Positions 1 to 64,000 of a DNA stretch of 64,000 nucleotides are shown one piece after another. The stretch spans positions 62,001-126,000 of the forward strand of contig JAJYSV010000003.1 of assembly GCA_021793405.1 (NCBI GenBank), written 5' to 3'. Below the pieces are notes generated by a model that was given only the letters and a program-made list of their open reading frames with translations, was not told the origin of the DNA and made no database searches. Made by a program: the position numbers and the translations under genes. Position 1 is the first letter of the stretch. The number at the start of each line of letters is the position of its first letter. Origin of the DNA: Acidobacteriota bacterium (GTDB lineage: Bacteria > Acidobacteriota > Terriglobia > Terriglobales > Acidobacteriaceae).

Positions 1-966
1 AAGCTTTTCATTGTTGAAAACGGCGTTGGAATGGGCAATTCCGTCGAGCGAAAACATCTGGATCAGTTCGTCTGTCGAGAAGATCTCGCGGTCGGGACCG
101 TCGGGCCGCTTGGCCGCGTCGCCCGGACTCCAGCCCAGCAGCGCGAGAAAATTTCGAAAGGCCTCCGGGACGATTCCCATCTCCTTATACGCCATGACGC
201 TGGTGGCGCCGTGGCGTTTGGAGAGACGCGTTTTGTCCGGCCCTAGAATCAGCGGCAGGTGGGCGAAAACGGGTAGGGAAGCGCCCAGCGCCTGATACAG
301 CAGGACTTGCTTGGGAGTGTTGGAGAGATGGTCCGCGCCGCGAATGATGTGCGTCATCCGCATGTCCAGATCATCGACCACCACGCTCAAGTGGTAGGTT
401 GGGATGCCGTCGGAGCGCAGCAGAACGAAGTCTTCCAGTTCCGCGTTGGAAAATTCCATGGGTCCGAACACAGCATCTTCGAATGTAGTCGCGCCGTCGC
501 GGGGAACCACAAAGCGGACAACGGCTCGCTCACCCTGCTCAAGCCGTCGCGCTGCTTCCGCCCGCGAAATGCCGCGGCAACGGCCATCGTAGCGAGGCAC
601 GCTGCCGGCTTCTGTTGCGGAGGCGCGCCGCTGCTCCAACTCTTCGCGGGTGCAAAAGCAGTGGTAGGCGTGGCCAGTTTCGAGCAGCGCGGCGGCAGCC
701 TTCGCGTAGAGATCCAAGCGCTGGGATTGATAGAAGGGACCTTCGTCCCAATCCATGCCCAGCCAGCGCAGGCCCTCCAGAATGCCGGTAACCATGTCGG
801 CGGAGGAGCGTTCAAAATCGGTGTCCTCGATGCGAAGGACGAAGGCGCCGCCGGCATGACGTGCGAACAGCCAGCTAAACAGAGCCGTGCGAGCGCCGCC
901 CACATGCAGAAATCCGGTCGGAGAAGGGGCGAACCGGACGCGAGTCGAGGAATAGGAAGGGTTCAT
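1..966 (-). CDS. gltX: Glutamyl-tRNA synthetase, N-terminal part (runs off left edge)
   Basis: Class I aminoacyl-tRNA synthetase that charges tRNA-Glu with glutamate in the cytosol. Only the first 322 residues are inside the window; the anticodon-binding C-terminal part lies beyond the left edge. Visible motifs are RFAPSPTG at residues 11-18, the HIGH box as HVGG at 21-24, and the KMSKS loop as LSKR at about 246-249, all with normal spacing for the catalytic domain. The ATG at 966 gives a short, family-typical lead-in to the first motif. A discriminating versus non-discriminating enzyme cannot be told apart here because the C-terminal half is missing. No catalytic residue looks altered. Confidence 0.95.
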   Translation of the reverse strand, partial: MNPSYSSTRVRFAPSPTGFLHVGGARTALFSWLFARHAGGAFVLRIEDTDFERSSADMVTGILEGLRWLGMDWDEGPFYQSQRLDLYAKAAAALLETGHAYHCFCTREELEQRRASATEAGSVPRYDGRCRGISRAEAARRLEQGERAVVRFVVPRDGATTFEDAVFGPMEFSNAELEDFVLLRSDGIPTYHLSVVVDDLDMRMTHIIRGADHLSNTPKQVLLYQALGASLPVFAHLPLILGPDKTRLSKRHGATSVMAYKEMGIVPEAFRNFLALLGWSPGDAAKRPDGPDREIFSTDELIQMFSLDGIAHSNAVFNNEKL

Positions 967-1044
967 AGGATGGAGGGCCAAGCTCTTATCGTAGAGCATT
1001 CGCAGGAATCATGACACAAAGACGAGTGATGCAGCGGTGACCAT

Positions 1045-1073
1045 AAAAAGGGCCCTGGCTTGCGCCAGGGCCC
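1045..1073 (-). terminator. Rho-independent terminator
   Basis: A perfect 10-bp stem (GGGCCCTGGC with GCCAGGGCCC) closes on a 4-nt loop and, read on the minus strand, is followed directly by a T-run. It lies just downstream of the outer-membrane protein gene on that strand and upstream of gltX, so it probably ends the first and insulates the second. Confidence 0.85.
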
Positions 1074-1102
1074 GGATGGGAGTGTAAACAGCGGGGAACA
1101 GC

Positions 1103-1663
1103 TTAGAAAATACGGTAGGACACACCAGCCGAATAGACCCAGGGGGTCAGCCCCGTAGGCGGAAAGTCCCAATGTTGATATTCAAAATCGACAGGACGCA
1201 CAGTGATGCGGTCGGTCAGGTTGTAATCGAGACCGCCGCCGCCTGCGAACGTGGTATAGGTAAAAATCCGGTTAGAGATGAAGTTGGGGTAATGGAAACG
1301 GCTTCCTCCAGCGAGGAACTTGACATACGGAAACCAGCGCCGCCCAATCTGGTAGGTGACACGCGGACCACCCAGGAAATTCTGTTCTTCGATACCAGCT
1401 CCGGAACTTGAATCTGTAAGGAAATTCAGGAAGCGCATTTCACCTTCGACGCCGACGCCGACGCTGCGCCAGATACGATAGTTGAAGTCCGCATATGCAC
1501 CGGGTCCAAATGCATGCCGTTGGCCGTAATCTGTCTGTCCGTAGGAGAAATATCCTCCGACAGTGATGGTAGCGAGTTTTGGCGTGACAGGTTGTATAGC
1601 CTGCGCGTGCAGGAAGATCGGGCAAAGTAAGAAGAGTAGCCCAGCAAAAAATTTTTTCCCCAC
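1103..1663 (-). CDS. Outer-membrane beta-barrel protein
   Basis: Predicted 186-residue outer-membrane protein of the small OmpA-like or OmpW-like barrel type. Residues 1-20 form a signal peptide (two lysines, then a hydrophobic run ending HAQA). The mature part alternates aromatic and polar residues in strand-like stretches, and the protein ends in phenylalanine (SYRIF), the usual barrel-assembly signal. Translation starts at a GTG preceded by GGGGAGGA at good spacing. No catalytic motif is visible, so the role is probably structural or porin-like. It is followed by a strong terminator and looks monocistronic. The barrel fold is well supported; any specific function is not. Confidence 0.75.
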   Translation of the reverse strand: MGKKFFAGLLFLLCPIFLHAQAIQPVTPKLATITVGGYFSYGQTDYGQRHAFGPGAYADFNYRIWRSVGVGVEGEMRFLNFLTDSSSGAGIEEQNFLGGPRVTYQIGRRWFPYVKFLAGGSRFHYPNFISNRIFTYTTFAGGGGLDYNLTDRITVRPVDFEYQHWDFPPTGLTPWVYSAGVSYRIF

Positions 1664-1701
1664 CGTAAATCCTCCCCAATGAGACTTATCTTAAATATCT
1701 G

Positions 1702-1730
1702 GAGGCAGATGCCTTTTTTGAATCTGCCTC
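1702..1730 (-). terminator. Hairpin downstream of the metallopeptidase-like gene
   Basis: A perfect 9-bp inverted repeat (GAGGCAGAT with ATCTGCCTC) has an 11-nt A/T-rich loop and lies 20 bp past the stop of the upstream minus-strand gene. There is no clean T-run after the stem, so it may be a weak terminator or an mRNA-stabilising hairpin. Confidence 0.5.
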
Positions 1731-1749
1731 TAGATTGTAATCGACTTGA

Positions 1750-3492
1750 CTACTTAGATGTACTGTCGCCCGGGGAGGCTGCTCCAGTCGATACCGGAAT
1801 TGGTGCTGCTTGGCCGTAGGGGCGCAACCGGAAGAATACAGGCGTCAGCTCAAACGGCATTTTATCGCTGGGACTGAGCACTGCGACAGGCCTCGAGTTG
1901 AGCTGTTCGACCGTATCGTTCCAGGAATCTACGCGGAGATGGCTTCCCAATGGCAGGGCCGCAATCTGCCGGACATTGCCCATATCCAGTTTCGGCGCTC
2001 TCGTAACCAGTGCGCTCATCCAGACTTGATCGTCGGTGGTGCTGGTGAAGAGAGAATCGCCAAGCTGCGGCTGCATCAAGCTGGGTAAGAACTTGGCGCG
2101 GGCCACCAGCATTTTGTAGTAGAGACCGGCATTGGCGAGCTTCTCCTTATAGGGGGAGTTTTCCAGGATTTCAAGCGCCTTCCTCGCGGCAGCCTGATTT
2201 TCCGCATCGCTGTGGTGCAGCGGTACCCTTCGGATGGTCGCCTGATCGGCGAACATCAAATTATCAGGGAAGGCGAATGCAGTATCGATTTTGTGGCCCA
2301 ACTGCAGGTGAGCAAGCTGGAATGCCAGAACCGAGGCCAAGTCCTCTTCGTAGGGAAGGGTGTCGATCAGGCCTTTGCTGAGGACGATCGTATTGCCAAT
2401 CGTCAGCGAGTCCAGGGGGGTGGTGAGCAGGACGCGGCAATGGACGGGTTCGGCCAAGGTGATGTTGTTGGTCACGATCAGGTTGTTGGTGACCTGTTCC
2501 AGAACCTTGTCAAAGCTGCTGGGGGCTGCCAGAAGTCCTGCTTGAAACAAGCGATCGAGGATGTTCTGTTCCGCTTGCTGGGACCACATGCGGGAGGCCT
2601 GCAGCGGGCTCACATCCTGCGCGCTCTCGCTTTGATCGGTAACAGCGTCAATCTTGACCGTCGCGTTGTCGCTGGTGGACGCGGGCTGGCGAAGCGAGTA
2701 GCCCCAGATCCATGTCTGCGCACGAAAGAAACCAGCCTGATCGGAAACGGTCGCAGGGCCATGCTCTTCCGCGTAGACCGCTGTGGGCAGCCAGAGGCCG
2801 GGCTGAACATTGGTGCGCCAGCTGTCGAAGTGGTAATAAATCTCGCGGCCGTTTCTGCTGGTGTAGGTGCCGCTGAAGCGGACGATGTTACCGCCAGCAT
2901 CCTCAATCCAGACGCGGCCAATGAACCGTCCGGCTCCCGAACCCGGCTTGGGGGTCACATCAAAGAGATACGTACGGGTATCTCCCAGGAATTCGCGGCG
3001 GACAAACACGAAGTCGTAGTGCTGGCGATCGAAGTGGTTGGCATCGAGCAGTAGCATTTGCACAAAGCCCTGGGCCACGTATTCGATTTTGAACGCCTTG
3101 GTCAGTCCGTTGACGAACATGACCGATCCTTTATAGGCAGCCTTCTTGCTGCCGGCTTCCTGGTAGCGATTGTCTTCGATTACCTTGCCAAAATCCACGC
3201 GCCCAAGGAAATAATGATCCTCCGTCGGGACGGCGCTCAATTGAGTGTCGGGCTTGTAGTCCTGGATATAGGTCTCGACCACAGGCGTGCGCTGCTGCAA
3301 CGCCATCAGGACCCCCTTCTCGTGTCCGGACGCCTGGTCGATGAGGCGGATCATTTCGGTGGTCAATTTGGCCGATCGCTGGACATTTGTTTTGTGCCGG
3401 GCCGAGGCAGGGAGAGTAACGGACACCAGCAGCAGGAGGGCCAATCCTCTGTTGAGTGAACTTGGAGGGATAAGTTTTGAAAATCGCATCAT
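1750..3492 (-). CDS. Secreted M48-like protein with degenerate active site
   Basis: A 580-residue exported protein with a signal peptide at about residues 1-31. The N-terminal half (roughly 70-300) is beta-rich and resembles outer-membrane lipoprotein-type folds. The C-terminal half has the layout of an M48 peptidase: NTIVLSKGLIDTL, then a helix where the zinc motif HExxH is expected. That helix reads FQLAH at 391-395, followed by LGH at 398-400, so the first histidine and the catalytic glutamate are both replaced (H to F, E to Q). It is therefore probably a pseudo-peptidase that keeps the fold for binding. The assignment to M48 is by motif geometry, from memory. The gene stands alone between its own terminator and a divergent-looking leader. 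Confidence 0.6.
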   Translation of the reverse strand: MMRFSKLIPPSSLNRGLALLLLVSVTLPASARHKTNVQRSAKLTTEMIRLIDQASGHEKGVLMALQQRTPVVETYIQDYKPDTQLSAVPTEDHYFLGRVDFGKVIEDNRYQEAGSKKAAYKGSVMFVNGLTKAFKIEYVAQGFVQMLLLDANHFDRQHYDFVFVRREFLGDTRTYLFDVTPKPGSGAGRFIGRVWIEDAGGNIVRFSGTYTSRNGREIYYHFDSWRTNVQPGLWLPTAVYAEEHGPATVSDQAGFFRAQTWIWGYSLRQPASTSDNATVKIDAVTDQSESAQDVSPLQASRMWSQQAEQNILDRLFQAGLLAAPSSFDKVLEQVTNNLIVTNNITLAEPVHCRVLLTTPLDSLTIGNTIVLSKGLIDTLPYEEDLASVLAFQLAHLQLGHKIDTAFAFPDNLMFADQATIRRVPLHHSDAENQAAARKALEILENSPYKEKLANAGLYYKMLVARAKFLPSLMQPQLGDSLFTSTTDDQVWMSALVTRAPKLDMGNVRQIAALPLGSHLRVDSWNDTVEQLNSRPVAVLSPSDKMPFELTPVFFRLRPYGQAAPIPVSTGAASPGDSTSK

Positions 3493-3648
3493 TGTGTTCC
3501 TTAGGTTACTTAAGTTTAGGTTGATGAGTCCACAATTACGCTAGCTGGAGAGCCGATCCAATCATACGTGAACATTCCAGGTGCACTCTGAAAAAGTTCA
3601 CTCTGGTAATTCCCTATGTTACGTAAGTTTCAACACCGTGGTGCAGAA

Positions 3649-4809
3649 TCACGCAAGCTGGAAATCGATCCGATAATATGTGGTAATGTCGACGGGCTTG
3701 CCATCGCGAGTTGCGGGTTTAAATTGAGTCTCCTCCGCCACCCGAATCGCCTGTTCGTCCAACCCATGTCCTAGGCCACGCACGACGCGAATGACATGGC
3801 ACCGTCCGTCCGCGGAGAAGCGGACTTCCAGCACGACGTCCCCCTGGATCCTGAGCTCTTTTGCTTCCGGAGTGTATTCCGGCTTGGGGTGAGAAATAAC
3901 CTCAACCGTCGTGGCGTTGTTGGTGCTGGCGATCTTCATCTTGGGCGCCGCTGCATTGAGATTGGACTGAAATCCGCCCGACTTGACCGTTCCGCGGGGA
4001 CCATTTCCGGTGCCGCCGGCCACTCCGTCAGAGAACCCCACGGACGCAACTTTTCCATGGCCAGTGCCTCCCGGAACACCATGGGCGTAACCGGAGCCAA
4101 AGTCCACGCCGCCGACTTTGCCCTTGCGAGCAGAACCAGAGCCGGAAGCGTCCCCAATCGCGCTCGAAAAGCTGCCGTAGGCCGCGATGGTAGCCGGCCG
4201 GTTCGCGCCCGGATTGGGATGCACACCTTGAGGATCGCCGAATCCGCCTGTTTTGGTGGAAGTCTGCCCCATATTATTTGCGACCGCAGTAGGAATATTG
4301 GTATGGAACATACCCACCTTCGGCTGCGGCGGCAGGGCAACGGAGTCTGGTCGGTAGGGCGGCAGGACGGGGGTGTTCATGTTGTTCAAACGCACACGCG
4401 CCATCCGCGGCCGTTCCTCAGGTGTCGGTCGGTTGTAGGTGATTTTTGGCGCAACCCGGTTCAATAGGTCCGGTGTTGGCGGAACAATCGGGACCCGCGT
4501 ATGAATCACCGGTTGCACCGGCTTCACTGGGGTGATAGGGAGCAGCAGGTCGGTCTCGATCACAGGTTTCTCTACTACCTTATGGACCATGACCATGGAA
4601 AGGGTCAGTACCAGCGCAATCGCCGAAGCGTTGACGATCAAGCTAACCACAAAAGACTTATTTCTTCCCTCGGGTTCCGGTAGCAGCCCGAACGTCGCCA
4701 CAGGTCGAGTCGAAGCACCGCGTTCTCGATCTCTCGGTCGGCGCGGGGGGAGTCCGGTATCGGGCCGAACTGAAGGTTCTCGATGTTCTCTTGTCGCAAA
4801 ACTTGTCAT
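3649..4809 (-). CDS. TonB-family protein with Gly-rich linker
   Basis: A 386-residue protein with cytoplasmic basic N-terminus, one membrane anchor at about 52-76, a Pro-rich periplasmic stretch (about 90-180), a Gly-rich linker (about 205-285) and a C-terminal TonB domain (about 300-386). The C-terminal domain has the usual PEYTPEA and GDVVLEVRF segments. TonB couples the proton-motive force of ExbBD to outer-membrane receptors. No exbB or exbD lies nearby, so it must use a distant complex or act in a TonB-like structural role. The linker carries imperfect repeats of the type GF..GVxGGTGxG, longer than in classical TonB. A TonB-dependent receptor is encoded 45 kb away, but no direct link can be shown. 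Confidence 0.8.
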   Translation of the reverse strand: MTSFATREHREPSVRPDTGLPPRRPRDRERGASTRPVATFGLLPEPEGRNKSFVVSLIVNASAIALVLTLSMVMVHKVVEKPVIETDLLLPITPVKPVQPVIHTRVPIVPPTPDLLNRVAPKITYNRPTPEERPRMARVRLNNMNTPVLPPYRPDSVALPPQPKVGMFHTNIPTAVANNMGQTSTKTGGFGDPQGVHPNPGANRPATIAAYGSFSSAIGDASGSGSARKGKVGGVDFGSGYAHGVPGGTGHGKVASVGFSDGVAGGTGNGPRGTVKSGGFQSNLNAAAPKMKIASTNNATTVEVISHPKPEYTPEAKELRIQGDVVLEVRFSADGRCHVIRVVRGLGHGLDEQAIRVAEETQFKPATRDGKPVDITTYYRIDFQLA

Positions 4810-5450
4810 ACCGCTTTTACCTCAACACGTTCAAACTTCCGCATAGATCAGAGTGCGGTTCAATGCTGCTTCTCGGGCCGGTACAACCGATTGGCTGATC
4901 CAGGCAAATTCAAAATTGCCGGCTCCGAAATCGAAACATGACCATAAATGCTTCCGTTCACCGAGGCAGAGAAAAAGAAGAGCATCAAATCAGGTGAAAT
5001 CTCCGCCAACAATTCCAGCAGTTATAGTTTTAGGATGCAACCATCTTCAAACGAGTACAGTTGTCGGGCGGTCAAAGTGCAATGCTTTCGCACCTCAGCC
5101 TGCTCATCGCCCAACTTTCGTGGCCGACAACTTGGCCGTCTGGCTCCCGGTAGATTGGCTCTGTTTGCCACTGAGTATGCCACAATTTAGAAATTTTCAA
5201 ATGAAATTTCGCATATCTGTCATCGTTAGATTAACCACTTGGGGACCCGCCACAACGTCGAAATATGCAAACTTGCTCGCACGGCCTATCATCCAAGTAC
5301 CAGGATCGAGCCGCTCATCTTCGCTGAGGAGATCGAACGCTGGAGCGAAACGGCCTCCTTCCCCAATCGCCAGCCATCCCAAAGAGCCAACATCCCAGCC
5401 TGACAGACCCTGGCTGGGCAACATCATTGATCCCAAAGGAGATGACCGAA
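4810..5450. other. Intergenic region between tonB-like gene and galE
   Basis: About 640 bp between divergently transcribed genes. I see no convincing coding region. Open frames here lack ribosome-binding sites and family resemblance. An A+T-rich patch lies around 5185-5215. It presumably holds both promoters. Confidence 0.5.
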
Positions 5451-6443
5451 TTGAACGCACTCATTACTGGCGGCGCCGGGTATATCGGGGGCACTGTCGC
5501 TCATTTGCTTATGGAAGCGGGGCATCGTGTCGTAGTCTATGACAATCTTTCCCATTCCCAACGTCCCTCGGTCCCGGCAGGTTCGGCCTTTGTCGAAGGG
5601 GAAGTCGGCGACCGGAAGAAACTGGAGGCCGTCCTCCGAAGTCATCCAATTGATGCTGTCCTGCATTTTGCCGCGCTCATTGAGGCCGGTGAAAGTATGC
5701 AGTGTCCTGAGCTGTATTTTAGCAATAATAGCGCGTCCTCGTTAGTTCTTTTTCAAGCAATGTTGGCCACCGGTGTCAAAAAGCTGGTTTTCTCCTCGAC
5801 AGCGGCTGTCTATGGCGAGCCGGAAACGACGCCGATTCTGGAAGAAGCGGCACTGTGTCCCACCAATCCTTATGGCGAATCCAAGCTGCTGGTGGAGCGG
5901 ATGCTTTTCTGGCTGCAGCGGATTCATGGGCTCCGCTATGCCAGCCTTCGCTACTTTAATGTCGCCGGCGCCATTGCCGGCCGGGGCGAGGCGCATGAGC
6001 CGGAATCCCACCTGATTCCGCTGGTGCTCGACGTGGCGCTGGGCCGGAGAAAGAGCATTCGCATCTACGGAACGGACTACGCTACACCGGATGGCACCTG
6101 CATCCGAGACTATATTCACGTGCGGGATCTGGCGGAGGCCCATTTGCGGGCATTGACGGCGCTGGAAGATCGAGAGCGCATGATTTACAACCTCGGTAAT
6201 GGCCAGGGTTTTTCTGTGCGGGAGATCATTGAGGCCGCCCGTCGCGTGACCGGACATCCCATCCCAGTGGAAGAGTGTCCGCGGCGCGCGGGGGACCCAG
6301 CGATTCTGGTGGCCAGTTCAGAGAAGATTGCCCGCGAACTTGGCTGGCGCCCGCGTTGTTCCGGATTGGATGCGATCATCTCCGATGCATGGCAGTGGCA
6401 CCAGGTGCGCTACGCTGCCAGAGAGTCCTCAATCACCCCCTAG
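5451..6443 (+). CDS. galE: UDP-glucose 4-epimerase
   Basis: Short-chain dehydrogenase-type epimerase interconverting UDP-glucose and UDP-galactose (NAD-dependent) for exopolysaccharide or LPS sugar supply. The Rossmann motif GGAGYIG begins at about residue 7. The catalytic serine region is SSTAAVYG, and the YxxxK pair is in NPYGESK. The length of 330 residues is normal. Start choice matters: AAAGGAG at 5435-5441 abuts the in-frame ATG at 5442 with no spacer, but is 9 nt from the TTG at 5451. Starting at TTG gives MNALITGGAGYIG, the family-typical beginning. I therefore prefer the TTG start. The gene stands alone, ahead of the VWFA trio. Confidence 0.92.
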   Translation: MNALITGGAGYIGGTVAHLLMEAGHRVVVYDNLSHSQRPSVPAGSAFVEGEVGDRKKLEAVLRSHPIDAVLHFAALIEAGESMQCPELYFSNNSASSLVLFQAMLATGVKKLVFSSTAAVYGEPETTPILEEAALCPTNPYGESKLLVERMLFWLQRIHGLRYASLRYFNVAGAIAGRGEAHEPESHLIPLVLDVALGRRKSIRIYGTDYATPDGTCIRDYIHVRDLAEAHLRALTALEDRERMIYNLGNGQGFSVREIIEAARRVTGHPIPVEECPRRAGDPAILVASSEKIARELGWRPRCSGLDAIISDAWQWHQVRYAARESSITP

Positions 6444-6654
6444 AATCACCGCTGGGAAATGCCTGGAATCGAAGCGGCCAACCAAATGGCCCGGAATTTC
6501 CTATGCTGTCGACATGGATTGCCTCCTGTTGACAAACAGCAGTAGCCTAAGTCGCTCGTGAGTACGTCTAATGACCAGCGCGGACCCCCTCGCGCCGCGA
6601 ACAGATGGAATGTTTGCGGCGCATACTGGATAAGTAGTGGTCCACGGAGGATGT

Positions 6655-7596
6655 ATGGCGACGAAACGCAGTGCGAGTGCGGTTCTTGTAGCGGCGATGG
6701 TGTGGATGGCCGCGGGATTGGTCTCCTCTGCCATGGGGCAGAGCCAGAATCCCGCCGGACAGGCGCAGTTGGTTGTTACCGCCAATGGGAAAAAATCGCG
6801 TTTAGCTCATCCTCTCTCGCAAAACGATATTGAAGTGAAAGTGAAGAATCGTCCGGCCAACATTGTGGGTTGGGCGCCATTCACCGGATCCAATGACGAT
6901 CTGCAACTTGTATTTCTGTTCGACGATTCCTCGCGCATGTATCTGACGCAGCAAATTCCCGCGCTGAGAAAATTCATCGAGGCCCTTCCGCCCTCGGCTG
7001 CTGTGGGGGTTGCCTATATGCAATATGGAAATTATGTGATGGCACGACCCATGACGAAGGACCACATGCTGGCGGCGAAATCCTTGCGTGTGACACTCGC
7101 GATCCCAGGGATCAGTGGCAGTCCCTATTTTTGCCTGTCGCAACTGGCCAAGCATTGGCCTTCCAAGGAGCCGAGCTCGCGCCGCGTCGCCTTTATGGTG
7201 ACCAACGGAGAAGATCCGTATTACCCGCACCGGGATCTTCAAGATCCGTACCTGCGCAATGCAATTGAAGATACCCAAAAAGCCGGGCTTCTCGTCTATA
7301 CCCTTTATTTCGGGGAAAAGAGTCGAATGAATCAGGGCTACACCGGCATTGTGATTGGCCAAAATTACCTGCTGCAAGTAGCGACCGCGACCGGCGGTGA
7401 TTTCTACCAATTGGGGTTGGGCAGTCCAGTGTCGTTCGAGCCGTTCTTAGATCAGTTTCGTCAGTCGCTGGACAATCAGTATTTGCTGACCGTTACTACC
7501 GCCGATTCGGGTTGGCTCAACGTCAGCGCAAAGTCGAAGGTTCCCGGGGTAAAACTCGTAACCGCCAGAACAATCTATATCGCCAAAGACAAGTGA
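6655..7596 (+). CDS. VWFA-related acidobacterial protein, copy 1
   Basis: A 313-residue exported protein of the VWFA-related family known mainly from Acidobacteria (TIGR03436 type). A signal peptide spans about residues 1-26 (cleavage near AMGQ), followed by a beta-rich prelude and a von Willebrand A-type domain starting near LQLVFLFDDSS. The metal-site DxSxS motif is only partly kept (DDSSR). A conserved block GSPYFCLSQLAK and a TNGEDPYY segment are shared with the two following genes. The ATG is preceded by GGAGG. These proteins probably mediate extracellular protein-protein contacts; no ligand can be named. It is the first of three tandem paralogues. Confidence 0.8.
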   Translation: MATKRSASAVLVAAMVWMAAGLVSSAMGQSQNPAGQAQLVVTANGKKSRLAHPLSQNDIEVKVKNRPANIVGWAPFTGSNDDLQLVFLFDDSSRMYLTQQIPALRKFIEALPPSAAVGVAYMQYGNYVMARPMTKDHMLAAKSLRVTLAIPGISGSPYFCLSQLAKHWPSKEPSSRRVAFMVTNGEDPYYPHRDLQDPYLRNAIEDTQKAGLLVYTLYFGEKSRMNQGYTGIVIGQNYLLQVATATGGDFYQLGLGSPVSFEPFLDQFRQSLDNQYLLTVTTADSGWLNVSAKSKVPGVKLVTARTIYIAKDK

Positions 7597-7654
7597 TCGA
7601 TTGTTGGACGAATATGGGGAAGCGCGGCAGAGTGGAATGAATGGAGGAACGACG

Positions 7655-8596
7655 ATGAAGAGGAATCGGATTGCCAGTTCCGTCCTCGTGGCGGCAGTCG
7701 TATTAGCGGGCGCGGGATTTGCCTCACAAGCCGTGGGTCAGATTGAGAATCCCACCGGACGGGCGCAATTGGTTGTCACGGTGAATACCAAAAAATCGCG
7801 CCTGGCTCAGCCTGTTCAGCAGAGCGATATTGCCGTGAAATTGAACAATCGTCCTGTGGACATTGTGGGCTGGAAGCCACTCAAGGGCGCGGATGCCAGT
7901 CTGCAGCTTGTATTTCTTATCGACGAAGGGGTGCGTTCGTATTGGGCCCTGCAGATTCCGGATCTGAAGAAATTCATTGAAGTGTTGCCCCCTTCCACCG
8001 CCGTGGCGATTGCATACATGAATAACGGCAGGGCCGCGATGGCGCAGACCCTGACGACAGATCACGCGTTGGCCGCGAAATCTCTGCGCATGACAACCGG
8101 AATCCCAGGCATCAGCGGCAGCCCCTATTTTTGTCTATCGGACCTGGCCAAAAATTATTGGCATTCCCCACAACAAACTCGGCGCGTGGTTTTTATGGTG
8201 ACCAATGGAGAAGATCCATATTACAGGTCGCCTGATATGCAGAATCCTTATGTTGCCACCGCGATTCATGATGCTCAAAGAGCCGGCCTGCTCGTGTATT
8301 CCATCTATTTCCGCAATCGTGACGCAGGTGGCCCGAACAGCTTCAGCACTGTTATTGGACAGAGCTATCTTCTGCGAGTCGCCAACGAAACCGGCGGCGA
8401 ATTCTACAGCATGGCCATGATGAGTCCCATCTCGTTCGCTCCGTATTTGAAGCAGTTCAGGGAGTCTCTGGATCACCAGTATTTATTGACCATTGCGGCT
8501 GGCCGTACAGGCTGGCATCAAGTGAGTGTCAAGGCCAAAATTCCAGACGTACAACTGGCCGCTCCCAGGGAGATTTATGTGGAAAAGAATCAGTGA
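7655..8596 (+). CDS. VWFA-related acidobacterial protein, copy 2
   Basis: A 313-residue paralogue of the preceding gene, clearly alignable along its full length (same signal peptide pattern, same SGSPYFCLS block, same TNGEDPYY block). Here the metal-site motif is further eroded (DEGVR in place of DxSxS), so metal-dependent ligand binding is doubtful. The ATG at 7655 is set by GGAGG seven bases upstream. A longer in-frame extension from 7601 lacks both a ribosome-binding site and homology to copy 1. The 58-bp gap to copy 1 makes co-transcription plausible. The function is unknown beyond a likely adhesive or interaction role. Confidence 0.8.
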   Translation: MKRNRIASSVLVAAVVLAGAGFASQAVGQIENPTGRAQLVVTVNTKKSRLAQPVQQSDIAVKLNNRPVDIVGWKPLKGADASLQLVFLIDEGVRSYWALQIPDLKKFIEVLPPSTAVAIAYMNNGRAAMAQTLTTDHALAAKSLRMTTGIPGISGSPYFCLSDLAKNYWHSPQQTRRVVFMVTNGEDPYYRSPDMQNPYVATAIHDAQRAGLLVYSIYFRNRDAGGPNSFSTVIGQSYLLRVANETGGEFYSMAMMSPISFAPYLKQFRESLDHQYLLTIAAGRTGWHQVSVKAKIPDVQLAAPREIYVEKNQ

Positions 8597-8743
8597 TCGT
8601 TTCGATGCACGCATCACTCGAAGCGCGATGTGACGCCAATCGCGCTAGCGGATATAGAACGATACATCGCAGTGCCCCTGATCGCCGATTGGGGGGATGA
8701 TTCACAAAACATATACAACAACGGCAGTTCCAATGGAGGGACG

Positions 8744-9658
8744 ATGATAGGAAAGCGGGTAGTCAGTGCGGTTTTTATAGTGGCAATGGTTGGGGTGAGC
8801 GCTGGATCTGTGCCCCTCGCGATGGCGCAGACCGAAAAATCCGCTGGACAATCGCAAGTGGTTGTCACTGTGAAAGCGGGTGTTCACGCAGCTCCTCTTC
8901 TTAAGCAGAACGATATTGCGGTGAAATTGGACAACCGGCCGGCGGACATTGTGAGGTGGAAGCTGGTGACCGGATCCGATCCCGGCATGCAGCTTATTTT
9001 TCTTTTTGATTCAAAATCGCGGTCCTATCTGGACCGCAGGATTCCTTCGTTGGCAAAATTTGTTGAAGCGCTTCCACCGTCGGCCGCTGTGGGCGTCGCG
9101 TATATGGAGAACGGTAAGTCCGTCATGGTAGGGCCCCTAACGACCGATCACGCGCTAACGGCGAAATCGCTGTACGCGATCGTTCCCAATCCCACTGGCA
9201 GCCCGTATTTTTGTTTGTCGGATCTGGCTAAACACTGGCCTTCGCAACAACCGGCTTCAAGTCGAGTGATTGTCATGCTGAGCGACGGATCGGATCCATA
9301 TAACAGTCCCGGTGTTATTGACGACCCATTTGTGGACTCCGCGATTCAAGACGCGCAAAAGGCCGGATTGATTGTCTATTCCGTCTATCTCCCGGAGCAT
9401 GATGCGGAGCCTTTGGGCGGTGAACTTCACATGCAGGGAGTAGCGAGGCAAACCGGCGGACAGTTCTATGCGTTGATAGACGAAAGCCCGGCTGTGTTCA
9501 ATGATTTTGTGGCGCTGCTATATCAGTCCCTGAGCCGGCAGTATTTGTTGACCTTGGCGACCCCCAAGCCAGGATGGCAAAAAGTCAGCGTGCAGTCGAA
9601 GCTGTCCAGCATAAAACTGGCATCCCCTGCCGCGGTTTATGTGGACGGCAAGCGGTGA
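8744..9658 (+). CDS. VWFA-related acidobacterial protein, copy 3
   Basis: A 304-residue third tandem paralogue with signal peptide (to about AMAQ, residue 27), the SPYFCLSDLAKHWPS block and a SDGSDPYN segment replacing TNGEDPYY. Its metal-site motif reads DSKSR, closer to DxSxS than in copy 2. It is the most diverged copy and lacks the central IPGIS residues seen in the other two. GGAGGG precedes the ATG at 8744. The leaders of all three genes share a GGAGG element and similar spacing, consistent with duplication of the gene together with its upstream region. No partner gene for surface anchoring is visible. Confidence 0.78.
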   Translation: MIGKRVVSAVFIVAMVGVSAGSVPLAMAQTEKSAGQSQVVVTVKAGVHAAPLLKQNDIAVKLDNRPADIVRWKLVTGSDPGMQLIFLFDSKSRSYLDRRIPSLAKFVEALPPSAAVGVAYMENGKSVMVGPLTTDHALTAKSLYAIVPNPTGSPYFCLSDLAKHWPSQQPASSRVIVMLSDGSDPYNSPGVIDDPFVDSAIQDAQKAGLIVYSVYLPEHDAEPLGGELHMQGVARQTGGQFYALIDESPAVFNDFVALLYQSLSRQYLLTLATPKPGWQKVSVQSKLSSIKLASPAAVYVDGKR

Positions 9659-9897
9659 TTGCCTTGCAGCACAGATGACCGGAAACGCGTCGCACGAGAA
9701 AGACTCTTGTTCCCGAAAAGGGGTATTGCGATATCGCTTGCCGGGCTATTCTCACTTCTGCGTGGTGATTCCTTTGCTGATGCATGACCGAGGGAAGATC
9801 GCGGAGATCTGTGGACTCGTCCTCGCTTTGTCGCTGGCGATGGTTCGCGGCAGAGTGATAGTCAAGCACTGGAATTGAGTGAACTGTTATCCGGCGG

Positions 9898-11172
9898 TCA
9901 ATGGTGCATCAGCGCCAGCGCCAGCACGGCGATCAAAAGCGTCGGCGGCATAACCAATACGCCGACTCGTAGGAAATGCCAGGCGCTCACCTCAATCTTT
10001 TCGCGTCGCAGCGCGATCAGCCATAAGATGGTGGCCAGCGATCCAGTCACGGAAAGATTCGGTCCCAGGTTGATGCCAAGTAAAACCGCGGCGTGCATCA
10101 CTCGCGTGCCGCGCGCAGCCTGGACCGCCGCCGCTCCGATCAGGCCCATGGGCAGATTGTTGATCGCGTTGGCCGCGATGCCGAAGCCAAACGCAACCGA
10201 GCTCAGGCCCGCGATGGGAGGCCACGTCGCGGCGGTCTTCAACGCGTAGGCGGAAATCGCCAGAGCTCCCACTCCTCGCAACGCCGCCACCAATACAAAC
10301 AGACCCGCCACCAGCGGGATCACACTCCAGGATATGTGCCGGAGGGCCGCTATCATCACACGACCCTGCTTGCCGGCCACGAAGAGCATCGCGAGGATTC
10401 CGGCTACAAACGCCGCAGGGCCGACCGGTCCTTCCAGCCCCGAGGTGGTCAGCAAAGCGCCCGCGGCCAATAGGATTCCCAGGCCCGCGCGACGTCCCAT
10501 TGGATTGAGCGAAGCCGGTCGCACTCCATCTTGCATCGGCGGTCTCAGGTCTTTGCGGCTATGCCACCAGAGCAACAGAAATGTCATTCCGATTGCGGCT
10601 GCCGCAGGAAGCCAAAATATTCGCAGCCATTCTCCCAACGCGGGCAACTGGCCATCAAACACGACCAGGTTCGCCGGATTCGAAATGGGAAGAACAAAGC
10701 TGGCCGCGTTGGCGATCAATGCGCAGGCGAACAGATACGGAAGCGGCGAGGTTTTCGTGCGGCGAATGACGGCCAGCACGGCAGGCGTCAGCAAGACAGC
10801 GGTGGCGTCGTTGGAAAGCAGCGACGTGACGACGATGCCAATGCCGTAGACAAGCACAAACAGGCGCGTCTGCGAGCCGCGCGCGTGCTCCATGGCGAGG
10901 GCCGCCAGCCAATCGAAGACGCCATGTTGCCGGGCAAGTTCCGCCAGCAGCATCATACCGGCCAGGAACAAATAGACGTTGGCTCCAGCGCGTACGGCGG
11001 TCCACGCCTCACCGAGAGGCATCAGGCGGAAAACGACCAGCAGAATAGCGCCGGTGACCGCCCAGGCATATTCGGGAACACGGCGCGGACGCCAGAGAAT
11101 CAGGACGAATACCAGTATGCACAAAATCCAAGTTGAAATCCAGACGGCGATTTGTGCGGGGTGTGTTGGCAT
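9898..11172 (-). CDS. ArsB/NhaD-type anion permease
   Basis: A 424-residue integral membrane protein with about 11-12 hydrophobic segments, resembling arsenite/antimonite permeases and related members of the ion-transporter superfamily. Family-like motifs are SLLSNDATAVLLTPAV in the first half, NAASFVLPISNPANLVVF in the middle, and a related NAINNLPMGL in the second half, the two-repeat pattern of this superfamily. The ATG at 11172 (MPTHPAQ) starts just before the first membrane helix. A longer open frame upstream overlaps the divergent dehydrogenase gene and is rejected. No arsR, arsC or arsA is adjacent, so arsenite as substrate is only one option; another anion or sodium is possible. Confidence 0.75.
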   Translation of the reverse strand: MPTHPAQIAVWISTWILCILVFVLILWRPRRVPEYAWAVTGAILLVVFRLMPLGEAWTAVRAGANVYLFLAGMMLLAELARQHGVFDWLAALAMEHARGSQTRLFVLVYGIGIVVTSLLSNDATAVLLTPAVLAVIRRTKTSPLPYLFACALIANAASFVLPISNPANLVVFDGQLPALGEWLRIFWLPAAAAIGMTFLLLWWHSRKDLRPPMQDGVRPASLNPMGRRAGLGILLAAGALLTTSGLEGPVGPAAFVAGILAMLFVAGKQGRVMIAALRHISWSVIPLVAGLFVLVAALRGVGALAISAYALKTAATWPPIAGLSSVAFGFGIAANAINNLPMGLIGAAAVQAARGTRVMHAAVLLGINLGPNLSVTGSLATILWLIALRREKIEVSAWHFLRVGVLVMPPTLLIAVLALALMHH

Positions 11173-11325
11173 GAAGAATTGATTGTCGCAGATGCAGGCT
11201 CGAGCGTCTCCCTGCTCAGATTCGCACGGCGGAATCACGACATGGGGTGCGCGCGGGAAAATTTCGAGTGCGGCGATTTCGATTACTCTCCGCCATCGTT
11301 TACCATGGCTGGGTTGGTGAAAACC

Positions 11326-12381
11326 ATGCAAGCTTTGCAATTGACGGACTACCGGAAGCTTCAACTGGTGGATATTCCCGTGCCCGCGCTCGCGCCCGAT
11401 GAAGTGCTGATTCGTGTCGCGGCATGCGGCATCTGCGGCAGCGATGTGCACGGCTATGATGGCTCGACGGGACGCCGCATTCCGCCGCTGGTGATGGGCC
11501 ATGAGGCTGCGGGCGTCATCGCGGCCGTGGGTGCGAATGTCCTGATCTACGCGATCGGCGAACGCGTCACGTTCGATTCGACCATCTCCTGCGGAACTTG
11601 CCGTTTTTGCAAAACAGGCGCGATCAACCTATGCGACCATCGCGAGGTGCTGGGTGTTTCCTGCGGAGACTATCGCCGCAATGGCGCTTTCGCGGAATAT
11701 GTTGTGGTTCCGGCGCGCATCGTCTATCGGCTTCCCGACACGCTGGGTTTTGCCGAGGCCGCGATGATCGAGGCCGTTTCGGTCGCCTTGCACGCCGTGC
11801 ATCTCACCGCGCCGGAGCAGGGAAGTTCGGCGCTGGTCGTGGGTGCTGGCATGATAGGTTTATTGATTCTGCAATCCCTGCGCGTGACGGGCTGCGGAAA
11901 AATTATCGTGACGGATATCGACCGCGGACGGCTCCAACTGGCGAAAAAACTGGGCGCGGAAGAAGTGCTGCTCGTCGACGCGGCGACCACGAGTGAGGAA
12001 ATTGCCGAGCAAGTCCGCGCACTCACCGGCGGCCACGGTGTCGATGTTGTGCTGGAAGCTGTGGGAAGTCCGACGACGGTGCGAACCGCCATTGCGTCGG
12101 CGCGCAAAGGCGCGACCATCACGCTGGTCGGCAATCTTGCACCCGAGGTCCAGTTGCCGCTGCAGACGGTCGTCACGCGGCAGCTTCGCCTGCAAGGTTC
12201 ATGCGCTTCCTCGGGAGAATATCCAGAAGCCATCGAGTTGATGGCCGGCAAAACAATCGATGTGACGCCGATGTTGTCCGCGGTCGCTCCGTTGACGGAA
12301 GGGCCACGCTGGTTTGAGCGACTCTACGCGCACGAAGCGAATCTGATGAAAGTGGTGCTGACGCCGGGGCCGGTCGCATGA
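11326..12381 (+). CDS. Zinc-dependent alcohol/polyol dehydrogenase (MDR family)
   Basis: Medium-chain dehydrogenase of the sorbitol or galactitol-phosphate dehydrogenase type, about 351 residues. Catalytic zinc ligands lie in ACGICGSD and GHEAAG. The structural zinc lobe is the four-cysteine cluster CGTCRFCKTGAINLC, and the NAD-binding motif is GAGMIG. MQALQL at 11326 matches usual family starts; an in-frame ATG at 11305 would add seven residues. The gene overlaps the following SDR gene by 4 bp (ATGA), so the two are translationally coupled and probably act on successive intermediates. With the organic-anion permease nearby this suggests sugar-acid or polyol oxidation. The substrate cannot be deduced. 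Confidence 0.85.
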   Translation: MQALQLTDYRKLQLVDIPVPALAPDEVLIRVAACGICGSDVHGYDGSTGRRIPPLVMGHEAAGVIAAVGANVLIYAIGERVTFDSTISCGTCRFCKTGAINLCDHREVLGVSCGDYRRNGAFAEYVVVPARIVYRLPDTLGFAEAAMIEAVSVALHAVHLTAPEQGSSALVVGAGMIGLLILQSLRVTGCGKIIVTDIDRGRLQLAKKLGAEEVLLVDAATTSEEIAEQVRALTGGHGVDVVLEAVGSPTTVRTAIASARKGATITLVGNLAPEVQLPLQTVVTRQLRLQGSCASSGEYPEAIELMAGKTIDVTPMLSAVAPLTEGPRWFERLYAHEANLMKVVLTPGPVA

Positions 12382-13208
12382 ACGCGGAAGCGCCGATCCA
12401 GACCCCGGAGAAGCTGATGTTCGACCTCACTGGGCGCGTTGCCCTGGTGACGGGAACCAGCCGCGGATTGGGCCAGGGCTTCGCTCGCGCGCTGGCGCGG
12501 CAGGGGGCAGATTTGATTCTGACCAGCCGCAAGCGGCAGGACCTGATGCCATTTCAACAGGAACTGATCGTGATGGGCCGCAAGGCTGTTGCGCTCGAAC
12601 TAGACGTGCGCGATGAAGCTAGCATCACGCGCATGGCGGAGCAAGCGCAGGCCGCCTTCGGCGTCGTCGACATTCTGGTGAACAATGCGGGCTGCAATGT
12701 GCGCAAGCCCGCTCTTGACGTTTCCTGGCAGGATTGGAACCAGGTGCTGGACACAAATTTGCGCGGCAGTTTTTTCGTCGCGCAGGCCATAGCGCGTCCG
12801 ATGATTGCGCGCGGCTATGGCCGCATCATCAACATTGGGTCCGTGACCAGCGTCTGCGGCTACGCGGGACTTGCCCCCTATACGGCGAGCCGCGGCGGCA
12901 TTCGCCAGTTGACGATGAGTTTGGCCGACGACTGGGGCAGGCATGGCATTACCGTCAACTGCCTCGCGCCCGGTTGGTTCAAGACCGACCAGAACAAGAT
13001 GCTGTACGACGATCCGGAGTGGGTCGAGTATTTGTGCGACCGCATTCCATTGAAGCGGCCTGGTGGTCCGGGCGATCTCGACGGTGCTATTGTTTTTCTT
13101 GCCTCCGAGGAGAGCCGCTACGTTACCGGTCAAACTCTGCTGGTGGACGGCGGAATCTCGACCGGGGCGGTGCGGGCCACGGTCGCGCAGCCCAAGTCGC
13201 GCAGCTAG
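12378..13208 (+). CDS. SDR-family oxidoreductase with Arg at the catalytic Lys position
   Basis: A 276-residue short-chain dehydrogenase/reductase similar to gluconate 5-dehydrogenase and 3-oxoacyl reductase types. It has the cofactor motif TGTSRGLGQG near residue 26, NNAG near 96, a serine in INIGSVTS, and the catalytic tyrosine in YTASRGG. The expected YxxxK reads YTASR, replacing the invariant active-site lysine with arginine. The C-terminus has the normal VTGQTLLVDGG segment. Translation is coupled to the upstream dehydrogenase by an ATGA overlap. It is probably a functional partner in sugar or polyol oxidation, but the lysine change could lower or alter activity. Confidence 0.88.
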   Translation: MNAEAPIQTPEKLMFDLTGRVALVTGTSRGLGQGFARALARQGADLILTSRKRQDLMPFQQELIVMGRKAVALELDVRDEASITRMAEQAQAAFGVVDILVNNAGCNVRKPALDVSWQDWNQVLDTNLRGSFFVAQAIARPMIARGYGRIINIGSVTSVCGYAGLAPYTASRGGIRQLTMSLADDWGRHGITVNCLAPGWFKTDQNKMLYDDPEWVEYLCDRIPLKRPGGPGDLDGAIVFLASEESRYVTGQTLLVDGGISTGAVRATVAQPKSRS

Positions 13209-13261
13209 AGTAGCGAGTTGTAGATTGATGAAGTTCGCGAATGCGGAACAGGAGAGAGAGC

Positions 13262-14392
13262 ATGGTTCGTCCAAAGCGGTCATTTCCATCCAGCAGATCC
13301 CAGCATTATGGGGCGTTTTGTATCGCGGCAGCGTGTATCGCATCCGCCCTGGTATTTCTTGGCGTCACACTTGTACACGCGCAGACTGCAAATTTTCGGC
13401 GGCATAAAGTATCGGTCGCCAAACCGCTGACGGTATATTTTGTCGATGTCGAAGGCGGCCAGTCCACGCTCTTCGTCACGCCATCGCATCAGTCGCTGTT
13501 GGTCGATGCAGGCTGGCCCGATCACGATGGGCGCGACGCAGACCGCATCATGACCGTGGTGAAACAGGCTGGACTCGACCACATCAATTATTTTCTGCTC
13601 ACCCATTTTCATCAGGACCATAGCGGCGGCGTTCCAAACCTGGTCAAACTGATCCATATCGACGACGTCATCGATCATGGAACGAATCGCGAGACGAGCA
13701 ACGCGCCCACGCAGCAAGCCTTCGAAAACTATGAAGCTGCGCTGGCGCACGCGGGTGCCAAGCACATCCTCGCGCAGCCGGGCGAAAGCATTCCGCTGGA
13801 GGGCCTGACGACCACCATCGTCAGCGCCGATGGCAAGGTGATCGATACACCTCTGCCTGGCGCTGGGCAGCCCAATCCAGCCTGCAAGAACTGTCCCACA
13901 CGGCCGGCGGACCAAACCGAAAATGCCCGCTCCGTGGGAATTGTCATGCAGTACGGGAAAATGCGCCTGGTAGACCTGGGAGATCTTACATGGGACAGGG
14001 AAATGCAGTTGATGTGCCCGGTGAATAAGCTGGGCCGCATGGATGTGTACGTCGTCTCGCATCATGGCTGGTATCCGAGCAGCAGTCCGGCATTTGTCGA
14101 TGGCATTGCGCCGCGCATCGCCATCATGGATAACGGTGAGACCAAGGGCGGCTCTCCCGGGCCCTGGGATGTCATTGAGAAATCGCCGCGCCTGAAGGAC
14201 CTGTGGCAACTGCACTACTCGGCGGAAGGTGGCGCGCAGCACAATGTGGCTGATCCGTTCATTGCAAATTTGAAGGGAGCCAGCGGCAGCTCCGATGGCC
14301 ACTACATCCGGCTCGAAGCGTATCCGGATGGCAGGCTGGTCGTGTTCAACTCCCGCACCGGCGAGAGTAAGACGTATCCGGCCGCGCCGTAA
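13262..14392 (+). CDS. Secreted metallo-beta-lactamase-fold hydrolase (ComEC-C-like)
   Basis: A 376-residue exported protein with hydrophobic signal segment at about residues 18-40 (ending VHAQ). It has a metallo-beta-lactamase domain of the type found at the C-terminus of ComEC: FVDVEGGQSTLF, the zinc motif THFHQDHSGG, a conserved aspartate in DLGDLTWD, and SHHG near residue 266. The ATG follows AGGAGA by 6 nt; an in-frame ATG seven codons earlier has no such site. It lies 53 bp after the SDR gene on the same strand, so it may be the last gene of that operon. A hydrolytic role on an extracytoplasmic ester or lactone would fit the catabolic context, but the substrate is unknown. Confidence 0.8.
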   Translation: MVRPKRSFPSSRSQHYGAFCIAAACIASALVFLGVTLVHAQTANFRRHKVSVAKPLTVYFVDVEGGQSTLFVTPSHQSLLVDAGWPDHDGRDADRIMTVVKQAGLDHINYFLLTHFHQDHSGGVPNLVKLIHIDDVIDHGTNRETSNAPTQQAFENYEAALAHAGAKHILAQPGESIPLEGLTTTIVSADGKVIDTPLPGAGQPNPACKNCPTRPADQTENARSVGIVMQYGKMRLVDLGDLTWDREMQLMCPVNKLGRMDVYVVSHHGWYPSSSPAFVDGIAPRIAIMDNGETKGGSPGPWDVIEKSPRLKDLWQLHYSAEGGAQHNVADPFIANLKGASGSSDGHYIRLEAYPDGRLVVFNSRTGESKTYPAAP

Positions 14393-14485
14393 GCCCTCGA
14401 AATCCGTGGGAGGCCGAGTTCGATTCGCTGTGTTGTGTTGGAAAAAAGAATGGCGCCGTGATCCGTTGGCCAACGCGTATAAGGA

Positions 14486-15808
14486 CTATGCGAGCGGTGC
14501 AGGAATCCGCTCGATTTTTCCCAGAAGACATGCGTAGCTGATATTTCCAATCACAAGAAAAATCGCGGCCAGGGCGAAGGCTGCGGCGAAGGTATGGGTC
14601 CAGCTGGTCAGATATCCCGTGATGACGGGCGCCGAAATGGCGGCGAGCTGGCTCCCGAAGTTCATGATGCCGCCAACTCTTCCGGTGCTGCTGGTGGGCA
14701 CCAGGATGCTCGGCAGTGACCAGCTGACGGGAGCCGCAGCGGAAAGACCTCCCAGCCCGATCGAAAGCGCAATCAGGGCGGGAATGGCGTGATGAGTCAA
14801 GGCCGGCCCGGCAATCCCCACTCCGCAAGCCATCCCCAGCAGCAGGACTGTCCGACGCACTCGACCGGCGGGGTGTCCGCGACGAATCAACGCATCGACC
14901 AGCCAGCCGCCTACCGCAAGGTCGATGACGCCGGCGAAGAACCATGGAATGCTGGCCGCCCACACGGCATGGACAGGGCTGAGGTGCAGGCCCGCAGCCG
15001 CATAGCTTGGCAGCCATGTCAGCAGCAGATAAAAACTGTAGTTGTAGGTGCCAAAGCCAATCGTCAGGCCGAGAATCTTGCGTTGGAGCAGGAGATATCC
15101 GAGCGTGTAGGAAGACGCGTCACCGGCGCTTTCTGACAATCCGCGATCGCTCTCGATGTAAGCGCGCTCGCCAGGTGAAAGAGCCCGGTCGTCTGCCGGA
15201 TTGCGATAGACGCAGGCGAACAGCAGGAAATAGAGCATGCTAACCACGCCGGTCAGGGCAAAGCTGATTCGCCATCCAAAGTGGATCAGCAGCAGGCCCA
15301 CGAATGGAATGCCGACTGCTGGACTGAACTTGGCCGCAGCATCGAACATCGATGTGGGCAGGCCCCGCGCTTTTTCCGGAAACCAATGCCCGACGGCCTT
15401 CGCGTTCATGGGAAACATCGGCGCTTCGCCCACCCCTAACAGCAGGCGGGAGGAAAACAAACTGACCGGTCCGACAGCGCTGGCGGTGGCGAAGGTAGCC
15501 ATGCTCCAAACGAAGGAGCTGACCACGCCAACTCGTCGCAGGCCCAGGCGATCGATCAAAACGCCGGAAGGCAATTGCAACATGGCGTACGTCCAGCTAT
15601 ATGCACCCAGCAGGAAACCGAAGGAGACGGTGGTCAGTCCAAAGGCAAGGTGCAGCGCCTGCTGGGCCACGGAGATATTCACGCGGTCCAGGTTGCTGAT
15701 CAACACGCCGAGTGCCAGCAGCCAGGCGATGCGCCAGCGGCGGTCACCCGTGCCGGCTTTCCTGGCAATAGGTGCTTCCCTTGGCCGGTGGACGGGGATT
15801 TCAATCAT
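14486..15808 (-). CDS. MFS organic-anion permease (ACS/hexuronate-phthalate type)
   Basis: A 440-residue major facilitator with 12 predicted helices, of the anion:cation symporter subgroup that imports hexuronates, glucarate, galactonate or phthalate. Typical features are NLDRVNISVAQQ in helix 1, a first-loop motif around GVLIDRLGLRR, LGVGEAPMFP in helix 4 and the cytoplasmic central loop after residue 200. It converges with the dehydrogenase/SDR/hydrolase run, which suggests import of a sugar acid for those enzymes. Divergent from it is the rpsP promoter. The assignment to the family is firm. The substrate is inferred from the family and neighbours only. Confidence 0.82.
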   Translation of the reverse strand: MIEIPVHRPREAPIARKAGTGDRRWRIAWLLALGVLISNLDRVNISVAQQALHLAFGLTTVSFGFLLGAYSWTYAMLQLPSGVLIDRLGLRRVGVVSSFVWSMATFATASAVGPVSLFSSRLLLGVGEAPMFPMNAKAVGHWFPEKARGLPTSMFDAAAKFSPAVGIPFVGLLLIHFGWRISFALTGVVSMLYFLLFACVYRNPADDRALSPGERAYIESDRGLSESAGDASSYTLGYLLLQRKILGLTIGFGTYNYSFYLLLTWLPSYAAAGLHLSPVHAVWAASIPWFFAGVIDLAVGGWLVDALIRRGHPAGRVRRTVLLLGMACGVGIAGPALTHHAIPALIALSIGLGGLSAAAPVSWSLPSILVPTSSTGRVGGIMNFGSQLAAISAPVITGYLTSWTHTFAAAFALAAIFLVIGNISYACLLGKIERIPAPLA

Positions 15809-15845
15809 TTTCGAGGTATTTATGCAGTGTTGGCGAGGGTTTCGC

Positions 15846-15874
15846 TTGCATCGCAGCTGGAAATCCGGGATACT
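15846..15874 (+). promoter_or_regulatory. Candidate sigma-70-type promoter of the rpsP operon
   Basis: TTGCAT and GATACT are separated by 17 bp, about 85 bp before the rpsP start. Four of six positions match at each box. Inference by eye only. Confidence 0.45.
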
Positions 15875-15890
15875 GAAAGCTCAGGACTAA

Positions 15891-15922
15891 AGACGAATTT
15901 CGTCTGCGCAGAGCCACTCTGC
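15891..15922 (+). promoter_or_regulatory. Two adjacent palindromes in the rpsP leader
   Basis: AGACGAATTTCGTCT (15891-15905) is a perfect palindrome with 7-bp arms. GCAGAG-CCA-CTCTGC (15908-15922) follows immediately. They lie between the candidate promoter and rpsP, so they could be an operator or a leader structure for autogenous control. Confidence 0.4.
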
Positions 15923-15957
15923 CTTCTCTCCTGTTCCAAGAAAGGACTATACAAGCT

Positions 15958-16218
15958 GTGTTGATGATTCGTCTCTCGCGCGTAGGCGCACCTAAGAAGC
16001 CGTATTACCGTGTTGTTGTGATTGAGAAGGACCGTGCACGAGATGGGCGTTCTCTTGAAGTGGTTGGGACCTACAATCCACGCACCAATCCGGCGACGGT
16101 GGAACTGAAGAAAGATCGTGTGGATTACTGGACCAGCAAAGGCGCCCAGGTCTCCGATCGAGTAAGCAAACTTATCCTGAAGTTCGGCGCTGCGATTCCC
16201 GTGGCAACCGAAGGATAA
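15958..16218 (+). CDS. rpsP: 30S ribosomal protein S16
   Basis: Small-subunit ribosomal protein needed for 30S assembly; 86 residues with the family signature MIRLSRVGAPKKPYYRVVV-like N-terminus (quoted in part) and RDGRSLEVVGTYNP. Two starts are possible: GTG at 15958, which sits 11 nt after AAGGA, and ATG at 15964, which gives the canonical first residues MIRL. The first is better placed for the ribosome and the second matches homologues. It is the first gene of the split rpsP-khpA-rimM-trmD-rplS series. A likely terminator or attenuator follows. Confidence 0.96.
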   Translation: MLMIRLSRVGAPKKPYYRVVVIEKDRARDGRSLEVVGTYNPRTNPATVELKKDRVDYWTSKGAQVSDRVSKLILKFGAAIPVATEG

Positions 16219-16268
16219 TTTGTTCCAAAACGGTATTTGACGGCGTAAATGTTTGCGCCACTTTTTTT

Positions 16269-16295
16269 GAGCGCGGCCTGCGGGCTGCGCTCTTT
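16269..16295 (+). terminator. Putative terminator or attenuator after rpsP
   Basis: The inverted repeat GAGCGCGGCC / GGGCTGCGCTC (one G-T pair) with a 3-nt loop is followed by a short TTT. A seven-T run precedes the stem, so on the minus strand it would have a better U-tail. It separates rpsP from khpA and may set unequal expression. Confidence 0.5.
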
Positions 16296-16507
16296 CGCGT
16301 CAGGTGTTCATTGGTTTTGTGCCGCACTGAGACATGATTTCTGCCCATAATTTGCAATACCTCGAAGATCAACATGGATTTTGACGCTTACGGTAACCTG
16401 GCTAGGTACTAAAGAGTAAACCATAAATAGGCAGACAATTCCGGGACCTTCAGGTATAAACGCAATCAGCATAAAAGAACATACGCTTGAATTTATGGGG
16501 TTGAGGC

Positions 16508-16792
16508 ATGTCAGAAAGTTCCGCCGAGCCGTCTGCAATTGAATTGATAGCGGCAATCGCCCGCTCGTTGGTTGATAAACCCGAGGCCGTTTCCGTCAGC
16601 GAGACATCCAACGAGGTTGGCACCATCCTGCGTCTGAGGGTTGATCCCACGGATGTCGGGAAGGTGATTGGCAAACAAGGTCGGACGGCGCGCTCGTTGC
16701 GTACGATTCTGGGAGCGGTCAGTGTCAAACTGCACCATCGCTACAGCCTTGAAATCGTCGAAGAATCGAATCCGCAGTCTGCATCCAGGTAG
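16508..16792 (+). CDS. khpA: KH-domain RNA-binding protein
   Basis: A 94-residue single KH-domain protein (KhpA/YlqC type) that binds RNA and, in several bacteria, works with ribosome maturation or cell-shape regulators. The KH core motif VGKVIGKQGRTARSLRTIL is intact (GxxG as GKQG at about residues 56-59). The first 30 residues form an acidic, variable N-terminus. It is located between rpsP and rimM, the conserved position for this gene. The 66-bp gap to rimM is consistent with co-transcription. The 290-bp gap after rpsP, unusual for this cluster, contains a hairpin. Confidence 0.92.
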   Translation: MSESSAEPSAIELIAAIARSLVDKPEAVSVSETSNEVGTILRLRVDPTDVGKVIGKQGRTARSLRTILGAVSVKLHHRYSLEIVEESNPQSASR

Positions 16793-16858
16793 GCCTGGGC
16801 GCGTCGGCTCCACGAACATGGTTGAAAGCTTGCGGCACACGCGTGCAACAATAGCGCT

Positions 16859-17491
16859 GTGACGGATTCGGAACAATTGGCAAAGCAATCCTGGGTGAGC
16901 ATTGCCCGGGTGATTCGTCCACAGGGGCGACGCGGAGAAGTTCTGGCGGAGGTCCTGACTGATTTTCCCGAACGGTTCGCGGCAATGCGAAACTCATTCT
17001 TGCAACGCCGGAAAAGCCTGCCTCCAGAATCGATCCTCCTAGAGCAATCCTGGCTGCACAAGGGCAAAGTGGTGTTGAAGTTTGCTGGCGTCGATTCCAT
17101 CTCCGCCGCCGAGGTTCTGCGTGGGGCCGAGGTCGTGATTCCCGCGGCGGAACGCGTGGCCCTCGATCCAGATGCGGTCTATGTCAGCGACCTGATCGGC
17201 TGCCAACTGGTCGACATGCATCCTGCCGATGCTCCTGTCCCGGAACGGGCTCAATCCGTGGGTACGGTTCGCGAAGTGATCCAGCAAGCGGAGTCTGCGG
17301 ACCTGCTGGTTGTGGCGGGTGCGGATGGACACGAGTACGAAATCCCATTCGCGAAAGCGTATCTGCTTCGGATCGATCTGGCAGAGCGGCGGTTGGAGAT
17401 GAACCTGCCGCCCGGGCTGCTCGAAGTGAATGCGCCGTTGAATGAAGAAGAACGCCGGGCACGGCAGGGTGCTTCCGAATCGCAGCCATAG
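16859..17491 (+). CDS. rimM: Ribosome maturation factor RimM
   Basis: A 210-residue 16S rRNA processing factor that assists 30S head maturation and binds S19. The N-terminal RimM domain (about 14-95) begins VSIARVIRPQGRRGEVLAE. The C-terminal PRC-barrel domain (about 103-185) includes DLIGCQLVD and the closing EIPFAKAYLLRIDLAERRL segment. A GTG start is the only reasonable one close to the domain. The tail (about 190-210) is charged and likely disordered. In most bacteria trmD follows directly; here the next gene is a convergent phosphofructokinase and trmD is 5.8 kb away. Confidence 0.94.
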   Translation: MTDSEQLAKQSWVSIARVIRPQGRRGEVLAEVLTDFPERFAAMRNSFLQRRKSLPPESILLEQSWLHKGKVVLKFAGVDSISAAEVLRGAEVVIPAAERVALDPDAVYVSDLIGCQLVDMHPADAPVPERAQSVGTVREVIQQAESADLLVVAGADGHEYEIPFAKAYLLRIDLAERRLEMNLPPGLLEVNAPLNEEERRARQGASESQP

Positions 17492-17492
17492 G

Positions 17493-17526
17493 GCCGCGGG
17501 GGTTCTCAGTTTCAACCCGCCGCGGC
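17493..17526. terminator. GC-rich hairpin between convergent rimM and pfp
   Basis: GCCGCGG and CCGCGGC form a perfect 7-bp stem, extended by GGGTT/AACCC pairing inside. It lies just after the rimM stop and before the end of the convergent gene. It has no T-run and may block read-through in both directions. Confidence 0.4.
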
Positions 17527-17587
17527 ACGCTGACTTCTAGAGGGGAGGGCGTCGTCAATGGGCGCTCTACACCAACAGGAAACTGTT

Positions 17588-18772
17588 TCAGGCTCGTGTC
17601 AGGAAAATCGGCAGGCCCAGCTTGCGATCGTACGCCGGCCGATAGCGCTCCGTGTTGTACATGGTGGCGATCTCCACTTTGCGCGGCCCGAGTTTAGGAT
17701 CGGGGATCGGCACCATCGCGTAGCAGCCGCTGCTGATGGCGGTCATCAGGCCGCTCTTGCCATCTTCCACGGCGTCCATCGCCATTCCGGCGTAGGTATT
17801 GGCCACCATGCGGTCGACAAAATCCGGGCTGCCGGAGCGCAGATCGTAGGTCAGATCGCTGACAACAGTCTCTTCCCCAGTAACAGATTTGATCTCGTCG
17901 CTCAGGTCCTCCGCCACGCTCATCTTCTTGCGGTGGCCAAAGGCGTCGGCGGGGCCGTATTCCTTGACCTTGTAGCCCTCCCACTCCGCGCCCTCGGAGA
18001 GAACCACCAGCGCATAGTTGCTGGGATTGTTGCGTTTGTCAGCGATCAGGATTTCAATCAGGTGCTGCAAATTAACCTTGTACTCTGGAATGCAGCAGCG
18101 CAGCGATGTCACATACGCGGTGTAGAGAGCGGTGTAACCGGCGTCGCGGCCGAAGACCCGGAAGATCCCGAAGCGCTCGTGCGAGCCGACCGTCGTCCGC
18201 TGCCGCTCGATGGCGTCCATGGCGCGAGTGATGGCGGTTGAAAACCCGATGCAATACTCGGTGTTGCGAACGTCGTTATCCATGGTCTTCGGCACCGCGA
18301 TCACCTTGACCCCCTGCCGGTCAAGTTCGGCGGCATAGCTCAGGGTGTCATCGCCGCCGATGGCCACCACATAGTCGAGCCCCAGCGTCTCGATATTCTT
18401 CAGCACCGCCGGAGTCACGTCGAACACTGTGGTGGTGACGCCATTCTTGGTGGATTGTTTGCTGGAAAACTGTTGCCCCTCGAGCGCTGGCGGCAGCTTT
18501 TGCATCTTGGTGGGATTGGTACGCGAGCTATGCAGGAAGGTGCCGCCCGTGCGGTCGATCGTGCGGGTGTTCTCTCGATTGAGAGGCAGGATGTACCGCG
18601 ACTGGCTGGCCGGATCTTTAAGATCCACGTGCGTCAATCCTTCCCAGCCGCGGCGGATGCCAATCACCTGACATCCGATTGCGCAACCGTGATAGACGAC
18701 CGACTTGATGACCGAATTCAGGCCGGGGACGTCGCCGCCCCCGGTGAGAATCCCAATTCGCTTGGCTGACAT
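17588..18772 (-). CDS. pfp: 6-phosphofructokinase, probably pyrophosphate-dependent
   Basis: A 394-residue phosphofructokinase that converts fructose 6-phosphate to the 1,6-bisphosphate. Motifs are GGGDVPGLN near the N-terminus, GGDDT, PKTMDND, and VFGRDAGYTA. In ATP-dependent enzymes the corresponding positions are GGDGS and GTIDND. The Asp in GGDD and the Lys in PKT are the residues known to select pyrophosphate, so I infer a PPi-dependent, reversible enzyme. The ATG at 18772 has AGGAG 8 nt upstream; a longer open frame upstream lacks both. It lies between rimM and ggt on the minus strand, an insertion into the rpsP-trmD series. Confidence 0.85.
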   Translation of the reverse strand: MSAKRIGILTGGGDVPGLNSVIKSVVYHGCAIGCQVIGIRRGWEGLTHVDLKDPASQSRYILPLNRENTRTIDRTGGTFLHSSRTNPTKMQKLPPALEGQQFSSKQSTKNGVTTTVFDVTPAVLKNIETLGLDYVVAIGGDDTLSYAAELDRQGVKVIAVPKTMDNDVRNTEYCIGFSTAITRAMDAIERQRTTVGSHERFGIFRVFGRDAGYTALYTAYVTSLRCCIPEYKVNLQHLIEILIADKRNNPSNYALVVLSEGAEWEGYKVKEYGPADAFGHRKKMSVAEDLSDEIKSVTGEETVVSDLTYDLRSGSPDFVDRMVANTYAGMAMDAVEDGKSGLMTAISSGCYAMVPIPDPKLGPRKVEIATMYNTERYRPAYDRKLGLPIFLTRA

Positions 18773-18919
18773 GAGAATGCTCCTTAAAAGAAAGTATGAC
18801 GTGCGGTTCTGGATTGAAGTCGTGCCCTGATACAAAACAGCGCTTTTCCGCAGCCTGTTGAGCCACGCGGTAGTGTAAACCTTGGCGGGAAGCAATGGAG
18901 AAGCTGTTTGTGGGTGCGC

Positions 18920-20614
18920 TTATTGTGTGGGCGGTTCCTGCGGGATGGCTTCTCCGTCAGAGCGCGGATCCGACCCGGCGAAATTGACGTTGCGTCGACT
19001 ATCGTGAACCACGGCTTCGCCTTGGCCCACGGTGAACGAGAATGGCTCCAGGAGTTCGATCTGGTGTCCCCGCTTAGCCAGGCCTTCTCGAACCGCCTCC
19101 GGGATACCCGGCTCCATCTCCACATCGCACCCATCGAAGGTTGGTTTGGTAAAACGCGGCTGCTCCAGCGCGGCCTGCACGTTCATCCCATAGTCGACAA
19201 TGTTGGCGACAAACTGGGCGTGCGCCTGAGCCTGGTTCCAGCCTCCCATAATGCCGAACCCGATGTGTATGTCTCCCTTTTCCATGAAGGCAGGAATGAT
19301 GGTGTGGAGCGGCCGCTTGTGCCCGGCGAGCGAATTCGGAAGACCCGGGGTCAGATTGAATCCAGCGCCGCGGTCTTGAAAGGAGAAGCCCAGGCCGGGC
19401 GCGACCATGCCGGTGCCGTAGCCCTCATAATTGCTCTGGATCAACGAGACGATATTGCCGTCTTTGTCGATGGTGGAAAGATAGATGGTCGTATTGCCGT
19501 GGGCGTTCAGAATCTGCGTGATGCTCGACGGAACAACCTGGCACGAGGCCTTGTTCATATCGATCAACTTCGCGCGCTGTTTTGCCAGGTCCTTGGAGAT
19601 CATCTGCTGGACGGGAACGGGGGTGAAGCGCGGGTCCCCGACATATTTGTACATGTCCGCATAGGCCAGTTTTTTTGCCTCAATCATCACATGGAGGGCG
19701 TCGACCGAGTTATGTCCATACTGGGCCATGGGGAACTGCTCCATGATGTTCAGCATGGAGAGCGCTGCGAGACCCTGGCCGTTTGGAGGCAGCTCATAAA
19801 TGGTCCAGCCGCGATAGGTGGTCGAGATCGGCTGCACCCACTCGGGCTGAAAATCTGAGAAATCCTCCCGCGTGTGTGTGCCGCCCTGGCTGCGCAGAAA
19901 CTTCACCATGGTGTCGGTCATAGGACCGTTGTAGAAGGCATCCCGTCCATGGGCGGCTACCTGCCGCAGCGAGTTCGCCAGCGCCGAATTTTTAAAGTCG
20001 TCGCCTAGCTTAGGCGCCACGCCGTTGGGCATATAGGTCTGTTGAAATCCGGGCTGATGTAGGAATCGCTTGCTCGCCCAGTAGCGCGCATTGCGTTCCG
20101 CCAGGGGGAATCCATTCTGAGCGTAAAAAATGGCCGGCGCTAACGTTTTACTGAAAGACAGCGTGCCGAATCGATCCTTCAGCGCCTCCCAACCGGCTAC
20201 GCATCCCGGGATATCGATCGTGTGGACTCCGATGGGATCGATACTGTCGATGTGATGCGCTTTCATGTAGTCGATTGTGAGAGCTTTCGGGGTCCATCCG
20301 CTGGAGTTCAGGGCGTATAGCTTTCCCGTCTTCGCTTCGTAGTACAAGGCGAACAGATCGCCGCCTATTCCGTTCACATACGGCTGAACCACGCCCATGA
20401 CAGCGTTCGCCGCAATGGCAGCGTCGATGGCGTTCCCGCCCTCTTCCAGTATGTGCGCGCCTGCCTGAGACGCAAGAAACTGCGGGGCCGCGACGATTCC
20501 GTACTTTGTCACCACCATGGAGCGGCCTTGCCCGGGCATCGAGGCAAACTGCTGTCCCAGGAGCATCATTGGAATGGAGACAAGGAAGGTAGCTGTGAGT
20601 GAGATGAGTTTCAT
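18920..20614 (-). CDS. ggt: Gamma-glutamyltranspeptidase
   Basis: A 564-residue periplasmic gamma-glutamyl hydrolase/transferase acting on glutathione and other gamma-glutamyl compounds. Signal peptide at 1-20. The N-terminal large-subunit part includes LEEGGNAIDAAIAA and the NGIGGDLFALYY block. The autoprocessing threonine is expected in GNTTIYLSTID (about residues 385-395), where the usual DTTH reads NTTI, so the residue after the Thr pair differs from the common His. The small-subunit SNYEGYGTGMVAPGLGF-like region and RPLHTIIPAF are present. It probably precedes pfp on the same strand with a 147-bp gap. Whether it self-cleaves normally is uncertain. Confidence 0.9.
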   Translation of the reverse strand: MKLISLTATFLVSIPMMLLGQQFASMPGQGRSMVVTKYGIVAAPQFLASQAGAHILEEGGNAIDAAIAANAVMGVVQPYVNGIGGDLFALYYEAKTGKLYALNSSGWTPKALTIDYMKAHHIDSIDPIGVHTIDIPGCVAGWEALKDRFGTLSFSKTLAPAIFYAQNGFPLAERNARYWASKRFLHQPGFQQTYMPNGVAPKLGDDFKNSALANSLRQVAAHGRDAFYNGPMTDTMVKFLRSQGGTHTREDFSDFQPEWVQPISTTYRGWTIYELPPNGQGLAALSMLNIMEQFPMAQYGHNSVDALHVMIEAKKLAYADMYKYVGDPRFTPVPVQQMISKDLAKQRAKLIDMNKASCQVVPSSITQILNAHGNTTIYLSTIDKDGNIVSLIQSNYEGYGTGMVAPGLGFSFQDRGAGFNLTPGLPNSLAGHKRPLHTIIPAFMEKGDIHIGFGIMGGWNQAQAHAQFVANIVDYGMNVQAALEQPRFTKPTFDGCDVEMEPGIPEAVREGLAKRGHQIELLEPFSFTVGQGEAVVHDSRRNVNFAGSDPRSDGEAIPQEPPTQ

Positions 20615-21029
20615 GTCGCGTTTCCTTTACGGAGGTCGAATTCGACAACAACAAGCTGGAACAGTTGCAATCGAGACGCGGGGGAAGTCCTGGCGCTGCG
20701 GGAAATTCAATGGATAGAGCGTCCCAACGAATCGGACGTCGATAGGCGCCATTATCCCACAGCCTGGTTTTGCTTGGCCGAAATTTCCGTTCGACACAGT
20801 TGGAGGAGCCGCAATCTCATCTGGAAGGCACAATCGATTAGACTGAAGGAATCGGCTTTCCTCCGCTTCTTTGCTAGTTGCGTCATCCGCACATCATTGT
20901 CTGTCGGCAGGCGGGGCGCATCGTAGTTGAGACCTGGAATTCTCGGCGGAGTTGGGACGGGAGGCCGGATATTTGCTTGCGGCGCGATACGATGCGAACA
21001 ATATTTTTATTGAACGAGAACAGGAAGAA
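20615..21029. other. Divergent intergenic region between ggt and cimA
   Basis: About 415 bp with no supported gene. It must carry the promoters for ggt (minus) and cimA (plus). I saw no riboswitch-like or T-box-like structure and no strong palindrome. Confidence 0.5.
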
Positions 21030-22679
21030 ATGAAGGAAGCAGGAACCAGGAAAGTCGAGCTGTTCGATACCAGTCTGCGTGACGGGCTGCAACAGCCGAA
21101 CCTTGAAATTTCAGTGCCGAACGCCGTCAGCTTTCTTCAGCGGATGGGCGGCTTTGGCGTTCGCTACGCCGAAATCGGCTTTGCGGGCGCGAACCAATTC
21201 GTCGGCGATTTAACCGGCGCGCTGGCTTCGGTCGATACCGGTGCGATGAAGCTGGCTCTGTTCGGCAGAACGCGTGGACAGGGTACGAAGGTCCAGGGAT
21301 GGCCGGACGTACAGTTCATCGTCCGCCATAAGCAACGCGTGTCGGTCGCGGTCATTGTCGTCAAATCCAGATTGCTTGATGTGACAAGATCCCTGGAAAC
21401 GACACCGGATGAAAACCTGCGCATGGCCTATGAAACCGTGGCGTGCCTGCAGGACCACGGCCTGGAAGTCCTGGTAGACCTTGAGCACGCGATGGACGCC
21501 GCTTGCGGACGGCGTGAAAACGGCAACCTGGGCGACAGCGATTTCAGCCAACGCAGCCGGGACTATCTGCATGAAATGGTCGCGCAGTGCGTCCATCAAA
21601 AAGTAAGCCGGTTGATTGTTTGCGACACCACCGGCGGCGCTGGCCCGGAAGAAGTCTCCGAGGTGATCGGCAGCCTTGCACGGGCGTACCCTGATGCCAA
21701 ATTCGGATTCCATGGCCACACGGACCGCGGTTTGGGAGTGGCGAATACGCGAGCTGCCATTTTTGCCGGTGCGGTGCAGGTGCAAGGCACGCTTGTGGGG
21801 ACGGGCGAACGCTGCGGCAACGTGAACCTGACGACCGTCGTCGGCAGCATGCAGCTACGAGGGGAAGCGGAATTTGTTGCTCCCGAATCTCTGCCTGGGC
21901 TGACCAGCCTGGCGCATTCGACGTACGCGGCCTTCGGACTCGACACGCCGCACGGAGCTGCGATTGTTGGACCTGGCGCTTTTGGCACGTGGGCCGGTAT
22001 GCATGGCAGCAGCGAACGCAAAAATCCAGGGGCATATCTGTGGTGCGATCCCGCCAGAGTCGGCGCCATTCCTGTCATCGGAGTCAACGGTCAGTCGGGA
22101 AAAGCGAACATCATGCTGCTGTCGCAATCGCTGGGCGTTCCTCTCGATTCAGCGCAAGCGCAGACGTTCATCGATGCCAATCAGGCAATGATTGACGGCG
22201 GCGGTTTCACGGCGAGTGAAATTTCGTTTCGGCTGGCCTGCATCCGGGTACTGAAAACTTTGCGCAACAGCTTTAGCGTAAAAAGTTGGAGAGTTGTCGA
22301 CGAATCGGACGAGACTGGGAAGAGATTCGTGCGCGCCTCCATGTCGTTGTCCATGGGCGACGCCACCGTGACGGAAACGACGGCGGAGGGAGCTGGCCCA
22401 GTCGATGCGCTGAGCAAAGCGATGCGGCAAGAACTGGAACATTGGTACCCGGCCATCCAACAAATGCGGCTGGAGACTTTCAGCGTCACCGCCATCGACA
22501 TCTCTGCCCACGACACGGCAGCGCACGTTCGCGTCACCGTCAGCTTCCAGGCCGATGGCCACGAACCGTGGACAACCGCGGGCGTGAGCAGCGATTTGAA
22601 TCAGGCAGCGCTGATGGCCATCGTGGACGGCTTCCATTATTGGCTGCTGCAAATTCCCGATTCGAGCGAAGGAGAATGA
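21030..22679 (+). CDS. cimA: (R)-citramalate synthase / isopropylmalate synthase family
   Basis: A 549-residue condensing enzyme of the citramalate synthase type, joining pyruvate and acetyl-CoA for threonine-independent isoleucine synthesis. The catalytic barrel starts VELFDTSLRDGLQQ; the metal-binding segment FHGHTDRGLGVANT and GTGERCGNVNLTTVV are CimA-like. The C-terminal part (about 400-545) is a LeuA-type allosteric dimer domain. The usual AFAHKGGxH segment reads AFGTWAGMH, so the HK pair is replaced while the last His remains. The ATG at 21030 is preceded closely by AGGAAG; an in-frame start at 20952 is unlikely. The redoxin gene follows after one base. Confidence 0.85.
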   Translation: MKEAGTRKVELFDTSLRDGLQQPNLEISVPNAVSFLQRMGGFGVRYAEIGFAGANQFVGDLTGALASVDTGAMKLALFGRTRGQGTKVQGWPDVQFIVRHKQRVSVAVIVVKSRLLDVTRSLETTPDENLRMAYETVACLQDHGLEVLVDLEHAMDAACGRRENGNLGDSDFSQRSRDYLHEMVAQCVHQKVSRLIVCDTTGGAGPEEVSEVIGSLARAYPDAKFGFHGHTDRGLGVANTRAAIFAGAVQVQGTLVGTGERCGNVNLTTVVGSMQLRGEAEFVAPESLPGLTSLAHSTYAAFGLDTPHGAAIVGPGAFGTWAGMHGSSERKNPGAYLWCDPARVGAIPVIGVNGQSGKANIMLLSQSLGVPLDSAQAQTFIDANQAMIDGGGFTASEISFRLACIRVLKTLRNSFSVKSWRVVDESDETGKRFVRASMSLSMGDATVTETTAEGAGPVDALSKAMRQELEHWYPAIQQMRLETFSVTAIDISAHDTAAHVRVTVSFQADGHEPWTTAGVSSDLNQAALMAIVDGFHYWLLQIPDSSEGE

Positions 22680-22680
22680 G

Positions 22681-23247
22681 ATGACTCGCACAGGCTCCAC
22701 CATGCTGGCGCTGGGGACAACGGCGCCGGAGTTTTCCCTGCCGGATGTGATTTCCGGCCAGATCATGACCCGAGACCAGGTTGCGGGACCGAGCGGATTG
22801 CTGGTGATGTTTCTGTGCGCGCATTGCCCGTTCGTCCAGCACGTCAACCGGGAGTTAGCGCGGCTGGGGCGTGACTATGCGGGGCGTGGCATCGGCATCG
22901 TCGCGATCAGCAGCAACGACGCGGAAGCCTATCCGGAAGATGCTCCCAAGGGGCTGCGTGCCCAGGGCGCGCAGCATGGTTTCACGTTCCCATATCTCTA
23001 CGACGAGACGCAGGAGATTGCGCGGGCATATCAGGCAGTCTGCACGCCGGATTATTTTCTGTTTGATGCGGAAAAGAAACTTGTCTATCGGGGGCAACTC
23101 GATAGCAGCCGGCCGGGGAATGGAATTGCCGTCGATGGACGCGATCTGCGCGCTGCGATGGACAGTGTACTGGCGGGCACGCCCGTTGCCGAGGAGCAGC
23201 AGGCCAGTATCGGATGCAGTATGCAAGTGGAAGTAAAAACTCCTTAG
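22681..23247 (+). CDS. Thioredoxin-fold redoxin (CxxC, AhpC/TlpA type)
   Basis: A 188-residue redoxin-domain protein related to cytosolic thiol peroxidase or TlpA-like families. The redox motif is FLCAHCPFV (CxxC as C-A-H-C) near residue 43. Later blocks AISSNDAEAYPEDAP and the cis-proline region CTPDYFLF are typical of the subgroup. No signal peptide is evident, so it is probably cytosolic. It starts one base after the cimA stop and is probably co-transcribed with it; an internal ATG at 22702 is also possible. The C-terminal SIGCSM cysteine is a common third cysteine in this subgroup. The reductant and substrate are unknown. Confidence 0.82.
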   Translation: MTRTGSTMLALGTTAPEFSLPDVISGQIMTRDQVAGPSGLLVMFLCAHCPFVQHVNRELARLGRDYAGRGIGIVAISSNDAEAYPEDAPKGLRAQGAQHGFTFPYLYDETQEIARAYQAVCTPDYFLFDAEKKLVYRGQLDSSRPGNGIAVDGRDLRAAMDSVLAGTPVAEEQQASIGCSMQVEVKTP

Positions 23248-23268
23248 TAGAAAAACAAGACGGGAAGC

Positions 23269-24123
23269 ATGACCGCTGGGCCGATTCAATTCGACATCAT
23301 CACGGTGTTTCCGCAGTTCTTTGACGGACCATTCGGTTTCGGCGTGCTGGGCCGCGCGCTGGACGATGGACGAGTGCGGATCGGGATTCATAATCTGCGC
23401 GACTTTACCACCGACCGGCACAAGACCGTCGACGACCGGCCTTTCGGCGGGGGCGAGGGGATGGTGCTGAAGCCAGAGCCGCTCTTTCGCGCCGTCGAGT
23501 CGCTTGGAATCGCAGAAAAAAATATGCGTAATCCGGCCCGCGAGCGCGTGGTGCTGCTGTCCGCGCAGGGAAAGCCGTTTACGCAAGCCGTGGCGCGAGA
23601 ACTGTCCCAGGTGGAGCGCATCGTCTTTTTGTGCGGGCGCTACGAGGGCGTGGATGAACGCGTCAACGATCTGCTGGCCGACACCGAGCTTTCGATCGGC
23701 GACTATGTAATTTCCGGCGGCGAGTTGGCGGCTGCGGTCATCGTGGATGCCGTCAGCCGGTTGTTGCCGGGGGTGCTGGGCAACGAGGACTCCGCCCGAT
23801 ATGAAAGCTTTGCCGCCGAGCGCCCAGCCATGCCTCAAACGCCCACTGTGCCTGCCGGGGAGACTGGGGTCGAAAAGCTGCCGCCAAAATCGACATGGGA
23901 TTCCGGAGGCCTGCTGGATTATCCTCACTACACGCGGCCCCCGGAGTTTCGCGGAGCGGAGGTTCCCGCTGTGCTCAGTTCCGGCAACCATGAAGACATT
24001 CGCCGCTGGCGTCGCCGCCAATCGCTGGCGAAGACGCTGCGCAACCGCCCGGAATTGTTGACTAGAACGTCGTTATCCGAAGAAGATCGCGCGCTGTTGG
24101 AAGAGATGCGTCATGAAAGGTAA
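23269..24123 (+). CDS. trmD: tRNA (guanine37-N1)-methyltransferase
   Basis: SPOUT-class methyltransferase that makes m1G37 in tRNAs and prevents frameshifting. The deep-knot motifs are present: [11 protein letters not shown] at the start, [28 protein letters not shown], and [15 protein letters not shown]. Near residue 185 there is an extra stretch (about 185-215, Pro/Thr-rich) between ARYESF and [10 protein letters not shown], longer than in E. coli but common in relatives. Its last 11 bases overlap the start of the histidine kinase gene. It belongs to the rpsP-rimM-rplS series and is displaced by the pfp-ggt-cimA-redoxin block. Confidence 0.95.
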
Positions 24124-26656
24124 CAAACGCCAGGCGCACCCGGAAGCACACACATCCGAGGAGCATGATTTTCTCGCCGGGGGCGGTGAGTTAGGTGCCT
24201 GTGTGCGGGCGCTGGACTGGTCGCAGACTCCCCTTGGCCCAGTCGCGCAATGGCCCCAAAGTCTGAAAACTTCTGTCAGCATCTGCTTGAACTCGCGCTT
24301 TCCGATTCTGATCTGGTGGGGGCCGGTTCTGGTCAAAATCTACAACGATGCCTATCGCCCGTTGATCGGAACCAAGCATCCTTGGGCGCTGGGCAGTGCC
24401 GGGCGCGAGGTGTGGCCGGAGATATGGAACATCATTGGGCCAATGTTGAATCAGGTGATGGAGCGCGGGGAGGCGACGGTATCGGAGGACTTGCTGCTGT
24501 TGCTGGAACGCGACGGGTATGGGGAGGAATGCTATTTCAGTTTTTCCTACAGCCCGATACGGGATGAGTCCGGACATGTGGGCGGAGTTTTCACGCCGGT
24601 TGCGGAGACAACGGAAAGGGTGATAGGCGAGCGGCGTTTGCGTACTTTGCGCGATCTCGCGACGGTTTCGGGCGCCAAATCAGCCAATGCCAAGCAAGCC
24701 TGCCTCGCGGCGGCAAAGGTGCTGTCCGACAATCCATACGATTTACCCATCGCGGCGATCTATCTATTCGACACAAATCGGGCGCGTGCAGATTTGGTGG
24801 GGTACACTGGCCCTCCAAATTTCCCCAGCAAAGTCGATCTCCAATCGGAAGATTGGAGCGTGTTGATGGCGGTCACGAGCGGAGAGAGTCGCGCCCTGGA
24901 CCTGAGCACGGTGAAACTCGACCCGCTGCCGTACGCGCCATGGGGAGATTGCCCGCGTGAGGCCATCGCCGTGCCCATTCTGCCAGGCAACGAGGCGGAG
25001 CCGATTGGATTTCTGCTGACGGGCATCAGCGTTCGGAAGCGTTTGGATGATCGCTACCGCCGGTTCATTCAGCGGGTCGCGGACCAGGTTGCCACCACCA
25101 TTTGGGAAGTGGAAGCATTGGAGCGCGAAAGGGAATTGCGGGCCGCTGCCGAAACGGAACGAAGCCAGATTCGTGAATTGTTCTTGAACGCCCCGGCAGC
25201 GATTATGGTCACCTCGGGGCCGGACCACCGCATCACGCTGGCGAATCGGCAGTATGTCGAACTGATTGGCCGGTCCTCGGCGGCGGACATTGTTGGAAAA
25301 CCGATTCGCGAAGCGATTCCAGAGTTGGAAGGTCAACCGTTTTTTGGATGGATGGATGAGGTTTACCGCACCGGAGCTCCCTTCATTGGACGAGAGGTGA
25401 TGGCGCGGTTAAGGCGGGGTCCATCGGTCGCGGAAGAGGAGGCCTATTTCAATTTTGTCTATCAGCCGCATCGCAGCGCGGATGGACACACCGACGGGCT
25501 CCTGATCCACGCGTTCGAGATCACCGACCAGGTGCGTGGCCGTCAGGAAATAGAAACACGCGAGCAGCAGTTTCGCGTGCTGGCGGATTCGATTCCGCAA
25601 TTGGCCTGGATGGCCAACCCCGATGGAAGTATTTTCTGGTACAACCGCCGATGGTATGAGTACACCGGCACAACTTTCGAGCAGATGGAGGGTTGGGGCT
25701 GGCAAACCGTGCACGATCCGGAATTGCTGCCCACCGTGGTTGCCCGGTATCGGGAGTCCCTGGGAACCGGCGAGCCGTTTGAAATGACGTTTCCAATGCG
25801 TGGAGCAGACGGCGATTTTCGATTGTTTTTGACCCGAGCGCTGCCGGTGCGCGATGCGGCTGGCACGATCGTTCGCTGGTTTGGCACGAATACCGACGTT
25901 GAAGCGCAACGCAACGCCGAGATAGCGTTGCGGCAGGCGGAGAAGTTGGCTGTCGTCGGGCGGCTGGCCGCTTCGATTGCTCATGAGATCAACAATCCGC
26001 TGGAAGCCGTGATGAACCTGATTTTTCTGGCGCGGCTGACTGCGGTCAATGAGGAGACACAAAGATACCTGGCCTCCGCCGACGAGGAACTTGGACGCGT
26101 CTCGCAGATCGCCAGTCAGGCGCTGCGCTTCCACAAGCAGCAGTCGTCGGCTGCATCGACCGACGTGGTGGAATTGCTCGATTCGGTCTTGACCCTGTAC
26201 CGGGGAAAACTCGCGAAGAACAGGATTCAATTGAAGCTGGAGACGGAGGATTGTCCGCACCTGATCTGCTATGCCGGAGAGCTTCGTCAGGTGCTGGCGA
26301 ATCTGGTAGGCAACGCGACCGACGCCATGCCGAACGAAGGAACGCTGCGCCTGCGCGTGCGCCCGGTGACGGACTGGCGGCACAATGAGCCGGGCGTTCG
26401 CATCACAATTTCCGATACGGGTCATGGCATGTCGAAGGAGACCCGACGACACATGTATGAGCCGTTTTTTACCACCAAGGGCGAGATCGGCACCGGCTTG
26501 GGGCTGTGGGTATCCGCAGGCATTGTAGCCAAGCATCGAGGCAGTATCCGGGTTCGCACCAACGCGCAGCCGGGAAAAAGCGGGACGACATTTACGGTCA
26601 CACTGCCCTATTCCGGACCTCAGATTCGAGACTTAGAAGCGACGTCGACGGACTGA
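24113..26656 (+). CDS. PAS/GAF sensor histidine kinase
   Basis: An 847-residue soluble sensor kinase. Order of domains: PAS-like (about 30-180), GAF (about 185-345), PAS (about 355-475), PAS (about 480-610), HisKA with the phospho-accepting His624 in SIAHEINNP, and HATPase (about 720-840) with [16 protein letters not shown] and GTGLGLW boxes. No transmembrane segment is evident, so it senses an intracellular cue. It overlaps the end of trmD by 11 bp and is followed by rplS, so it is embedded in the translation-gene series. No response regulator is adjacent; the partner must be elsewhere. Confidence 0.88.
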
Positions 26657-26750
26657 ATCGAGCCGTCTGGACAAGACGAAATCGTTGCTTCCATGTACAC
26701 TAGTGTTTTGCGTCATGATCCTATTTTCTTACTAGAAGCAGGAATATTTT

Positions 26751-27113
26751 ATGTCGATCCATCCAGTAATGCAGCGTCTGGCCGCCAAGCTTCAACGCAC
26801 CGACCTTCCCGACTTCGGTCCGGGCGATACGGTTCGCGTGCAGGTCAAGATTAAAGAAGGCGACAAAGAGCGCGTGCAGGCATTTGAGGGCATCGTAATT
26901 GCTCGCAAGAACGGCGCGGAAGGCAGCTTCACCGTGCGCAAAATGAGCTTCGGCCAGGGCGTCGAGCGCATTTTCCCCTTGCACTGCAAAGTCGTGGAGA
27001 AGGTAGAAAAAATTCGTTCGGCACGCGTGCGGCGTTCCAAGCTTTTCTATCTGCGCGCCTTGCGCGGCAAGGCTGCTCGCCTGCGCGAAGCAGACTCCAC
27101 TCGCGCAAAGTAA
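26751..27113 (+). CDS. rplS: 50S ribosomal protein L19
   Basis: Large-subunit protein at the 30S-50S interface; 120 residues with the core motifs [44 protein letters not shown] and a basic [10 protein letters not shown] tail. The ATG is preceded by AGGAA with 7-nt spacing. It follows the histidine kinase by 94 bp and is followed by a hairpin terminator, so it may have its own promoter. It normally sits directly after trmD; here the kinase separates them. Confidence 0.97.
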
Positions 27114-27142
27114 AAACTTCGACCGATTCCAGAAGAATTCAA

Positions 27143-27176
27143 GGGCCGCATTCCTGCCAGGGATGCGGTCCTTTCT
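27143..27176 (+). terminator. Rho-independent terminator after rplS
   Basis: GGGCCGCAT and ATGCGGTCC form a 9-bp stem with one weak pair and an 11-nt loop, followed by TTTC. It lies 30 bp past the rplS stop. Confidence 0.7.
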
Positions 27177-27511
27177 GGTTAGTGTCTCGGGATGTTGGTG
27201 GGGATTTACATCGTTGTCAGAGCCCTTTGAAATGCCTCCGGAGTGACATGGACCGATCCCTGAAACGGCCGGCACTTGTTTCCTTCGGCAACGCACCGAC
27301 GAGGCTGATTCCGGCCACCCATGCATCGAGCGGCTATGGACGATTACGATACAGACAGGAGTTCAGCGCTTATCCCAGCGAGTCTGACAGAATAAAACTT
27401 GTTCTAAGGAGTACCCTGTACTGCGTGCTAACAATCATTCCGTGCCAGCCGTATTCGAGCCCCGATCCTTCCTGAAACATATAACATCGCCAAATTTGCA
27501 GGAGAGAAACA
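27177..27511. other. Leader region of the GH105 gene
   Basis: About 335 bp without a supported gene. A GGAGAG sequence 10 nt before the next start is its likely ribosome-binding site. No operator-like palindrome was obvious. Confidence 0.45.
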
Positions 27512-29551
27512 ATGCGTCCTTTCGAAGCATCCGCCGATTCCAGCGTGAAATATTCTCCGATTGTCCGGACTGACAGACGGAACGTTCTTTCTTATCTCGT
27601 TGCCTGTTGCGCCATCGGCGCGATTGCATTGTTTTCCCGCAGCGCACGCGCGGAAACAACACCTTTATCGCAGCAGATGGCTCGTTCTGTGATGCGGAAT
27701 TGGCCGGATGGCCACTACTCGGCGAAGCCAGCCGATTGGAAATGGGACTATCGGCTGGGCACCGTGCTGGATGGCATGGACACCGTCTGGTATAACTCCT
27801 CCGACCCGGCTTACTACGATTACTTGAAGCAAGCAGTCGATCAGTATGTCCAACCGGACGGTTCCATACGGACCTATGACCCAGAACTCAAAGCGCTGGA
27901 TAGCATTCTGCTCGGCAGGCAGTTACTCCTGCTGTATGGCGTGACTCAAGACGCAAAGTACTACAAGGCTGCGACGATTTTGCGGAAGCAGCTTGCAGCG
28001 CAGCCGCGCAATGCGTCCGGCGGATTCTGGCATTCCGGTTCCACCGAAGACCAGATGTGGCTGGATGGGCTCTACATGGCCGAGCCGTTCTATGCGCAGT
28101 ACGCGTCCATGTTTCAAGAGCCGCAGGATTTCGCGGACATCACGCGGCAATTTTCTCTGATCTACCAGCACACGCTGGATTCCAGGACAGGGCTGCTGTA
28201 TCACGCCTGGGATGAATCGAGGAAGCAGGCGTGGGCGGACAAGACTACGGGAGATTCCCCGAATTTCTGGGGACGCGCAACCGGGTGGTACATGATGGCG
28301 CTGGTTGATACGCTGTTCTATTACAAGCGCGACGATCCTAGCCGCGCCACGTTGATTGCGATTCTGAATCGCACCGCGGAGGCGGTTGCCAAAGTTCAGG
28401 ACCCTGATACAGGGCTATGGTATGAGGTGCTGGACAAGCCCGCGGCACAAGGGAATTACCTGGAGTCGTCGGCATCCTGCATGTTTACCTATGCCTTTGC
28501 CAAAGGGGTACGCCTTGGCTATCTGCCGCCCATGTATGCACGGAATGCGGCCCGCGCCTATCGAGGCATTCTGCAACACTTCGTGCAGAACAATCCGGAC
28601 GGTTCCCTGACGCTCAGCGATACAGTGGTTGGAACGGGATTGGGCGGCAAGGACGACGGCAGTTATTCCTATTACGTCACCCGGCCCAAAACCAGCAATG
28701 AGCCGCACGGCGTGGGAGCCTTCCTGCTGGCCAGCAGCGAGATGGAGTTGGCGCCGACCGTGTTCTCCGGGGAAGGTGCAACCGTTCTTCTCGACGCCTG
28801 GTTCAATAGTCAACAGCGCACCAATGCAGCCGGGCAGCAGGAGTATTTCCACTACAAGTGGAACGATTTCAGCGACAGCGGTTTTTCTCTGTTCGGACAC
28901 ATTTTCCGCAGCTACGGTGTCTCCACCGCGACCCTGTACAGCGCGCCCACGCTTCTGAACCTGAAGAAAGCGCAATTCTACATCATCGTATCGCCGGACA
29001 CTTCCGAGAAAAACCCGCATCCGCACTATGTCCAGCCGAAGGATGCCCTACAGGTTGCGGAGTGGGTTCGACAGGGCGGCGTGCTGGTCCTGATGGAAAA
29101 CGATGTCGCCAATGCCGATATTCAGCATCTGAACCTGCTTGCCGATAAGTTTGGAATTCATTTCAACAACGTGCTCTATCACCACGTTGTTGGAGACGAT
29201 CGGAGCACGGGCCGGTTGGCGGTCAGCGGCGATACGCCGGTGTCGCCTGGGACTCATATTTTCTACATGAAGGACACATGCACGATCTCAGTCCAGAAGC
29301 CGGCGTTTCCGCTGTTGGACGAGAAGGGAACCATCCTGATGGCGGGAGCGACGTATGGCAAGGGAACGGTATTCGCGGTGGTCGACCCATGGCTCTATAA
29401 CGAGTACACTGACGGCCGCCATCTGCCGTCGCAGTACGACAACTTCTCTGGTGGGAAGGAGTTGGTGCGCTGGCTGATCGAGCAATTACCCGTTCCGCAG
29501 CCTCAGCCTCGCCCGGTGAAGAAGCCAGTGAAGACGCCGGTAAAGAAATAG
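27512..29551 (+). CDS. Exported GH105-type unsaturated glycuronyl hydrolase with extra C-terminal domain
   Basis: A 679-residue exported enzyme. Residues 24-50 form a signal segment ending SARAE. Residues about 55-410 are an (alpha/alpha)6 barrel of the YteR/RhiN type, which removes unsaturated galacturonyl or glucuronyl ends from pectin fragments. Typical blocks are WKWDYRLGTVLDGMDTVWY, STEDQMWLDGLYMAEPFYA (with the probable catalytic Asp) and NFWGRATGWYMMALVD. Residues about 450-655 form a second domain, similar to glutamine-amidotransferase-like or DUF4350 folds, of unknown role. The last 25 residues are a Pro/Lys-rich tail. It interrupts the rplS-rnhB adjacency and has its own leader, so it is probably expressed separately. 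Confidence 0.85.
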   Translation: MRPFEASADSSVKYSPIVRTDRRNVLSYLVACCAIGAIALFSRSARAETTPLSQQMARSVMRNWPDGHYSAKPADWKWDYRLGTVLDGMDTVWYNSSDPAYYDYLKQAVDQYVQPDGSIRTYDPELKALDSILLGRQLLLLYGVTQDAKYYKAATILRKQLAAQPRNASGGFWHSGSTEDQMWLDGLYMAEPFYAQYASMFQEPQDFADITRQFSLIYQHTLDSRTGLLYHAWDESRKQAWADKTTGDSPNFWGRATGWYMMALVDTLFYYKRDDPSRATLIAILNRTAEAVAKVQDPDTGLWYEVLDKPAAQGNYLESSASCMFTYAFAKGVRLGYLPPMYARNAARAYRGILQHFVQNNPDGSLTLSDTVVGTGLGGKDDGSYSYYVTRPKTSNEPHGVGAFLLASSEMELAPTVFSGEGATVLLDAWFNSQQRTNAAGQQEYFHYKWNDFSDSGFSLFGHIFRSYGVSTATLYSAPTLLNLKKAQFYIIVSPDTSEKNPHPHYVQPKDALQVAEWVRQGGVLVLMENDVANADIQHLNLLADKFGIHFNNVLYHHVVGDDRSTGRLAVSGDTPVSPGTHIFYMKDTCTISVQKPAFPLLDEKGTILMAGATYGKGTVFAVVDPWLYNEYTDGRHLPSQYDNFSGGKELVRWLIEQLPVPQPQPRPVKKPVKTPVKK

Positions 29552-29693
29552 ATTCGCGAAGGTGCGGAACTGAGTGGAGAATTTTTACCGGTTCTCCACA
29601 TGCGGCTCGGAGATACACTCGCTCTAGATGCCAGTGAAAAGCCAGCTTCGCTCCGCCGAACCAGAGACGCCGCGATCGAAACAAGCGGAGAAG

Positions 29694-30332
29694 ATGCGTT
29701 ATCTGCGCACCCTGATCTGCGGCGACAAACACGAACGGGCGGCGCGGCAACAGGGCGCCACCGTGATTGCCGGCGTGGATGAAGTAGGACGCGGAGCGTT
29801 ATTTGGGCCAGTGGTTGCGGCGGCCGTGATTCTCCCGGAGAAGACGCGTATCCGCGGCGTGCGCGACTCCAAGCAGTTGCTGCCGGAGGAACGAGAGCGC
29901 CTGGATGCCATCATTCGCAAGCGAGCGATCTCGGTTGCGATCGGTTTTGCGGATGCGGCCACCATCGACGCCATCAATATCCGCCGCGCGTCGCATCAAG
30001 CCATGCTGGCGGCCATTGCGCAGCTATTTCCGCAGCCGGATTTCCTGTTGATCGACGCCGAGCGCCTGGATACGCCGTGTTTGCAGAAAGCCATCATCTA
30101 CGGCGACTCCATCAGCATCTCGATTGCCGCCGCGTCCATCGTAGCCAAGGTCTATCGCGATGCGTGGATGTGCCGCTACCACGAGGAATATCCGCAATAC
30201 GGGCTGGCCTCGCACAAAGGCTACGGCACCGAGGAGCACCTGCGTGCCTTAGCCGAGCACGGACCGTGCCCGCTGCATCGCGCCACCTACGAACCTGTTC
30301 ACAGAGTCATCGAACTGCGCGGGAGTTGCTAA
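29694..30332 (+). CDS. rnhB: Ribonuclease HII
   Basis: Endonuclease that cleaves RNA-DNA hybrids and single ribonucleotides in DNA. Motifs are AGVDEVGRGALFGPV (catalytic Asp-Glu), LIDAERL (Asp) and VAKVYRDAWM (Asp), all intact. The end SHKGYGTEEHL is family-typical. The ATG at 29694 has GGAGAAG just before it and gives a 212-residue protein of usual size; an in-frame ATG at 29628 would add 22 residues without a ribosome-binding site. It is the last member of the rpsP-rnhB series and is followed at once by the restriction-modification island. Confidence 0.94.
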   Translation: MRYLRTLICGDKHERAARQQGATVIAGVDEVGRGALFGPVVAAAVILPEKTRIRGVRDSKQLLPEERERLDAIIRKRAISVAIGFADAATIDAINIRRASHQAMLAAIAQLFPQPDFLLIDAERLDTPCLQKAIIYGDSISISIAAASIVAKVYRDAWMCRYHEEYPQYGLASHKGYGTEEHLRALAEHGPCPLHRATYEPVHRVIELRGSC

Positions 30333-30402
30333 GAGATGCTCCAACAATGCGCTTGCATAAAAACCTATTACGGGTTATTTTAATGTTTGGAGGAATTTCC
30401 AG

Positions 30403-31281
30403 GTGGGGACACAGACGGCATTCAAGTTGGATGATCGCATCTTCGATATCTCCGCTCATCTAAAGCGTGGCTCATCGATTGAACCCTCATATGTTTCTGC
30501 ATTCGGTGCGCTCTTTTCTGCCGATTGCATGACCATGCTCCCTCAGATCAAAGACGCAGTCGTTGACACCGTGTTCGCCGATCCGCCATTCAATATCGGC
30601 AAAGAATACGGCCAAAGCTACAAAGACCAAAAGCCTGATAAGTATTACCTAGAATGGTGCAAGGCGTGGATCAAGGAGAGTGTCCGCACCATTAAGCCAG
30701 GTGGCGCATTCTTCCTTTACAACCTGCCCAAGTGGAACGTATTGCTAGGCGCGTACCTCACAGAACTCGGCATGGAATTTAGGCATTGGATTGCGATTGA
30801 AATCTCCACATCCCTTCCTATTCCGGGACGCTTGCATCCAAGCCACTACAGTCTTCTCTATTACACAAAGGGCAAACCAAAGACATTCAGGCGCGTTCGC
30901 ACGCCCATTCAGATATGCCGTCATTGTAGTAGAGAGGTGAAAGATTACGGTGGGCACCGCGATGCAATGAACCCTAAAGGCGTCAACCTCAAAGATGTGT
31001 GGACTGACATCCCTCCGGTTCGGCACTGGAAGTTCAAGTCAAAAGATCGAAAAGCAAATGCGCTTTCCACAAAGATTTTGGATCGAGTAGTAGAGATGTC
31101 CACGCTTCCCGGTGAATTGGTTCTTGATCCTTTTGGCGGTAGCGGAACCACCTTCGCAGTGTGCGAAAAGAAAGGTCGTGAATGGATCGGTGCGGAAATC
31201 GATTTTGGGCCGGAGATCATAGATCGCCTAGAAAGCGGCGGGATCCATTGCCACAAGAACGACGACTGTATCGATACTTAG
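30403..31281 (+). CDS. Beta-class DNA methyltransferase of a BamHI-like R-M system
   Basis: A 292-residue amino-methyltransferase (N4-cytosine or N6-adenine). The catalytic motif IV DPPF is at residues 60-63 and precedes the AdoMet-binding motif I DPFGGSGTT at 242-250, the order of the beta class. Between them is the probable target-recognition region with a CRHC pair near 174-177. The GTG start has GGAGG 9 nt upstream. It converges with the endonuclease gene and their stops share 4 bp (TTAG). By pairing with a BamHI-family endonuclease it should protect GGATCC or a related site; this is inference. Its A+T content is visibly higher than flanking genes, which suggests transfer. Confidence 0.88.
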   Translation: MGTQTAFKLDDRIFDISAHLKRGSSIEPSYVSAFGALFSADCMTMLPQIKDAVVDTVFADPPFNIGKEYGQSYKDQKPDKYYLEWCKAWIKESVRTIKPGGAFFLYNLPKWNVLLGAYLTELGMEFRHWIAIEISTSLPIPGRLHPSHYSLLYYTKGKPKTFRRVRTPIQICRHCSREVKDYGGHRDAMNPKGVNLKDVWTDIPPVRHWKFKSKDRKANALSTKILDRVVEMSTLPGELVLDPFGGSGTTFAVCEKKGREWIGAEIDFGPEIIDRLESGGIHCHKNDDCIDT

Positions 31282-31871
31282 CCTTTTGCTCTTCCGTCAG
31301 TTCCTTTCGGAATCTTCGCCACATCCTTGCTTTCCGCATCATGCTCAATCACGACAATCTCAAGGACGCCTGATTTACAAGGTACCGACTTCCATAGACC
31401 CAAGTACGGTTCCAACTCCCGATAATTTCCAATTCGATCAGTCAGGTAGATATACAGATTCCGCGAAGGAACAATAAGAACGCCGGCAGCGATAACCTTA
31501 TCGGCAACGAGCATCGTGAGTTTGTTCATTGACCGATGGCTCGAAGAGATGTTACCAGTCTCCCATTCAGCGACAATAAAGCCTTCAGGTCCGGCGATCA
31601 CCGCATCGAAATCGCCCAGATTTTGGCCGAGTAGGTTCTTAGCGGGTCCTTCGATAGTCCACCCACGTTTCTTCAACTCCGCAATGAACTCTTTTTTTAT
31701 CGGAACTACGCCATTTCCGTCGATTTCTGGATGAATTGTGAATGCGCCGCTGTTGGGCGGCCAATCGCATTTCTTCACGGCATCGTGAATTACCGCTCTG
31801 GTTTGTTGCCAATGCTCTGATTTTGAGTAAGGGCCGCAGCTCAAAACCGTTTCTACGTGGACGATTTTCAT
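31278..31871 (-). CDS. BamHI-family type II restriction endonuclease
   Basis: A 197-residue protein that, compared from memory with BamHI, aligns along most of its length: NGVVPIK (53-59, with Lys59 matching BamHI Lys61), a DFD segment with Asp89 matching Asp94, EWETGNISSSHRSMNKL with Glu102 and Glu104 matching Glu111 and Glu113, LTDR...ELEPY, and IPKGTDG near the end. All catalytic acidic residues are therefore kept. It should cut GGATCC or a near variant in unmethylated DNA. Its start overlaps the stop of the XRE gene by 4 bp, so the two are translationally coupled. It ends convergently against the methyltransferase. Confidence 0.88.
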   Translation of the reverse strand: MKIVHVETVLSCGPYSKSEHWQQTRAVIHDAVKKCDWPPNSGAFTIHPEIDGNGVVPIKKEFIAELKKRGWTIEGPAKNLLGQNLGDFDAVIAGPEGFIVAEWETGNISSSHRSMNKLTMLVADKVIAAGVLIVPSRNLYIYLTDRIGNYRELEPYLGLWKSVPCKSGVLEIVVIEHDAESKDVAKIPKGTDGRAKG

Positions 31872-32200
31872 TCTGTCTCCCGATAAAACTTGGCGAGCAA
31901 TTTTACGGGATCGATGCCGAGCGCTTTAGCCACCTCGCCGAACTCAACGATATCTAGGCGGCGCTCTCCGCGTTCATATTTCGAGACAAAGGATTGAGGG
32001 CGACTTAGACGACGAGACAATTCCGCCTGGGTCAAGCCCGCGCGCTTGCGGACATCGACCAGCAATTCACGGAATCTCTTATACCCTATGTTCCCCACAT
32101 TATTGATCGCTTGAGCGAGTGTAGAATCTATCGCCGGATAACCCAAAATGGGTTCATCGCGACCACAGATAAGTTGCATGGCGCATTCGGCGAGTTTCAC
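31868..32200 (-). CDS. XRE-family regulator (probable controller protein of the R-M system)
   Basis: A 110-residue helix-turn-helix protein; the HTH lies at about residues 54-100 with LTQAELSRRLSRPQSFVSKYE. It is a little longer than typical R-M controller (C) proteins because of a 40-residue N-terminal part of unclear nature. It is translationally coupled to the endonuclease gene (ATGA-type overlap), the arrangement expected for a C protein that delays endonuclease expression. The start is uncertain: GTG at 32200 or ATG at 32179, neither with a clear ribosome-binding site. Only 22 bp separate it from the end of msrQ, so some read-through from msrPQ is possible. Confidence 0.8.
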   Translation of the reverse strand: MKLAECAMQLICGRDEPILGYPAIDSTLAQAINNVGNIGYKRFRELLVDVRKRAGLTQAELSRRLSRPQSFVSKYERGERRLDIVEFGEVAKALGIDPVKLLAKFYRETE

Positions 32201-32222
32201 AACGGGCTTTGTCGAAACCGTG

Positions 32223-32846
32223 CTAAGCGGTGACGGCGACTTTTTTCTTGCTGACGGCTTCTTTGGCCCACCATAGCGCCCGCGCCAGTAGCAGCACAGC
32301 GAGCACGACCGTCACCTTCCATGGAGTGCGCACGCCCGTCTTCACAATCCACCAGTAATGGATGACGCCTGCCGTCGCCGCGACATAGGCCAGACGGTGC
32401 AGCATCGTCCAGCGCTTGCCGCCCAGTTTGCGAATCGACCACGTGGTGGATGTCGCGGCCAGCAGGAACAAACACGTCCAGCCCAACATGCCCATGGTGA
32501 TGAAGGGGCGCTTGCCGATGTCATGCACCATCTCATGCACGTCGAAATTGGAGTAGAGCCACACCCACGTCGTCAGGTGCAGCATCGCATAGAAGAAGGC
32601 GAACAACCCCAGCATGCGGCGAAAGCGGATCAGCCATGCCAGGCGACGACTCAACCGCCGCACTGGGGTGACGGCAAGTGAGATCAGCAAAAAATACAGC
32701 GTCCAGAACCCAGTGGTGTGGGTGATGGTCGCCACTGGGTCCGGACCCAGCGAGTTGGTGAATCCCTGGTAGACCAACACCGCCAGCGGAATCAGACAGG
32801 CCGGGAACACGACGAATTTCAGGGCTACGATCGAGCGATTGGACAT
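32223..32846 (-). CDS. msrQ: MsrQ, haem-binding membrane subunit of MsrPQ
   Basis: A 207-residue inner-membrane b-type haem protein (YedZ) that passes electrons from quinones to the periplasmic methionine sulfoxide reductase MsrP. Six hydrophobic segments are visible. Haem-ligand histidines are in FAFFYAMLHL and RLAYVAATAGVIHY. The final Lys-rich tail KKKVAVTA is cytoplasmic. It starts 9 bp after msrP on the same strand, a two-gene operon. The stop lies 22 bp before the XRE regulator gene. Confidence 0.93.
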   Translation of the reverse strand: MSNRSIVALKFVVFPACLIPLAVLVYQGFTNSLGPDPVATITHTTGFWTLYFLLISLAVTPVRRLSRRLAWLIRFRRMLGLFAFFYAMLHLTTWVWLYSNFDVHEMVHDIGKRPFITMGMLGWTCLFLLAATSTTWSIRKLGGKRWTMLHRLAYVAATAGVIHYWWIVKTGVRTPWKVTVVLAVLLLARALWWAKEAVSKKKVAVTA

Positions 32847-32855
32847 GCGGGCGGT

Positions 32856-33827
32856 TTAAAAATCCTTGCGGAGATCCATTCCTTGATACATGGAAGCCAC
32901 CTGATCGCCGTAGCCGTTGAACATCAGCGTAGGCTGGCGGGCTTTCCAGAAAGGCGCGCCGATGATGCGCTCATATTTCTGGCTCCAGCGAGGATGATCG
33001 ACATTTGGATTCACGTTGGAGTAGAAGCCATACTCGTTCGGCGCGGACTCATTCCAGGTGGTGCGCGGCTGGTTTTTCACGAAGCGAATCTCGACCAGGG
33101 ATTTGGCTGACTTGAAGCCATACTTCCACGGCAATACGATGCGCACGGGCGCGCCATCCTGGTTCGGCAACGTCTGCCCATACAGGCCGAACGTGAGCAG
33201 CGTCAGCGGATTCATGGCCTCGTCCATCCGCAATCCTTCCGAATATGGCCAGTGAAGGTCGACGGTCCTGATCCATGGTTCCTCTTGCAGATTGTCGAGC
33301 GAAAGAAACTGCACATAGCGTGCGGAGCTGAGCGGCTCGCATTGCTGGATGAACTCCGAAAATGAGTAGCCGACCCATGGAATCACCATGCTCCACGCCT
33401 CGACGCAGCGATGCCGGTAGACGCGCTCCTCCAGGGGATGAGTTTTCATCAAGGCATCGATGTCGAAGACCTTCTTGCTTTTCACTTCACCGTCGACCTT
33501 CACGCTCCACGGACTGGTTTTCAGGCGCCAGGCGTTGTGGGAAGGATCGCTTTTGTCGGTGCCGAATTCGTAGAAATTGTTGTAGGTGGTAATGTCCTGG
33601 AACGAGGTCGGCGCCACGCCCGTCGTCGAATACTTGCTGGGAATCGTCGCCAGTTTTTCGGTGGCATGCACGCCTTCGCCGGGAGAAGCGATGTCCTTGA
33701 GCCGGTCCGCGCCGAACGCAGCTACGCCGAGAGCCGCGGCTCCGGTCATGAACTTGCGGCGGTTCATATAGTCGGACTTCGAAGTAATCTCCGACGACGG
33801 AATGTCGGACGGTTTACGAATCAGCAT
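32856..33827 (-). CDS. msrP: MsrP, molybdopterin methionine sulfoxide reductase
   Basis: A 323-residue periplasmic reductase (YedY) that repairs oxidised methionines in envelope proteins. A twin-arginine signal is present: [13 protein letters not shown] at about 22-34. The molybdenum-binding cysteine is in [11 protein letters not shown]. Other family blocks are [20 protein letters not shown] and [23 protein letters not shown] precedes the ATG at proper spacing. It forms an operon with msrQ. Nothing unusual was seen in its active-site region. Confidence 0.94.
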
Positions 33828-34064
33828 AGGGCCGCCCCCTTTCGTTTATTAGACAGAAGCTGACGGATGTTTGTCGCACTATTTTAAGAACGTTTTCATG
33901 CGGGTTTTAGATGGTGAACATTCTATCGTTGGATCGTTGACAGGCAAAAGGGAGGAGTGCGCGCCACCGGCCGAACGGAGAATTCAGTTGCGCCAGCGGA
34001 GGGTGGCAGCGCACGAAGCCGCGCAACGCAGGCGACTCTTCCATGTTGCCTGGCGAAAATTGCG

Positions 34065-34559
34065 TCAGTTCGCGAAGAGCCCTTCCTGCTCCGCTAAATC
34101 CAGCTTGCGCCGCACGCTGGCATGGATCACGGCCACAATTTCCACGGATTGCAGGGCAGATCGCGGGACGAAAATCCGCTGCGTGTTCGATCGCAGATCG
34201 GGCGGAGTGAACTGAATTCCTTCCGGCTCCAGCAGTGAAAGATCGTTGCTGGCCAGGCCTTCCAGTTCGTCTCCATCCTTCATCCGCAGACGAATCCACA
34301 GGCCTGGAGTGCGCGGACGCGAGGTAAAATTGCGCCGAACCAGCCGCTCCGGGTCAGTCGAGTCGCCTGTGGGAAATTCGCGTACGAAGCACATCATCTT
34401 CACATCCCGCAGCGTCATGGCAAGAACTTTGCCGGTCATGTCCAGCAACTCCAACTGGCCGTCATGGGCAAAGTCCTGGGGATCGACATAGCCGGAGTGC
34501 CAGTCGCGGCTGAACTTCCGCACAATTACTTTTTTTCGACTCGATCCTGAAACGGCCAC
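34065..34559 (-). CDS. Conserved acidobacterial protein of unknown function
   Basis: A 164-residue cytosolic protein that I recognise only as a conserved acidobacterial family (DUF6982-like, from memory). Blocks VIVRKFSRDWHSGYVDP at the start, GQLELLDMTGK, RPRTPGLWIRLRMKDGDELEG in the middle and RIFVPRSALQSVEI at the end suggest a beta-rich, possibly PilZ-adjacent fold; this is speculative. GTG at 34559 has GGGGAG 6 nt upstream; a longer open frame extends into the promoter region of the next gene and is rejected. It is divergent from the nucleotidyltransferase gene. Confidence 0.65.
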   Translation of the reverse strand: MAVSGSSRKKVIVRKFSRDWHSGYVDPQDFAHDGQLELLDMTGKVLAMTLRDVKMMCFVREFPTGDSTDPERLVRRNFTSRPRTPGLWIRLRMKDGDELEGLASNDLSLLEPEGIQFTPPDLRSNTQRIFVPRSALQSVEIVAVIHASVRRKLDLAEQEGLFAN

Positions 34560-34808
34560 TTCGTGCTCCCCAAGACAACGCGAGAAACTACACCCCGCAA
34601 AACAGAATGTTCGGAACCGTCGCTCTCGCGAGGATTGTCGCATGAAGCGCGACGGACGCCATGCGAATTGTGCAATCGGCTTGGAGAAACCATCTCCAAT
34701 GTGGTATTGTAGAACATTGTGTGTGCGACATTGTCGCCTACATCTAATTGAAAATACAGGGCTTAGTGGCTCTAGTGAGAGGCTGCTGGCCGAGGCGCAA
34801 AACTGGGC

Positions 34809-36794
34809 ATGCCCGATTATATCCAACTGCTCGAATCCAAGCTTTCTCCGAATGAAAAACAAGCTTTAAACGCCATGACCGACGTGGCCCGGGCCAGAAA
34901 AATAACTGTTTTTCTTACCGGCGGGGCGGTCCGAGACATTGTGAGCGGCGCATCTGTGCGCGACCTGGACATTACGGTTCAGGCCAACCCGTTGAAATTC
35001 AAGAAAGACCTGGAACGCGCAGGCTTCTCTGTCACCGGGGAGCATGAGCCCTCGCAGACCCTCTACCTGAGATTTGGCAAGCAGGCGCGCATGGAAATCT
35101 CAGCCGCCCGAACGGAGACCTTTCCCAGGCCAGCGCACCCGGAATATGCCCCTGCCAGCATCCTGGATGATCTCCGCCGCCGCGACTTTACCGCGAATGC
35201 CATGGCGCTGTCGCTAAACGAAGGCTCGTGGGGCCTTCTGCTCGATCCGTTGAACGGAACCGCCGACATCTCTTCGCGGCATCTGCGGCTGGTCAGCAAT
35301 TACGGATTCCTGGAGGATCCGATTCGACTAGTACGCGCCGTCCGCCTCATGTCCCGCACCGGCTGGGATATGGAAGAGCGCACCAAGGCACGCTACGACA
35401 ATGCCAAGGCCGAAGGTGTAATCAGCGCCATTACCGCGGTGCAGCGTGGGTATGAGCTGGAAGAAATTGGCTACGAAGAAGAACCGGTGCAGGTGCTGAA
35501 AGTGCTGGAAGCAGAAGGCTGGATGGAACATTTATCGCCGGTGTGGAACAGCCATTCTGCCGACGTGCAGGGGCTGGAGCGGCTGCATGAACGCTTTGTG
35601 CAGTTGTTGATGGCCGGACTGCATCCCGACCCGTCCGCGGCCCAGTTTCGCCTGTTGACGGCGAAACTGTCGCCGGCCCAGTTCGCTTCCCTGAAGAAGA
35701 TGTTTGTCCGCAGCGATTTGATTGCGGAAGTGAATGCGCTGGATGCGGATGCCAAGCATGTGCTGCAGAAGATGACGGCGAAGGACGCCGCCAAGCCTTC
35801 GCAGCTATGGAAGTTGCTGCATAGCATGAAACCGGAAGGGGTACTGTGGCTGTTCTTTACCAATAAGACCGCCGCGGTTCAAAACAAGTTTGAAAACTTC
35901 TTCACTAAATGGCCGGAAGCGCGCCAGAAGATTCCCAACGTAATTTTGCAGGATATGCGGATCGTGCCCGAGGTTGAGGGGTATGAAGAACTGCTGGACA
36001 AGCTGACGTTTGCGTTTATGGATGGGGAGTTGCCGACGGAGGAAACGATCCGGAAATTCGCGGAGCCGTATTCTCCGCCTGCACCGCCGCCGCCGGTCAT
36101 CGTCCGTCGCGCCCGCGCGGTGAAACGTGTGACCGAACCAAAGGGATCGAAGGCGAAGGCGAGAAAGGCCGCGAAAAACGCGCTTGCGGAGCAGGGCGCA
36201 GATTTGAGTCTGGCTGCATCGGGCGAAGCGGCTGCCTCCGCTCCGGAAATTGCGGAGGAAACTACGATCGCGTCGAAACCCGTGGCAGGAAAATCCGGGG
36301 CAGGGAAAGCAGCAGCCGCCAAACCCGCGGCGAAGACCGCTACCTCACCCGCGAAAGCAGTTGCGGAATCCGCCCCAGGGAAAAAGGTCGAGAAGCCCGC
36401 CAAGATTTCCAAGCACGGCAAAGCGCCGGTGGCGCAGCCTGTCAAAGGGAAGGCGGAGAAGACAAAATCTGGAGCGACGGGCAAAGCTTCGCATCCCAGC
36501 GCTGGAAAGGCCACAGCGAAACCCAGTGGCAAAGGAGGCAGCAAGCCCGCGCCGAAGCTGAAGGGGAAGGCGCAGAAGGCAGCCCAGGCGCACGGGAAGG
36601 CCTCTAAGGCTAACGCATCCGCCGGGACCGCGCATCGGCCGATCGCGAAGGCATCCCTGAAGCCCAAGCCAACCGCGAAGAAGGCTGGCGCGCTGCCGGC
36701 GAAGAAGAGTGCCAAGTCCGTCAGTCGTCCGACGAAACCGGCATCTGCCACATCGTCCGTAAAACCCAAGCCGAAGAAAAAATCCGGCAAATAG
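34809..36794 (+). CDS. CCA-adding-type nucleotidyltransferase with histone-like C-terminal tail
   Basis: A 661-residue class II tRNA nucleotidyltransferase or poly(A) polymerase-like enzyme. The N-terminal catalytic part (about 1-220) has LTGGAVRD, RDLDITV (metal-binding acids) and LRRRDFTANAMAL. A helical body extends to about 420. Residues about 430-661 are a long, low-complexity tail very rich in Lys, Ala and Pro, with histone H1-like KPAAK and KAGK patterns, not part of the ordinary enzyme. Such a tail would bind nucleic acid and may tether the enzyme to RNA or the nucleoid. Whether it adds CCA, only A residues, or poly(A) cannot be decided. Confidence 0.85.
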   Translation: MPDYIQLLESKLSPNEKQALNAMTDVARARKITVFLTGGAVRDIVSGASVRDLDITVQANPLKFKKDLERAGFSVTGEHEPSQTLYLRFGKQARMEISAARTETFPRPAHPEYAPASILDDLRRRDFTANAMALSLNEGSWGLLLDPLNGTADISSRHLRLVSNYGFLEDPIRLVRAVRLMSRTGWDMEERTKARYDNAKAEGVISAITAVQRGYELEEIGYEEEPVQVLKVLEAEGWMEHLSPVWNSHSADVQGLERLHERFVQLLMAGLHPDPSAAQFRLLTAKLSPAQFASLKKMFVRSDLIAEVNALDADAKHVLQKMTAKDAAKPSQLWKLLHSMKPEGVLWLFFTNKTAAVQNKFENFFTKWPEARQKIPNVILQDMRIVPEVEGYEELLDKLTFAFMDGELPTEETIRKFAEPYSPPAPPPPVIVRRARAVKRVTEPKGSKAKARKAAKNALAEQGADLSLAASGEAAASAPEIAEETTIASKPVAGKSGAGKAAAAKPAAKTATSPAKAVAESAPGKKVEKPAKISKHGKAPVAQPVKGKAEKTKSGATGKASHPSAGKATAKPSGKGGSKPAPKLKGKAQKAAQAHGKASKANASAGTAHRPIAKASLKPKPTAKKAGALPAKKSAKSVSRPTKPASATSSVKPKPKKKSGK

Positions 36795-36855
36795 CGACAG
36801 GAATCCATCATCGTGCTCAGCATTTGGAATCCAGAGCGCGGTCGCGGCGGCGGAT

Positions 36856-38208
36856 TTAATCGCCGCTGCCGTCATCCATCGCGGCGACCAACTCAGGCGG
36901 CAGAATTCCCATATCGCGGTAGATGGGACGAATGTGGAGGCGGATGTTGGGTAATTGGGTAGCAAACCATCCCGCTCCAGCGATACAGAAGGCTCCAGTC
37001 ACCATCAGCGTCACAGGAGCGCCGACCAGGTGGGCCAGACCACCGGCCAACAAACTGCCAAACGGCGCCATGCCGACGAACGCCATCGTGTAGTAGCTCA
37101 TGACGCGCCCGCGCTTGTCCTCCGGAACGATGGTCTGAATAATGGTGTTGCTGGCAGCCATTCCCATCATCATTCCGTACCCGGTAATCAGCATCAGCAG
37201 CAGCGAGAGCCACAGCATTCGCGACGTTCCGAATGCAATCAGCGCTGCGCCAAAGATAGCGGCGGAGATGGCAATGACCCGGCCCAGTCCGAGCACCGAT
37301 TTTCGCATGGCCAGGGAAATCGCCGCAACCAGCGCGCCGGTTCCTACCGCGCCCATCAGGAAGCCCAGTGTGTGCGGACCGCCATGCAGGACTTTCACGG
37401 CGAAGATTGGCATCAACACCGTGAACGGCATCCCCATCAGGCTGACCACAGCAAATAACAGCAGGATAGTCCGCACTGGAGCGAACTGCGAGACGTACGT
37501 CCAGCCTTCTTTCAGCTGCCCAATCAGCGGCACAATAGTAGGCTTGACGATAAATTTCGGCAGCCGCATCATCAGCAGCGACACAATCACGGCAACGTAG
37601 CTGATGCCGTCGATCAGGAAGCAATAGCCTTCGCCAAAGCCCGCAATGACCAGTCCCGCCAGCGAGGGGCCCACCAGTCGCGCCATGTTCACCATGGAAG
37701 AATTCAGCGCGATGGCATTGCCCAGGTCCTGGCGGTCTTCAATCATCTGCACCATGAACGCTTGCCGGCCCGGCATGTCGAAGGCGTTGATTAAGCCTTG
37801 AAACACACTGAGCCAGAGAATTTCCGCGATGTGGATGCGGTGACTTAACGTCAACGCCGCCAGCGCGAGCGATTGCACCATCGCCAGGGATTGTGTCACG
37901 ACCAGAACCTGACGGCGATTGAGCCGATCGACCCAGACGCCGGCGAACGGCGCCAGCAGAAAGGTGGGAATTTGCCCGGCGAACCCGACGATTCCCAGCA
38001 GCCATGCCGAGCCGGTGAGCCGGTACACCAGCCACGCGGTCGCAATCCGCGTCATCCACGTCCCGATCAGGGAGATGCTCTGGCCGCCGAAAAACAAACG
38101 AAAATTGCGATGCCGCATAGCCCGCCACGCCAGCGAAATTCCGTGTCTCGCAGGTGCGGTAGCGACCGCGTCCATCTCGTTCTCGTCACGTGCGATCGGT
38201 TCTTCCAT
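36856..38208 (-). CDS. MFS exporter (EntS/MFS_3 type)
   Basis: A 450-residue major facilitator with about 12 helices. The motifs FGGQSISLIGTWMTRIATAW and PFAGVWVDRLNRRQVL are those of the enterobactin-exporter-like MFS_3 subgroup, which includes drug and siderophore exporters. The ATG at 38208 is the first near the conserved part; an in-frame TTG at 38244 is possible. There is no strong ribosome-binding site for either. It converges with the nucleotidyltransferase gene. The substrate is unknown; no siderophore biosynthesis lies in the window. Confidence 0.78.
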   Translation of the reverse strand: MEEPIARDENEMDAVATAPARHGISLAWRAMRHRNFRLFFGGQSISLIGTWMTRIATAWLVYRLTGSAWLLGIVGFAGQIPTFLLAPFAGVWVDRLNRRQVLVVTQSLAMVQSLALAALTLSHRIHIAEILWLSVFQGLINAFDMPGRQAFMVQMIEDRQDLGNAIALNSSMVNMARLVGPSLAGLVIAGFGEGYCFLIDGISYVAVIVSLLMMRLPKFIVKPTIVPLIGQLKEGWTYVSQFAPVRTILLLFAVVSLMGMPFTVLMPIFAVKVLHGGPHTLGFLMGAVGTGALVAAISLAMRKSVLGLGRVIAISAAIFGAALIAFGTSRMLWLSLLLMLITGYGMMMGMAASNTIIQTIVPEDKRGRVMSYYTMAFVGMAPFGSLLAGGLAHLVGAPVTLMVTGAFCIAGAGWFATQLPNIRLHIRPIYRDMGILPPELVAAMDDGSGD

Positions 38209-38451
38209 GGTGGGAGGAGATTCAAGTGCTTGCGGAACTCGCAATGCTGCTACTTGTTCAAGATGATTCGGAGTTCCCCTAGGATTCGGCGCATATCGTA
38301 CGCCTGCCCGCGGGATGACATCTGCTCAGCCAACATAGTAGGATGAGCGCCTTGCTTCCAGTTTTGTCCGCGATTTCCTCATCGAAAGTCTGTTGCACCG
38401 CGTGAGCGTTCCATTCTGGCCGTTGCGCCGACTAGAATTGAAGGTACGAGC

Positions 38452-41400
38452 ATGACTGAATTTACTCATCTGCATCTTCATACGGATTATTCGCTGCTGG
38501 ATGGAGCATGCGACGTCGACAAGCTGCTGAAGCATGTCCAGGGCATGGGTCAGAAGGCTGTCGCCATGACGGACCATGGCAACATTTATGGCGCAGTCCA
38601 CTTCTTCGACGCGGCAAAAAAATACGACATCAACCCAATTTTAGGCTGCGAACTCTACATCTGCCAGAAGGAGGATCACCGCGCCGATCCGCAAGGCGAT
38701 CAATATCATCACCTGCTGGTGATCGCGGAGAACGATGAGGGATATCGCAACCTGGTCCGCATCACTTCCGAAGCTTCGCTGCATGGTTTCTATCGCAAGC
38801 CGCGCATCAGCAAAAAGTTTCTGGCAGAACACTCGAAGGGCCTGATCGGATTTTCCGGCTGCCTCGCCGGAGAACTCTGCGAGCATTTGACCAAGGACAA
38901 CTACGATGCGGCGCGCACGACCGCCAAGCAGTATCAAGATATTTTTGGTCGCGGCAATTTCTTTCTGGAAATTCAGGACCAGGGTCTGGAACTCGAGAAA
39001 AAGATCCACGCCAATCTGTTTCGTTTGGAAAAAGATCTCGACATCCCATTGATTGCCACCAACGACAGCCACTACATCGGCCACGACGATCACCACGCGC
39101 ACGACGTGTTGCTGTGCGTGCAGACCGGCAGCACCATTAACGACGAGAAACGTTTTCGCTTCGACGGCGATCAGTTCTTCGTCAAGTCGGCTGATGAAAT
39201 GCTGAGTGTCTTCTCACAGACGCCGGAAGTCGTCGCACGCACCATGCAGTTTGCCGAGCGCTGCCATGTCAAGATAGACAAAATCTCCAATCCGTTTCCG
39301 CAGTTTGATGTCCCGTCCGGATTTACCATTGACAGCTATTTTGAAAAGGTCTGCCGCGAGGGCTTTCGTCACCGTTTGGATACGTCGATTCGACTTCTGC
39401 GCGACCGCGGCTCCCTGCGCCACACCACGGAGGAGTACGAACAGCGTCTGCAACGCGAAATCGATTGCATCCAGCAGATGAAATTCTCCGGGTACTTTCT
39501 CATCGTTTGGGATTTCATCCGCTACGCAAAAGAGCACGACATTCCAGTCGGCCCGGGGCGCGGCTCGGCAACAGGTTCGCTTGTCGCATATGCCATGAAC
39601 ATTACGGATGTCGATCCCTTGCAGGCAAGTCTGCTGTTTGAGCGCTTTCTGAATCCGGAGCGCGTGTCCATGCCGGATATCGATATCGACTTCTGCATGA
39701 ACCGCCGCGGAGAAGTCATCGACTACGTGACCCGCAAATATGGCCGTGAACAGGTGGCGCAGATCATCACCTTCAATACCATGGCGGCCAAGGCGTCCAT
39801 TAAGGATGTGGGTCGCGCTCTGGCCATGCCATACGGGGAGGTGGATAAGATTGCCAAGCTGATCCCCGCCACGATCGGCATAACGATCGATCAGGCATTG
39901 ACGGAATCCGAGCCGCTGCAGCAGGCTTATGAGCACGACCCGCAGATTCGCGATCTGATTGACATCGCTCGCAGACTGGAAGGCTTGGCGCGCGGCGCGG
40001 GCATCCATGCGGCCGGTGTGGTTATCGCCCCCGAGCCGCTGACCAACCTGGTTCCGCTAAGCCGCGGCAAGAACGACGAAATCGTTACCGCGTACGACAT
40101 GAAGGCAGTCGAAAAAATCGGCCTCCTGAAAATGGATTTTCTCGGCCTGACTGCCCTCACTGTAATTCACGAGGCGCTGCGCCTGGTCCGAGCCAATCTC
40201 GGAATCGAAATCGATATGGAAACCATTCCGCTCGACGACAAACTGACCTATGAACAGGTCTTTCATCGCGCGTTGACCTCGGGTGTATTTCAGTTTGAAT
40301 CGCCAGGGATGCGCGATGTCCTGCGTCGCTATAAGCCGGACACAGTCGCCGACCTCACGGCCCTCAACGCACTCTATCGCCCCGGGCCGATGCAGATGAT
40401 CGATGATTTCGTCGAACGCAAGTGGGGGCGACAGAAAATTGAGTACGAATTGCCGGAACTTGAAAGCCTTCTGAAAGAAACTCTCGGCGTCATTGTCTAT
40501 CAGGAACAGGTGATGCAGATCGCCAACGTACTGGCTGGATATTCGCTGGGCGAAGCGGACCTCCTGCGCCGCGCCATGGGAAAGAAGAACGTTGAGGAGA
40601 TGGCGAAGCAGCGCGATCGTTTTGTGCGAGGAGCAGCGGAGCGAAAGCACCCGCCGAAGACCATCGCCCACATCTTCGACCAGATGGAGCGCTTCGCCGG
40701 CTACGGTTTCAACAAGTCACACTCGGCGGCCTATGCGTTGCTGGCGTACCACACGGCTTTTCTGAAAACGCATTATGCAAAAGAATTTATGGCCGCGCTG
40801 CTGACCTCGGAAGTAAGCAAACCAGACAATGTCGTGAAATACATCAAGGAATGCCGCGAGATGGGCATTGCCGTCGAGCCCCCGGATGTGCGCACCAGTG
40901 ACGCCGACTTTACGCCGCATGGGGAGGCGATTCGATTCGGTCTGGCAGGCGTAAAGAATGTGGGCCAAAACGCGATCGCGTCCATCCTGCAGGTCCGCAG
41001 CCAGCTGGTCCAGGAAGGCAAGACGTTCACTTCATTCTGGGATTTTTGTGAGCGCATCGACCTTCGCGTGATGAACAAGCGCGTGTTGGAGTCGCTGATC
41101 AAGAGCGGCGCCCTCGATTGCTTCGGGCCGCGCGCCGCGCTGATGGCGGCCATAGACAAGGCAATTGAACGCGCGCAGAAATCGCAGCGCGATGTGGCCG
41201 CGGGTCAGCACGGTTTGTTCGGATTATTCAACGACGCGCCAGCGGGCGGTGCCTCGCAGCCGGATGAGCTGCCGAACATTGCCGATTGGGACGAGGTGCA
41301 GCGTCTGCAGCACGAGAAAGACGTTCTCGGCTTCTATGTTTCCGGCCATCCGCTGGGAAAGTATGCTGAGAAGCTGCGCAATCTGAAGGGCGTAGTCGAC

Positions 41401-41964
41401 ACCCAGACAGCACTCGAAATGACGCCCGCGCCCAGCATGGGACGTCGGGATGCGCAGAATGAAAATGAAATTTCGATTGCTGGAATATTGACCGGGGTCC
41501 GCGTTGCCAAGTCGCGCAAAGGCGACTTGTATGCCCAGGCGTCGTTAGAGGACCTGACCGGCAAGATCGATCTGATCTGCTTTCCAGAGGCTTACAAACG
41601 GATGGCTGAGAATTTGAAAATCGATGTGCCGGTGCTGGTTCGCGGCGTGCTTCGCGGAGAAGAAGATGCGGCGCCGAAGCTGGCGATTTCCAACATTACT
41701 GCGCTTGAAGATGTGAAGGTCAAGCTGCCCGGCAGCATGCGGATTCGTATTGCGCTCGATCGTGTCAGTGAGCCCACACTGACAGAACTCCATGCGATGA
41801 TGCTGGCCACGCCGGGAACCGGCAAGGTCCTGCTGGACTTTGAGCAGAAGGACGATTATCTGGTTGTGCTGGAACCGGAGGGTCTCGGCGTCGCCGCCGA
41901 TAAGGCTTTCATCGAACGTGTCGAGGAATTGGTCGGAGTCGGCGCGGTACGAGTCATTGAGTAG
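38452..41964 (+). CDS. dnaE: DNA polymerase III alpha subunit
   Basis: Replicative polymerase catalytic subunit; 1170 residues, normal DnaE1 size. The N-terminal PHP domain starts FTHLHLHTDYSLLDG and keeps the TDHGNIYG and NDSHY metal-ligand blocks, so it may have intact PHP metal sites. The palm has MPDIDIDFC near residue 408. GPGRGSATGSLVAY, YRPGPM and GYGFNKSHSAAYA are canonical. The C-terminal OB-fold (about 1005-1075) includes SIAGILTGVRVAKSRKG. Upstream is a divergent MFS gene. No neighbouring replication gene is present. Confidence 0.97.
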   Translation: MTEFTHLHLHTDYSLLDGACDVDKLLKHVQGMGQKAVAMTDHGNIYGAVHFFDAAKKYDINPILGCELYICQKEDHRADPQGDQYHHLLVIAENDEGYRNLVRITSEASLHGFYRKPRISKKFLAEHSKGLIGFSGCLAGELCEHLTKDNYDAARTTAKQYQDIFGRGNFFLEIQDQGLELEKKIHANLFRLEKDLDIPLIATNDSHYIGHDDHHAHDVLLCVQTGSTINDEKRFRFDGDQFFVKSADEMLSVFSQTPEVVARTMQFAERCHVKIDKISNPFPQFDVPSGFTIDSYFEKVCREGFRHRLDTSIRLLRDRGSLRHTTEEYEQRLQREIDCIQQMKFSGYFLIVWDFIRYAKEHDIPVGPGRGSATGSLVAYAMNITDVDPLQASLLFERFLNPERVSMPDIDIDFCMNRRGEVIDYVTRKYGREQVAQIITFNTMAAKASIKDVGRALAMPYGEVDKIAKLIPATIGITIDQALTESEPLQQAYEHDPQIRDLIDIARRLEGLARGAGIHAAGVVIAPEPLTNLVPLSRGKNDEIVTAYDMKAVEKIGLLKMDFLGLTALTVIHEALRLVRANLGIEIDMETIPLDDKLTYEQVFHRALTSGVFQFESPGMRDVLRRYKPDTVADLTALNALYRPGPMQMIDDFVERKWGRQKIEYELPELESLLKETLGVIVYQEQVMQIANVLAGYSLGEADLLRRAMGKKNVEEMAKQRDRFVRGAAERKHPPKTIAHIFDQMERFAGYGFNKSHSAAYALLAYHTAFLKTHYAKEFMAALLTSEVSKPDNVVKYIKECREMGIAVEPPDVRTSDADFTPHGEAIRFGLAGVKNVGQNAIASILQVRSQLVQEGKTFTSFWDFCERIDLRVMNKRVLESLIKSGALDCFGPRAALMAAIDKAIERAQKSQRDVAAGQHGLFGLFNDAPAGGASQPDELPNIADWDEVQRLQHEKDVLGFYVSGHPLGKYAEKLRNLKGVVDTQTALEMTPAPSMGRRDAQNENEISIAGILTGVRVAKSRKGDLYAQASLEDLTGKIDLICFPEAYKRMAENLKIDVPVLVRGVLRGEEDAAPKLAISNITALEDVKVKLPGSMRIRIALDRVSEPTLTELHAMMLATPGTGKVLLDFEQKDDYLVVLEPEGLGVAADKAFIERVEELVGVGAVRVIE

Positions 41965-42014
41965 CAACACCGCTCTAAGAATCCCGTACCGCGCAGCGAA
42001 TCGAGCTATTGCGC

Positions 42015-43111
42015 CTACAATGTGTAATGCCCCGACTGGCGCAGAATGACGGCTACGCGTGTACCATTTTCCGCGGGCTTCGCATCTTCCACAACTTTTC
42101 CGTTCACCAGAACCTTCTGTCCAGCGTGTGCAATAGGGATCAGCACGTTGGCCTCCTCTTCTGCCGGTAAATCAATCGCCGTCTCCAGACCGTGATCCTG
42201 GCGCAGGTCCACTTTCAGCAATCCATGCGGAGTGGGTTCGACGCCTTTGGTCCATGCAAGCGCAGCTAGATCGGGTCGAATGGTGACATGGGAGAAACCG
42301 CCTGCCGTGAAGTCCTTGCCGCCGCCAGCGGCAGCAGGCTGGGTCAACGTGTCAAGGTTGTCATAGCTGCTGCGACCGACAAACACTTGATCGACACTTT
42401 CAACCGGTAATGTCGTACGGACCAAAAACGACGATAGCCCCAGGTAGCCGGGCCAACGATACAGACCGGCATCTTCGTTTCCCTGAAAGAATTCGAGTGA
42501 ACTTTCGATGGCGCCGAAGGTCTGCACAGGTTTCCACGACGCGTCCTTGAATCCAACATCCTGCCATCCCGCTGGAGCATTCGATGCAGCCTTCCACGAC
42601 GGTCCGCTGATCAGCAGCGCGGGCGCATCGACACCAGCGGTGCAGGGAACGATCTTCACGACAATTCGGCGATCGCGTCCGCGAACGGAGTGATTTTCAG
42701 AGCCAACACATTTTGTCCGTCTTCTAGCTTTCCGCTGATGTCGGTCTCGAAGACGGACATCCTGATCGGCGATGCCGGATTGTCCTGGACAGTATCGACG
42801 AGCTTGCCATTGATATAGGCCGCAGAGGCTTCAGCCCCAGCGACGTAGAGAGTGGCTTGATGCGGAACTGTGCTGACTGGAAAGACCGCGCGGAAATATA
42901 CGGGAGTAATCTTTCGCGGCCGAGCCTCCGAGTGAGGAGCAGCAATCCAGATGTACTGCTCCGGCAGCGCGGTGTGACCCTGAGCTACAAGCTGCGGAGA
43001 GGACATGTTTCGAGTGGGATCCAGCTGGCCGGACGGGAAGTTCATCTGGGCAGTGAGAGCAACCGGGAAGCCCAACAGAAAAAGTACGAGAGAGAGATGA
43101 GAGCTTTTCAT
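42015..43111 (-). pseudogene. Secreted rhamnosidase-N-like protein, split by an apparent frameshift
   Basis: Two adjacent reading frames together encode one secreted beta-sandwich protein of about 365 residues. The first, from the ATG at 43111 (GGAGGG upstream, signal peptide ending ALTAQ), runs through NVLALKITPFAD and stops at 42656. The second, nominally from a GTG at 42659, continues with VKIVPCTAGVDAPALLISG and ends with an IPIAHAGQKVLVNGK region. Reading the second frame further upstream gives RDRRIVVKIVP, the natural continuation of the first, so the frame change lies at about 42660-42700. The fold resembles the N-terminal domain of alpha-L-rhamnosidases, but no catalytic domain follows. 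It could be a pseudogene, a sequencing error, or coupled translation. Confidence 0.6.
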
Positions 43112-43166
43112 GAACCCTCCTCGGCAGAGAGGTTCGGACAACCGAGTATATTTCATTGGGGAAAGT

Positions 43167-43195
43167 ATGCCGATTCGCTGGATGCGAATTGGCAT
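43167..43195 (-). promoter_or_regulatory. Palindrome upstream of the rhamnosidase-N-like gene
   Basis: ATGCCGATTCGC and GCGAATTGGCAT form 12-bp arms with one mismatch around a 5-bp centre. It lies 56 bp upstream of the start at 43111 and also near the end of the RND gene. It is a candidate operator or leader hairpin. Confidence 0.4.
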
Positions 43196-43260
43196 GAAAG
43201 GAACTTTCATGACCTGGATGCGCGACTTACACCCAACCATGGCTGCATGTCGAAGGCGAA

Positions 43261-46200
43261 TTACCCGTGGGGTGTTTCCGCGATTGGGCTTTGCGGGCGA
43301 GCGGTGCCGGGACCCGAAATTTTTTCCAGTACAGTTTTCGTTAAAACATACATCACAGGAATAAAGAACAGATTCAGGACTGTCGAAACCAACATGCCGC
43401 CGATGATGGTGGTACCAATGGAGTGGCGACCTGCCTGACCCGCGCCGCTGGCGAACGCCAGAGGCAATATCCCAAGAATAAACGCGAACGACGTCATCAA
43501 GATTGGTCGCAGGCGCAGCTCGGCGGCTTCCATGGCCGCATCGGCGATGGAACGGCCCTTCTTCCGTAGTTGTTCGGCGAATTCTACGATCAGGATCGCA
43601 TTCTTGGCAGCCAGGCCGATCAGCATCACCAAACCGATTTGGCAATATACGTCGTCCGACAGCCCACGCCACGACACGGCGGCCAACGCCCCCAGGACGG
43701 CCATTGGCACGGAGAGAAGAATGATGAACGGCAGCACGAAGCTCTCGTAGAGCGCGGCGAGCGTCAGATACACCACCAGAATTCCAAGGCCGAAGATGGT
43801 CGCCGCCTTGCCGCCGGACTCGATCTCCTGCAACGCCAATCCTGTCCAGGAATACTGCATGCCCTGCAGCATGTATTTTTGGGCCAACTGTTCCATGCCG
43901 GTCAAGCCTTGTCCGCTGCTGACGCCAGGCGCGGCCGAGCCATCAATTTCCGCTGAACGGAAAAGATTGTAGTGACTGATGACCTGCGGTCCGGAAGAAT
44001 TCACGATCGTCACCAGGCTGTCGAGCGGCACCATCTGTCCGCTGCCGGAACGCACATAAAACGATCGCAGGTCCTGCGTGTTTTTGCGGAATGGCTGATC
44101 GGCCTGGACATACACCTGGTAGGAGCGGTTGTTGAAGATGAAATTGTTCACATACGCAGAACCCATGTAGACCTGCAGCGCGTCGCTGATCTGGCTTAAT
44201 GGAACGTCCAGCACCTGGGCTTTTTGCCGGTCGATACTTACCTGGACCAAGGGATCATTGGCCGTGAATGGGGTGAAGAGCCCGGTTACTACTTTGTTCT
44301 GTCTGCCAGCGGCAACAATTTGATTGGCTACGCGAGCCAGATCGGTGAGCGAATTGCCGCCCGTGTCCTGTAACTCAAATTGGAATCCGCCAAAGCTGCC
44401 GATGCCCTGAATCGCCGGAGGCTCAAACGGGATCACCAGACCACCCTGTACCGCGAAGAGTTTCTGCCGCAGACGTCCGACCAATGCAGCAGCCGACTGG
44501 CTCGCGGCTTTCCGCTGGGAAAACGGCTTCAGCGCCGCAAAGATAATTCCGTAGTTCGAAGCCGTGCCAGAAAAGCTGAATCCGGTCACAGCGAAAGAAC
44601 CCGCAACCTCCGGTTCTTGCCCCAGAATGGCTTCGGCTTGGGAGGCGAGACCGTCGGTATAGGAAAGCGACGCACCGGGAGGGGCCTGGATCTGCAGGAA
44701 TATCAAGCCCTGGTCTTCCTCCGGTACAAAGGCGGTGGGCACATGCAGGTACATGTATGCGGTCGCCGCCAGTCCAGCGACGAACAGTAGCACCATAAGA
44801 TAACGCCAACGCAACACGGAATGGATGCTGCGCGCATATCCTCTGGAGGTTGCTTTGATGCCGCGGTCGACGGCATGTAAGAGTCCGTGATGGATTTTTT
44901 CCCGCCGTAGCAAAATCGCGGACAATGCCGGGGAGAGAGTCAGCGCATTGAAAGCGGAGATGCCAATGGAGAACGCAATCGTCAAAGCGAATTGCCGGTA
45001 GAGAATGCCCGTGGTGCCAGGGAAAAACGACACCGGGACGAAGACGGCGATCAAAACCAGGGACGTGGCGATGACCGCGCTGGTCACTTCTCCCATTGCG
45101 TCGGAGGTCGCCTGGTGGGAGTCCGGAGCACCCTCCGTAATATGGCGCTGCACATTTTCGATCACCACAATGGCATCGTCGACGACCAGTCCCGTAGCGA
45201 GGGTAATTCCAAACAGGGTCAGCGAGTTGATCGAGAAGCCAAAAACCTTAATGAAGGCAAATGTGCCGATCAATGAGACTGGAATGGTGACTGCCGGAAT
45301 GATGGTGGCGCGCCAGTCCTGCAGAAAAAAGAAGATCACGACAATGACGATGACGATCGCCTCGGCCAGGGTGACCAGCACTTCGTGAATCGACTCTCCG
45401 ACCACGGTGGTCGTATCGAAAGCAATCGCATACTTCAGGCCGGGCGGGAACGACTTGGACAATTTTTCCAGTTCGGCCTTCGCATCGTGATCGACAGTCA
45501 GCGCGTTTGCATCGCTCAATTGCTCCACGCCAAGACCGACGGCGCTGTATCCGTTGTATTTCAGGTTGGTTGCATAGGTTTGAGCGCCCAGCTGCGCGTA
45601 TCCGACATCCCTGAGCAGTACGATTCCGTTCGGCGAGTTTTTCAGGACGATATTGTCGAACTGTTGCGGACTGGTCAGCCTGCCAATGACGTTGACGGCA
45701 ATTTGATACTGCTGCTTTGGATCGGCCGGCGGCGCGCCAAGCGCTCCGGCTGCGATCTCTACGTTTTGCTGCTGCAGTGCGGTGACGACATCGGTTGCGG
45801 TCAGACCGCGCGCTGCCATTTTGATTGGGTCTAGCCAGAGACGCATGGCATACTTGCGCTCGCCGAAGATAATCGTATTGCCGACGCCGGGCACTCGCTT
45901 GATTGCATCGGAAACGTAGACATCCACATAGTTGCTGATGAACTGGTTGCTGTACTGGCCGTGGTCGGAGTAAAAGCCGGCGCCAAAAACAAAATTGCTG
46001 TTCGCCTTGTTGATCTCGACGCCGAAGTTGTTGACGGTCGCGGGCAGTTGCCCCTGCGCGCTGGCGACGCGGTTTTGTACGTCGACGGCGCCGATGTCCA
46101 GGTTATATCCCGTCTTGAAAGTAATGGTGATCGTGCTGGTTCCGCTGTTGCTGCTGCTGGAGGTGATGTAATCCATTCCCTCGACGCCGTTAATGGCTTC

Positions 46201-46401
46201 CTCGAGCGGAATCGTTACCGCCGATTCGACCTCCTGCGCACTCGCCCCGACATACGTCGCTGTAACTGTTACTTGTGGCGGAGCCAATTGCGGATACAGT
46301 GAAATAGGCAACGTGGGTATGACGACAATCCCGGCCAGAATGATCAGCAGCGCGCAGACAGTGGCGAAGACCGGTCGATGGATGAAGAAATCAACAAACA
46401 C
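43261..46401 (-). CDS. RND multidrug efflux permease (HAE1 family)
   Basis: A 1046-residue inner-membrane drug:proton antiporter of the AcrB/MexB type. It has 12 helices and two large periplasmic loops. Visible signatures are FFIHRPVFATVCALLI at the start, the helix-4 pair of acids in GLVVDDAIVVIENVQRH, and GLAAKNAILIVEFAEQLRKKG near the end. The GTG start has GAGG 9 nt upstream. The adaptor gene lies 88 bp upstream on the same strand, so they form an operon. No outer-membrane channel (TolC/OprM type) gene is adjacent; it must be elsewhere or shared. Confidence 0.94.
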   Translation of the reverse strand: MFVDFFIHRPVFATVCALLIILAGIVVIPTLPISLYPQLAPPQVTVTATYVGASAQEVESAVTIPLEEAINGVEGMDYITSSSSNSGTSTITITFKTGYNLDIGAVDVQNRVASAQGQLPATVNNFGVEINKANSNFVFGAGFYSDHGQYSNQFISNYVDVYVSDAIKRVPGVGNTIIFGERKYAMRLWLDPIKMAARGLTATDVVTALQQQNVEIAAGALGAPPADPKQQYQIAVNVIGRLTSPQQFDNIVLKNSPNGIVLLRDVGYAQLGAQTYATNLKYNGYSAVGLGVEQLSDANALTVDHDAKAELEKLSKSFPPGLKYAIAFDTTTVVGESIHEVLVTLAEAIVIVIVVIFFFLQDWRATIIPAVTIPVSLIGTFAFIKVFGFSINSLTLFGITLATGLVVDDAIVVIENVQRHITEGAPDSHQATSDAMGEVTSAVIATSLVLIAVFVPVSFFPGTTGILYRQFALTIAFSIGISAFNALTLSPALSAILLRREKIHHGLLHAVDRGIKATSRGYARSIHSVLRWRYLMVLLFVAGLAATAYMYLHVPTAFVPEEDQGLIFLQIQAPPGASLSYTDGLASQAEAILGQEPEVAGSFAVTGFSFSGTASNYGIIFAALKPFSQRKAASQSAAALVGRLRQKLFAVQGGLVIPFEPPAIQGIGSFGGFQFELQDTGGNSLTDLARVANQIVAAGRQNKVVTGLFTPFTANDPLVQVSIDRQKAQVLDVPLSQISDALQVYMGSAYVNNFIFNNRSYQVYVQADQPFRKNTQDLRSFYVRSGSGQMVPLDSLVTIVNSSGPQVISHYNLFRSAEIDGSAAPGVSSGQGLTGMEQLAQKYMLQGMQYSWTGLALQEIESGGKAATIFGLGILVVYLTLAALYESFVLPFIILLSVPMAVLGALAAVSWRGLSDDVYCQIGLVMLIGLAAKNAILIVEFAEQLRKKGRSIADAAMEAAELRLRPILMTSFAFILGILPLAFASGAGQAGRHSIGTTIIGGMLVSTVLNLFFIPVMYVLTKTVLEKISGPGTARPQSPIAETPHG

Positions 46402-46489
46402 TTTGAGCTACCTCTGCCTCGCAAAATAGAACGTTGTATTTCACAATGCCGGGATCCGTATATGCGCGATACGATGCGTCCGGAAATTC

Positions 46490-47599
46490 TTACGATATGG
46501 GCTGGACCGGGGCTCCGTTCATCAGAAACTGCGTTCCGGAAACGATGACTTTGTCCCCCACCTGCAAGCCGCTCTTGACCGCGTAGGAGTTGCCCACCGT
46601 AGTGCCCAGTTCGATCGACTTCTGTACGGCAATATCGTGGCCGTTTTCGTTTTCCGCGACGAACACAAACTGTTGCCCGCCGACTTGCGTTACCGCAAGA
46701 ATCGGAACTGTGGGCGTGGGCGCCGTGCTCCAAGTCACGACAGCGCGGACCAGTTGCGCGTTGCGCAGCACGTCTGGCCGCGTATCTACCTTGGCTTTCA
46801 CCAGGATGGCCTGTAGTTGATTGTCGACCTGCGGCGAAACGAAATAGATCTTCGTACGGTCGAGTACCGTGCCGTCGTCGCCGGTAATTTCTATCGGCAA
46901 TCCAACATGTACCTGTGCCGCTCTCTCCGCTGGGATATAGATGTATGCCTCAAGTTGGGTGTTGTCGTCCACAGTTGTCAGCGTCGTGGATGAGGAAACA
47001 TAGTCGCCGACATGAACGGGAACATCGCCTACAACCCCCGTGAATGGGGCGCTGACGTGGAAGTACGCCAGCTGCTGCTGTGCGGACTTGCGCGCCGCCA
47101 CGTCCGAATCATAGGTGGCCTTGGAACTGTTATAGGTTTGCTCCGCCTGCTGATAGGCCTGTTTGCTGGTGACGCCGGCAGAGAAGAGCGCAAGCTGGCG
47201 AGCGATATCTTTCTGGTTGAATTGGTACACGGCCAACGCCTCTTGCTCGGTCGCCTGTGCCTGCGCCACAATCGCTTCCTGTTGGGTCGGATCGATCTCC
47301 ATCAGCCGTTGCCCGCCGCGGACATGGTCTCCGGAATGAACAAAAATCTGCGTCAAATTTCCGCTGACCTGGGGCTGGATGGTCGCCGACCGGCGGGACT
47401 TGATGGTCGCGACATAGCTGTCGCTCACCGGTACAGGCTGCAAGGTCACGGCCGAGACCTTTACGGGCATGGCGTGGAAAGTCTGGGTAGGGGTGGCGGG
47501 AGCCCGACTGCACCCCACAGCGCAGAGTAGAATCCCCATCGTTGCGACTGCGGCCGCCGACAACATATTGAGTCGGCGCAACTTCAATTCATCGTCCAC
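46490..47599 (-). CDS. RND efflux periplasmic adaptor (MexA type)
   Basis: A 369-residue membrane-fusion protein linking the RND permease to an outer-membrane channel. The N-terminus has a lipoprotein-like signal ending CAVGC near residue 30, so lipid anchoring is likely though the box is imperfect. Then follow a barrel-sandwich half (ATIQPQVSGNLTQIFV), a helical hairpin (about 95-165, rich in Gln and Ala), the second sandwich half (YFHVSAPFTGVVGDVPVHVGDYV) and the C-terminal beta-barrel domains. The GTG at 47599 is my choice; an in-frame start at 47668 lacks support. It is followed by the RND permease in the same operon. Confidence 0.88.
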   Translation of the reverse strand: MDDELKLRRLNMLSAAAVATMGILLCAVGCSRAPATPTQTFHAMPVKVSAVTLQPVPVSDSYVATIKSRRSATIQPQVSGNLTQIFVHSGDHVRGGQRLMEIDPTQQEAIVAQAQATEQEALAVYQFNQKDIARQLALFSAGVTSKQAYQQAEQTYNSSKATYDSDVAARKSAQQQLAYFHVSAPFTGVVGDVPVHVGDYVSSSTTLTTVDDNTQLEAYIYIPAERAAQVHVGLPIEITGDDGTVLDRTKIYFVSPQVDNQLQAILVKAKVDTRPDVLRNAQLVRAVVTWSTAPTPTVPILAVTQVGGQQFVFVAENENGHDIAVQKSIELGTTVGNSYAVKSGLQVGDKVIVSGTQFLMNGAPVQPIS

Positions 47600-47902
47600 C
47601 TGGCGTCCACCCGCTCCAAAATTTGTACATCCACAGATCCACGCTACGAACATGCCATTCGATCTCACAAGTCATGCCGGCAATTTTTACCGAAACCTTC
47701 TCAAGGATACGACACAAAGGAAACGCACCCTTCCGTGCGAAGCTCCTCCCGCCATGAACATACGCGCGCGCAGCCCGGCTGGTTCCTAGCAAATCGTCGT
47801 CGGCACATTCTCGCAGCCGCAAAAAAAAGTACACTTGCAACAAAAGATGCAGTTGCAGTTGCGGCGGACGCAATAATTTACAAGAGAAGTCATCCCGCGC
47901 CT
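47600..47902. other. Intergenic region between the adaptor gene and queT
   Basis: About 300 bp with no supported gene. It holds the adaptor promoter region and the end of the queT transcript. A TTGCAG-TTGCAG-type direct repeat lies near 47850, and an A8 run near 47821; neither forms a convincing site. Confidence 0.4.
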
Positions 47903-48595
47903 TCAACGTCGGGAGGAAAGATGAAAGGGATTGAAGCTCGAGTGATCGTCGAAGGCATCGACCTGCTCCGTCCGCTTCAGCCATCCGACGACTGCATACG
48001 TCAATGGGGTTGCCAGAACCTCGTAGGTTACTTTCGCTACGTAGGCGGATATGATCAACGCCAGCAGAGTCCTGCCAGGAGCTTTCCCCCAGAAGGCGAT
48101 CACCACCACGGTTGCGGTGTCGACGCCCTGGCCGGTGATCGTGGAACCGACCGTTCTGGTCCACAACCAGCGTCCGCGCGTCAGCAATTTCATCTTTGCC
48201 AGAGTATAGGAATTGGTGAACTCACCCGCCCAATATGCGATGAGACTGGCGACCACCAGGCGCGGAATAAATCCAAAGACGGTGGCAAACGCCGCTTGAT
48301 TGTGCCATCCCTGCGCGGGGGGAAGAGCGACGACAATCGCGCCCATCACCGAGAGCAGCGTCGAGGCAAAGAATCCGATCCAGATGGCTCGCCGCGACGC
48401 CGCATATCCATATACTTCGGTAAAGATATCTCCGAAGATGTAGGTGATGGGGAATAACAGTTCCGCGCCGCTGAGGGTCAACGGCCCGATTCGGCATATC
48501 TTTTGGGCGACCAGATTGGAGATCAATAGAACGACGACAAAAATAAGCGTCAGCGTATCCAAGTGTTTGTACTTGCGGTCAGTGGGCGCGGGCAT
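47903..48595 (-). CDS. Queuosine-precursor transporter (VUT family, YhhQ type)
   Basis: A 230-residue integral membrane protein with about six helices, of the VUT family (YhhQ) that imports queuosine precursors such as preQ0. Family blocks are LIFVVVLLISNLVAQKI, LLFPITYIFGDIFTEVYGY, SRRAIWIGFFAS and GQGVDTATVVVIAF. It starts 16 bp after the CHAD gene on the same strand, so a leader riboswitch cannot fit directly upstream. No queuosine biosynthesis gene is nearby. The C-terminal 25 residues are hydrophilic. Confidence 0.85.
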   Translation of the reverse strand: MPAPTDRKYKHLDTLTLIFVVVLLISNLVAQKICRIGPLTLSGAELLFPITYIFGDIFTEVYGYAASRRAIWIGFFASTLLSVMGAIVVALPPAQGWHNQAAFATVFGFIPRLVVASLIAYWAGEFTNSYTLAKMKLLTRGRWLWTRTVGSTITGQGVDTATVVVIAFWGKAPGRTLLALIISAYVAKVTYEVLATPLTYAVVGWLKRTEQVDAFDDHSSFNPFHLSSRR

Positions 48596-48610
48596 CCTGC
48601 AATGAAAATA

Positions 48611-49486
48611 TCAGGTAGGCGGTATGGTTCGTGGAAAGGATAATCTTCTTCTGGATTGCAGGCGGTTTTCAACGTGTTTCTTCTCTGGGGTGAAGGGTCG
48701 AAGCGCTTGCTTCCTGCCCTTGTTTGCCACGGAGAGCGCATGGTTGAATTTCTCCTTGGTGATCGCCTGGAACGTATGCACCAGCTTGCACTCCGGTCCA
48801 TGCGGAAGTTGCTTGCTTGCGATGGCGAGCAACTCCTGCCAGTCATGCCATTCTCCAATGGCATCCTTCATCTCTCCCAGGATTTCGATCGATAGCTTGT
48901 TGCCAGGATCGTTCTCCATTTGCAGCACGTAGCGCAATTCCTTCACTTTCAGCCGGTAGGGGTGCAGATTCTCCCTGTTCAGGCGGACAGGCGCAGCCAC
49001 TTCCCGCCGCAGGCGAAGCTCGGAAAGCATCGCATCCCCAAGGGTCGCGATGTCGGGCACGCCGTCCACGGAGAGCATTTTCAGGTAGGCTGCGGTATGT
49101 TTCAGCCGACGCCGAAGCGATGGGCCATGCTGGACGGCAAAGGAATGCAGGCTTTTCGTGCGCTGCGCATGTTCCGCTCCGAGGTATTCCAGCAGTTGAA
49201 CCAGGCAATCGTCCTCTTCTTCCATCCGCACGCCGGCCACGTATCCGGTAAGGACATCCAGGTCGCGCACCTTCCCGGCTCGGCTGCGAAGTTTCTTGAG
49301 CTTCTTCAAAACTCGCCGTTCATTCGGACGGGAGTCGAGCATCAATGCCAGCAGCGCTGCCTCAAAGCGGTGCGTATCCATGCGCAACGAATGAATTTTC
49401 TCGGGTGTCGGGTGTTTCGGCGTCCGCTTCAGAAATTTTCTTAACCTACGAATATCTTTTTGAACTCTATCGAGATCGAATGCCAT
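48611..49486 (-). CDS. CHAD-domain protein
   Basis: A 291-residue all-helical protein of the CHAD family, which binds inorganic polyphosphate through conserved histidines and basic residues. The first helix has KIHSLRMDTHRFEAALLAL; VRDLDVLTGY and NLHPYRLKVKELRYVLQM carry the remaining His and Arg/Lys pattern, and IGEWHDWQELLAI closes the repeat. No CYTH domain is fused and no polyphosphate kinase gene is adjacent. The Lys/Arg-rich C-terminus (about 255-291) could add further anion binding. It probably forms a two-gene unit with queT. Confidence 0.82.
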   Translation of the reverse strand: MAFDLDRVQKDIRRLRKFLKRTPKHPTPEKIHSLRMDTHRFEAALLALMLDSRPNERRVLKKLKKLRSRAGKVRDLDVLTGYVAGVRMEEEDDCLVQLLEYLGAEHAQRTKSLHSFAVQHGPSLRRRLKHTAAYLKMLSVDGVPDIATLGDAMLSELRLRREVAAPVRLNRENLHPYRLKVKELRYVLQMENDPGNKLSIEILGEMKDAIGEWHDWQELLAIASKQLPHGPECKLVHTFQAITKEKFNHALSVANKGRKQALRPFTPEKKHVENRLQSRRRLSFPRTIPPT

Positions 49487-49755
49487 CGCGTCGCCGCCAG
49501 TCAGTCTTTAAAATGAAGGTGAGAGTCGCAGGTTCCCCGTGGAGCGCAGCTTCCCTTATTGTGGAGCGTAGCCTCTCTTATTGTCGATCGCAGTGGAGTT
49601 GGAGCGCCATCGAATTCGTACGCATCGAAAGATGGAGCGGGCAAGGGAGATTGAGAGCCTTTTCAAATCATGTGTTCACAAAACTCTGGATGGGGGACGA
49701 CAAGGACTCGTTGTGTCGCCTGCACAGGGAACGAACGCGCTTCAAAAAGGATGCC

Positions 49756-52020
49756 GTGCTAAGGACGAGATTGTTGTTGGCAGTGCTGTTTCTCGGTGGG
49801 CTGTGTCTGGTTTCTTTTGCCCAGCCATCCACCTTCGTGTATTCAGGCAACGTCGTGGGACCGACAAATCAACCCGTCGTCGGCGCAACCGTTCAGTTGC
49901 AAATCGGAGATCATACCTTGATGCTGGTCACAGGAGCGGCGGGCAAGTTTCACGTTTCCACCGAATTGTCAGGGCCGGCCACGCTGGTTTTGAAGGTGCC
50001 AGGCTACGCGCCGCTGCAGCAGAGTATCTCGCCGAGCCAGCCGCAACCGATCCGGCTTGCACTCGCGACAAATTCTCAGCGTGTCGTAGTCACGGCGGGC
50101 CGCACCGCGCTCGCTTTGAATGAGTCCGCCGATACTGTGCGCGTTGTCTCGCAGCGGGCGCTGCAACAAAGCGCGACCCTCACATTTGGCGATCAATTGC
50201 GGCAAGTGACCGGTCTGCAGTTTTTTCGGCGCTCCAGCACGCTGGTCACAAATCCGACTGCGCAGGGCGTGTCGTTGCGCGGGCTCGGTTCCACCTCCGC
50301 CAGCCGCACGCTGGTTCTGGCCGGCCAGGTTCCCCTGAATGATCCCTTCGGCGGCTGGGTGTATTGGGACCAGGTGCCTTCGCTTGCGATTCAAGATGTC
50401 GAAGTTGTGCGCGGCGGAGCCTCCGATCTCTACGGCAGCAGCGCGATCGGCGGCGTTATCAACGTCATTGAACGGCAGCCGAAACCGACGGCATTTACCC
50501 TGGATGCCGGATACGGACAGGAAGATACACCGCACATTTCTGTGCTCGGCACGACGGCGCGCGGTCCCTGGGCCGGTCTGGTCGCTGGCGATTGGTTGAC
50601 CACCGCTGGCTACATTCTAACGGCTCCCGCGGTGCGCGGTCCCGTCGATATTCCCGCGAACGTGCATTATCAGAATGCGGAAGCGGAGCTGCGCCGCACC
50701 ATTTCAGAACGGGGAGCAGCGTATCTGCGAGGAAACCTGCTGAACGAAGCCCGCGGCAACGGCGCTGCGTTCCAGACCAACGGCACGCGGCTCTGGCGTT
50801 ACACCGGCGGACTGGATTGGACCACGGAGAATGCCGGCGCGTTTCGAGCGATCCTGTTTGGCAGCCAGGAACATTACCGGCAAACATTTTCCGCAATCAA
50901 TGCCACCCGCACCAGCGAGTTCCTCACCCGCGTGCAGCACGTCCCGATACAACAGATGGGTGGATCGATTCAGTGGACAAAGGCTCTGCGTCCATGGCTG
51001 ATGCTGGTGGCAGGCAGCGACGTCAATGACATTCGCGCGACGGATGATGAAGTTCCCATCCACAACGGGCAATCGAACGGAGTCTCGGACACCACGGCGC
51101 GGCAGCGAGATATCGGTGAGTATGTGGAAGCCTTATTGCAGTCGAAGAATTGGACCGTGGCCGCGTCCGTGCGAGGCGATGATTTCCTCAATTTGGATGC
51201 AGTCAAAACCACGCAGACAGGGAACGGCCCCATCACCCACACTTCCATCCCCAACCGAAGTGAGGCGCTGGCGAATCCCAGGCTGGGGATCGTTCGGCGG
51301 CTGGACTCCAATGTCGCTCTTACGGGCTCCGTCTATCGCGCCTTTCGGTCACCCACGCTGAATGAACTGTATCGGCAATTTCAGGTTGGCCAGGAGATTA
51401 CCCTGGCGAATTCGAATCTCCAATCCGAGCGCGCAACCGGATGGGAAGCGGGGACTGAATTTACCTGGCCGGCGCGGAACACAATAGTTCGCGCCAGCTA
51501 TTTCTGGACTGAAGTGAATCGCCCCGTCACCTCGTTAACGTTGAGCATCACCCCGACCGAAGTTCTCAATCAGCGGGAGAACCTTGGGCAAATTCGAAGC
51601 CGCGGCGTCTCACTCGACTATGAATCGCAGCCATTTTCTTGGCTTTCGGTTGCGGGCGGCTATCAATATGCGAATGCGACAGTAACGCAGTTTGCTCAGG
51701 ACCCATCTCTGATTGGAAAATGGATTCCGCAGGTGGCGCACAACATGGCGACCGCACAGGCGAGCGCCACGAAAGCGAAATTTGGGGTTGTAAAGTTGCT
51801 GGGAACGCTGAGCGGACGTCAATACGACGATGACGGGAATGTCTTTCTGCTCCATGGGTACTTTCAGTTGGATGGATACGTAGCCCATACGTTCCATTCG
51901 CATGTCGAGCTGTACGGGGCGGTGAGCAATATCTTCAATCGCGAGATCGAAGTGGGCAAAACGCCCCTCTTGACCCTCGGCACGCCGCGCATGGCAAGTT
52001 TCGGCATCCGCCTGCATTGA
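49756..52020 (+). CDS. TonB-dependent outer-membrane receptor
   Basis: A 754-residue receptor. A signal peptide at about 1-22 (MLRTRLLLAVLFLGG, ending FAQ) is followed by a carboxypeptidase-regulatory-like sandwich (about 27-108: SGNVVGPTNQPVVGATV), then a TonB-box/plug region (about 112-235) with TFGDQLRQVTGLQ, GVSLRGLGSTSASRTLVL and VEVVRGGASDLYG, and a 22-strand barrel to the end. The GTG at 49756 follows AAGGA; a longer open frame upstream overlaps the CHAD gene in antisense and is rejected. The last residue is His, not Phe. The substrate is unknown; vitamin B12, siderophore or oligosaccharide are all possible. Confidence 0.88.
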   Translation: MLRTRLLLAVLFLGGLCLVSFAQPSTFVYSGNVVGPTNQPVVGATVQLQIGDHTLMLVTGAAGKFHVSTELSGPATLVLKVPGYAPLQQSISPSQPQPIRLALATNSQRVVVTAGRTALALNESADTVRVVSQRALQQSATLTFGDQLRQVTGLQFFRRSSTLVTNPTAQGVSLRGLGSTSASRTLVLAGQVPLNDPFGGWVYWDQVPSLAIQDVEVVRGGASDLYGSSAIGGVINVIERQPKPTAFTLDAGYGQEDTPHISVLGTTARGPWAGLVAGDWLTTAGYILTAPAVRGPVDIPANVHYQNAEAELRRTISERGAAYLRGNLLNEARGNGAAFQTNGTRLWRYTGGLDWTTENAGAFRAILFGSQEHYRQTFSAINATRTSEFLTRVQHVPIQQMGGSIQWTKALRPWLMLVAGSDVNDIRATDDEVPIHNGQSNGVSDTTARQRDIGEYVEALLQSKNWTVAASVRGDDFLNLDAVKTTQTGNGPITHTSIPNRSEALANPRLGIVRRLDSNVALTGSVYRAFRSPTLNELYRQFQVGQEITLANSNLQSERATGWEAGTEFTWPARNTIVRASYFWTEVNRPVTSLTLSITPTEVLNQRENLGQIRSRGVSLDYESQPFSWLSVAGGYQYANATVTQFAQDPSLIGKWIPQVAHNMATAQASATKAKFGVVKLLGTLSGRQYDDDGNVFLLHGYFQLDGYVAHTFHSHVELYGAVSNIFNREIEVGKTPLLTLGTPRMASFGIRLH

Positions 52021-52087
52021 AGAATTCCAATCTGCGGGTTCCGATAGGATTTCTGTAAAAAGCATCCTACTCAACATGCTGGATGCA

Positions 52088-52109
52088 ATCTACGACGGGG
52101 TTCGTAGAT
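52088..52109 (+). other. Hairpin downstream of the TonB-dependent receptor gene
   Basis: ATCTACGA and TCGTAGAT form a perfect 8-bp stem with a 6-nt loop (CGGGGT). It lies 68 bp past the receptor stop and has no T-run, so its role as a terminator is uncertain. Confidence 0.4.
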
Positions 52110-52280
52110 GCCTAGGGGGCGCGCGGCGTTGTCGCTGCGCCATTCACCGGCCTGACCCCTATGGCCGCCGCTCGGCTGCGCGTGGATGTCACTGAAAGCT
52201 GAGTCCATCGGCCGCGACCGTGGCTCGTCGACGCGACTTTTCGTGGTCAGCAGCGTATTTTTATAGGTAGGACACATTTC

Positions 52281-53486
52281 TTGACTACGCAGAAACAAAA
52301 CACTGATACGGCATTGAACTACACGGGGGAGCAGGGATATCTGCTACTGGGGCTTCTTTTTCTCTTCGCGCTGGTTCTCATCGGACTGGCGATCGCCGCG
52401 CCTAAAATCGCCATGCAGATCCAGCGAGAAAAAGAGATGGAAACGATCCACCGAGGAGAGCAGTACAAGCGCGCGATCCAGTTGTATTACCGGAAATTCG
52501 GAGCTTACCCTAGCACCATTGATCAGTTGAAGCAGACCAGTCAGATCCGCTTCCTGCGGCAGGAATATGTCGATCCCATGACAGGCAAGAAGGACTGGAA
52601 GCTGCTGCATCTTGGCCAGGTCCAGATGGTGGCACTGGGTTTCTTCGGTAAGCCGGCGCAAACGGCGGGAATGCCGGGTACCAGCGGAATGCCAGGCGCG
52701 AACGGAACGCCCGCCCCGGGCGGCATGCCTGGAGCTGCCGGTACGACCTTGAATAGCGCTTCGAATCCTAATGGAGGTTCGCTCGACGATTCAGCCGACG
52801 CCGATACGACTTCAGGCACAACGGGTTCCAGTTCAGGCGTCAACGACAGCGCGTTGGCTGCTGCGAATCCGCAGAGTCAGCAGAGTGGAGGCGACTTTGG
52901 TTCCGACAATGGAGGATCTCCCTCGCCCGGTCTGGCGACAGGTTCACCCATGGGCGGTTCACCCATGGGCGGTTCATCTTTGGGCGCATCGCCGAATGGC
53001 CTGCAGAGCGGCGGCTCCTCGATGGGGATGGGTACGGGCGGCGGCACCGGGCTGGGGAGTTCCGCCACGCCCGCCGCGGGTGGAATGTTTGGCAGCAGCC
53101 CCACTGGTGCAGCAGCTGGCGGGTTGGGTGGCAGCGCGACGGGTGCTCCAATCGTCGGGGTCACCGTGCCGTTGAAAAAGAATTCCATGATCTCTTACCG
53201 CAAGAAGAAGATCTACAATCAGTGGCAGTTTGTCTACAATCCGCAGGAGGAGATCACCGCTGCGGCTGGGCAGTCCGGTTCGACGCCTGGCGGAGGTATT
53301 GGCACGCCCGCCGGCTCGTCGTCTCCAGGATCGACAACCAGTCCATTTGGCTCATCGTCCCAGGGATCGACGGCCAGTCCGTTTGGTTCGACGAATAGCG
53401 GAGCGCCCGGTAGTTCGACGAATTCCGGCAGTTTCGGCAGCACGCTCGGATCCAATCCGAACCAGACCCAGTCCAGCCCGTTTTGA
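52281..53486 (+). CDS. Type IV pilin-like/pseudopilin protein with large Gly/Ser-rich insert
   Basis: A 401-residue protein that starts like a pseudopilin. A prepilin-like cleavage site is GEQG|YLLL (after residue 19), followed by a hydrophobic helix and an amphipathic tail with YKRAIQLYYRKFGAYPSTIDQL, a block common in GspG/PilE-like proteins. Mature residue 5 is Gly, not the usual Glu. Residues about 125-300 are low-complexity Gly/Ser/Pro with GMPG and PMGGS repeats. A short folded piece (about 295-335: MISYRKKKIYNQWQFVYNP) and a second Ser/Gly-rich tail follow. A TTG start fits AGGTAGGA 8-nt upstream. No other secretion gene is adjacent, so its machine lies elsewhere. Confidence 0.7.
   Translation: MTTQKQNTDTALNYTGEQGYLLLGLLFLFALVLIGLAIAAPKIAMQIQREKEMETIHRGEQYKRAIQLYYRKFGAYPSTIDQLKQTSQIRFLRQEYVDPMTGKKDWKLLHLGQVQMVALGFFGKPAQTAGMPGTSGMPGANGTPAPGGMPGAAGTTLNSASNPNGGSLDDSADADTTSGTTGSSSGVNDSALAAANPQSQQSGGDFGSDNGGSPSPGLATGSPMGGSPMGGSSLGASPNGLQSGGSSMGMGTGGGTGLGSSATPAAGGMFGSSPTGAAAGGLGGSATGAPIVGVTVPLKKNSMISYRKKKIYNQWQFVYNPQEEITAAAGQSGSTPGGGIGTPAGSSSPGSTTSPFGSSSQGSTASPFGSTNSGAPGSSTNSGSFGSTLGSNPNQTQSSPF
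52941..52985 (+). repeat. Three tandem 15-bp repeats in the pseudopilin gene
   Basis: The unit GGTTCACCCATGGGC occurs twice perfectly and a third time with changes, encoding GSPMG repeats. Being a multiple of 3, unit gain or loss keeps the frame. This is a potential length-variation site. Confidence 0.75.
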
Positions 53487-53569
53487 AAACCGCAGGTCCA
53501 TCAGGAATAGTTGCGCGCAGGAAGATAAGATATATACATATCTTCCCGCAGCCTTGATATGGTTAGATT

Positions 53570-53941
53570 TTATGCACTGAAGGAAGAGCCGCAGCCGCAC
53601 GTGCTTTTGACGTTGGGATTCTCGAACTTGAATCCGGCAGCTTCCAGCGTTTCAACATAATCCACCACGCATCCGCTCAGATACATCAGCGAAGTGGAAT
53701 CCACGAAAACCTTCAGGTCATCGAAATTCAACACCTTGTCCATCATTCCCGACTGATTTTCGAATGACATAGAGTATTGAAATCCGGAGCAGCCGCCGCC
53801 CACCACGCCAAGGCGCAGACCCGCTGGAACTGGATCCTGAGTCGCCATGATTTCGCGTACTTTCTTGATTGCCTCGGGTGTCAGCGTAACCGGGGGAACT
53901 TTTACGGATTCGGTGGTTGGATTCGTCGTCATCGTTGCCAT
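53570..53941 (-). CDS. erpA: Iron-sulfur cluster insertion protein (A-type carrier)
   Basis: A 123-residue A-type carrier that delivers Fe-S clusters to target enzymes. The core runs VTLTPEAIKKVREIM, then LRLGVVGGGCSGFQYSMSF, and ends with STCGCGSSF. All three cluster-binding cysteines are kept (C in GGGCSG and the CGC pair). The ATG at 53941 has AGGA about 9 nt upstream; an in-frame extension to 54055 lacks homology. It stands alone, without isc or suf genes, which favours the ErpA-like name over IscA or SufA, though the choice is not firm. Confidence 0.9.
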   Translation of the reverse strand: MATMTTNPTTESVKVPPVTLTPEAIKKVREIMATQDPVPAGLRLGVVGGGCSGFQYSMSFENQSGMMDKVLNFDDLKVFVDSTSLMYLSGCVVDYVETLEAAGFKFENPNVKSTCGCGSSFSA

Positions 53942-54233
53942 GATGGATAGTCCTCGCGTTTCTTCTATCTGTTCGTATGATACTGGGAAATCTTCGGCAA
54001 AACAACCGGAATGGGTCGCTCCATGCCGAGCAAAGGTACTGTGCACGGCATTCAAAGGCAGGCCCGCTCCAGGAAAAATACTTTCTCGATGTAAAAACCC
54101 TCTATCGCAAGTGTCAACTTTGGGAGTACGATACAGGCCAAAGTGGTGGTTGCGCTGGCGAGGGATTGAATTTTCTCCTTCTTCCGCCGCGCCATCGCAG
54201 TCACGAAAGCTATGCCGATCGCGAGGTGATCCT

Positions 54234-54503
54234 ATGAGCTACGTGTTGATAATCTGGACCGTCTGGATAGCATTGGGCGTGATCCTCCTGGGCCTCATTA
54301 TGTACCGCAGCACCATCACCCGAAATGAAGAGGATCAGATCTTTCTGGATGATGGCACCGATATGCAGCATAACGAGCAGGAAGAGATTCTGCGTAGAGT
54401 CAAGCCGGTGGAAAGGATGATCCGCATTTTCGGCGGCGCGGAGGGTCTGGCGACGCTGGGCCTTCTGGCGTTCTACGTGACGGATGCGCTGCGTCAATTT
54501 TGA
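54234..54503 (+). CDS. Small two-helix membrane protein, unknown
   Basis: An 89-residue protein with a membrane helix at about residues 4-23 (VLIIWTVWIALGVILLGLIM), a charged central part (about 28-62; rich in Glu, Asp and Gln) and a second hydrophobic segment near 68-83. The ATG follows GAGGTGAT by 5 nt, which is the main support for its reality. No family was recognised. It might be a regulatory or assembly micro-protein. It lies between erpA and an orphan cysteine-rich gene. Confidence 0.6.
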   Translation: MSYVLIIWTVWIALGVILLGLIMYRSTITRNEEDQIFLDDGTDMQHNEQEEILRRVKPVERMIRIFGGAEGLATLGLLAFYVTDALRQF

Positions 54504-54736
54504 CGCGCTCATCAAGCGGAAAAGCACCGAATCGGGCATAGCCGGTCGATAGCAGCCGATGGCGAAACGTCAGAGGAAATCCCTGCCTGATCGCTCCCAG
54601 ATGTATTGTGGCACTCGATGCAGGACGTGGCGCGGCGTACCATCGCCAACCTACGCGTGTCCGGGGCGCGGTGGGAGCGATATTTTTATCCGTGATACGA
54701 ATGGCATCTGATTGCGACACGGTGAGGCGGAAATCG

Positions 54737-55012
54737 ATGGCTTGGATTGAACGCATTTCCTGCGATGTCTGCGGCAAACAAATGGGCGGCGACGAAAAGT
54801 GGTGGATCGCCACGAATGAGTGTGCGCTGTCCGGCGACAGGAGAAGCGGGCAACCGACTCTAAAATTGATGCCGTGGGATAACACGCTGGCCCATAGCGC
54901 CGAGAGCAAGCACCTTTGTGGCGCTGGCTGCGCCCACACCTATATGGACCGGTGGATGGCTGGATTTCGCGCCGGCACCGAAACGTGTGTCGACGGGCCG
55001 GTAGGTTCCTAA
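54737..55012 (+). CDS. Cysteine-rich small protein, unknown
   Basis: A 91-residue protein with CDVCGKQMGGDEKWW at the N-terminus, a single Cys in NECALSGD, and LCGAGCAHTYMDRWM in the second half. The CxxC and CxxxC pairs plus the His suggest a zinc-binding treble-clef or ribbon-like fold; no family was recognised. The ATG at 54737 is chosen because the cysteine motif starts within 10 residues; longer in-frame starts at 54701 and 54608 exist. No ribosome-binding site is clear. It is likely real given the motif spacing, but moderately supported. Confidence 0.55.
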   Translation: MAWIERISCDVCGKQMGGDEKWWIATNECALSGDRRSGQPTLKLMPWDNTLAHSAESKHLCGAGCAHTYMDRWMAGFRAGTETCVDGPVGS

Positions 55013-55191
55013 CCCTTCCGCTGAAGTTGCTTCGAGTGCATCGAATTTGCTTCCATCATCCCAACCGTCTGGCGCGTTCGTCCTTCTAGCTGTCGCTCAG
55101 CTGCGGTGCCGGAGTAAGTAAGCTACGATGCTGAAGACGGCGAATCTCGCCGACGCTTTGGGATCATACGCATCGTGAGAGGACTGGCAGC

Positions 55192-56871
55192 TTGGCATAC
55201 GACGATCTGAGGGACTGGGTAAAGACGCTTGATAGGTTGAATGAAATAAGATACATAAAGCATGAAGTTGATCCAATACTTGAGATGGCGGAAATCGCCG
55301 ATCGCGTCTCCAAGTCAGGACCGCCCGCCTGCGCGGCCGGTGGTCCTGCGCTGCTGTTTGAAAATGTCAAAGGCTATCCCGGCGCCAAAGTTCTGATGAA
55401 TCAGTTCGGCAGCGAGCGCCGCATGCGCCTCGCGCTCGGCGTCGATTCGCTCAGCGAAGTGGCCGACCGCATCCGCGAGTTGATGAATCTTCGCTCTCCC
55501 GAGGGCTTTCTTGACAAGGTCCGGATGCTCCCCATGCTCGCCGAGATGGGAAAATTCTTCCCCAAACTCGTCTCCGCCAAAGACGCGCCCTGCAAGCAAG
55601 TCATCCTGCGCGAAAACTTCAGCGTGCTCGATTTTCCCATCCTGCAATGCTGGCCCCAGGATGGCGGACGCTTCATCACTCTGCCCTGCGTCATCACCCG
55701 CGATCCGCGTTCGCCGGCAGGCAAGCGCAACGTCGGCATGTATCGCATGCAGGTCTACGACGGCCAGACCACCGGCATGCACTGGCAGCGCCAGAAAGTG
55801 GCCGCGGAACATTATCGTGAACGCCTGCGCCAATCCGCGGAGGCCGGCTCAGGCGCCGCGGCCAATTCCGAAGCCGCAGTCTCCGCGCGCGTCGCCGTCA
55901 TGGCCGAAACCGGCGGCGGCGCCACGCTTCCCCCCAACACGACTCCGGGTGGCCATCAATTCAAGCCGGCTTTTGGCTTGAGTGGGATAGAAGGATTCCC
56001 ACCCGGACAAATCACCGTCCATACGAAATCCTCAGCCGACAGATTAGAAGTCGCCGTCGCCATCGGCACCGATCCCGCCACCACCTTCTCCGCCATCGTG
56101 CCCGCCCCGCCCGAGGTAGAAGAATTCATCATCGCCGGATTCCTTCGCCAAAAACCTGTCGAGCTCGTCCAGTGCGAGACCGTCGATCTGCAAGTCCCCG
56201 CCGCGTCAGAAATCGTCCTCGAAGGTTACGTCCGCCTCGACGAGCTCCGCTCCGAGGGTCCCTTCGGCGATCACACCGGCTTCTACACCCTGCCCGACGA
56301 CTATCCCGTCTTCCACATCACCTGCATCACCCATCGCCGCGATCCCATCTACGCCACCACCATTGTCGGCAAGCCGCCCATGGAAGATGCGTGGATGGGC
56401 AAAGCCGTCGAGCGCATTTTTCTGCCGCTCATGCAGCTCACCATTCCGGAAATTGTCGACATCAATCTGCCCGTCGAGGCGGTCTTTCACAACCTGATGA
56501 TTGTCTCCATCCGCAAAAGCTATCCCGGCCAGGCGCGCAAAGTCATGAACGCCATCTGGTCGCTCGGCCAGGCCATGTTCACCAAGTGCGTCCTCGTTGT
56601 CGATGAGGATTGCGATGTGCAGGACATGCGCGAAGTCGTCCTCCGCGTCACCAACAACATCGATCCCGAGCGCGACATTCAATTCACCCTCGGCCCCATC
56701 GATTCGCTCGATCACGCCTCACGCCTGCCAAACTACGGAAGCAAAATGGGCATCGACGCCACCAGAAAATGGGCCGCCGAAGGCTTCACTCGCCCCTGGC
56801 CCGAAATGCTCTGCATGGACCCCGCCACCAAATCCAAAGTCGACGCCCTCTGGGAAAAACTCGGGTTGTAG
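55192..56871 (+). CDS. ubiD: UbiD-family decarboxylase with an in-frame REP insertion
   Basis: A 559-residue prenylated-FMN decarboxylase of the UbiD family, which removes carboxyl groups from aromatic or unsaturated acids. It starts at TTG (LAYDDLRDW) after GAGGA. Conserved blocks are RNVGMYRMQVYDG, EIVLEGYVRLDELRSEGPFGDHTGFY (with the Glu/Arg-type active-site region) and GSKMGIDATRKW near the end. Between AAEHYRERL (about 210) and DRLEVAVAIGTDP (about 285) there is an extra stretch of about 65 residues that E. coli UbiD lacks. Part of it, HQFKPAFGLSG, is encoded by a palindromic REP element. Activity depends on whether this loop is tolerated. No UbiX gene is adjacent. Confidence 0.88.
   Translation: MAYDDLRDWVKTLDRLNEIRYIKHEVDPILEMAEIADRVSKSGPPACAAGGPALLFENVKGYPGAKVLMNQFGSERRMRLALGVDSLSEVADRIRELMNLRSPEGFLDKVRMLPMLAEMGKFFPKLVSAKDAPCKQVILRENFSVLDFPILQCWPQDGGRFITLPCVITRDPRSPAGKRNVGMYRMQVYDGQTTGMHWQRQKVAAEHYRERLRQSAEAGSGAAANSEAAVSARVAVMAETGGGATLPPNTTPGGHQFKPAFGLSGIEGFPPGQITVHTKSSADRLEVAVAIGTDPATTFSAIVPAPPEVEEFIIAGFLRQKPVELVQCETVDLQVPAASEIVLEGYVRLDELRSEGPFGDHTGFYTLPDDYPVFHITCITHRRDPIYATTIVGKPPMEDAWMGKAVERIFLPLMQLTIPEIVDINLPVEAVFHNLMIVSIRKSYPGQARKVMNAIWSLGQAMFTKCVLVVDEDCDVQDMREVVLRVTNNIDPERDIQFTLGPIDSLDHASRLPNYGSKMGIDATRKWAAEGFTRPWPEMLCMDPATKSKVDALWEKLGL
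55947..55986 (+). repeat. REP element A, inside ubiD
   Basis: The foot GGGTGGC, then TCAAGCC (55961-55967), a 7-nt loop and GGCTTGA (55975-55981), ending in GTGGG. Same family as the copies around the RAYT gene. It is read in the frame that yields FKPAFGLSG. Confidence 0.8.
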
Positions 56872-56910
56872 TGCTATAGTGTTCCTAGGTAATACCTTGG
56901 AGTACCCGCA

Positions 56911-57195
56911 ATGCCGACGGTTTCCAGTACTAGCGTCAAACTCGATAGCAAGATGAAGCAGCGCGTCCAACGGCTGGCCGCGTCACGTCGCCGCTCGCCC
57001 CATTGGGTGCTGCGCGAAGCTGTCGAGCAGTACGTGGAGCGCGAAGAAAAAAGGGAACAGTTCCGCCACGACGCGCTTGCCGCCTGGAACCACTATCAGG
57101 CGACCGGCCAGCACGTCACCGCCGGGGAAGCCGATAAATGGCTGGCGAAACTTGAAGCGGGGAAGGACGCTCCGCCGCCGACATGCCACGACTGA
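56911..57195 (+). CDS. Ribbon-helix-helix antitoxin (ParD/CopG-like)
   Basis: A 94-residue protein with an N-terminal ribbon-helix-helix (STSVKLDSKMKQRVQRLAA, then RRRSPHWVLREAVEQYVERE) that should bind its own operator and, through its C-terminal half (about 48-94), neutralise the toxin. It starts 40 bp after ubiD. The gene overlaps the following toxin gene by 13 bp, the usual antitoxin-first layout. The promoter is presumably in the 40-bp gap, so autoregulation there is likely. The exact subfamily (ParD or CopG) cannot be fixed. Confidence 0.82.
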   Translation: MPTVSSTSVKLDSKMKQRVQRLAASRRRSPHWVLREAVEQYVEREEKREQFRHDALAAWNHYQATGQHVTAGEADKWLAKLEAGKDAPPPTCHD

Positions 57196-57473
57196 GGTGG
57201 TCGCACGCGGCCCTGCTGGACGTGGCCCGCCTCCACGATTTTCTTGTCGAGAAAAGCCGGGACGCGGCCCAGCGAGCCATCCAGACAATTCGACAAGGCG
57301 TCAAAGCGCTCGGCACCCATCCGGAGATCGGACGCCCTGTAGACGAATTGCCGCCGGAGTTCCGGGAGTGGATCATCGAATTCGGCCAAGGCGCCTACGT
57401 TGTCCTATATCGCTACGACGGCAAGCAAGTCGTGATCCTCGCCGTCCGCCACGGACGCGAAGCCGGATACTAA
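57183..57473 (+). CDS. ParE/RelE-superfamily toxin
   Basis: A 96-residue toxin with the ParE-type pattern: LRWSHAALLDVARLHDFL, then ALGTHPEIGRPVDELPPEFREW, and the C-terminal strands YVVLYRYDGKQVVILAVRHGREAGY. ParE members poison gyrase and RelE members cut mRNA; the sequence is closer to ParE because the RelE catalytic lysines and arginines are not in their usual places. It is coupled to the antitoxin by a 13-bp overlap. The gene is intact with no frameshift. A palindromic element follows 37 bp downstream. Confidence 0.85.
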   Translation: MPRLRWSHAALLDVARLHDFLVEKSRDAAQRAIQTIRQGVKALGTHPEIGRPVDELPPEFREWIIEFGQGAYVVLYRYDGKQVVILAVRHGREAGY

Positions 57474-57509
57474 GCCCGGATTGACTCTGAGTGTATTCCA
57501 ATGGCGATA

Positions 57510-57622
57510 GAGTCATTCTGAGCGAAGCGAAGAATCCAGAGGGTGACGGCAGCGTTTACGAAGCATATCTCGTCTGGATTCTTCACTCCGATCGCCGCGG
57601 CGATCTCCGTTCAGAATGACTC
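57510..57622. repeat. 113-bp nested palindromic element (TCATTCTGAGCGAAGC type)
   Basis: Perfect 12-bp outer arms (GAGTCATTCTGA / TCAGAATGACTC) and perfect 12-bp inner arms (GAAGAATCCAGA / TCTGGATTCTTC at 57573-57584). It resembles a widespread bacterial repeat containing GAGCGAAGCGAAGAATC. It has no coding capacity and is probably a non-autonomous mobile or structural element. Confidence 0.75.
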
Positions 57623-57670
57623 GCTTCCGCAATCCACTACACCAACTGTGAATCCACTATAGAGTCCGCA

Positions 57671-57829
57671 CATTCGCTCGGCGTATAGAATTACGGCAGC
57701 AAGATGGGCATCGACGCCACGCGCATATGGGCCGCAGAAGGCTTCTCTCGCCCTGGCCAGAGATGCTCCGCATGGACGCCACCAACCAAGCCCAAGGGCG
57801 ATGCAATCCGTAGTAAGCTGGGGTTGTAG
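57671..57829 (+). pseudogene. Decayed copy of the ubiD 3' end
   Basis: Clear similarity to the last 46 codons of the upstream ubiD gene: NYGSKMGIDATR is kept word for word, then WAAEGFSRP, after which a one-base loss shifts the frame. The final GGGTTGTAG also matches. Identity is about three quarters by eye, so it is not a recent duplication. It lies beyond the toxin-antitoxin module and the 113-bp element, and could be the remnant of a second ubiD-like gene. Confidence 0.75.
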
Positions 57830-57879
57830 CTCGAGCGAGCAGCAGGGAAACGCTGTCCAGCCGTGGAAATTCTTCTTCT

Positions 57880-57914
57880 CCACTCAAGCCAAAAGAAGGC
57901 TTGAGTTGCCACCC
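57880..57914 (-). repeat. REP element B
   Basis: Minus-strand copy: foot GGGTGGC, CTCAAGCC, loop TTCTTTT, GGCTTGAG. The core is identical to element C. It lies between the ubiD remnant and the secreted TIM-barrel gene. Confidence 0.8.
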
Positions 57915-57962
57915 GCCAGAATGCAAACTATCGACCCGAACGTAAGGTGCATATTTTCCTTG

Positions 57963-59264
57963 ATGAAATTTAAGACGACTATCTTCCTTCTAATTGTCCT
58001 GGCATGCCTCACCCGCAGCCGCGCCCAAGCCGCTCCTCAAACCATGTGGACAGTCGGAACGCCCATTGTCAGCTACTGGGCTGGTCCCGGTTTTCCAGGA
58101 GGCGGTGGCGGGCCTCTAAACGATGCCGCGGCCGTCCAACTAAAGGAAGGCGGATGGAATCTTGTCTGGTGCCGCGAAGGTGAGTTGGATGTGGCTGAAC
58201 GCCACGGATTGAGGTGTCAGCTTAGCAACGCTCTTTTAGTTCCCGCTTCCCTTGACGATCCGCAAAAGCGCGCGGAACTCGATGCTTTCGTCGCCCGCGT
58301 TCGCGATCATTCGGCTCTCTATAGCTATTTTCTGACCGATGAACCGAGTACCGCGCAATTTGCCGGCCTGGGCAAACTGGTGGCGTATCTCCGCGAGAAA
58401 GATCCCGCGCACCTGGCGTATATCAATCTCCTTCCTACTTACGCTTCCAACGAGCAACTCGGCGCCAAAGGCACTCCGGTCGCCGCATATCACGAGTATC
58501 TGAATCAATATCTGAAGGCGGTGAAACCCCAGCTACTCAGCTACGATCATTACCAATTCGCCACCAAATCCGATTTGCCGGACTATTTTCTCAATCTGGC
58601 GATCATGCGGCGCACCGCGCTGAAGGCCGGCATCCCTTTCCTCAACATCGTTCAGGCAGTCACCTGGACGCCAACCATGCGGGTGCCGAATGAAGAGGAG
58701 ATGCGTTATCTGGTCTACACGACGCTGGCCTACGGCGCGCAAGGCATTACCTATTTCGTTTATTGTTATCCAAAATTCAAACCCGGCATTGCGTTGCCCG
58801 ATGGCACGACGACGCCCGTCTACGATTGGTTGAAAATTTTGAATCGCGACTTTGCGGCCATCGCTGGCCAAACCCAAAATTTGCGTTCGATCGGCGTTTT
58901 TCACGCCGGTATGCAGCCTCCCGGCGCGGTTGCTCTTCCCGTCTCCTCCGGCTTCAGATTCAATCATGACCTTTCCAGCAAGCCCTTCAAACGGGGTAAG
59001 CGGGTGCAAGGACTTCTTCTCGGACTCTTCGGCCCGGAAGACAATCACTCGTCCCCATCAATGGCTCTGGCTGTGAATCTTGACTATAAAAAGAGTGCGA
59101 GAGTGACGTTGCGCGGTCCATCCGATCTCGACGTTTTCGACCCCGCCAGTGGCGTATGGACGTCCGTGGGTGGCGATTCAGTGAAAATGCATCTGCCGCC
59201 CGGCGGCGGAAAATTGGTGCGCGTTCACTCCACTGCGGCCAACTATGCGGCACTATCGCATTGA
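57963..59264 (+). CDS. Secreted TIM-barrel, glycosidase-like protein
   Basis: A 433-residue exported protein with signal peptide MKFKTTIFLLIVLACL (ending AQAA near residue 25). The mature part reads like a (beta/alpha)8 barrel: WNLVWCREGELDVAERHGLR, then YSYFLTDEPSTAQFAGLGKLV (an acidic DEP end of a barrel strand, where clan-A glycosidases often hold a catalytic Glu), LSYDHYQF and YLVYTTLAYGAQGITYFVY. A C-terminal beta domain follows (about 370-433). It resembles glycosidase-like hypothetical proteins, but I cannot name a family. The start is one of two: 57963 or, less likely, 57921. No operon partner. Confidence 0.6.
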   Translation: MKFKTTIFLLIVLACLTRSRAQAAPQTMWTVGTPIVSYWAGPGFPGGGGGPLNDAAAVQLKEGGWNLVWCREGELDVAERHGLRCQLSNALLVPASLDDPQKRAELDAFVARVRDHSALYSYFLTDEPSTAQFAGLGKLVAYLREKDPAHLAYINLLPTYASNEQLGAKGTPVAAYHEYLNQYLKAVKPQLLSYDHYQFATKSDLPDYFLNLAIMRRTALKAGIPFLNIVQAVTWTPTMRVPNEEEMRYLVYTTLAYGAQGITYFVYCYPKFKPGIALPDGTTTPVYDWLKILNRDFAAIAGQTQNLRSIGVFHAGMQPPGAVALPVSSGFRFNHDLSSKPFKRGKRVQGLLLGLFGPEDNHSSPSMALAVNLDYKKSARVTLRGPSDLDVFDPASGVWTSVGGDSVKMHLPPGGGKLVRVHSTAANYAALSH

Positions 59265-59307
59265 CCAGCGCTGACAGGCCGCAACCGCGTCATGACCGAC
59301 GGGTGAC

Positions 59308-59349
59308 GGGTGGCCCTCAACTCAAGCCTTCTTTTGGCTTGAGTTGGGG
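59308..59349 (+). repeat. REP element C, upstream of the RAYT gene
   Basis: Foot GGGTGGCC, then CAACTCAAGCC, loop TTCTTTT, GGCTTGAGTTG. The arms are 11 bp perfect, 14 bp with one mismatch. It ends 25 bp before the RAYT start, the flanking position expected for a REP and its transposase. Confidence 0.85.
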
Positions 59350-59374
59350 AACTCCCAGCACGTAAGCTGACTCC

Positions 59375-59809
59375 ATGCCTTCAAGACTGAAACGATTTCA
59401 CGAATCCGGGCAGAGCCATTTCGTGACGTTCAGTTGCTATCGTCGCCGCCCAATGTTCGCGGAGCCTGCACCCATGCGAATTTTCGAACTCGCGCTGGAA
59501 CGGGTCCGGCTTCGTTTCAACCTTTGTGTTTACGGTTACGTCGTCATGCCGGAACACGTGCATCTGTTGCTCAGCGAACCGGACGGTGCCCCATTCAAGC
59601 CTCCGGGATCCCCGGCGAGCGATTTTTGCTCGCTGGGGTGGAAGCCATCTGTTGGCTTGAGTGGGGAAGTGATTCCTCGGACCCTCGCCGATGCCATCAA
59701 GTCGCTCAAGCAGGGAGTGTCGCGGCGGCTGATTGGCGAGGCGGAGCACTTCTGGCAAAAGCGCTACTACGATTTCCAGGTGCCCCATTCAAGCCTGCCT
59801 TTGGCTTGA
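59375..59809 (+). CDS. REP-associated tyrosine transposase (RAYT), interrupted and truncated by REPs
   Basis: A 144-residue Y1-transposase-domain protein of the IS200-like RAYT family, which mobilises or maintains REP palindromes. It starts PSRLKRFHESGQSHFVTFSCYRRRP, has the HUH metal motif as H61-V-H63 in PEHVHLLLSEP, and later ADAIKSLKQGVSRRL and FWQKRYYDF, all family-typical. Two oddities: after SEPDG, residues about 71-98 are encoded by a composite REP; and right after YYDFQV the frame runs into another REP and stops, removing the conserved C-terminal segment (normally a KLRYIHRNPVKRGLV-like block). Activity is therefore doubtful. Flanked by REP element C upstream and D2 at its end. Confidence 0.82.
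   Translation: MPSRLKRFHESGQSHFVTFSCYRRRPMFAEPAPMRIFELALERVRLRFNLCVYGYVVMPEHVHLLLSEPDGAPFKPPGSPASDFCSLGWKPSVGLSGEVIPRTLADAIKSLKQGVSRRLIGEAEHFWQKRYYDFQVPHSSLPLA
59585..59666 (+). repeat. Composite REP element D1 (BIME-like) inside the RAYT gene
   Basis: 82 bp: GGTGCCCCATTCAAGCC (left REP half), a spacer, a second hairpin CCCCGGCGAGC / GCTCGCTGGGG (one mismatch, 7-nt loop), then AAGCC-ATCTGTT-GGCTTGAGTGGGG (right REP half, 7-nt loop). All loops are 7 nt. It is read in the same frame as element A. Confidence 0.75.
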
Positions 59810-59815
59810 GTGGGG
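59783..59815 (+). repeat. REP element D2, at the truncated RAYT 3' end
   Basis: CCCCATTCAAGCC, loop TGCCTTT, GGCTTGAGTGGGG: 13-bp arms with one mismatch. Preceded by GGTG as in D1. The RAYT frame reaches its stop inside this element. Confidence 0.85.
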
Positions 59816-59941
59816 AGAACCTCTCGAGAGAAGTTCCTACGGGGCGAGCGGTTTGATCTTCCGGCTTTTTCGCTGGAGGCTTCTCCAAAATCCCGCTGCA
59901 AGTGCATCTTCGAGAGGAAATCCGGCGACAGGGAAAACGCC

Positions 59942-60199
59942 TCATCCAGCCGGTTGATCGGGCACATCTTTCACGTCCTCCGATGTTCGCTCCAGAATCA
60001 CCAGTCGGTCCAAGGTCAGCTCGCCAATCTCCAGCTTTTCAATGCGGCTCTGCCGAACGCCGAGCTTGCCGATCGCAAACGCGCCGACGGCTACCGCTCC
60101 CACCGCAATCGCCCCCACGGCAGCGGCGCCCACCGCCACCGCCAGCACTGCAAAGCCCGTCGATGCCGAGATCAATGTGTGTTTCGAATTCTTCATCAT
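59942..60199 (-). CDS. Small membrane protein with pentapeptide-like periodicity
   Basis: An 85-residue protein. From about residue 16 the sequence repeats with a five-residue period (AVGAA, AVGAI, AVGAV, AVGAF, AIGKL, and on as GVRQS, RIEKL, EIGEL, TLDRL). The first part is hydrophobic Gly/Ala/Val-rich, possibly membrane-inserted; the second part keeps the period with polar residues. I recognise similar small proteins in other genomes but no function. The start is ATG 60199 or 60196; no clear ribosome-binding site. It converges on the RAYT gene end. Confidence 0.6.
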   Translation of the reverse strand: MMKNSKHTLISASTGFAVLAVAVGAAAVGAIAVGAVAVGAFAIGKLGVRQSRIEKLEIGELTLDRLVILERTSEDVKDVPDQPAG

Positions 60200-60360
60200 G
60201 GCCGAAATTGTACCGCGCAGGATCAATGTCCCATCGCATTTTGGCAATCCATCGTTGCTTGGAGTAAGCTGAGTACGATTTTGCACGGACGTTGCCCCAA
60301 CGCTTGCACTGCACCCTCCACAACATTGCGACTATACAACCCTACAAAGGATCACAACGG

Positions 60361-61128
60361 ATGGCACATAGAAAACTTTCTCAACTGGCGACTGCAGTGA
60401 TGACGACTGTAGTGATGAGTGGATGCTTGTTCTCCGCTGTGGCACAGACACAAGCGCCGAACACGCTGAGCCAACAAGAACAAGCGGATGGCTGGAAGCT
60501 GCTCTTCAACGGGAAAAACCTGGACGGCTGGCACTCCTATCATCAGCAGGGTGTGGGGAAAGACTGGTCGGTGAAACATGGCGCAATCGTGCTGAACAAA
60601 CGGAACACCGACCCACATGCCGATTATCAAGATATCGTCACGAATGACGAATTTGAAAATTTCGATTTCAAAGTGGAATGGAAGGCGAAGCCCTGCATCG
60701 ACAGCGGCGTGATGTTTTGGGTGCACGAGTCGCCGGAGTATAAGCAGCCCTATAGCACCGGCCCGGAGATGCAGATTGCCGATTTGGCCTGCACCGTACC
60801 CGACAGCAGGATTTTAATGGAGCGCTCCGGAGACATTTTCGACCTCATCTCGGACAAAGTGGAATACGTGAAGCCCGCGGGAGAATGGAATGAGTTCGAA
60901 ATTATCGCGAACAACGGACACGTTCAGTTATTTCAGAACGGGCATAAGGTTATAGATACGGACCTGAATGGTGACGAGTGGAAGAGCCTGGTCGCCCACA
61001 GCAAATTTGCAAAAATGCCAGGCTTTGGAACCTACCGCAAGGGTCATATATCTCTCCAGGGAACGGAACCCAAGGGCAAGCCGGGCGAAAGACTCATGTT
61101 CCGCAATATTAAAATCAAGCCGCTGTGA
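60361..61128 (+). CDS. Exported DUF1080 (3-keto-disaccharide hydrolase-type) protein
   Basis: A 255-residue exported protein of the DUF1080 family, a concanavalin-like sandwich now linked to 3-keto-glycoside hydrolysis. The N-terminus (1-30) has a signal with VVMSGC that could be a lipoprotein site. The core has GWKLLFNGKNLDGW, DYQDIVTNDEFENFDF, and WKAKPCIDSGVMFWVHE, then GPEMQIAD and GHISLQG near the end, all family-typical. The ATG follows AAAGGA at good spacing. It is probably monocistronic; no oxidoreductase partner (GFO/IDH type) is next to it. Confidence 0.88.
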   Translation: MAHRKLSQLATAVMTTVVMSGCLFSAVAQTQAPNTLSQQEQADGWKLLFNGKNLDGWHSYHQQGVGKDWSVKHGAIVLNKRNTDPHADYQDIVTNDEFENFDFKVEWKAKPCIDSGVMFWVHESPEYKQPYSTGPEMQIADLACTVPDSRILMERSGDIFDLISDKVEYVKPAGEWNEFEIIANNGHVQLFQNGHKVIDTDLNGDEWKSLVAHSKFAKMPGFGTYRKGHISLQGTEPKGKPGERLMFRNIKIKPL

Positions 61129-61268
61129 ATTAGTTCCGCTGAACGGGGAAAACGAGTCTCGTAGAACCATTCCCGCGTAGAGCCAGGTTGCCTTGTTGCC
61201 TGGCTCTTGCTTCAACCAGCACCCGTGGTTCGCGCATATGTGAGGTTTGGGGCTAGCATGGTACGCAT

Positions 61269-61652
61269 ATGGCCTTTGTACTGGAGCACCTGGACCACCT
61301 CGTTCTAACTGTGGCGAACCTGGACGCAACCATCGACTTCTATACAGAAGTTCTGGGCATGGATGTCGTCACTCGCGAAGGCCGCAAAGCTCTGGCCTTC
61401 GGCATTCAGGAAATCAACCTGCACCAACGTGGCCATGAGTTCAATCCCAAGGCCGCCCATCCCACGCCCGGTTCCGCTGATCTTTGCTTCCTGACAACGA
61501 CGCCGTTGGAGCAAGTCATCGCAACCCTGAACGAGCAGAAAGTTCACATTGAAGATGGCCCGGTGGATCGCATGGGAGCCATCGGGAAACTACGCTCCAT
61601 TTATCTTCGCGATCCCGACCGCAATCTGGTTGAAATCTCCAACACCGTGTAA
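61269..61652 (+). CDS. VOC-family (glyoxalase-fold) protein
   Basis: A 127-residue vicinal-oxygen-chelate protein with two beta-alpha-beta-beta-beta units. LEHLDHLVLTVANLDATIDFYTEVLGM contains a probable metal-binding His, IQEINLHQRG a second, and RSIYLRDPDRNLVEISN the final Glu. A ring-cleavage dioxygenase-like, lactoylglutathione lyase-like or resistance role cannot be chosen from sequence. Start ATG 61269 gives the standard family beginning. It is followed by a small inverted-repeat element and kdsC on the same strand. Confidence 0.83.
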   Translation: MAFVLEHLDHLVLTVANLDATIDFYTEVLGMDVVTREGRKALAFGIQEINLHQRGHEFNPKAAHPTPGSADLCFLTTTPLEQVIATLNEQKVHIEDGPVDRMGAIGKLRSIYLRDPDRNLVEISNTV

Positions 61653-61666
61653 AACCGCTCATGCAG

Positions 61667-61745
61667 ACCGTCGTTCAGAGCGCAGTCGAAGGGTTCAGGA
61701 CGACAGCGCTGGAATTGCCGCCGCGACTTCGCTCAAGACGACGGT
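61667..61745. repeat. 79-bp imperfect palindromic element
   Basis: Outer arms ACCGTCGT / ACGACGGT are perfect. Inside, TCAGAGCGCAGTCG pairs imperfectly with CGACTTCGCTCAAG. It resembles the common GAGCGAAGTCGAAGG-type intergenic repeat. It lies between the VOC gene and kdsC. Confidence 0.6.
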
Positions 61746-61774
61746 ACTCTCCGCCCTCACGATAAAATCGCATC

Positions 61775-62335
61775 ATGCAACAGAATCCGACTCTGACCTC
61801 TGCGTTGCTTGAACGCGCGAAAAAGATTCGTCTCATCCTTATGGATATCGATGGCACGCTGACCGACGGCGGCGTCTGTCTCATGTCTCTGCCCAACGAC
61901 GGTAGCGTCGCGGAAATGAAGGTCTTCAACTCGCTCGATGGCCTGGGACTCAAGCTGGCGCACGTCATGGGGATCAAAACTGGATTCATCACCGGGCGCA
62001 AATCTCCGGCGGTGCGGCAGCGTGCCGAGGAGTGTCTGGTCGACTACGTGTATCTTGGCCAGGCAAAAAAAATGGCTGCGTTTGAGGAGTGCATGCAGAA
62101 GGCCGGAGTGACAGAAGACGAAGTTGCCTATCTCGGCGACGATCTGCCGGACATGCCGGTGTCCCAGCGTGCCGGACTGGCCGTCGCGGTTGCGAACGCC
62201 GCTCCGGAGCTGAAAGGGGTCTGCCACTACGTTACCCGCGCGGATGGCGGCAAAGGAGCAGCGAGGGAACTGGTCGAGCTGATCCTGAAGGCGCAGGGAA
62301 GATGGGAAGAAGCGATTCCACAAGCGCTCGCGTAG
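61775..62335 (+). CDS. kdsC: KDO-8-phosphate phosphatase (HAD family)
   Basis: A 186-residue C0-type HAD phosphatase that removes phosphate from KDO 8-phosphate in LPS inner-core synthesis. It has the nucleophile motif LMDIDGTLTDGG (DxD), ITGRKSPAV, and the closing GDDLPDMPV and GLAVAVANAAPELK blocks. It is full length with no fused domain. The TAG stop codon is the first three bases of the palindromic element that follows. The preceding VOC gene is unrelated in function; a GT9 glycosyltransferase further on fits an LPS context. Confidence 0.9.
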   Translation: MQQNPTLTSALLERAKKIRLILMDIDGTLTDGGVCLMSLPNDGSVAEMKVFNSLDGLGLKLAHVMGIKTGFITGRKSPAVRQRAEECLVDYVYLGQAKKMAAFEECMQKAGVTEDEVAYLGDDLPDMPVSQRAGLAVAVANAAPELKGVCHYVTRADGGKGAARELVELILKAQGRWEEAIPQALA

Positions 62336-62449
62336 AGCATTTTCACTATTGGTGTAGACCGAAGCGGCGATGTTGGCGCAGCTTTTCCGTCAAGAAAAGC
62401 TGCTCTTACTTGAACGTCGAGAGTTCACAGTAATAGTGAAAATGCTCTA
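62333..62449. mobile_element. 117-bp MITE-like element with 18-bp terminal inverted repeats
   Basis: TAGAGCATTTTCACTATT and its exact complement at 62432-62449 bound the element. Inside, GCAGCTTTT / AAAAGCTGC (62378-62386 and 62395-62403) form a further hairpin. The terminal TA on both sides could be a TA target duplication of the IS630/Tc1 type. It has no coding capacity. Its left end supplies the kdsC stop codon. Confidence 0.7.
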
Positions 62450-62506
62450 ACCCGGAAAATGGTCAGACTTCCCGTGGGATAGGACTTCCGCTCGACAAAA
62501 AGCAGA

Positions 62507-63601
62507 TCATTGCGAGCCAATGACAATGCTGCGCGCTAATGAGATGCGCGCCAATACGCGGTGGACCGCTCCCAGGACCTCGGCTGGAAGAATCGACGTC
62601 AGACATTTTTTCTTTTGTTCGATGCATGTCTCCAGGTCGCAACCCCAGCAGTCGGTGCGGTGGTAGATGACTTCATGCTGGCTGCCGAATGGGAACCAGG
62701 TGCGAGGCCGATTCCGCGCAGAGAAGACAGGGACGCATGGGGTGCCGACGGCGGCGGCCAAATGCATCGGACCGCTATCGTGGCCCAGGAAGAGCCTGGC
62801 GCGCACCAGCACGGCGGCGGACTCGCGCGGAGCGAGTCGCCCGCACAAATTGACGGAGCGGCCAGCCCAGGCGTCGGCCGCGGATTTGCTCACCGAGGAT
62901 TCTTCGTTCGCTCCGATCAGCACCAGACCGAATTGCGGCAGTTCCGCCGCCAGAATATCCAGCACTCTGCGCCAATTTTCCTGGCCCCAGTCCTTGGCCT
63001 GCACCTTGGTACCGACGCTGCACGCCAATAGCGGCCGGCCCTGCACAGGCTCCAATACTTCAGCTGCGCGCCGATGCTCGTCCAGCGTCAGGCCAAGATC
63101 CCAATTTGCAGCGTCGTCGAGATCAATTTCCCCCAGGCCGCGCATCAAGCGGGCAAGCCGGGCCGCTTCCGGTTCATACGATTCGGTCTCCGCGTCCAGC
63201 CGATTGGTGCGGGCATCGCGCGCAAGCGGCAGTCCGACGATTTGAGGAATGCTGCAGAGACGGAAGAATGCGGCGTCGCGCAGCACCTCGCCAGCCATGC
63301 GGCGTGGCGTCAGATAGACCAGTACCTGGGCGCGGTAGGCGCGAATCTGTCGTTGCAGCGTAATCAGTTCGCCCAGACTGCGCGTGGCGACGGGATAGCG
63401 CATGAAGCTATGGACCAGGCCGGAGCCTTCCAGCACGGAAAATGCGCCCGGGGCCTTGCTGTGCACGGGAATGTTGGTTAGCAGGCAGCGCTCGGCGTTG
63501 GGATAGGCGCGCGCAACCTGATGGAAGCAGGGCAGCGCCACCACCGTGTCGCCCAGGCTGCCCAGCCGATAAATCAGGACGCGTTCGATACCATTCTGCA
63601 T
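62507..63601 (-). CDS. Glycosyltransferase family 9 (heptosyltransferase-like)
   Basis: A 364-residue GT-B glycosyltransferase of family 9, which adds heptose or related sugars to the LPS core from ADP-heptose. The N-terminal RVLIYRLGSLGDTVVALP and the C-terminal LFLGHDSGPMHLAAAVGTPCVPVF signatures are typical. A Cys-rich stretch near the end (DCWGCDLETCIEQKKKC) is also seen in GT9 members. No signal peptide. It is convergent to kdsC, and the MITE-like element lies between the two. The precise sugar cannot be given. Confidence 0.87.
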   Translation of the reverse strand: MQNGIERVLIYRLGSLGDTVVALPCFHQVARAYPNAERCLLTNIPVHSKAPGAFSVLEGSGLVHSFMRYPVATRSLGELITLQRQIRAYRAQVLVYLTPRRMAGEVLRDAAFFRLCSIPQIVGLPLARDARTNRLDAETESYEPEAARLARLMRGLGEIDLDDAANWDLGLTLDEHRRAAEVLEPVQGRPLLACSVGTKVQAKDWGQENWRRVLDILAAELPQFGLVLIGANEESSVSKSAADAWAGRSVNLCGRLAPRESAAVLVRARLFLGHDSGPMHLAAAVGTPCVPVFSARNRPRTWFPFGSQHEVIYHRTDCWGCDLETCIEQKKKCLTSILPAEVLGAVHRVLARISLARSIVIGSQ

Positions 63602-63777
63602 ACGCGGGGAGCAGAATTCCTAAATTCGATGTCGAAGTAGCCGTCTGTGCGCGGCTTCTTGTTACGAGAAACGGCTCAGGATTCCACCGCAGGACCAGCG
63701 TGATCGAAAATTCGCTCTACGTACATTTAGTCCAATGCTACTGCGCGACGGCTGGCGAAAAAAGATCAATTTCTCGT

Positions 63778-63807
63778 TTGGATGCAAAAGGTTCACTCCC
63801 GTATACT
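63778..63807 (+). promoter_or_regulatory. Candidate promoter upstream of nuoI
   Basis: TTGGAT and TATACT are separated by 18 bp, 36 bp before the start codon. The -10 box has five of six consensus bases. Inference by eye only. Confidence 0.4.
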
Positions 63808-63843
63808 CCAACCTGCCGCAATCCGGTCGTCTATAATCAAGGC

Positions 63844-64000
63844 ATGTCGATTGTGCGCGATATCGCAGCCGTTGCCAAAGGGATGAGCGTCACCTTTGGG
63901 GAAATCTTCCAGCCGACCGAGGTGGAGAACTACCCTGATGGTCCCGGACCGATGCGCGGCGCGAAGTTCGAAGAGCGGTACCGGGGCCGGCATGTTCTGC
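63844..64000 (+). CDS. nuoI: NADH-quinone oxidoreductase subunit I, N-terminal fragment
   Basis: The first 52 residues of the complex I ferredoxin-like subunit (NuoI). VRDIAAVAKGMSVTFGEIFQP is the N-terminal amphipathic/anchor segment of the family, and EERYRGRHVL is the block just before the first 4Fe-4S motif, which falls outside the window. The start is an ATG with the usual short lead-in. As the gene is cut by the right edge, other nuo genes cannot be seen, and a promoter directly upstream would make this the first gene of its transcript. Confidence 0.85.
   Translation, partial: MSIVRDIAAVAKGMSVTFGEIFQPTEVENYPDGPGPMRGAKFEERYRGRHVL

Follow-up and report, generated by a model that had tools for sequence, protein, structure and literature searches.

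The window, a stretch of 64,000 nucleotides from an Acidobacteriota bacterium, carries a 1.9-kb type II restriction-modification (R-M) island with three intact open reading frames (ORFs): a methyltransferase (M), an endonuclease (R) and a controller (C). We think it probable that this is an acquired system in which R cuts GGATCC, M protects the site, and a controller of the EcoRV type switches both the C-R genes and M. The switch is likely to be Esp1396I-like, assembled from EcoRV-type parts in a convergent layout. The first-pass annotation had proposed a BamHI-like restriction-modification-control system. R, M and a controller gene are indeed present, but controller and operator belong to the C.EcoRV type. 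The features are (+ and - denote the strand):

30327-30333: left copy of TGCTAAG, a 7-bp direct repeat at the island edge; includes the rnhB stop codon
30334-32220, no strand: R-M island between the convergent genes rnhB and msrQ; its flanks are adjacent in 5 of 8 relatives examined
30353-30358, +: putative -35 element TTGCAT of the M promoter, 17 bp upstream of the putative -10; weak consensus
30362-30376: predicted operator OM, AACCTATTACGGGTT, occupying the M promoter spacer
30376-30381, +: putative -10 element TATTTT of the M promoter; 9 of 15 loci with OM likewise have TANNNT in this position
30403-31281, +: M, N6_N4_Mtase methyltransferase, 292 aa, motif IV DPPF, short form (ORF, Pfam, profile alignment)
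31278-31281: tail-to-tail 4-bp overlap of the M and R stop codons
31278-31871, -: R, BamHI/OkrAI-family endonuclease, 197 aa (PF02923; OkrAI/BamHI alignment; five-homologue alignment)
31868-32098, -: C, XRE controller of the C.EcoRV type, 76 aa from the likely start GTG at 32098; the ORF is open to 32200
32118-32123, -: putative -10 element TACACT of the C-R promoter, at the same distance from OL as the CATAAT hexamer in pLG13
32125-32139, -: weak proximal predicted operator OR, ATCCGGCGATAGATT, with 6 of 8 arm bases; abuts OL directly, as in pLG13
32140-32154: distal predicted operator OL, AACCCATTTTGGGTT on the - strand; contains the -35-like TTGGGT
32221-32227: right copy of TGCTAAG at the island edge; includes the msrQ stop codon

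The ORFs reported by the first-pass annotation (30403-31281 on the + strand, 31278-31871 and 31868-32200 on the - strand) are all confirmed, and both 4-bp overlaps (31278-31281 between M and R, 31868-31871 between R and C) are real. There is no space for a terminator between R and M, hence their transcripts may overlap at the 3' ends.

The island and its insertion spot

The island differs from its surroundings in composition. Its GC content is 0.495, compared to 0.575 in the rest of the window, which agrees with the earlier impression of an A+T-rich island. Among 1167 overlapping stretches of the same length elsewhere, none is as low in GC and none is as deviant in 4-mer usage.

We searched the genome of the window and those of 60 relatives (61 in all) with the region 29628-33827. 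It matched 54 of them, nearly always in the flanks. Outside the window's own genome two short matches fall within the island, one of 39 bp (G399) and one of 124 bp (G419). rnhB and msrQ were examined jointly in eight relatives, seven of the genus and one of the family; a ninth (L044) has no rnhB near msrQ, and two more genomes of the genus, G396 (no match) and G403 (partial match), were left out. The gap between the two genes is empty in five of the eight (L039, L041, L042 and L043 of the genus, L045 of the family) and filled with other genes in three, all of the genus (L037, L038 and L040). Hence we regard the gap as an insertion spot.

Within the genus this spot also receives different restriction genes. 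A NotI-family endonuclease occupies it in L038 (1.5e-52) and L040 (3e-55). The gap of L040 additionally contains a D12-class methyltransferase (1.3e-10), and that of L038 an extra 160-aa piece slightly above the cut-off for HaeII endonucleases. The 290-aa ORF in the gap of L037 has no Pfam or PADLOC match at the limits used. Ten relatives whose flanks were checked gave no match there to rnhB, msrQ or msrP.

None of the eight relatives shares the island at the same place with matching composition. Either the island came in after the host lineage had separated from the relatives examined, or these relatives have lost it; composition favours gain. Because it is missing at the same place in these relatives and its composition is foreign, we read the gain as a transfer, as the first-pass annotation had suggested.

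The repeat TGCTAAG at the edges occurs four times in the 64 kb (both strands counted). The flanking pair may be a target duplication, or it may be due to chance or microhomology. No tRNA was found between 25000 and 37000. A phage collection gave no match, and viral contigs gave none when searched with a single protein; an alignment query gave 10 viral contigs.

The controller and its predicted operators

C matches HTH_3 (2.2e-10). A plasmid search with C matched the C gene of the EcoRV system on the E. coli plasmid pLG13, and in a BLAST alignment with C.EcoRV 35 of 93 aligned residues are identical (38%), partly in operator-derived sequence. C.EcoRV represents one of three prototype C-box families (as classified in PMC4824078). 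The recognition helix reads PQSFVSKYERGERRLD in the window C and PQSYISKIEQGERRVD in C.EcoRV, and it is of the RTFIS or RTYIS type in the three divergent BamHI-family loci that were aligned. A controller of the BamHI/PvuII type was considered and rejected, given the different recognition helix and the lack of a GACT box: in the 150 bp before the window's HTH the best match to GACT-N(2,3)-AGTC has 3 mismatches in 8. Judged by its PQS-type helix and the EcoRV C-box upstream, C is a C.EcoRV-type controller.

The ORF assigned to the XRE protein (31868-32200) exists, but the start at 32200 is probably wrong because it lies upstream of the putative promoter. We placed the start at the GTG at 32098, since the PILGYP residues, identical in the C.EcoRV ORF, are operator DNA read as protein; this GTG is likely to be the true start.

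The promoter regions of window and plasmid resemble each other closely. The pLG13 DNA upstream of C.EcoRV reads AACCCATTTTGGGTTATCCCATTTTGGGG, and its first 19 bases are identical upstream of the window C (AACCCATTTTGGGTTATCC is common to both promoters). OL, the second ATCC-type site and the -10-like hexamer are equally spaced in the two. While pLG13 has a good second site, that of the window (OR) is weak, with 6 of 8 arm bases, and could be a product of chance. An EcoRV-type controller with tandem ATCC-type sites also occurs on the Aeromonas plasmid pAV7K (L142:2893-4103), where it precedes a different predicted type II endonuclease (PADLOC REase_II, 6.1e-46).

In the window AACCN7GGTT occurs exactly twice, at 30362-30376 and 32140-32154, which are the two promoters. 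With 0.60 sites expected and two or more in 11 of 100 shuffles, the sites are not rare by count alone; therefore their positions matter. The 4.6-Mb host genome has 45 such sites, compared to 70 for the reversed control. AACCYRNNNYRGGTT fits four of the 45, and two of these four are OM and OL. The stricter AACCYNTTTTGGGTTATCC is present in one of ten genus genomes, the window's own, once. Both putative promoters fit the consensus poorly. A generic promoter and terminator scan missed them and returned nothing above shuffles; terminator-like sites in the island numbered two, with 2.6 expected from shuffles.

To place the two sites in context we surveyed 95 loci. From genome contigs we obtained 293 pattern matches, of which 263 are relatives, and from viral contigs 10 relatives. 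The survey consists of the best 80 of the 263 genome relatives together with viral, plasmid and genome-search loci; L063, a duplicate of L002, was dropped. The loci (852,413 bp) contain 39 exact AACCN7GGTT sites, of which 22 lie in the promoter zones of C or M (10,290 bp). The density is 2.14 per kb in the promoter zones versus 0.020 per kb otherwise; the zones were set after the positions of the sites had been seen, which inflates the contrast, in our judgement not hundredfold.

A site with at most one mismatch is found at both promoters in 12 of the 95 loci: the window, L049, L050, L051, L053, L054, L055, L058, L059, L061, L062 and L094. The eleven others are titled Acidobacteria and relatives, Planctomycetes, Nitrospira, Deltaproteobacteria, Riflebacteria and Armatimonadaceae. 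The exact OM of L058 is cut off in the stretch used for the weight matrix and was seen in the exact-site listing. In other loci the site is clearly one-sided: on the M side in L048 and L129, and on the C side in L064, L085 and L130, of which L085 stops short of M. No recognisable OL accompanies the OM of L048, which by its R is the closest relative among the matches listed. For comparison, about 6% of random 150-bp stretches of the surveyed loci contain a site with at most one mismatch. Scattered one-mismatch sites, for example in L134 and L135 (which are identical), L003, L066, L072, L077 and L117, were not counted as operators; that of L134/L135 lies far outside the zones tagged for both genes.

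We propose that the switch works as follows. On entry, M would be made immediately from its own promoter, and C and R only at a trickle. In the C-R promoter OL and the -35 overlap; C dimers would occupy OL first, so that C and R would be boosted after a delay. At a higher C level the weak OR would be filled and C-R limited. C at OM, in the spacer of the M promoter, would turn M down. Here Esp1396I, which operates with OM, OL and OR (PMC3758141), serves as the analogy for repression at OM, because C.EcoRV does not act directly on the M promoter, as far as PMC5333194 describes it. We infer C binding and the direction of regulation, and the OM step in particular from the position and conservation of the site. 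As a whole, C-based regulation of the island is well supported by comparison but unproven.

Alternatively, C could regulate its own C-R operon only. The OM palindrome would then be a relic or have no effect, and M would be controlled indirectly as in EcoRV. Such an arrangement fits L064 and L130, where the weight matrix shows a site on the C side and no good OM, and it fits the window itself, where OL outscores OM (23.3 versus 20.6). However, 6 of the 12 two-sided loci (L049, L050, L051, L053, L054 and L059) have an OM that outscores the site on the C side. Of the 15 loci whose OM has no more than one mismatch, 9 have a -10-like element (TANNNT) that begins at the last OM base, and a perfect OM is kept in both L048 and L129. 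We consider control of the C-R operon alone to be improbable, and prefer a controller that acts on both promoters.

This preferred circuit combines features of two known designs. With EcoRV on pLG13 the window shares the C protein, the recognition helix, the 19 identical promoter bases and the spacing. Unlike the window, EcoRV has an unrelated endonuclease (PF09233), a DNA adenine methylase and a divergent layout with one common regulatory region (pLG13 DNA; described likewise in PMC5333194). With Esp1396I and AhdI the window shares the convergent layout (as given in PMC5333194), and with Esp1396I a separate OM at the M promoter besides OL and OR at C-R (PMC3758141). Esp1396I differs in having GACT-type C-boxes and another class of C. 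The Esp1396I-like logic of convergent genes with separate operators at C-R and M is thus found in the window, as far as sequence can tell.

Endonuclease, methyltransferase and the expected target

R matches PF02923 with 2.3e-44 (151.4 bits, cut-off 22.8). Of the solved structures OkrAI (PDB 3odh) is closest with 2.7e-49, compared to 2.4e-20 for BamHI. Residues 27-195 of R align with OkrAI, and both proteins end at about the same place, yet the sequences are well diverged. The catalytic residues singled out by the first-pass annotation, Asp89, Glu102, Glu104 and Lys59, align with BamHI and OkrAI and are invariant in five aligned homologues, the window included. The stretch said to be shared with BamHI is present, but BamHI reads GNISSAHRSMNKL and differs from R at one residue. 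We take the base contacts of BamHI to be Asn116, Ser118, Arg122, Asp154, Arg155 and Asp196. The six aligned residues of R (Asn107, Ser109, Arg113, Asp145, Arg146 and Asp192) are all kept and are invariant in the five homologues. Because catalytic and presumed base-contact residues are kept, GGATCC is the expected target of R.

The BamHI fold might instead serve a new specificity, the target of the enzymes being related to GGATCC but not identical with it (a shortened or shifted form, for instance). R is only 33% identical to a close BamHI relative on a Geobacillus plasmid, its target is predicted from sequence, and more star activity is reported for OkrAI (PMC9416302). Against a new specificity stand the six kept contact positions and the closest solved relative itself, since OkrAI is called a BamHI isoschizomer (PMC9416302, PMC4081073). 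We therefore regard a changed target as unlikely and keep GGATCC. Still less likely is a decaying or silent remnant that no longer restricts: some homologues do have endonuclease frames broken within the gene (L052, L109 and L112), but the three window frames are intact, and the catalytic residues and both operators are kept.

M matches PF01555 (3.8e-39) and is 52-53% identical to the M genes that accompany a BamHI-family R on plasmids of Geobacillus and Desulfocapsa. A relative of M is found in the examined DNA of 84 of the 95 loci. M lacks the N-terminal extension of about 100 aa of the BamHI-lineage methyltransferases and starts at model position 74 of a profile that was built partly from the window M. 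M.BamHI is named as an N4mC methylase (PMC2890505), and by this kinship M probably protects GGATCC by N4-cytosine methylation.

The extension of the long M proteins is a possible built-in regulator. It matches HTH_31 in L002:2114-3355 (2.6e-6), gives a weak MerR match in L034:2381-3634, and has no HTH match in L068:3457-4659. Other arrangements occur as well. L127:2053-3338 contains two tandem BamHI-family endonuclease genes. In L067 a 455-aa DNA methylase (5616-6983; PF01555, motif SPPY) lies between R and M, and 11 other loci with a similar R-M gap may be BamHI-like systems with two methyltransferases. Relatives of the window M with 48-62% identity are found on Acetobacter and Klebsiella plasmids (L138, L139 and L140), and a search of these three plasmid records with R found no BamHI-family endonuclease.

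On strong sequence evidence we place R and M, as a new member, in the OkrAI-like branch of the BamHI family. Within the phylum PF02923 is found in 3 of 396 genomes, the window's own included, and once in that genome. Among the matches listed, the five closest genome relatives of R have acidobacterial titles (Terriglobia, Solibacteraceae, Acidobacteria and Bryobacterales) and identities of 75, 73, 69, 68 and 67%. Relatives on viral contigs reach 70%.

The first-pass annotation had named BamHI of Bacillus as the known system and had read a distant homologue with this layout as a sign of transfer. The BamHI orthologue on the Geobacillus plasmid (CP128450.1), whose R matches BamHI with 7.9e-99, has the same R and M families as the window. 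Unlike the window, it is divergent, has a long 414-aa M with the N-terminal extension, and has a controller with another recognition helix and a GACT-type box. The BamHI system itself is called divergent, too (PMC5333194). Since this orthologue is divergent with a 414-aa M, the convergent layout and short M of the window are not those of the BamHI lineage. Descent from Bacillus BamHI is not indicated, because R is nearer to OkrAI and its closest listed genome relatives are acidobacterial.

The survey, in which layouts were called automatically, shows the same division. The long M with its extension is found in 20 of 22 divergent loci, and the short M in 44 of 45 near-convergent loci, the window included. 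In 12 further loci a short M lies about 1.38 kb downstream of R. The exact stop spacing of M and R in the window recurs in 22 of 46 convergent loci (the window and the duplicate L063 are counted in the 46).

We also considered whether the R-M system has caused a special loss of GGATCC in its host, and rejected it on genome-wide density and Markov ratio. The window contains 12 GGATCC sites, compared to 23.9 expected from shuffles. The Markov ratio in 140 kb of host contig is 0.68, rank 24 of 64 palindromes. At 182 per Mb the host genome has the highest density among six genus genomes, and for this reason we see no sign of long avoidance.

Possible exchange of controllers within the family

Controllers in the survey were labelled automatically with fixed cut-offs, and L129 is labelled as having none despite a controller hit. 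The counts of loci without C are upper limits, because the cut-offs missed controllers and some contigs end near R. Controllers were called in 63 loci, 20 with a PQS-type helix and 43 of the RT type. Exact AACCN7GGTT sites accompany 8 of the 20 PQS-type controllers and none of the 43 RT-type controllers; for the exact GACT box the numbers are 0 of 20 and 21 of 43.

With one mismatch allowed, helix and operator type agree in 54 of 55 decided loci. There is one tie (L050), and seven loci are undecided. The single disagreement is L056, where a PQS-type helix is labelled PvuII-type owing to a misplaced anchor; an exact AACCN7GGTT lies 15 bp past that anchor. An earlier rule, which assigned ties to the EcoRV class and excluded L119 by hand, gave agreement in 55 of 56; L119 belongs to the GACT class (exact box). 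Four of the 20 PQS-type controllers (L002, L048, L060 and L079) have neither site at up to one mismatch. An early statistic on operator sharing did not separate pairs from the same locus from pairs across loci; the motif is common between loci, and the window anchor was misplaced.

Quick trees require at least four changes of controller type on the R tree and at least three on the M tree; many forks in these trees are weak, and the R tree omits the three loci with a broken R. The pattern supports an exchange of controllers together with their operators. With about even probability, controllers in the BamHI/OkrAI family may be exchangeable cassettes: C and its operators would have been swapped between the PvuII and EcoRV types at least three or four times, and the EcoRV-type cassette would have become part of a convergent circuit in which the M promoter carries an operator for direct control.

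In the literature covered, a convergent EcoRV-type circuit with an M operator was found for neither EcoRV nor BamHI; published C-box lists and the C.Kpn2I motif (a figure in PMC6237814) lie outside this comparison. In a modelling paper, the convergent circuit of AhdI and the divergent one of EcoRV stand for two controller designs whose features differ (PMC5333194). The individual parts of the island are known already, and it is their combination that is informative. Records of several phyla seem to contain convergent circuits that are run by an EcoRV-type controller and have an M operator of their own. Such circuits would be natural material for testing how the toxic enzyme is delayed after transfer.
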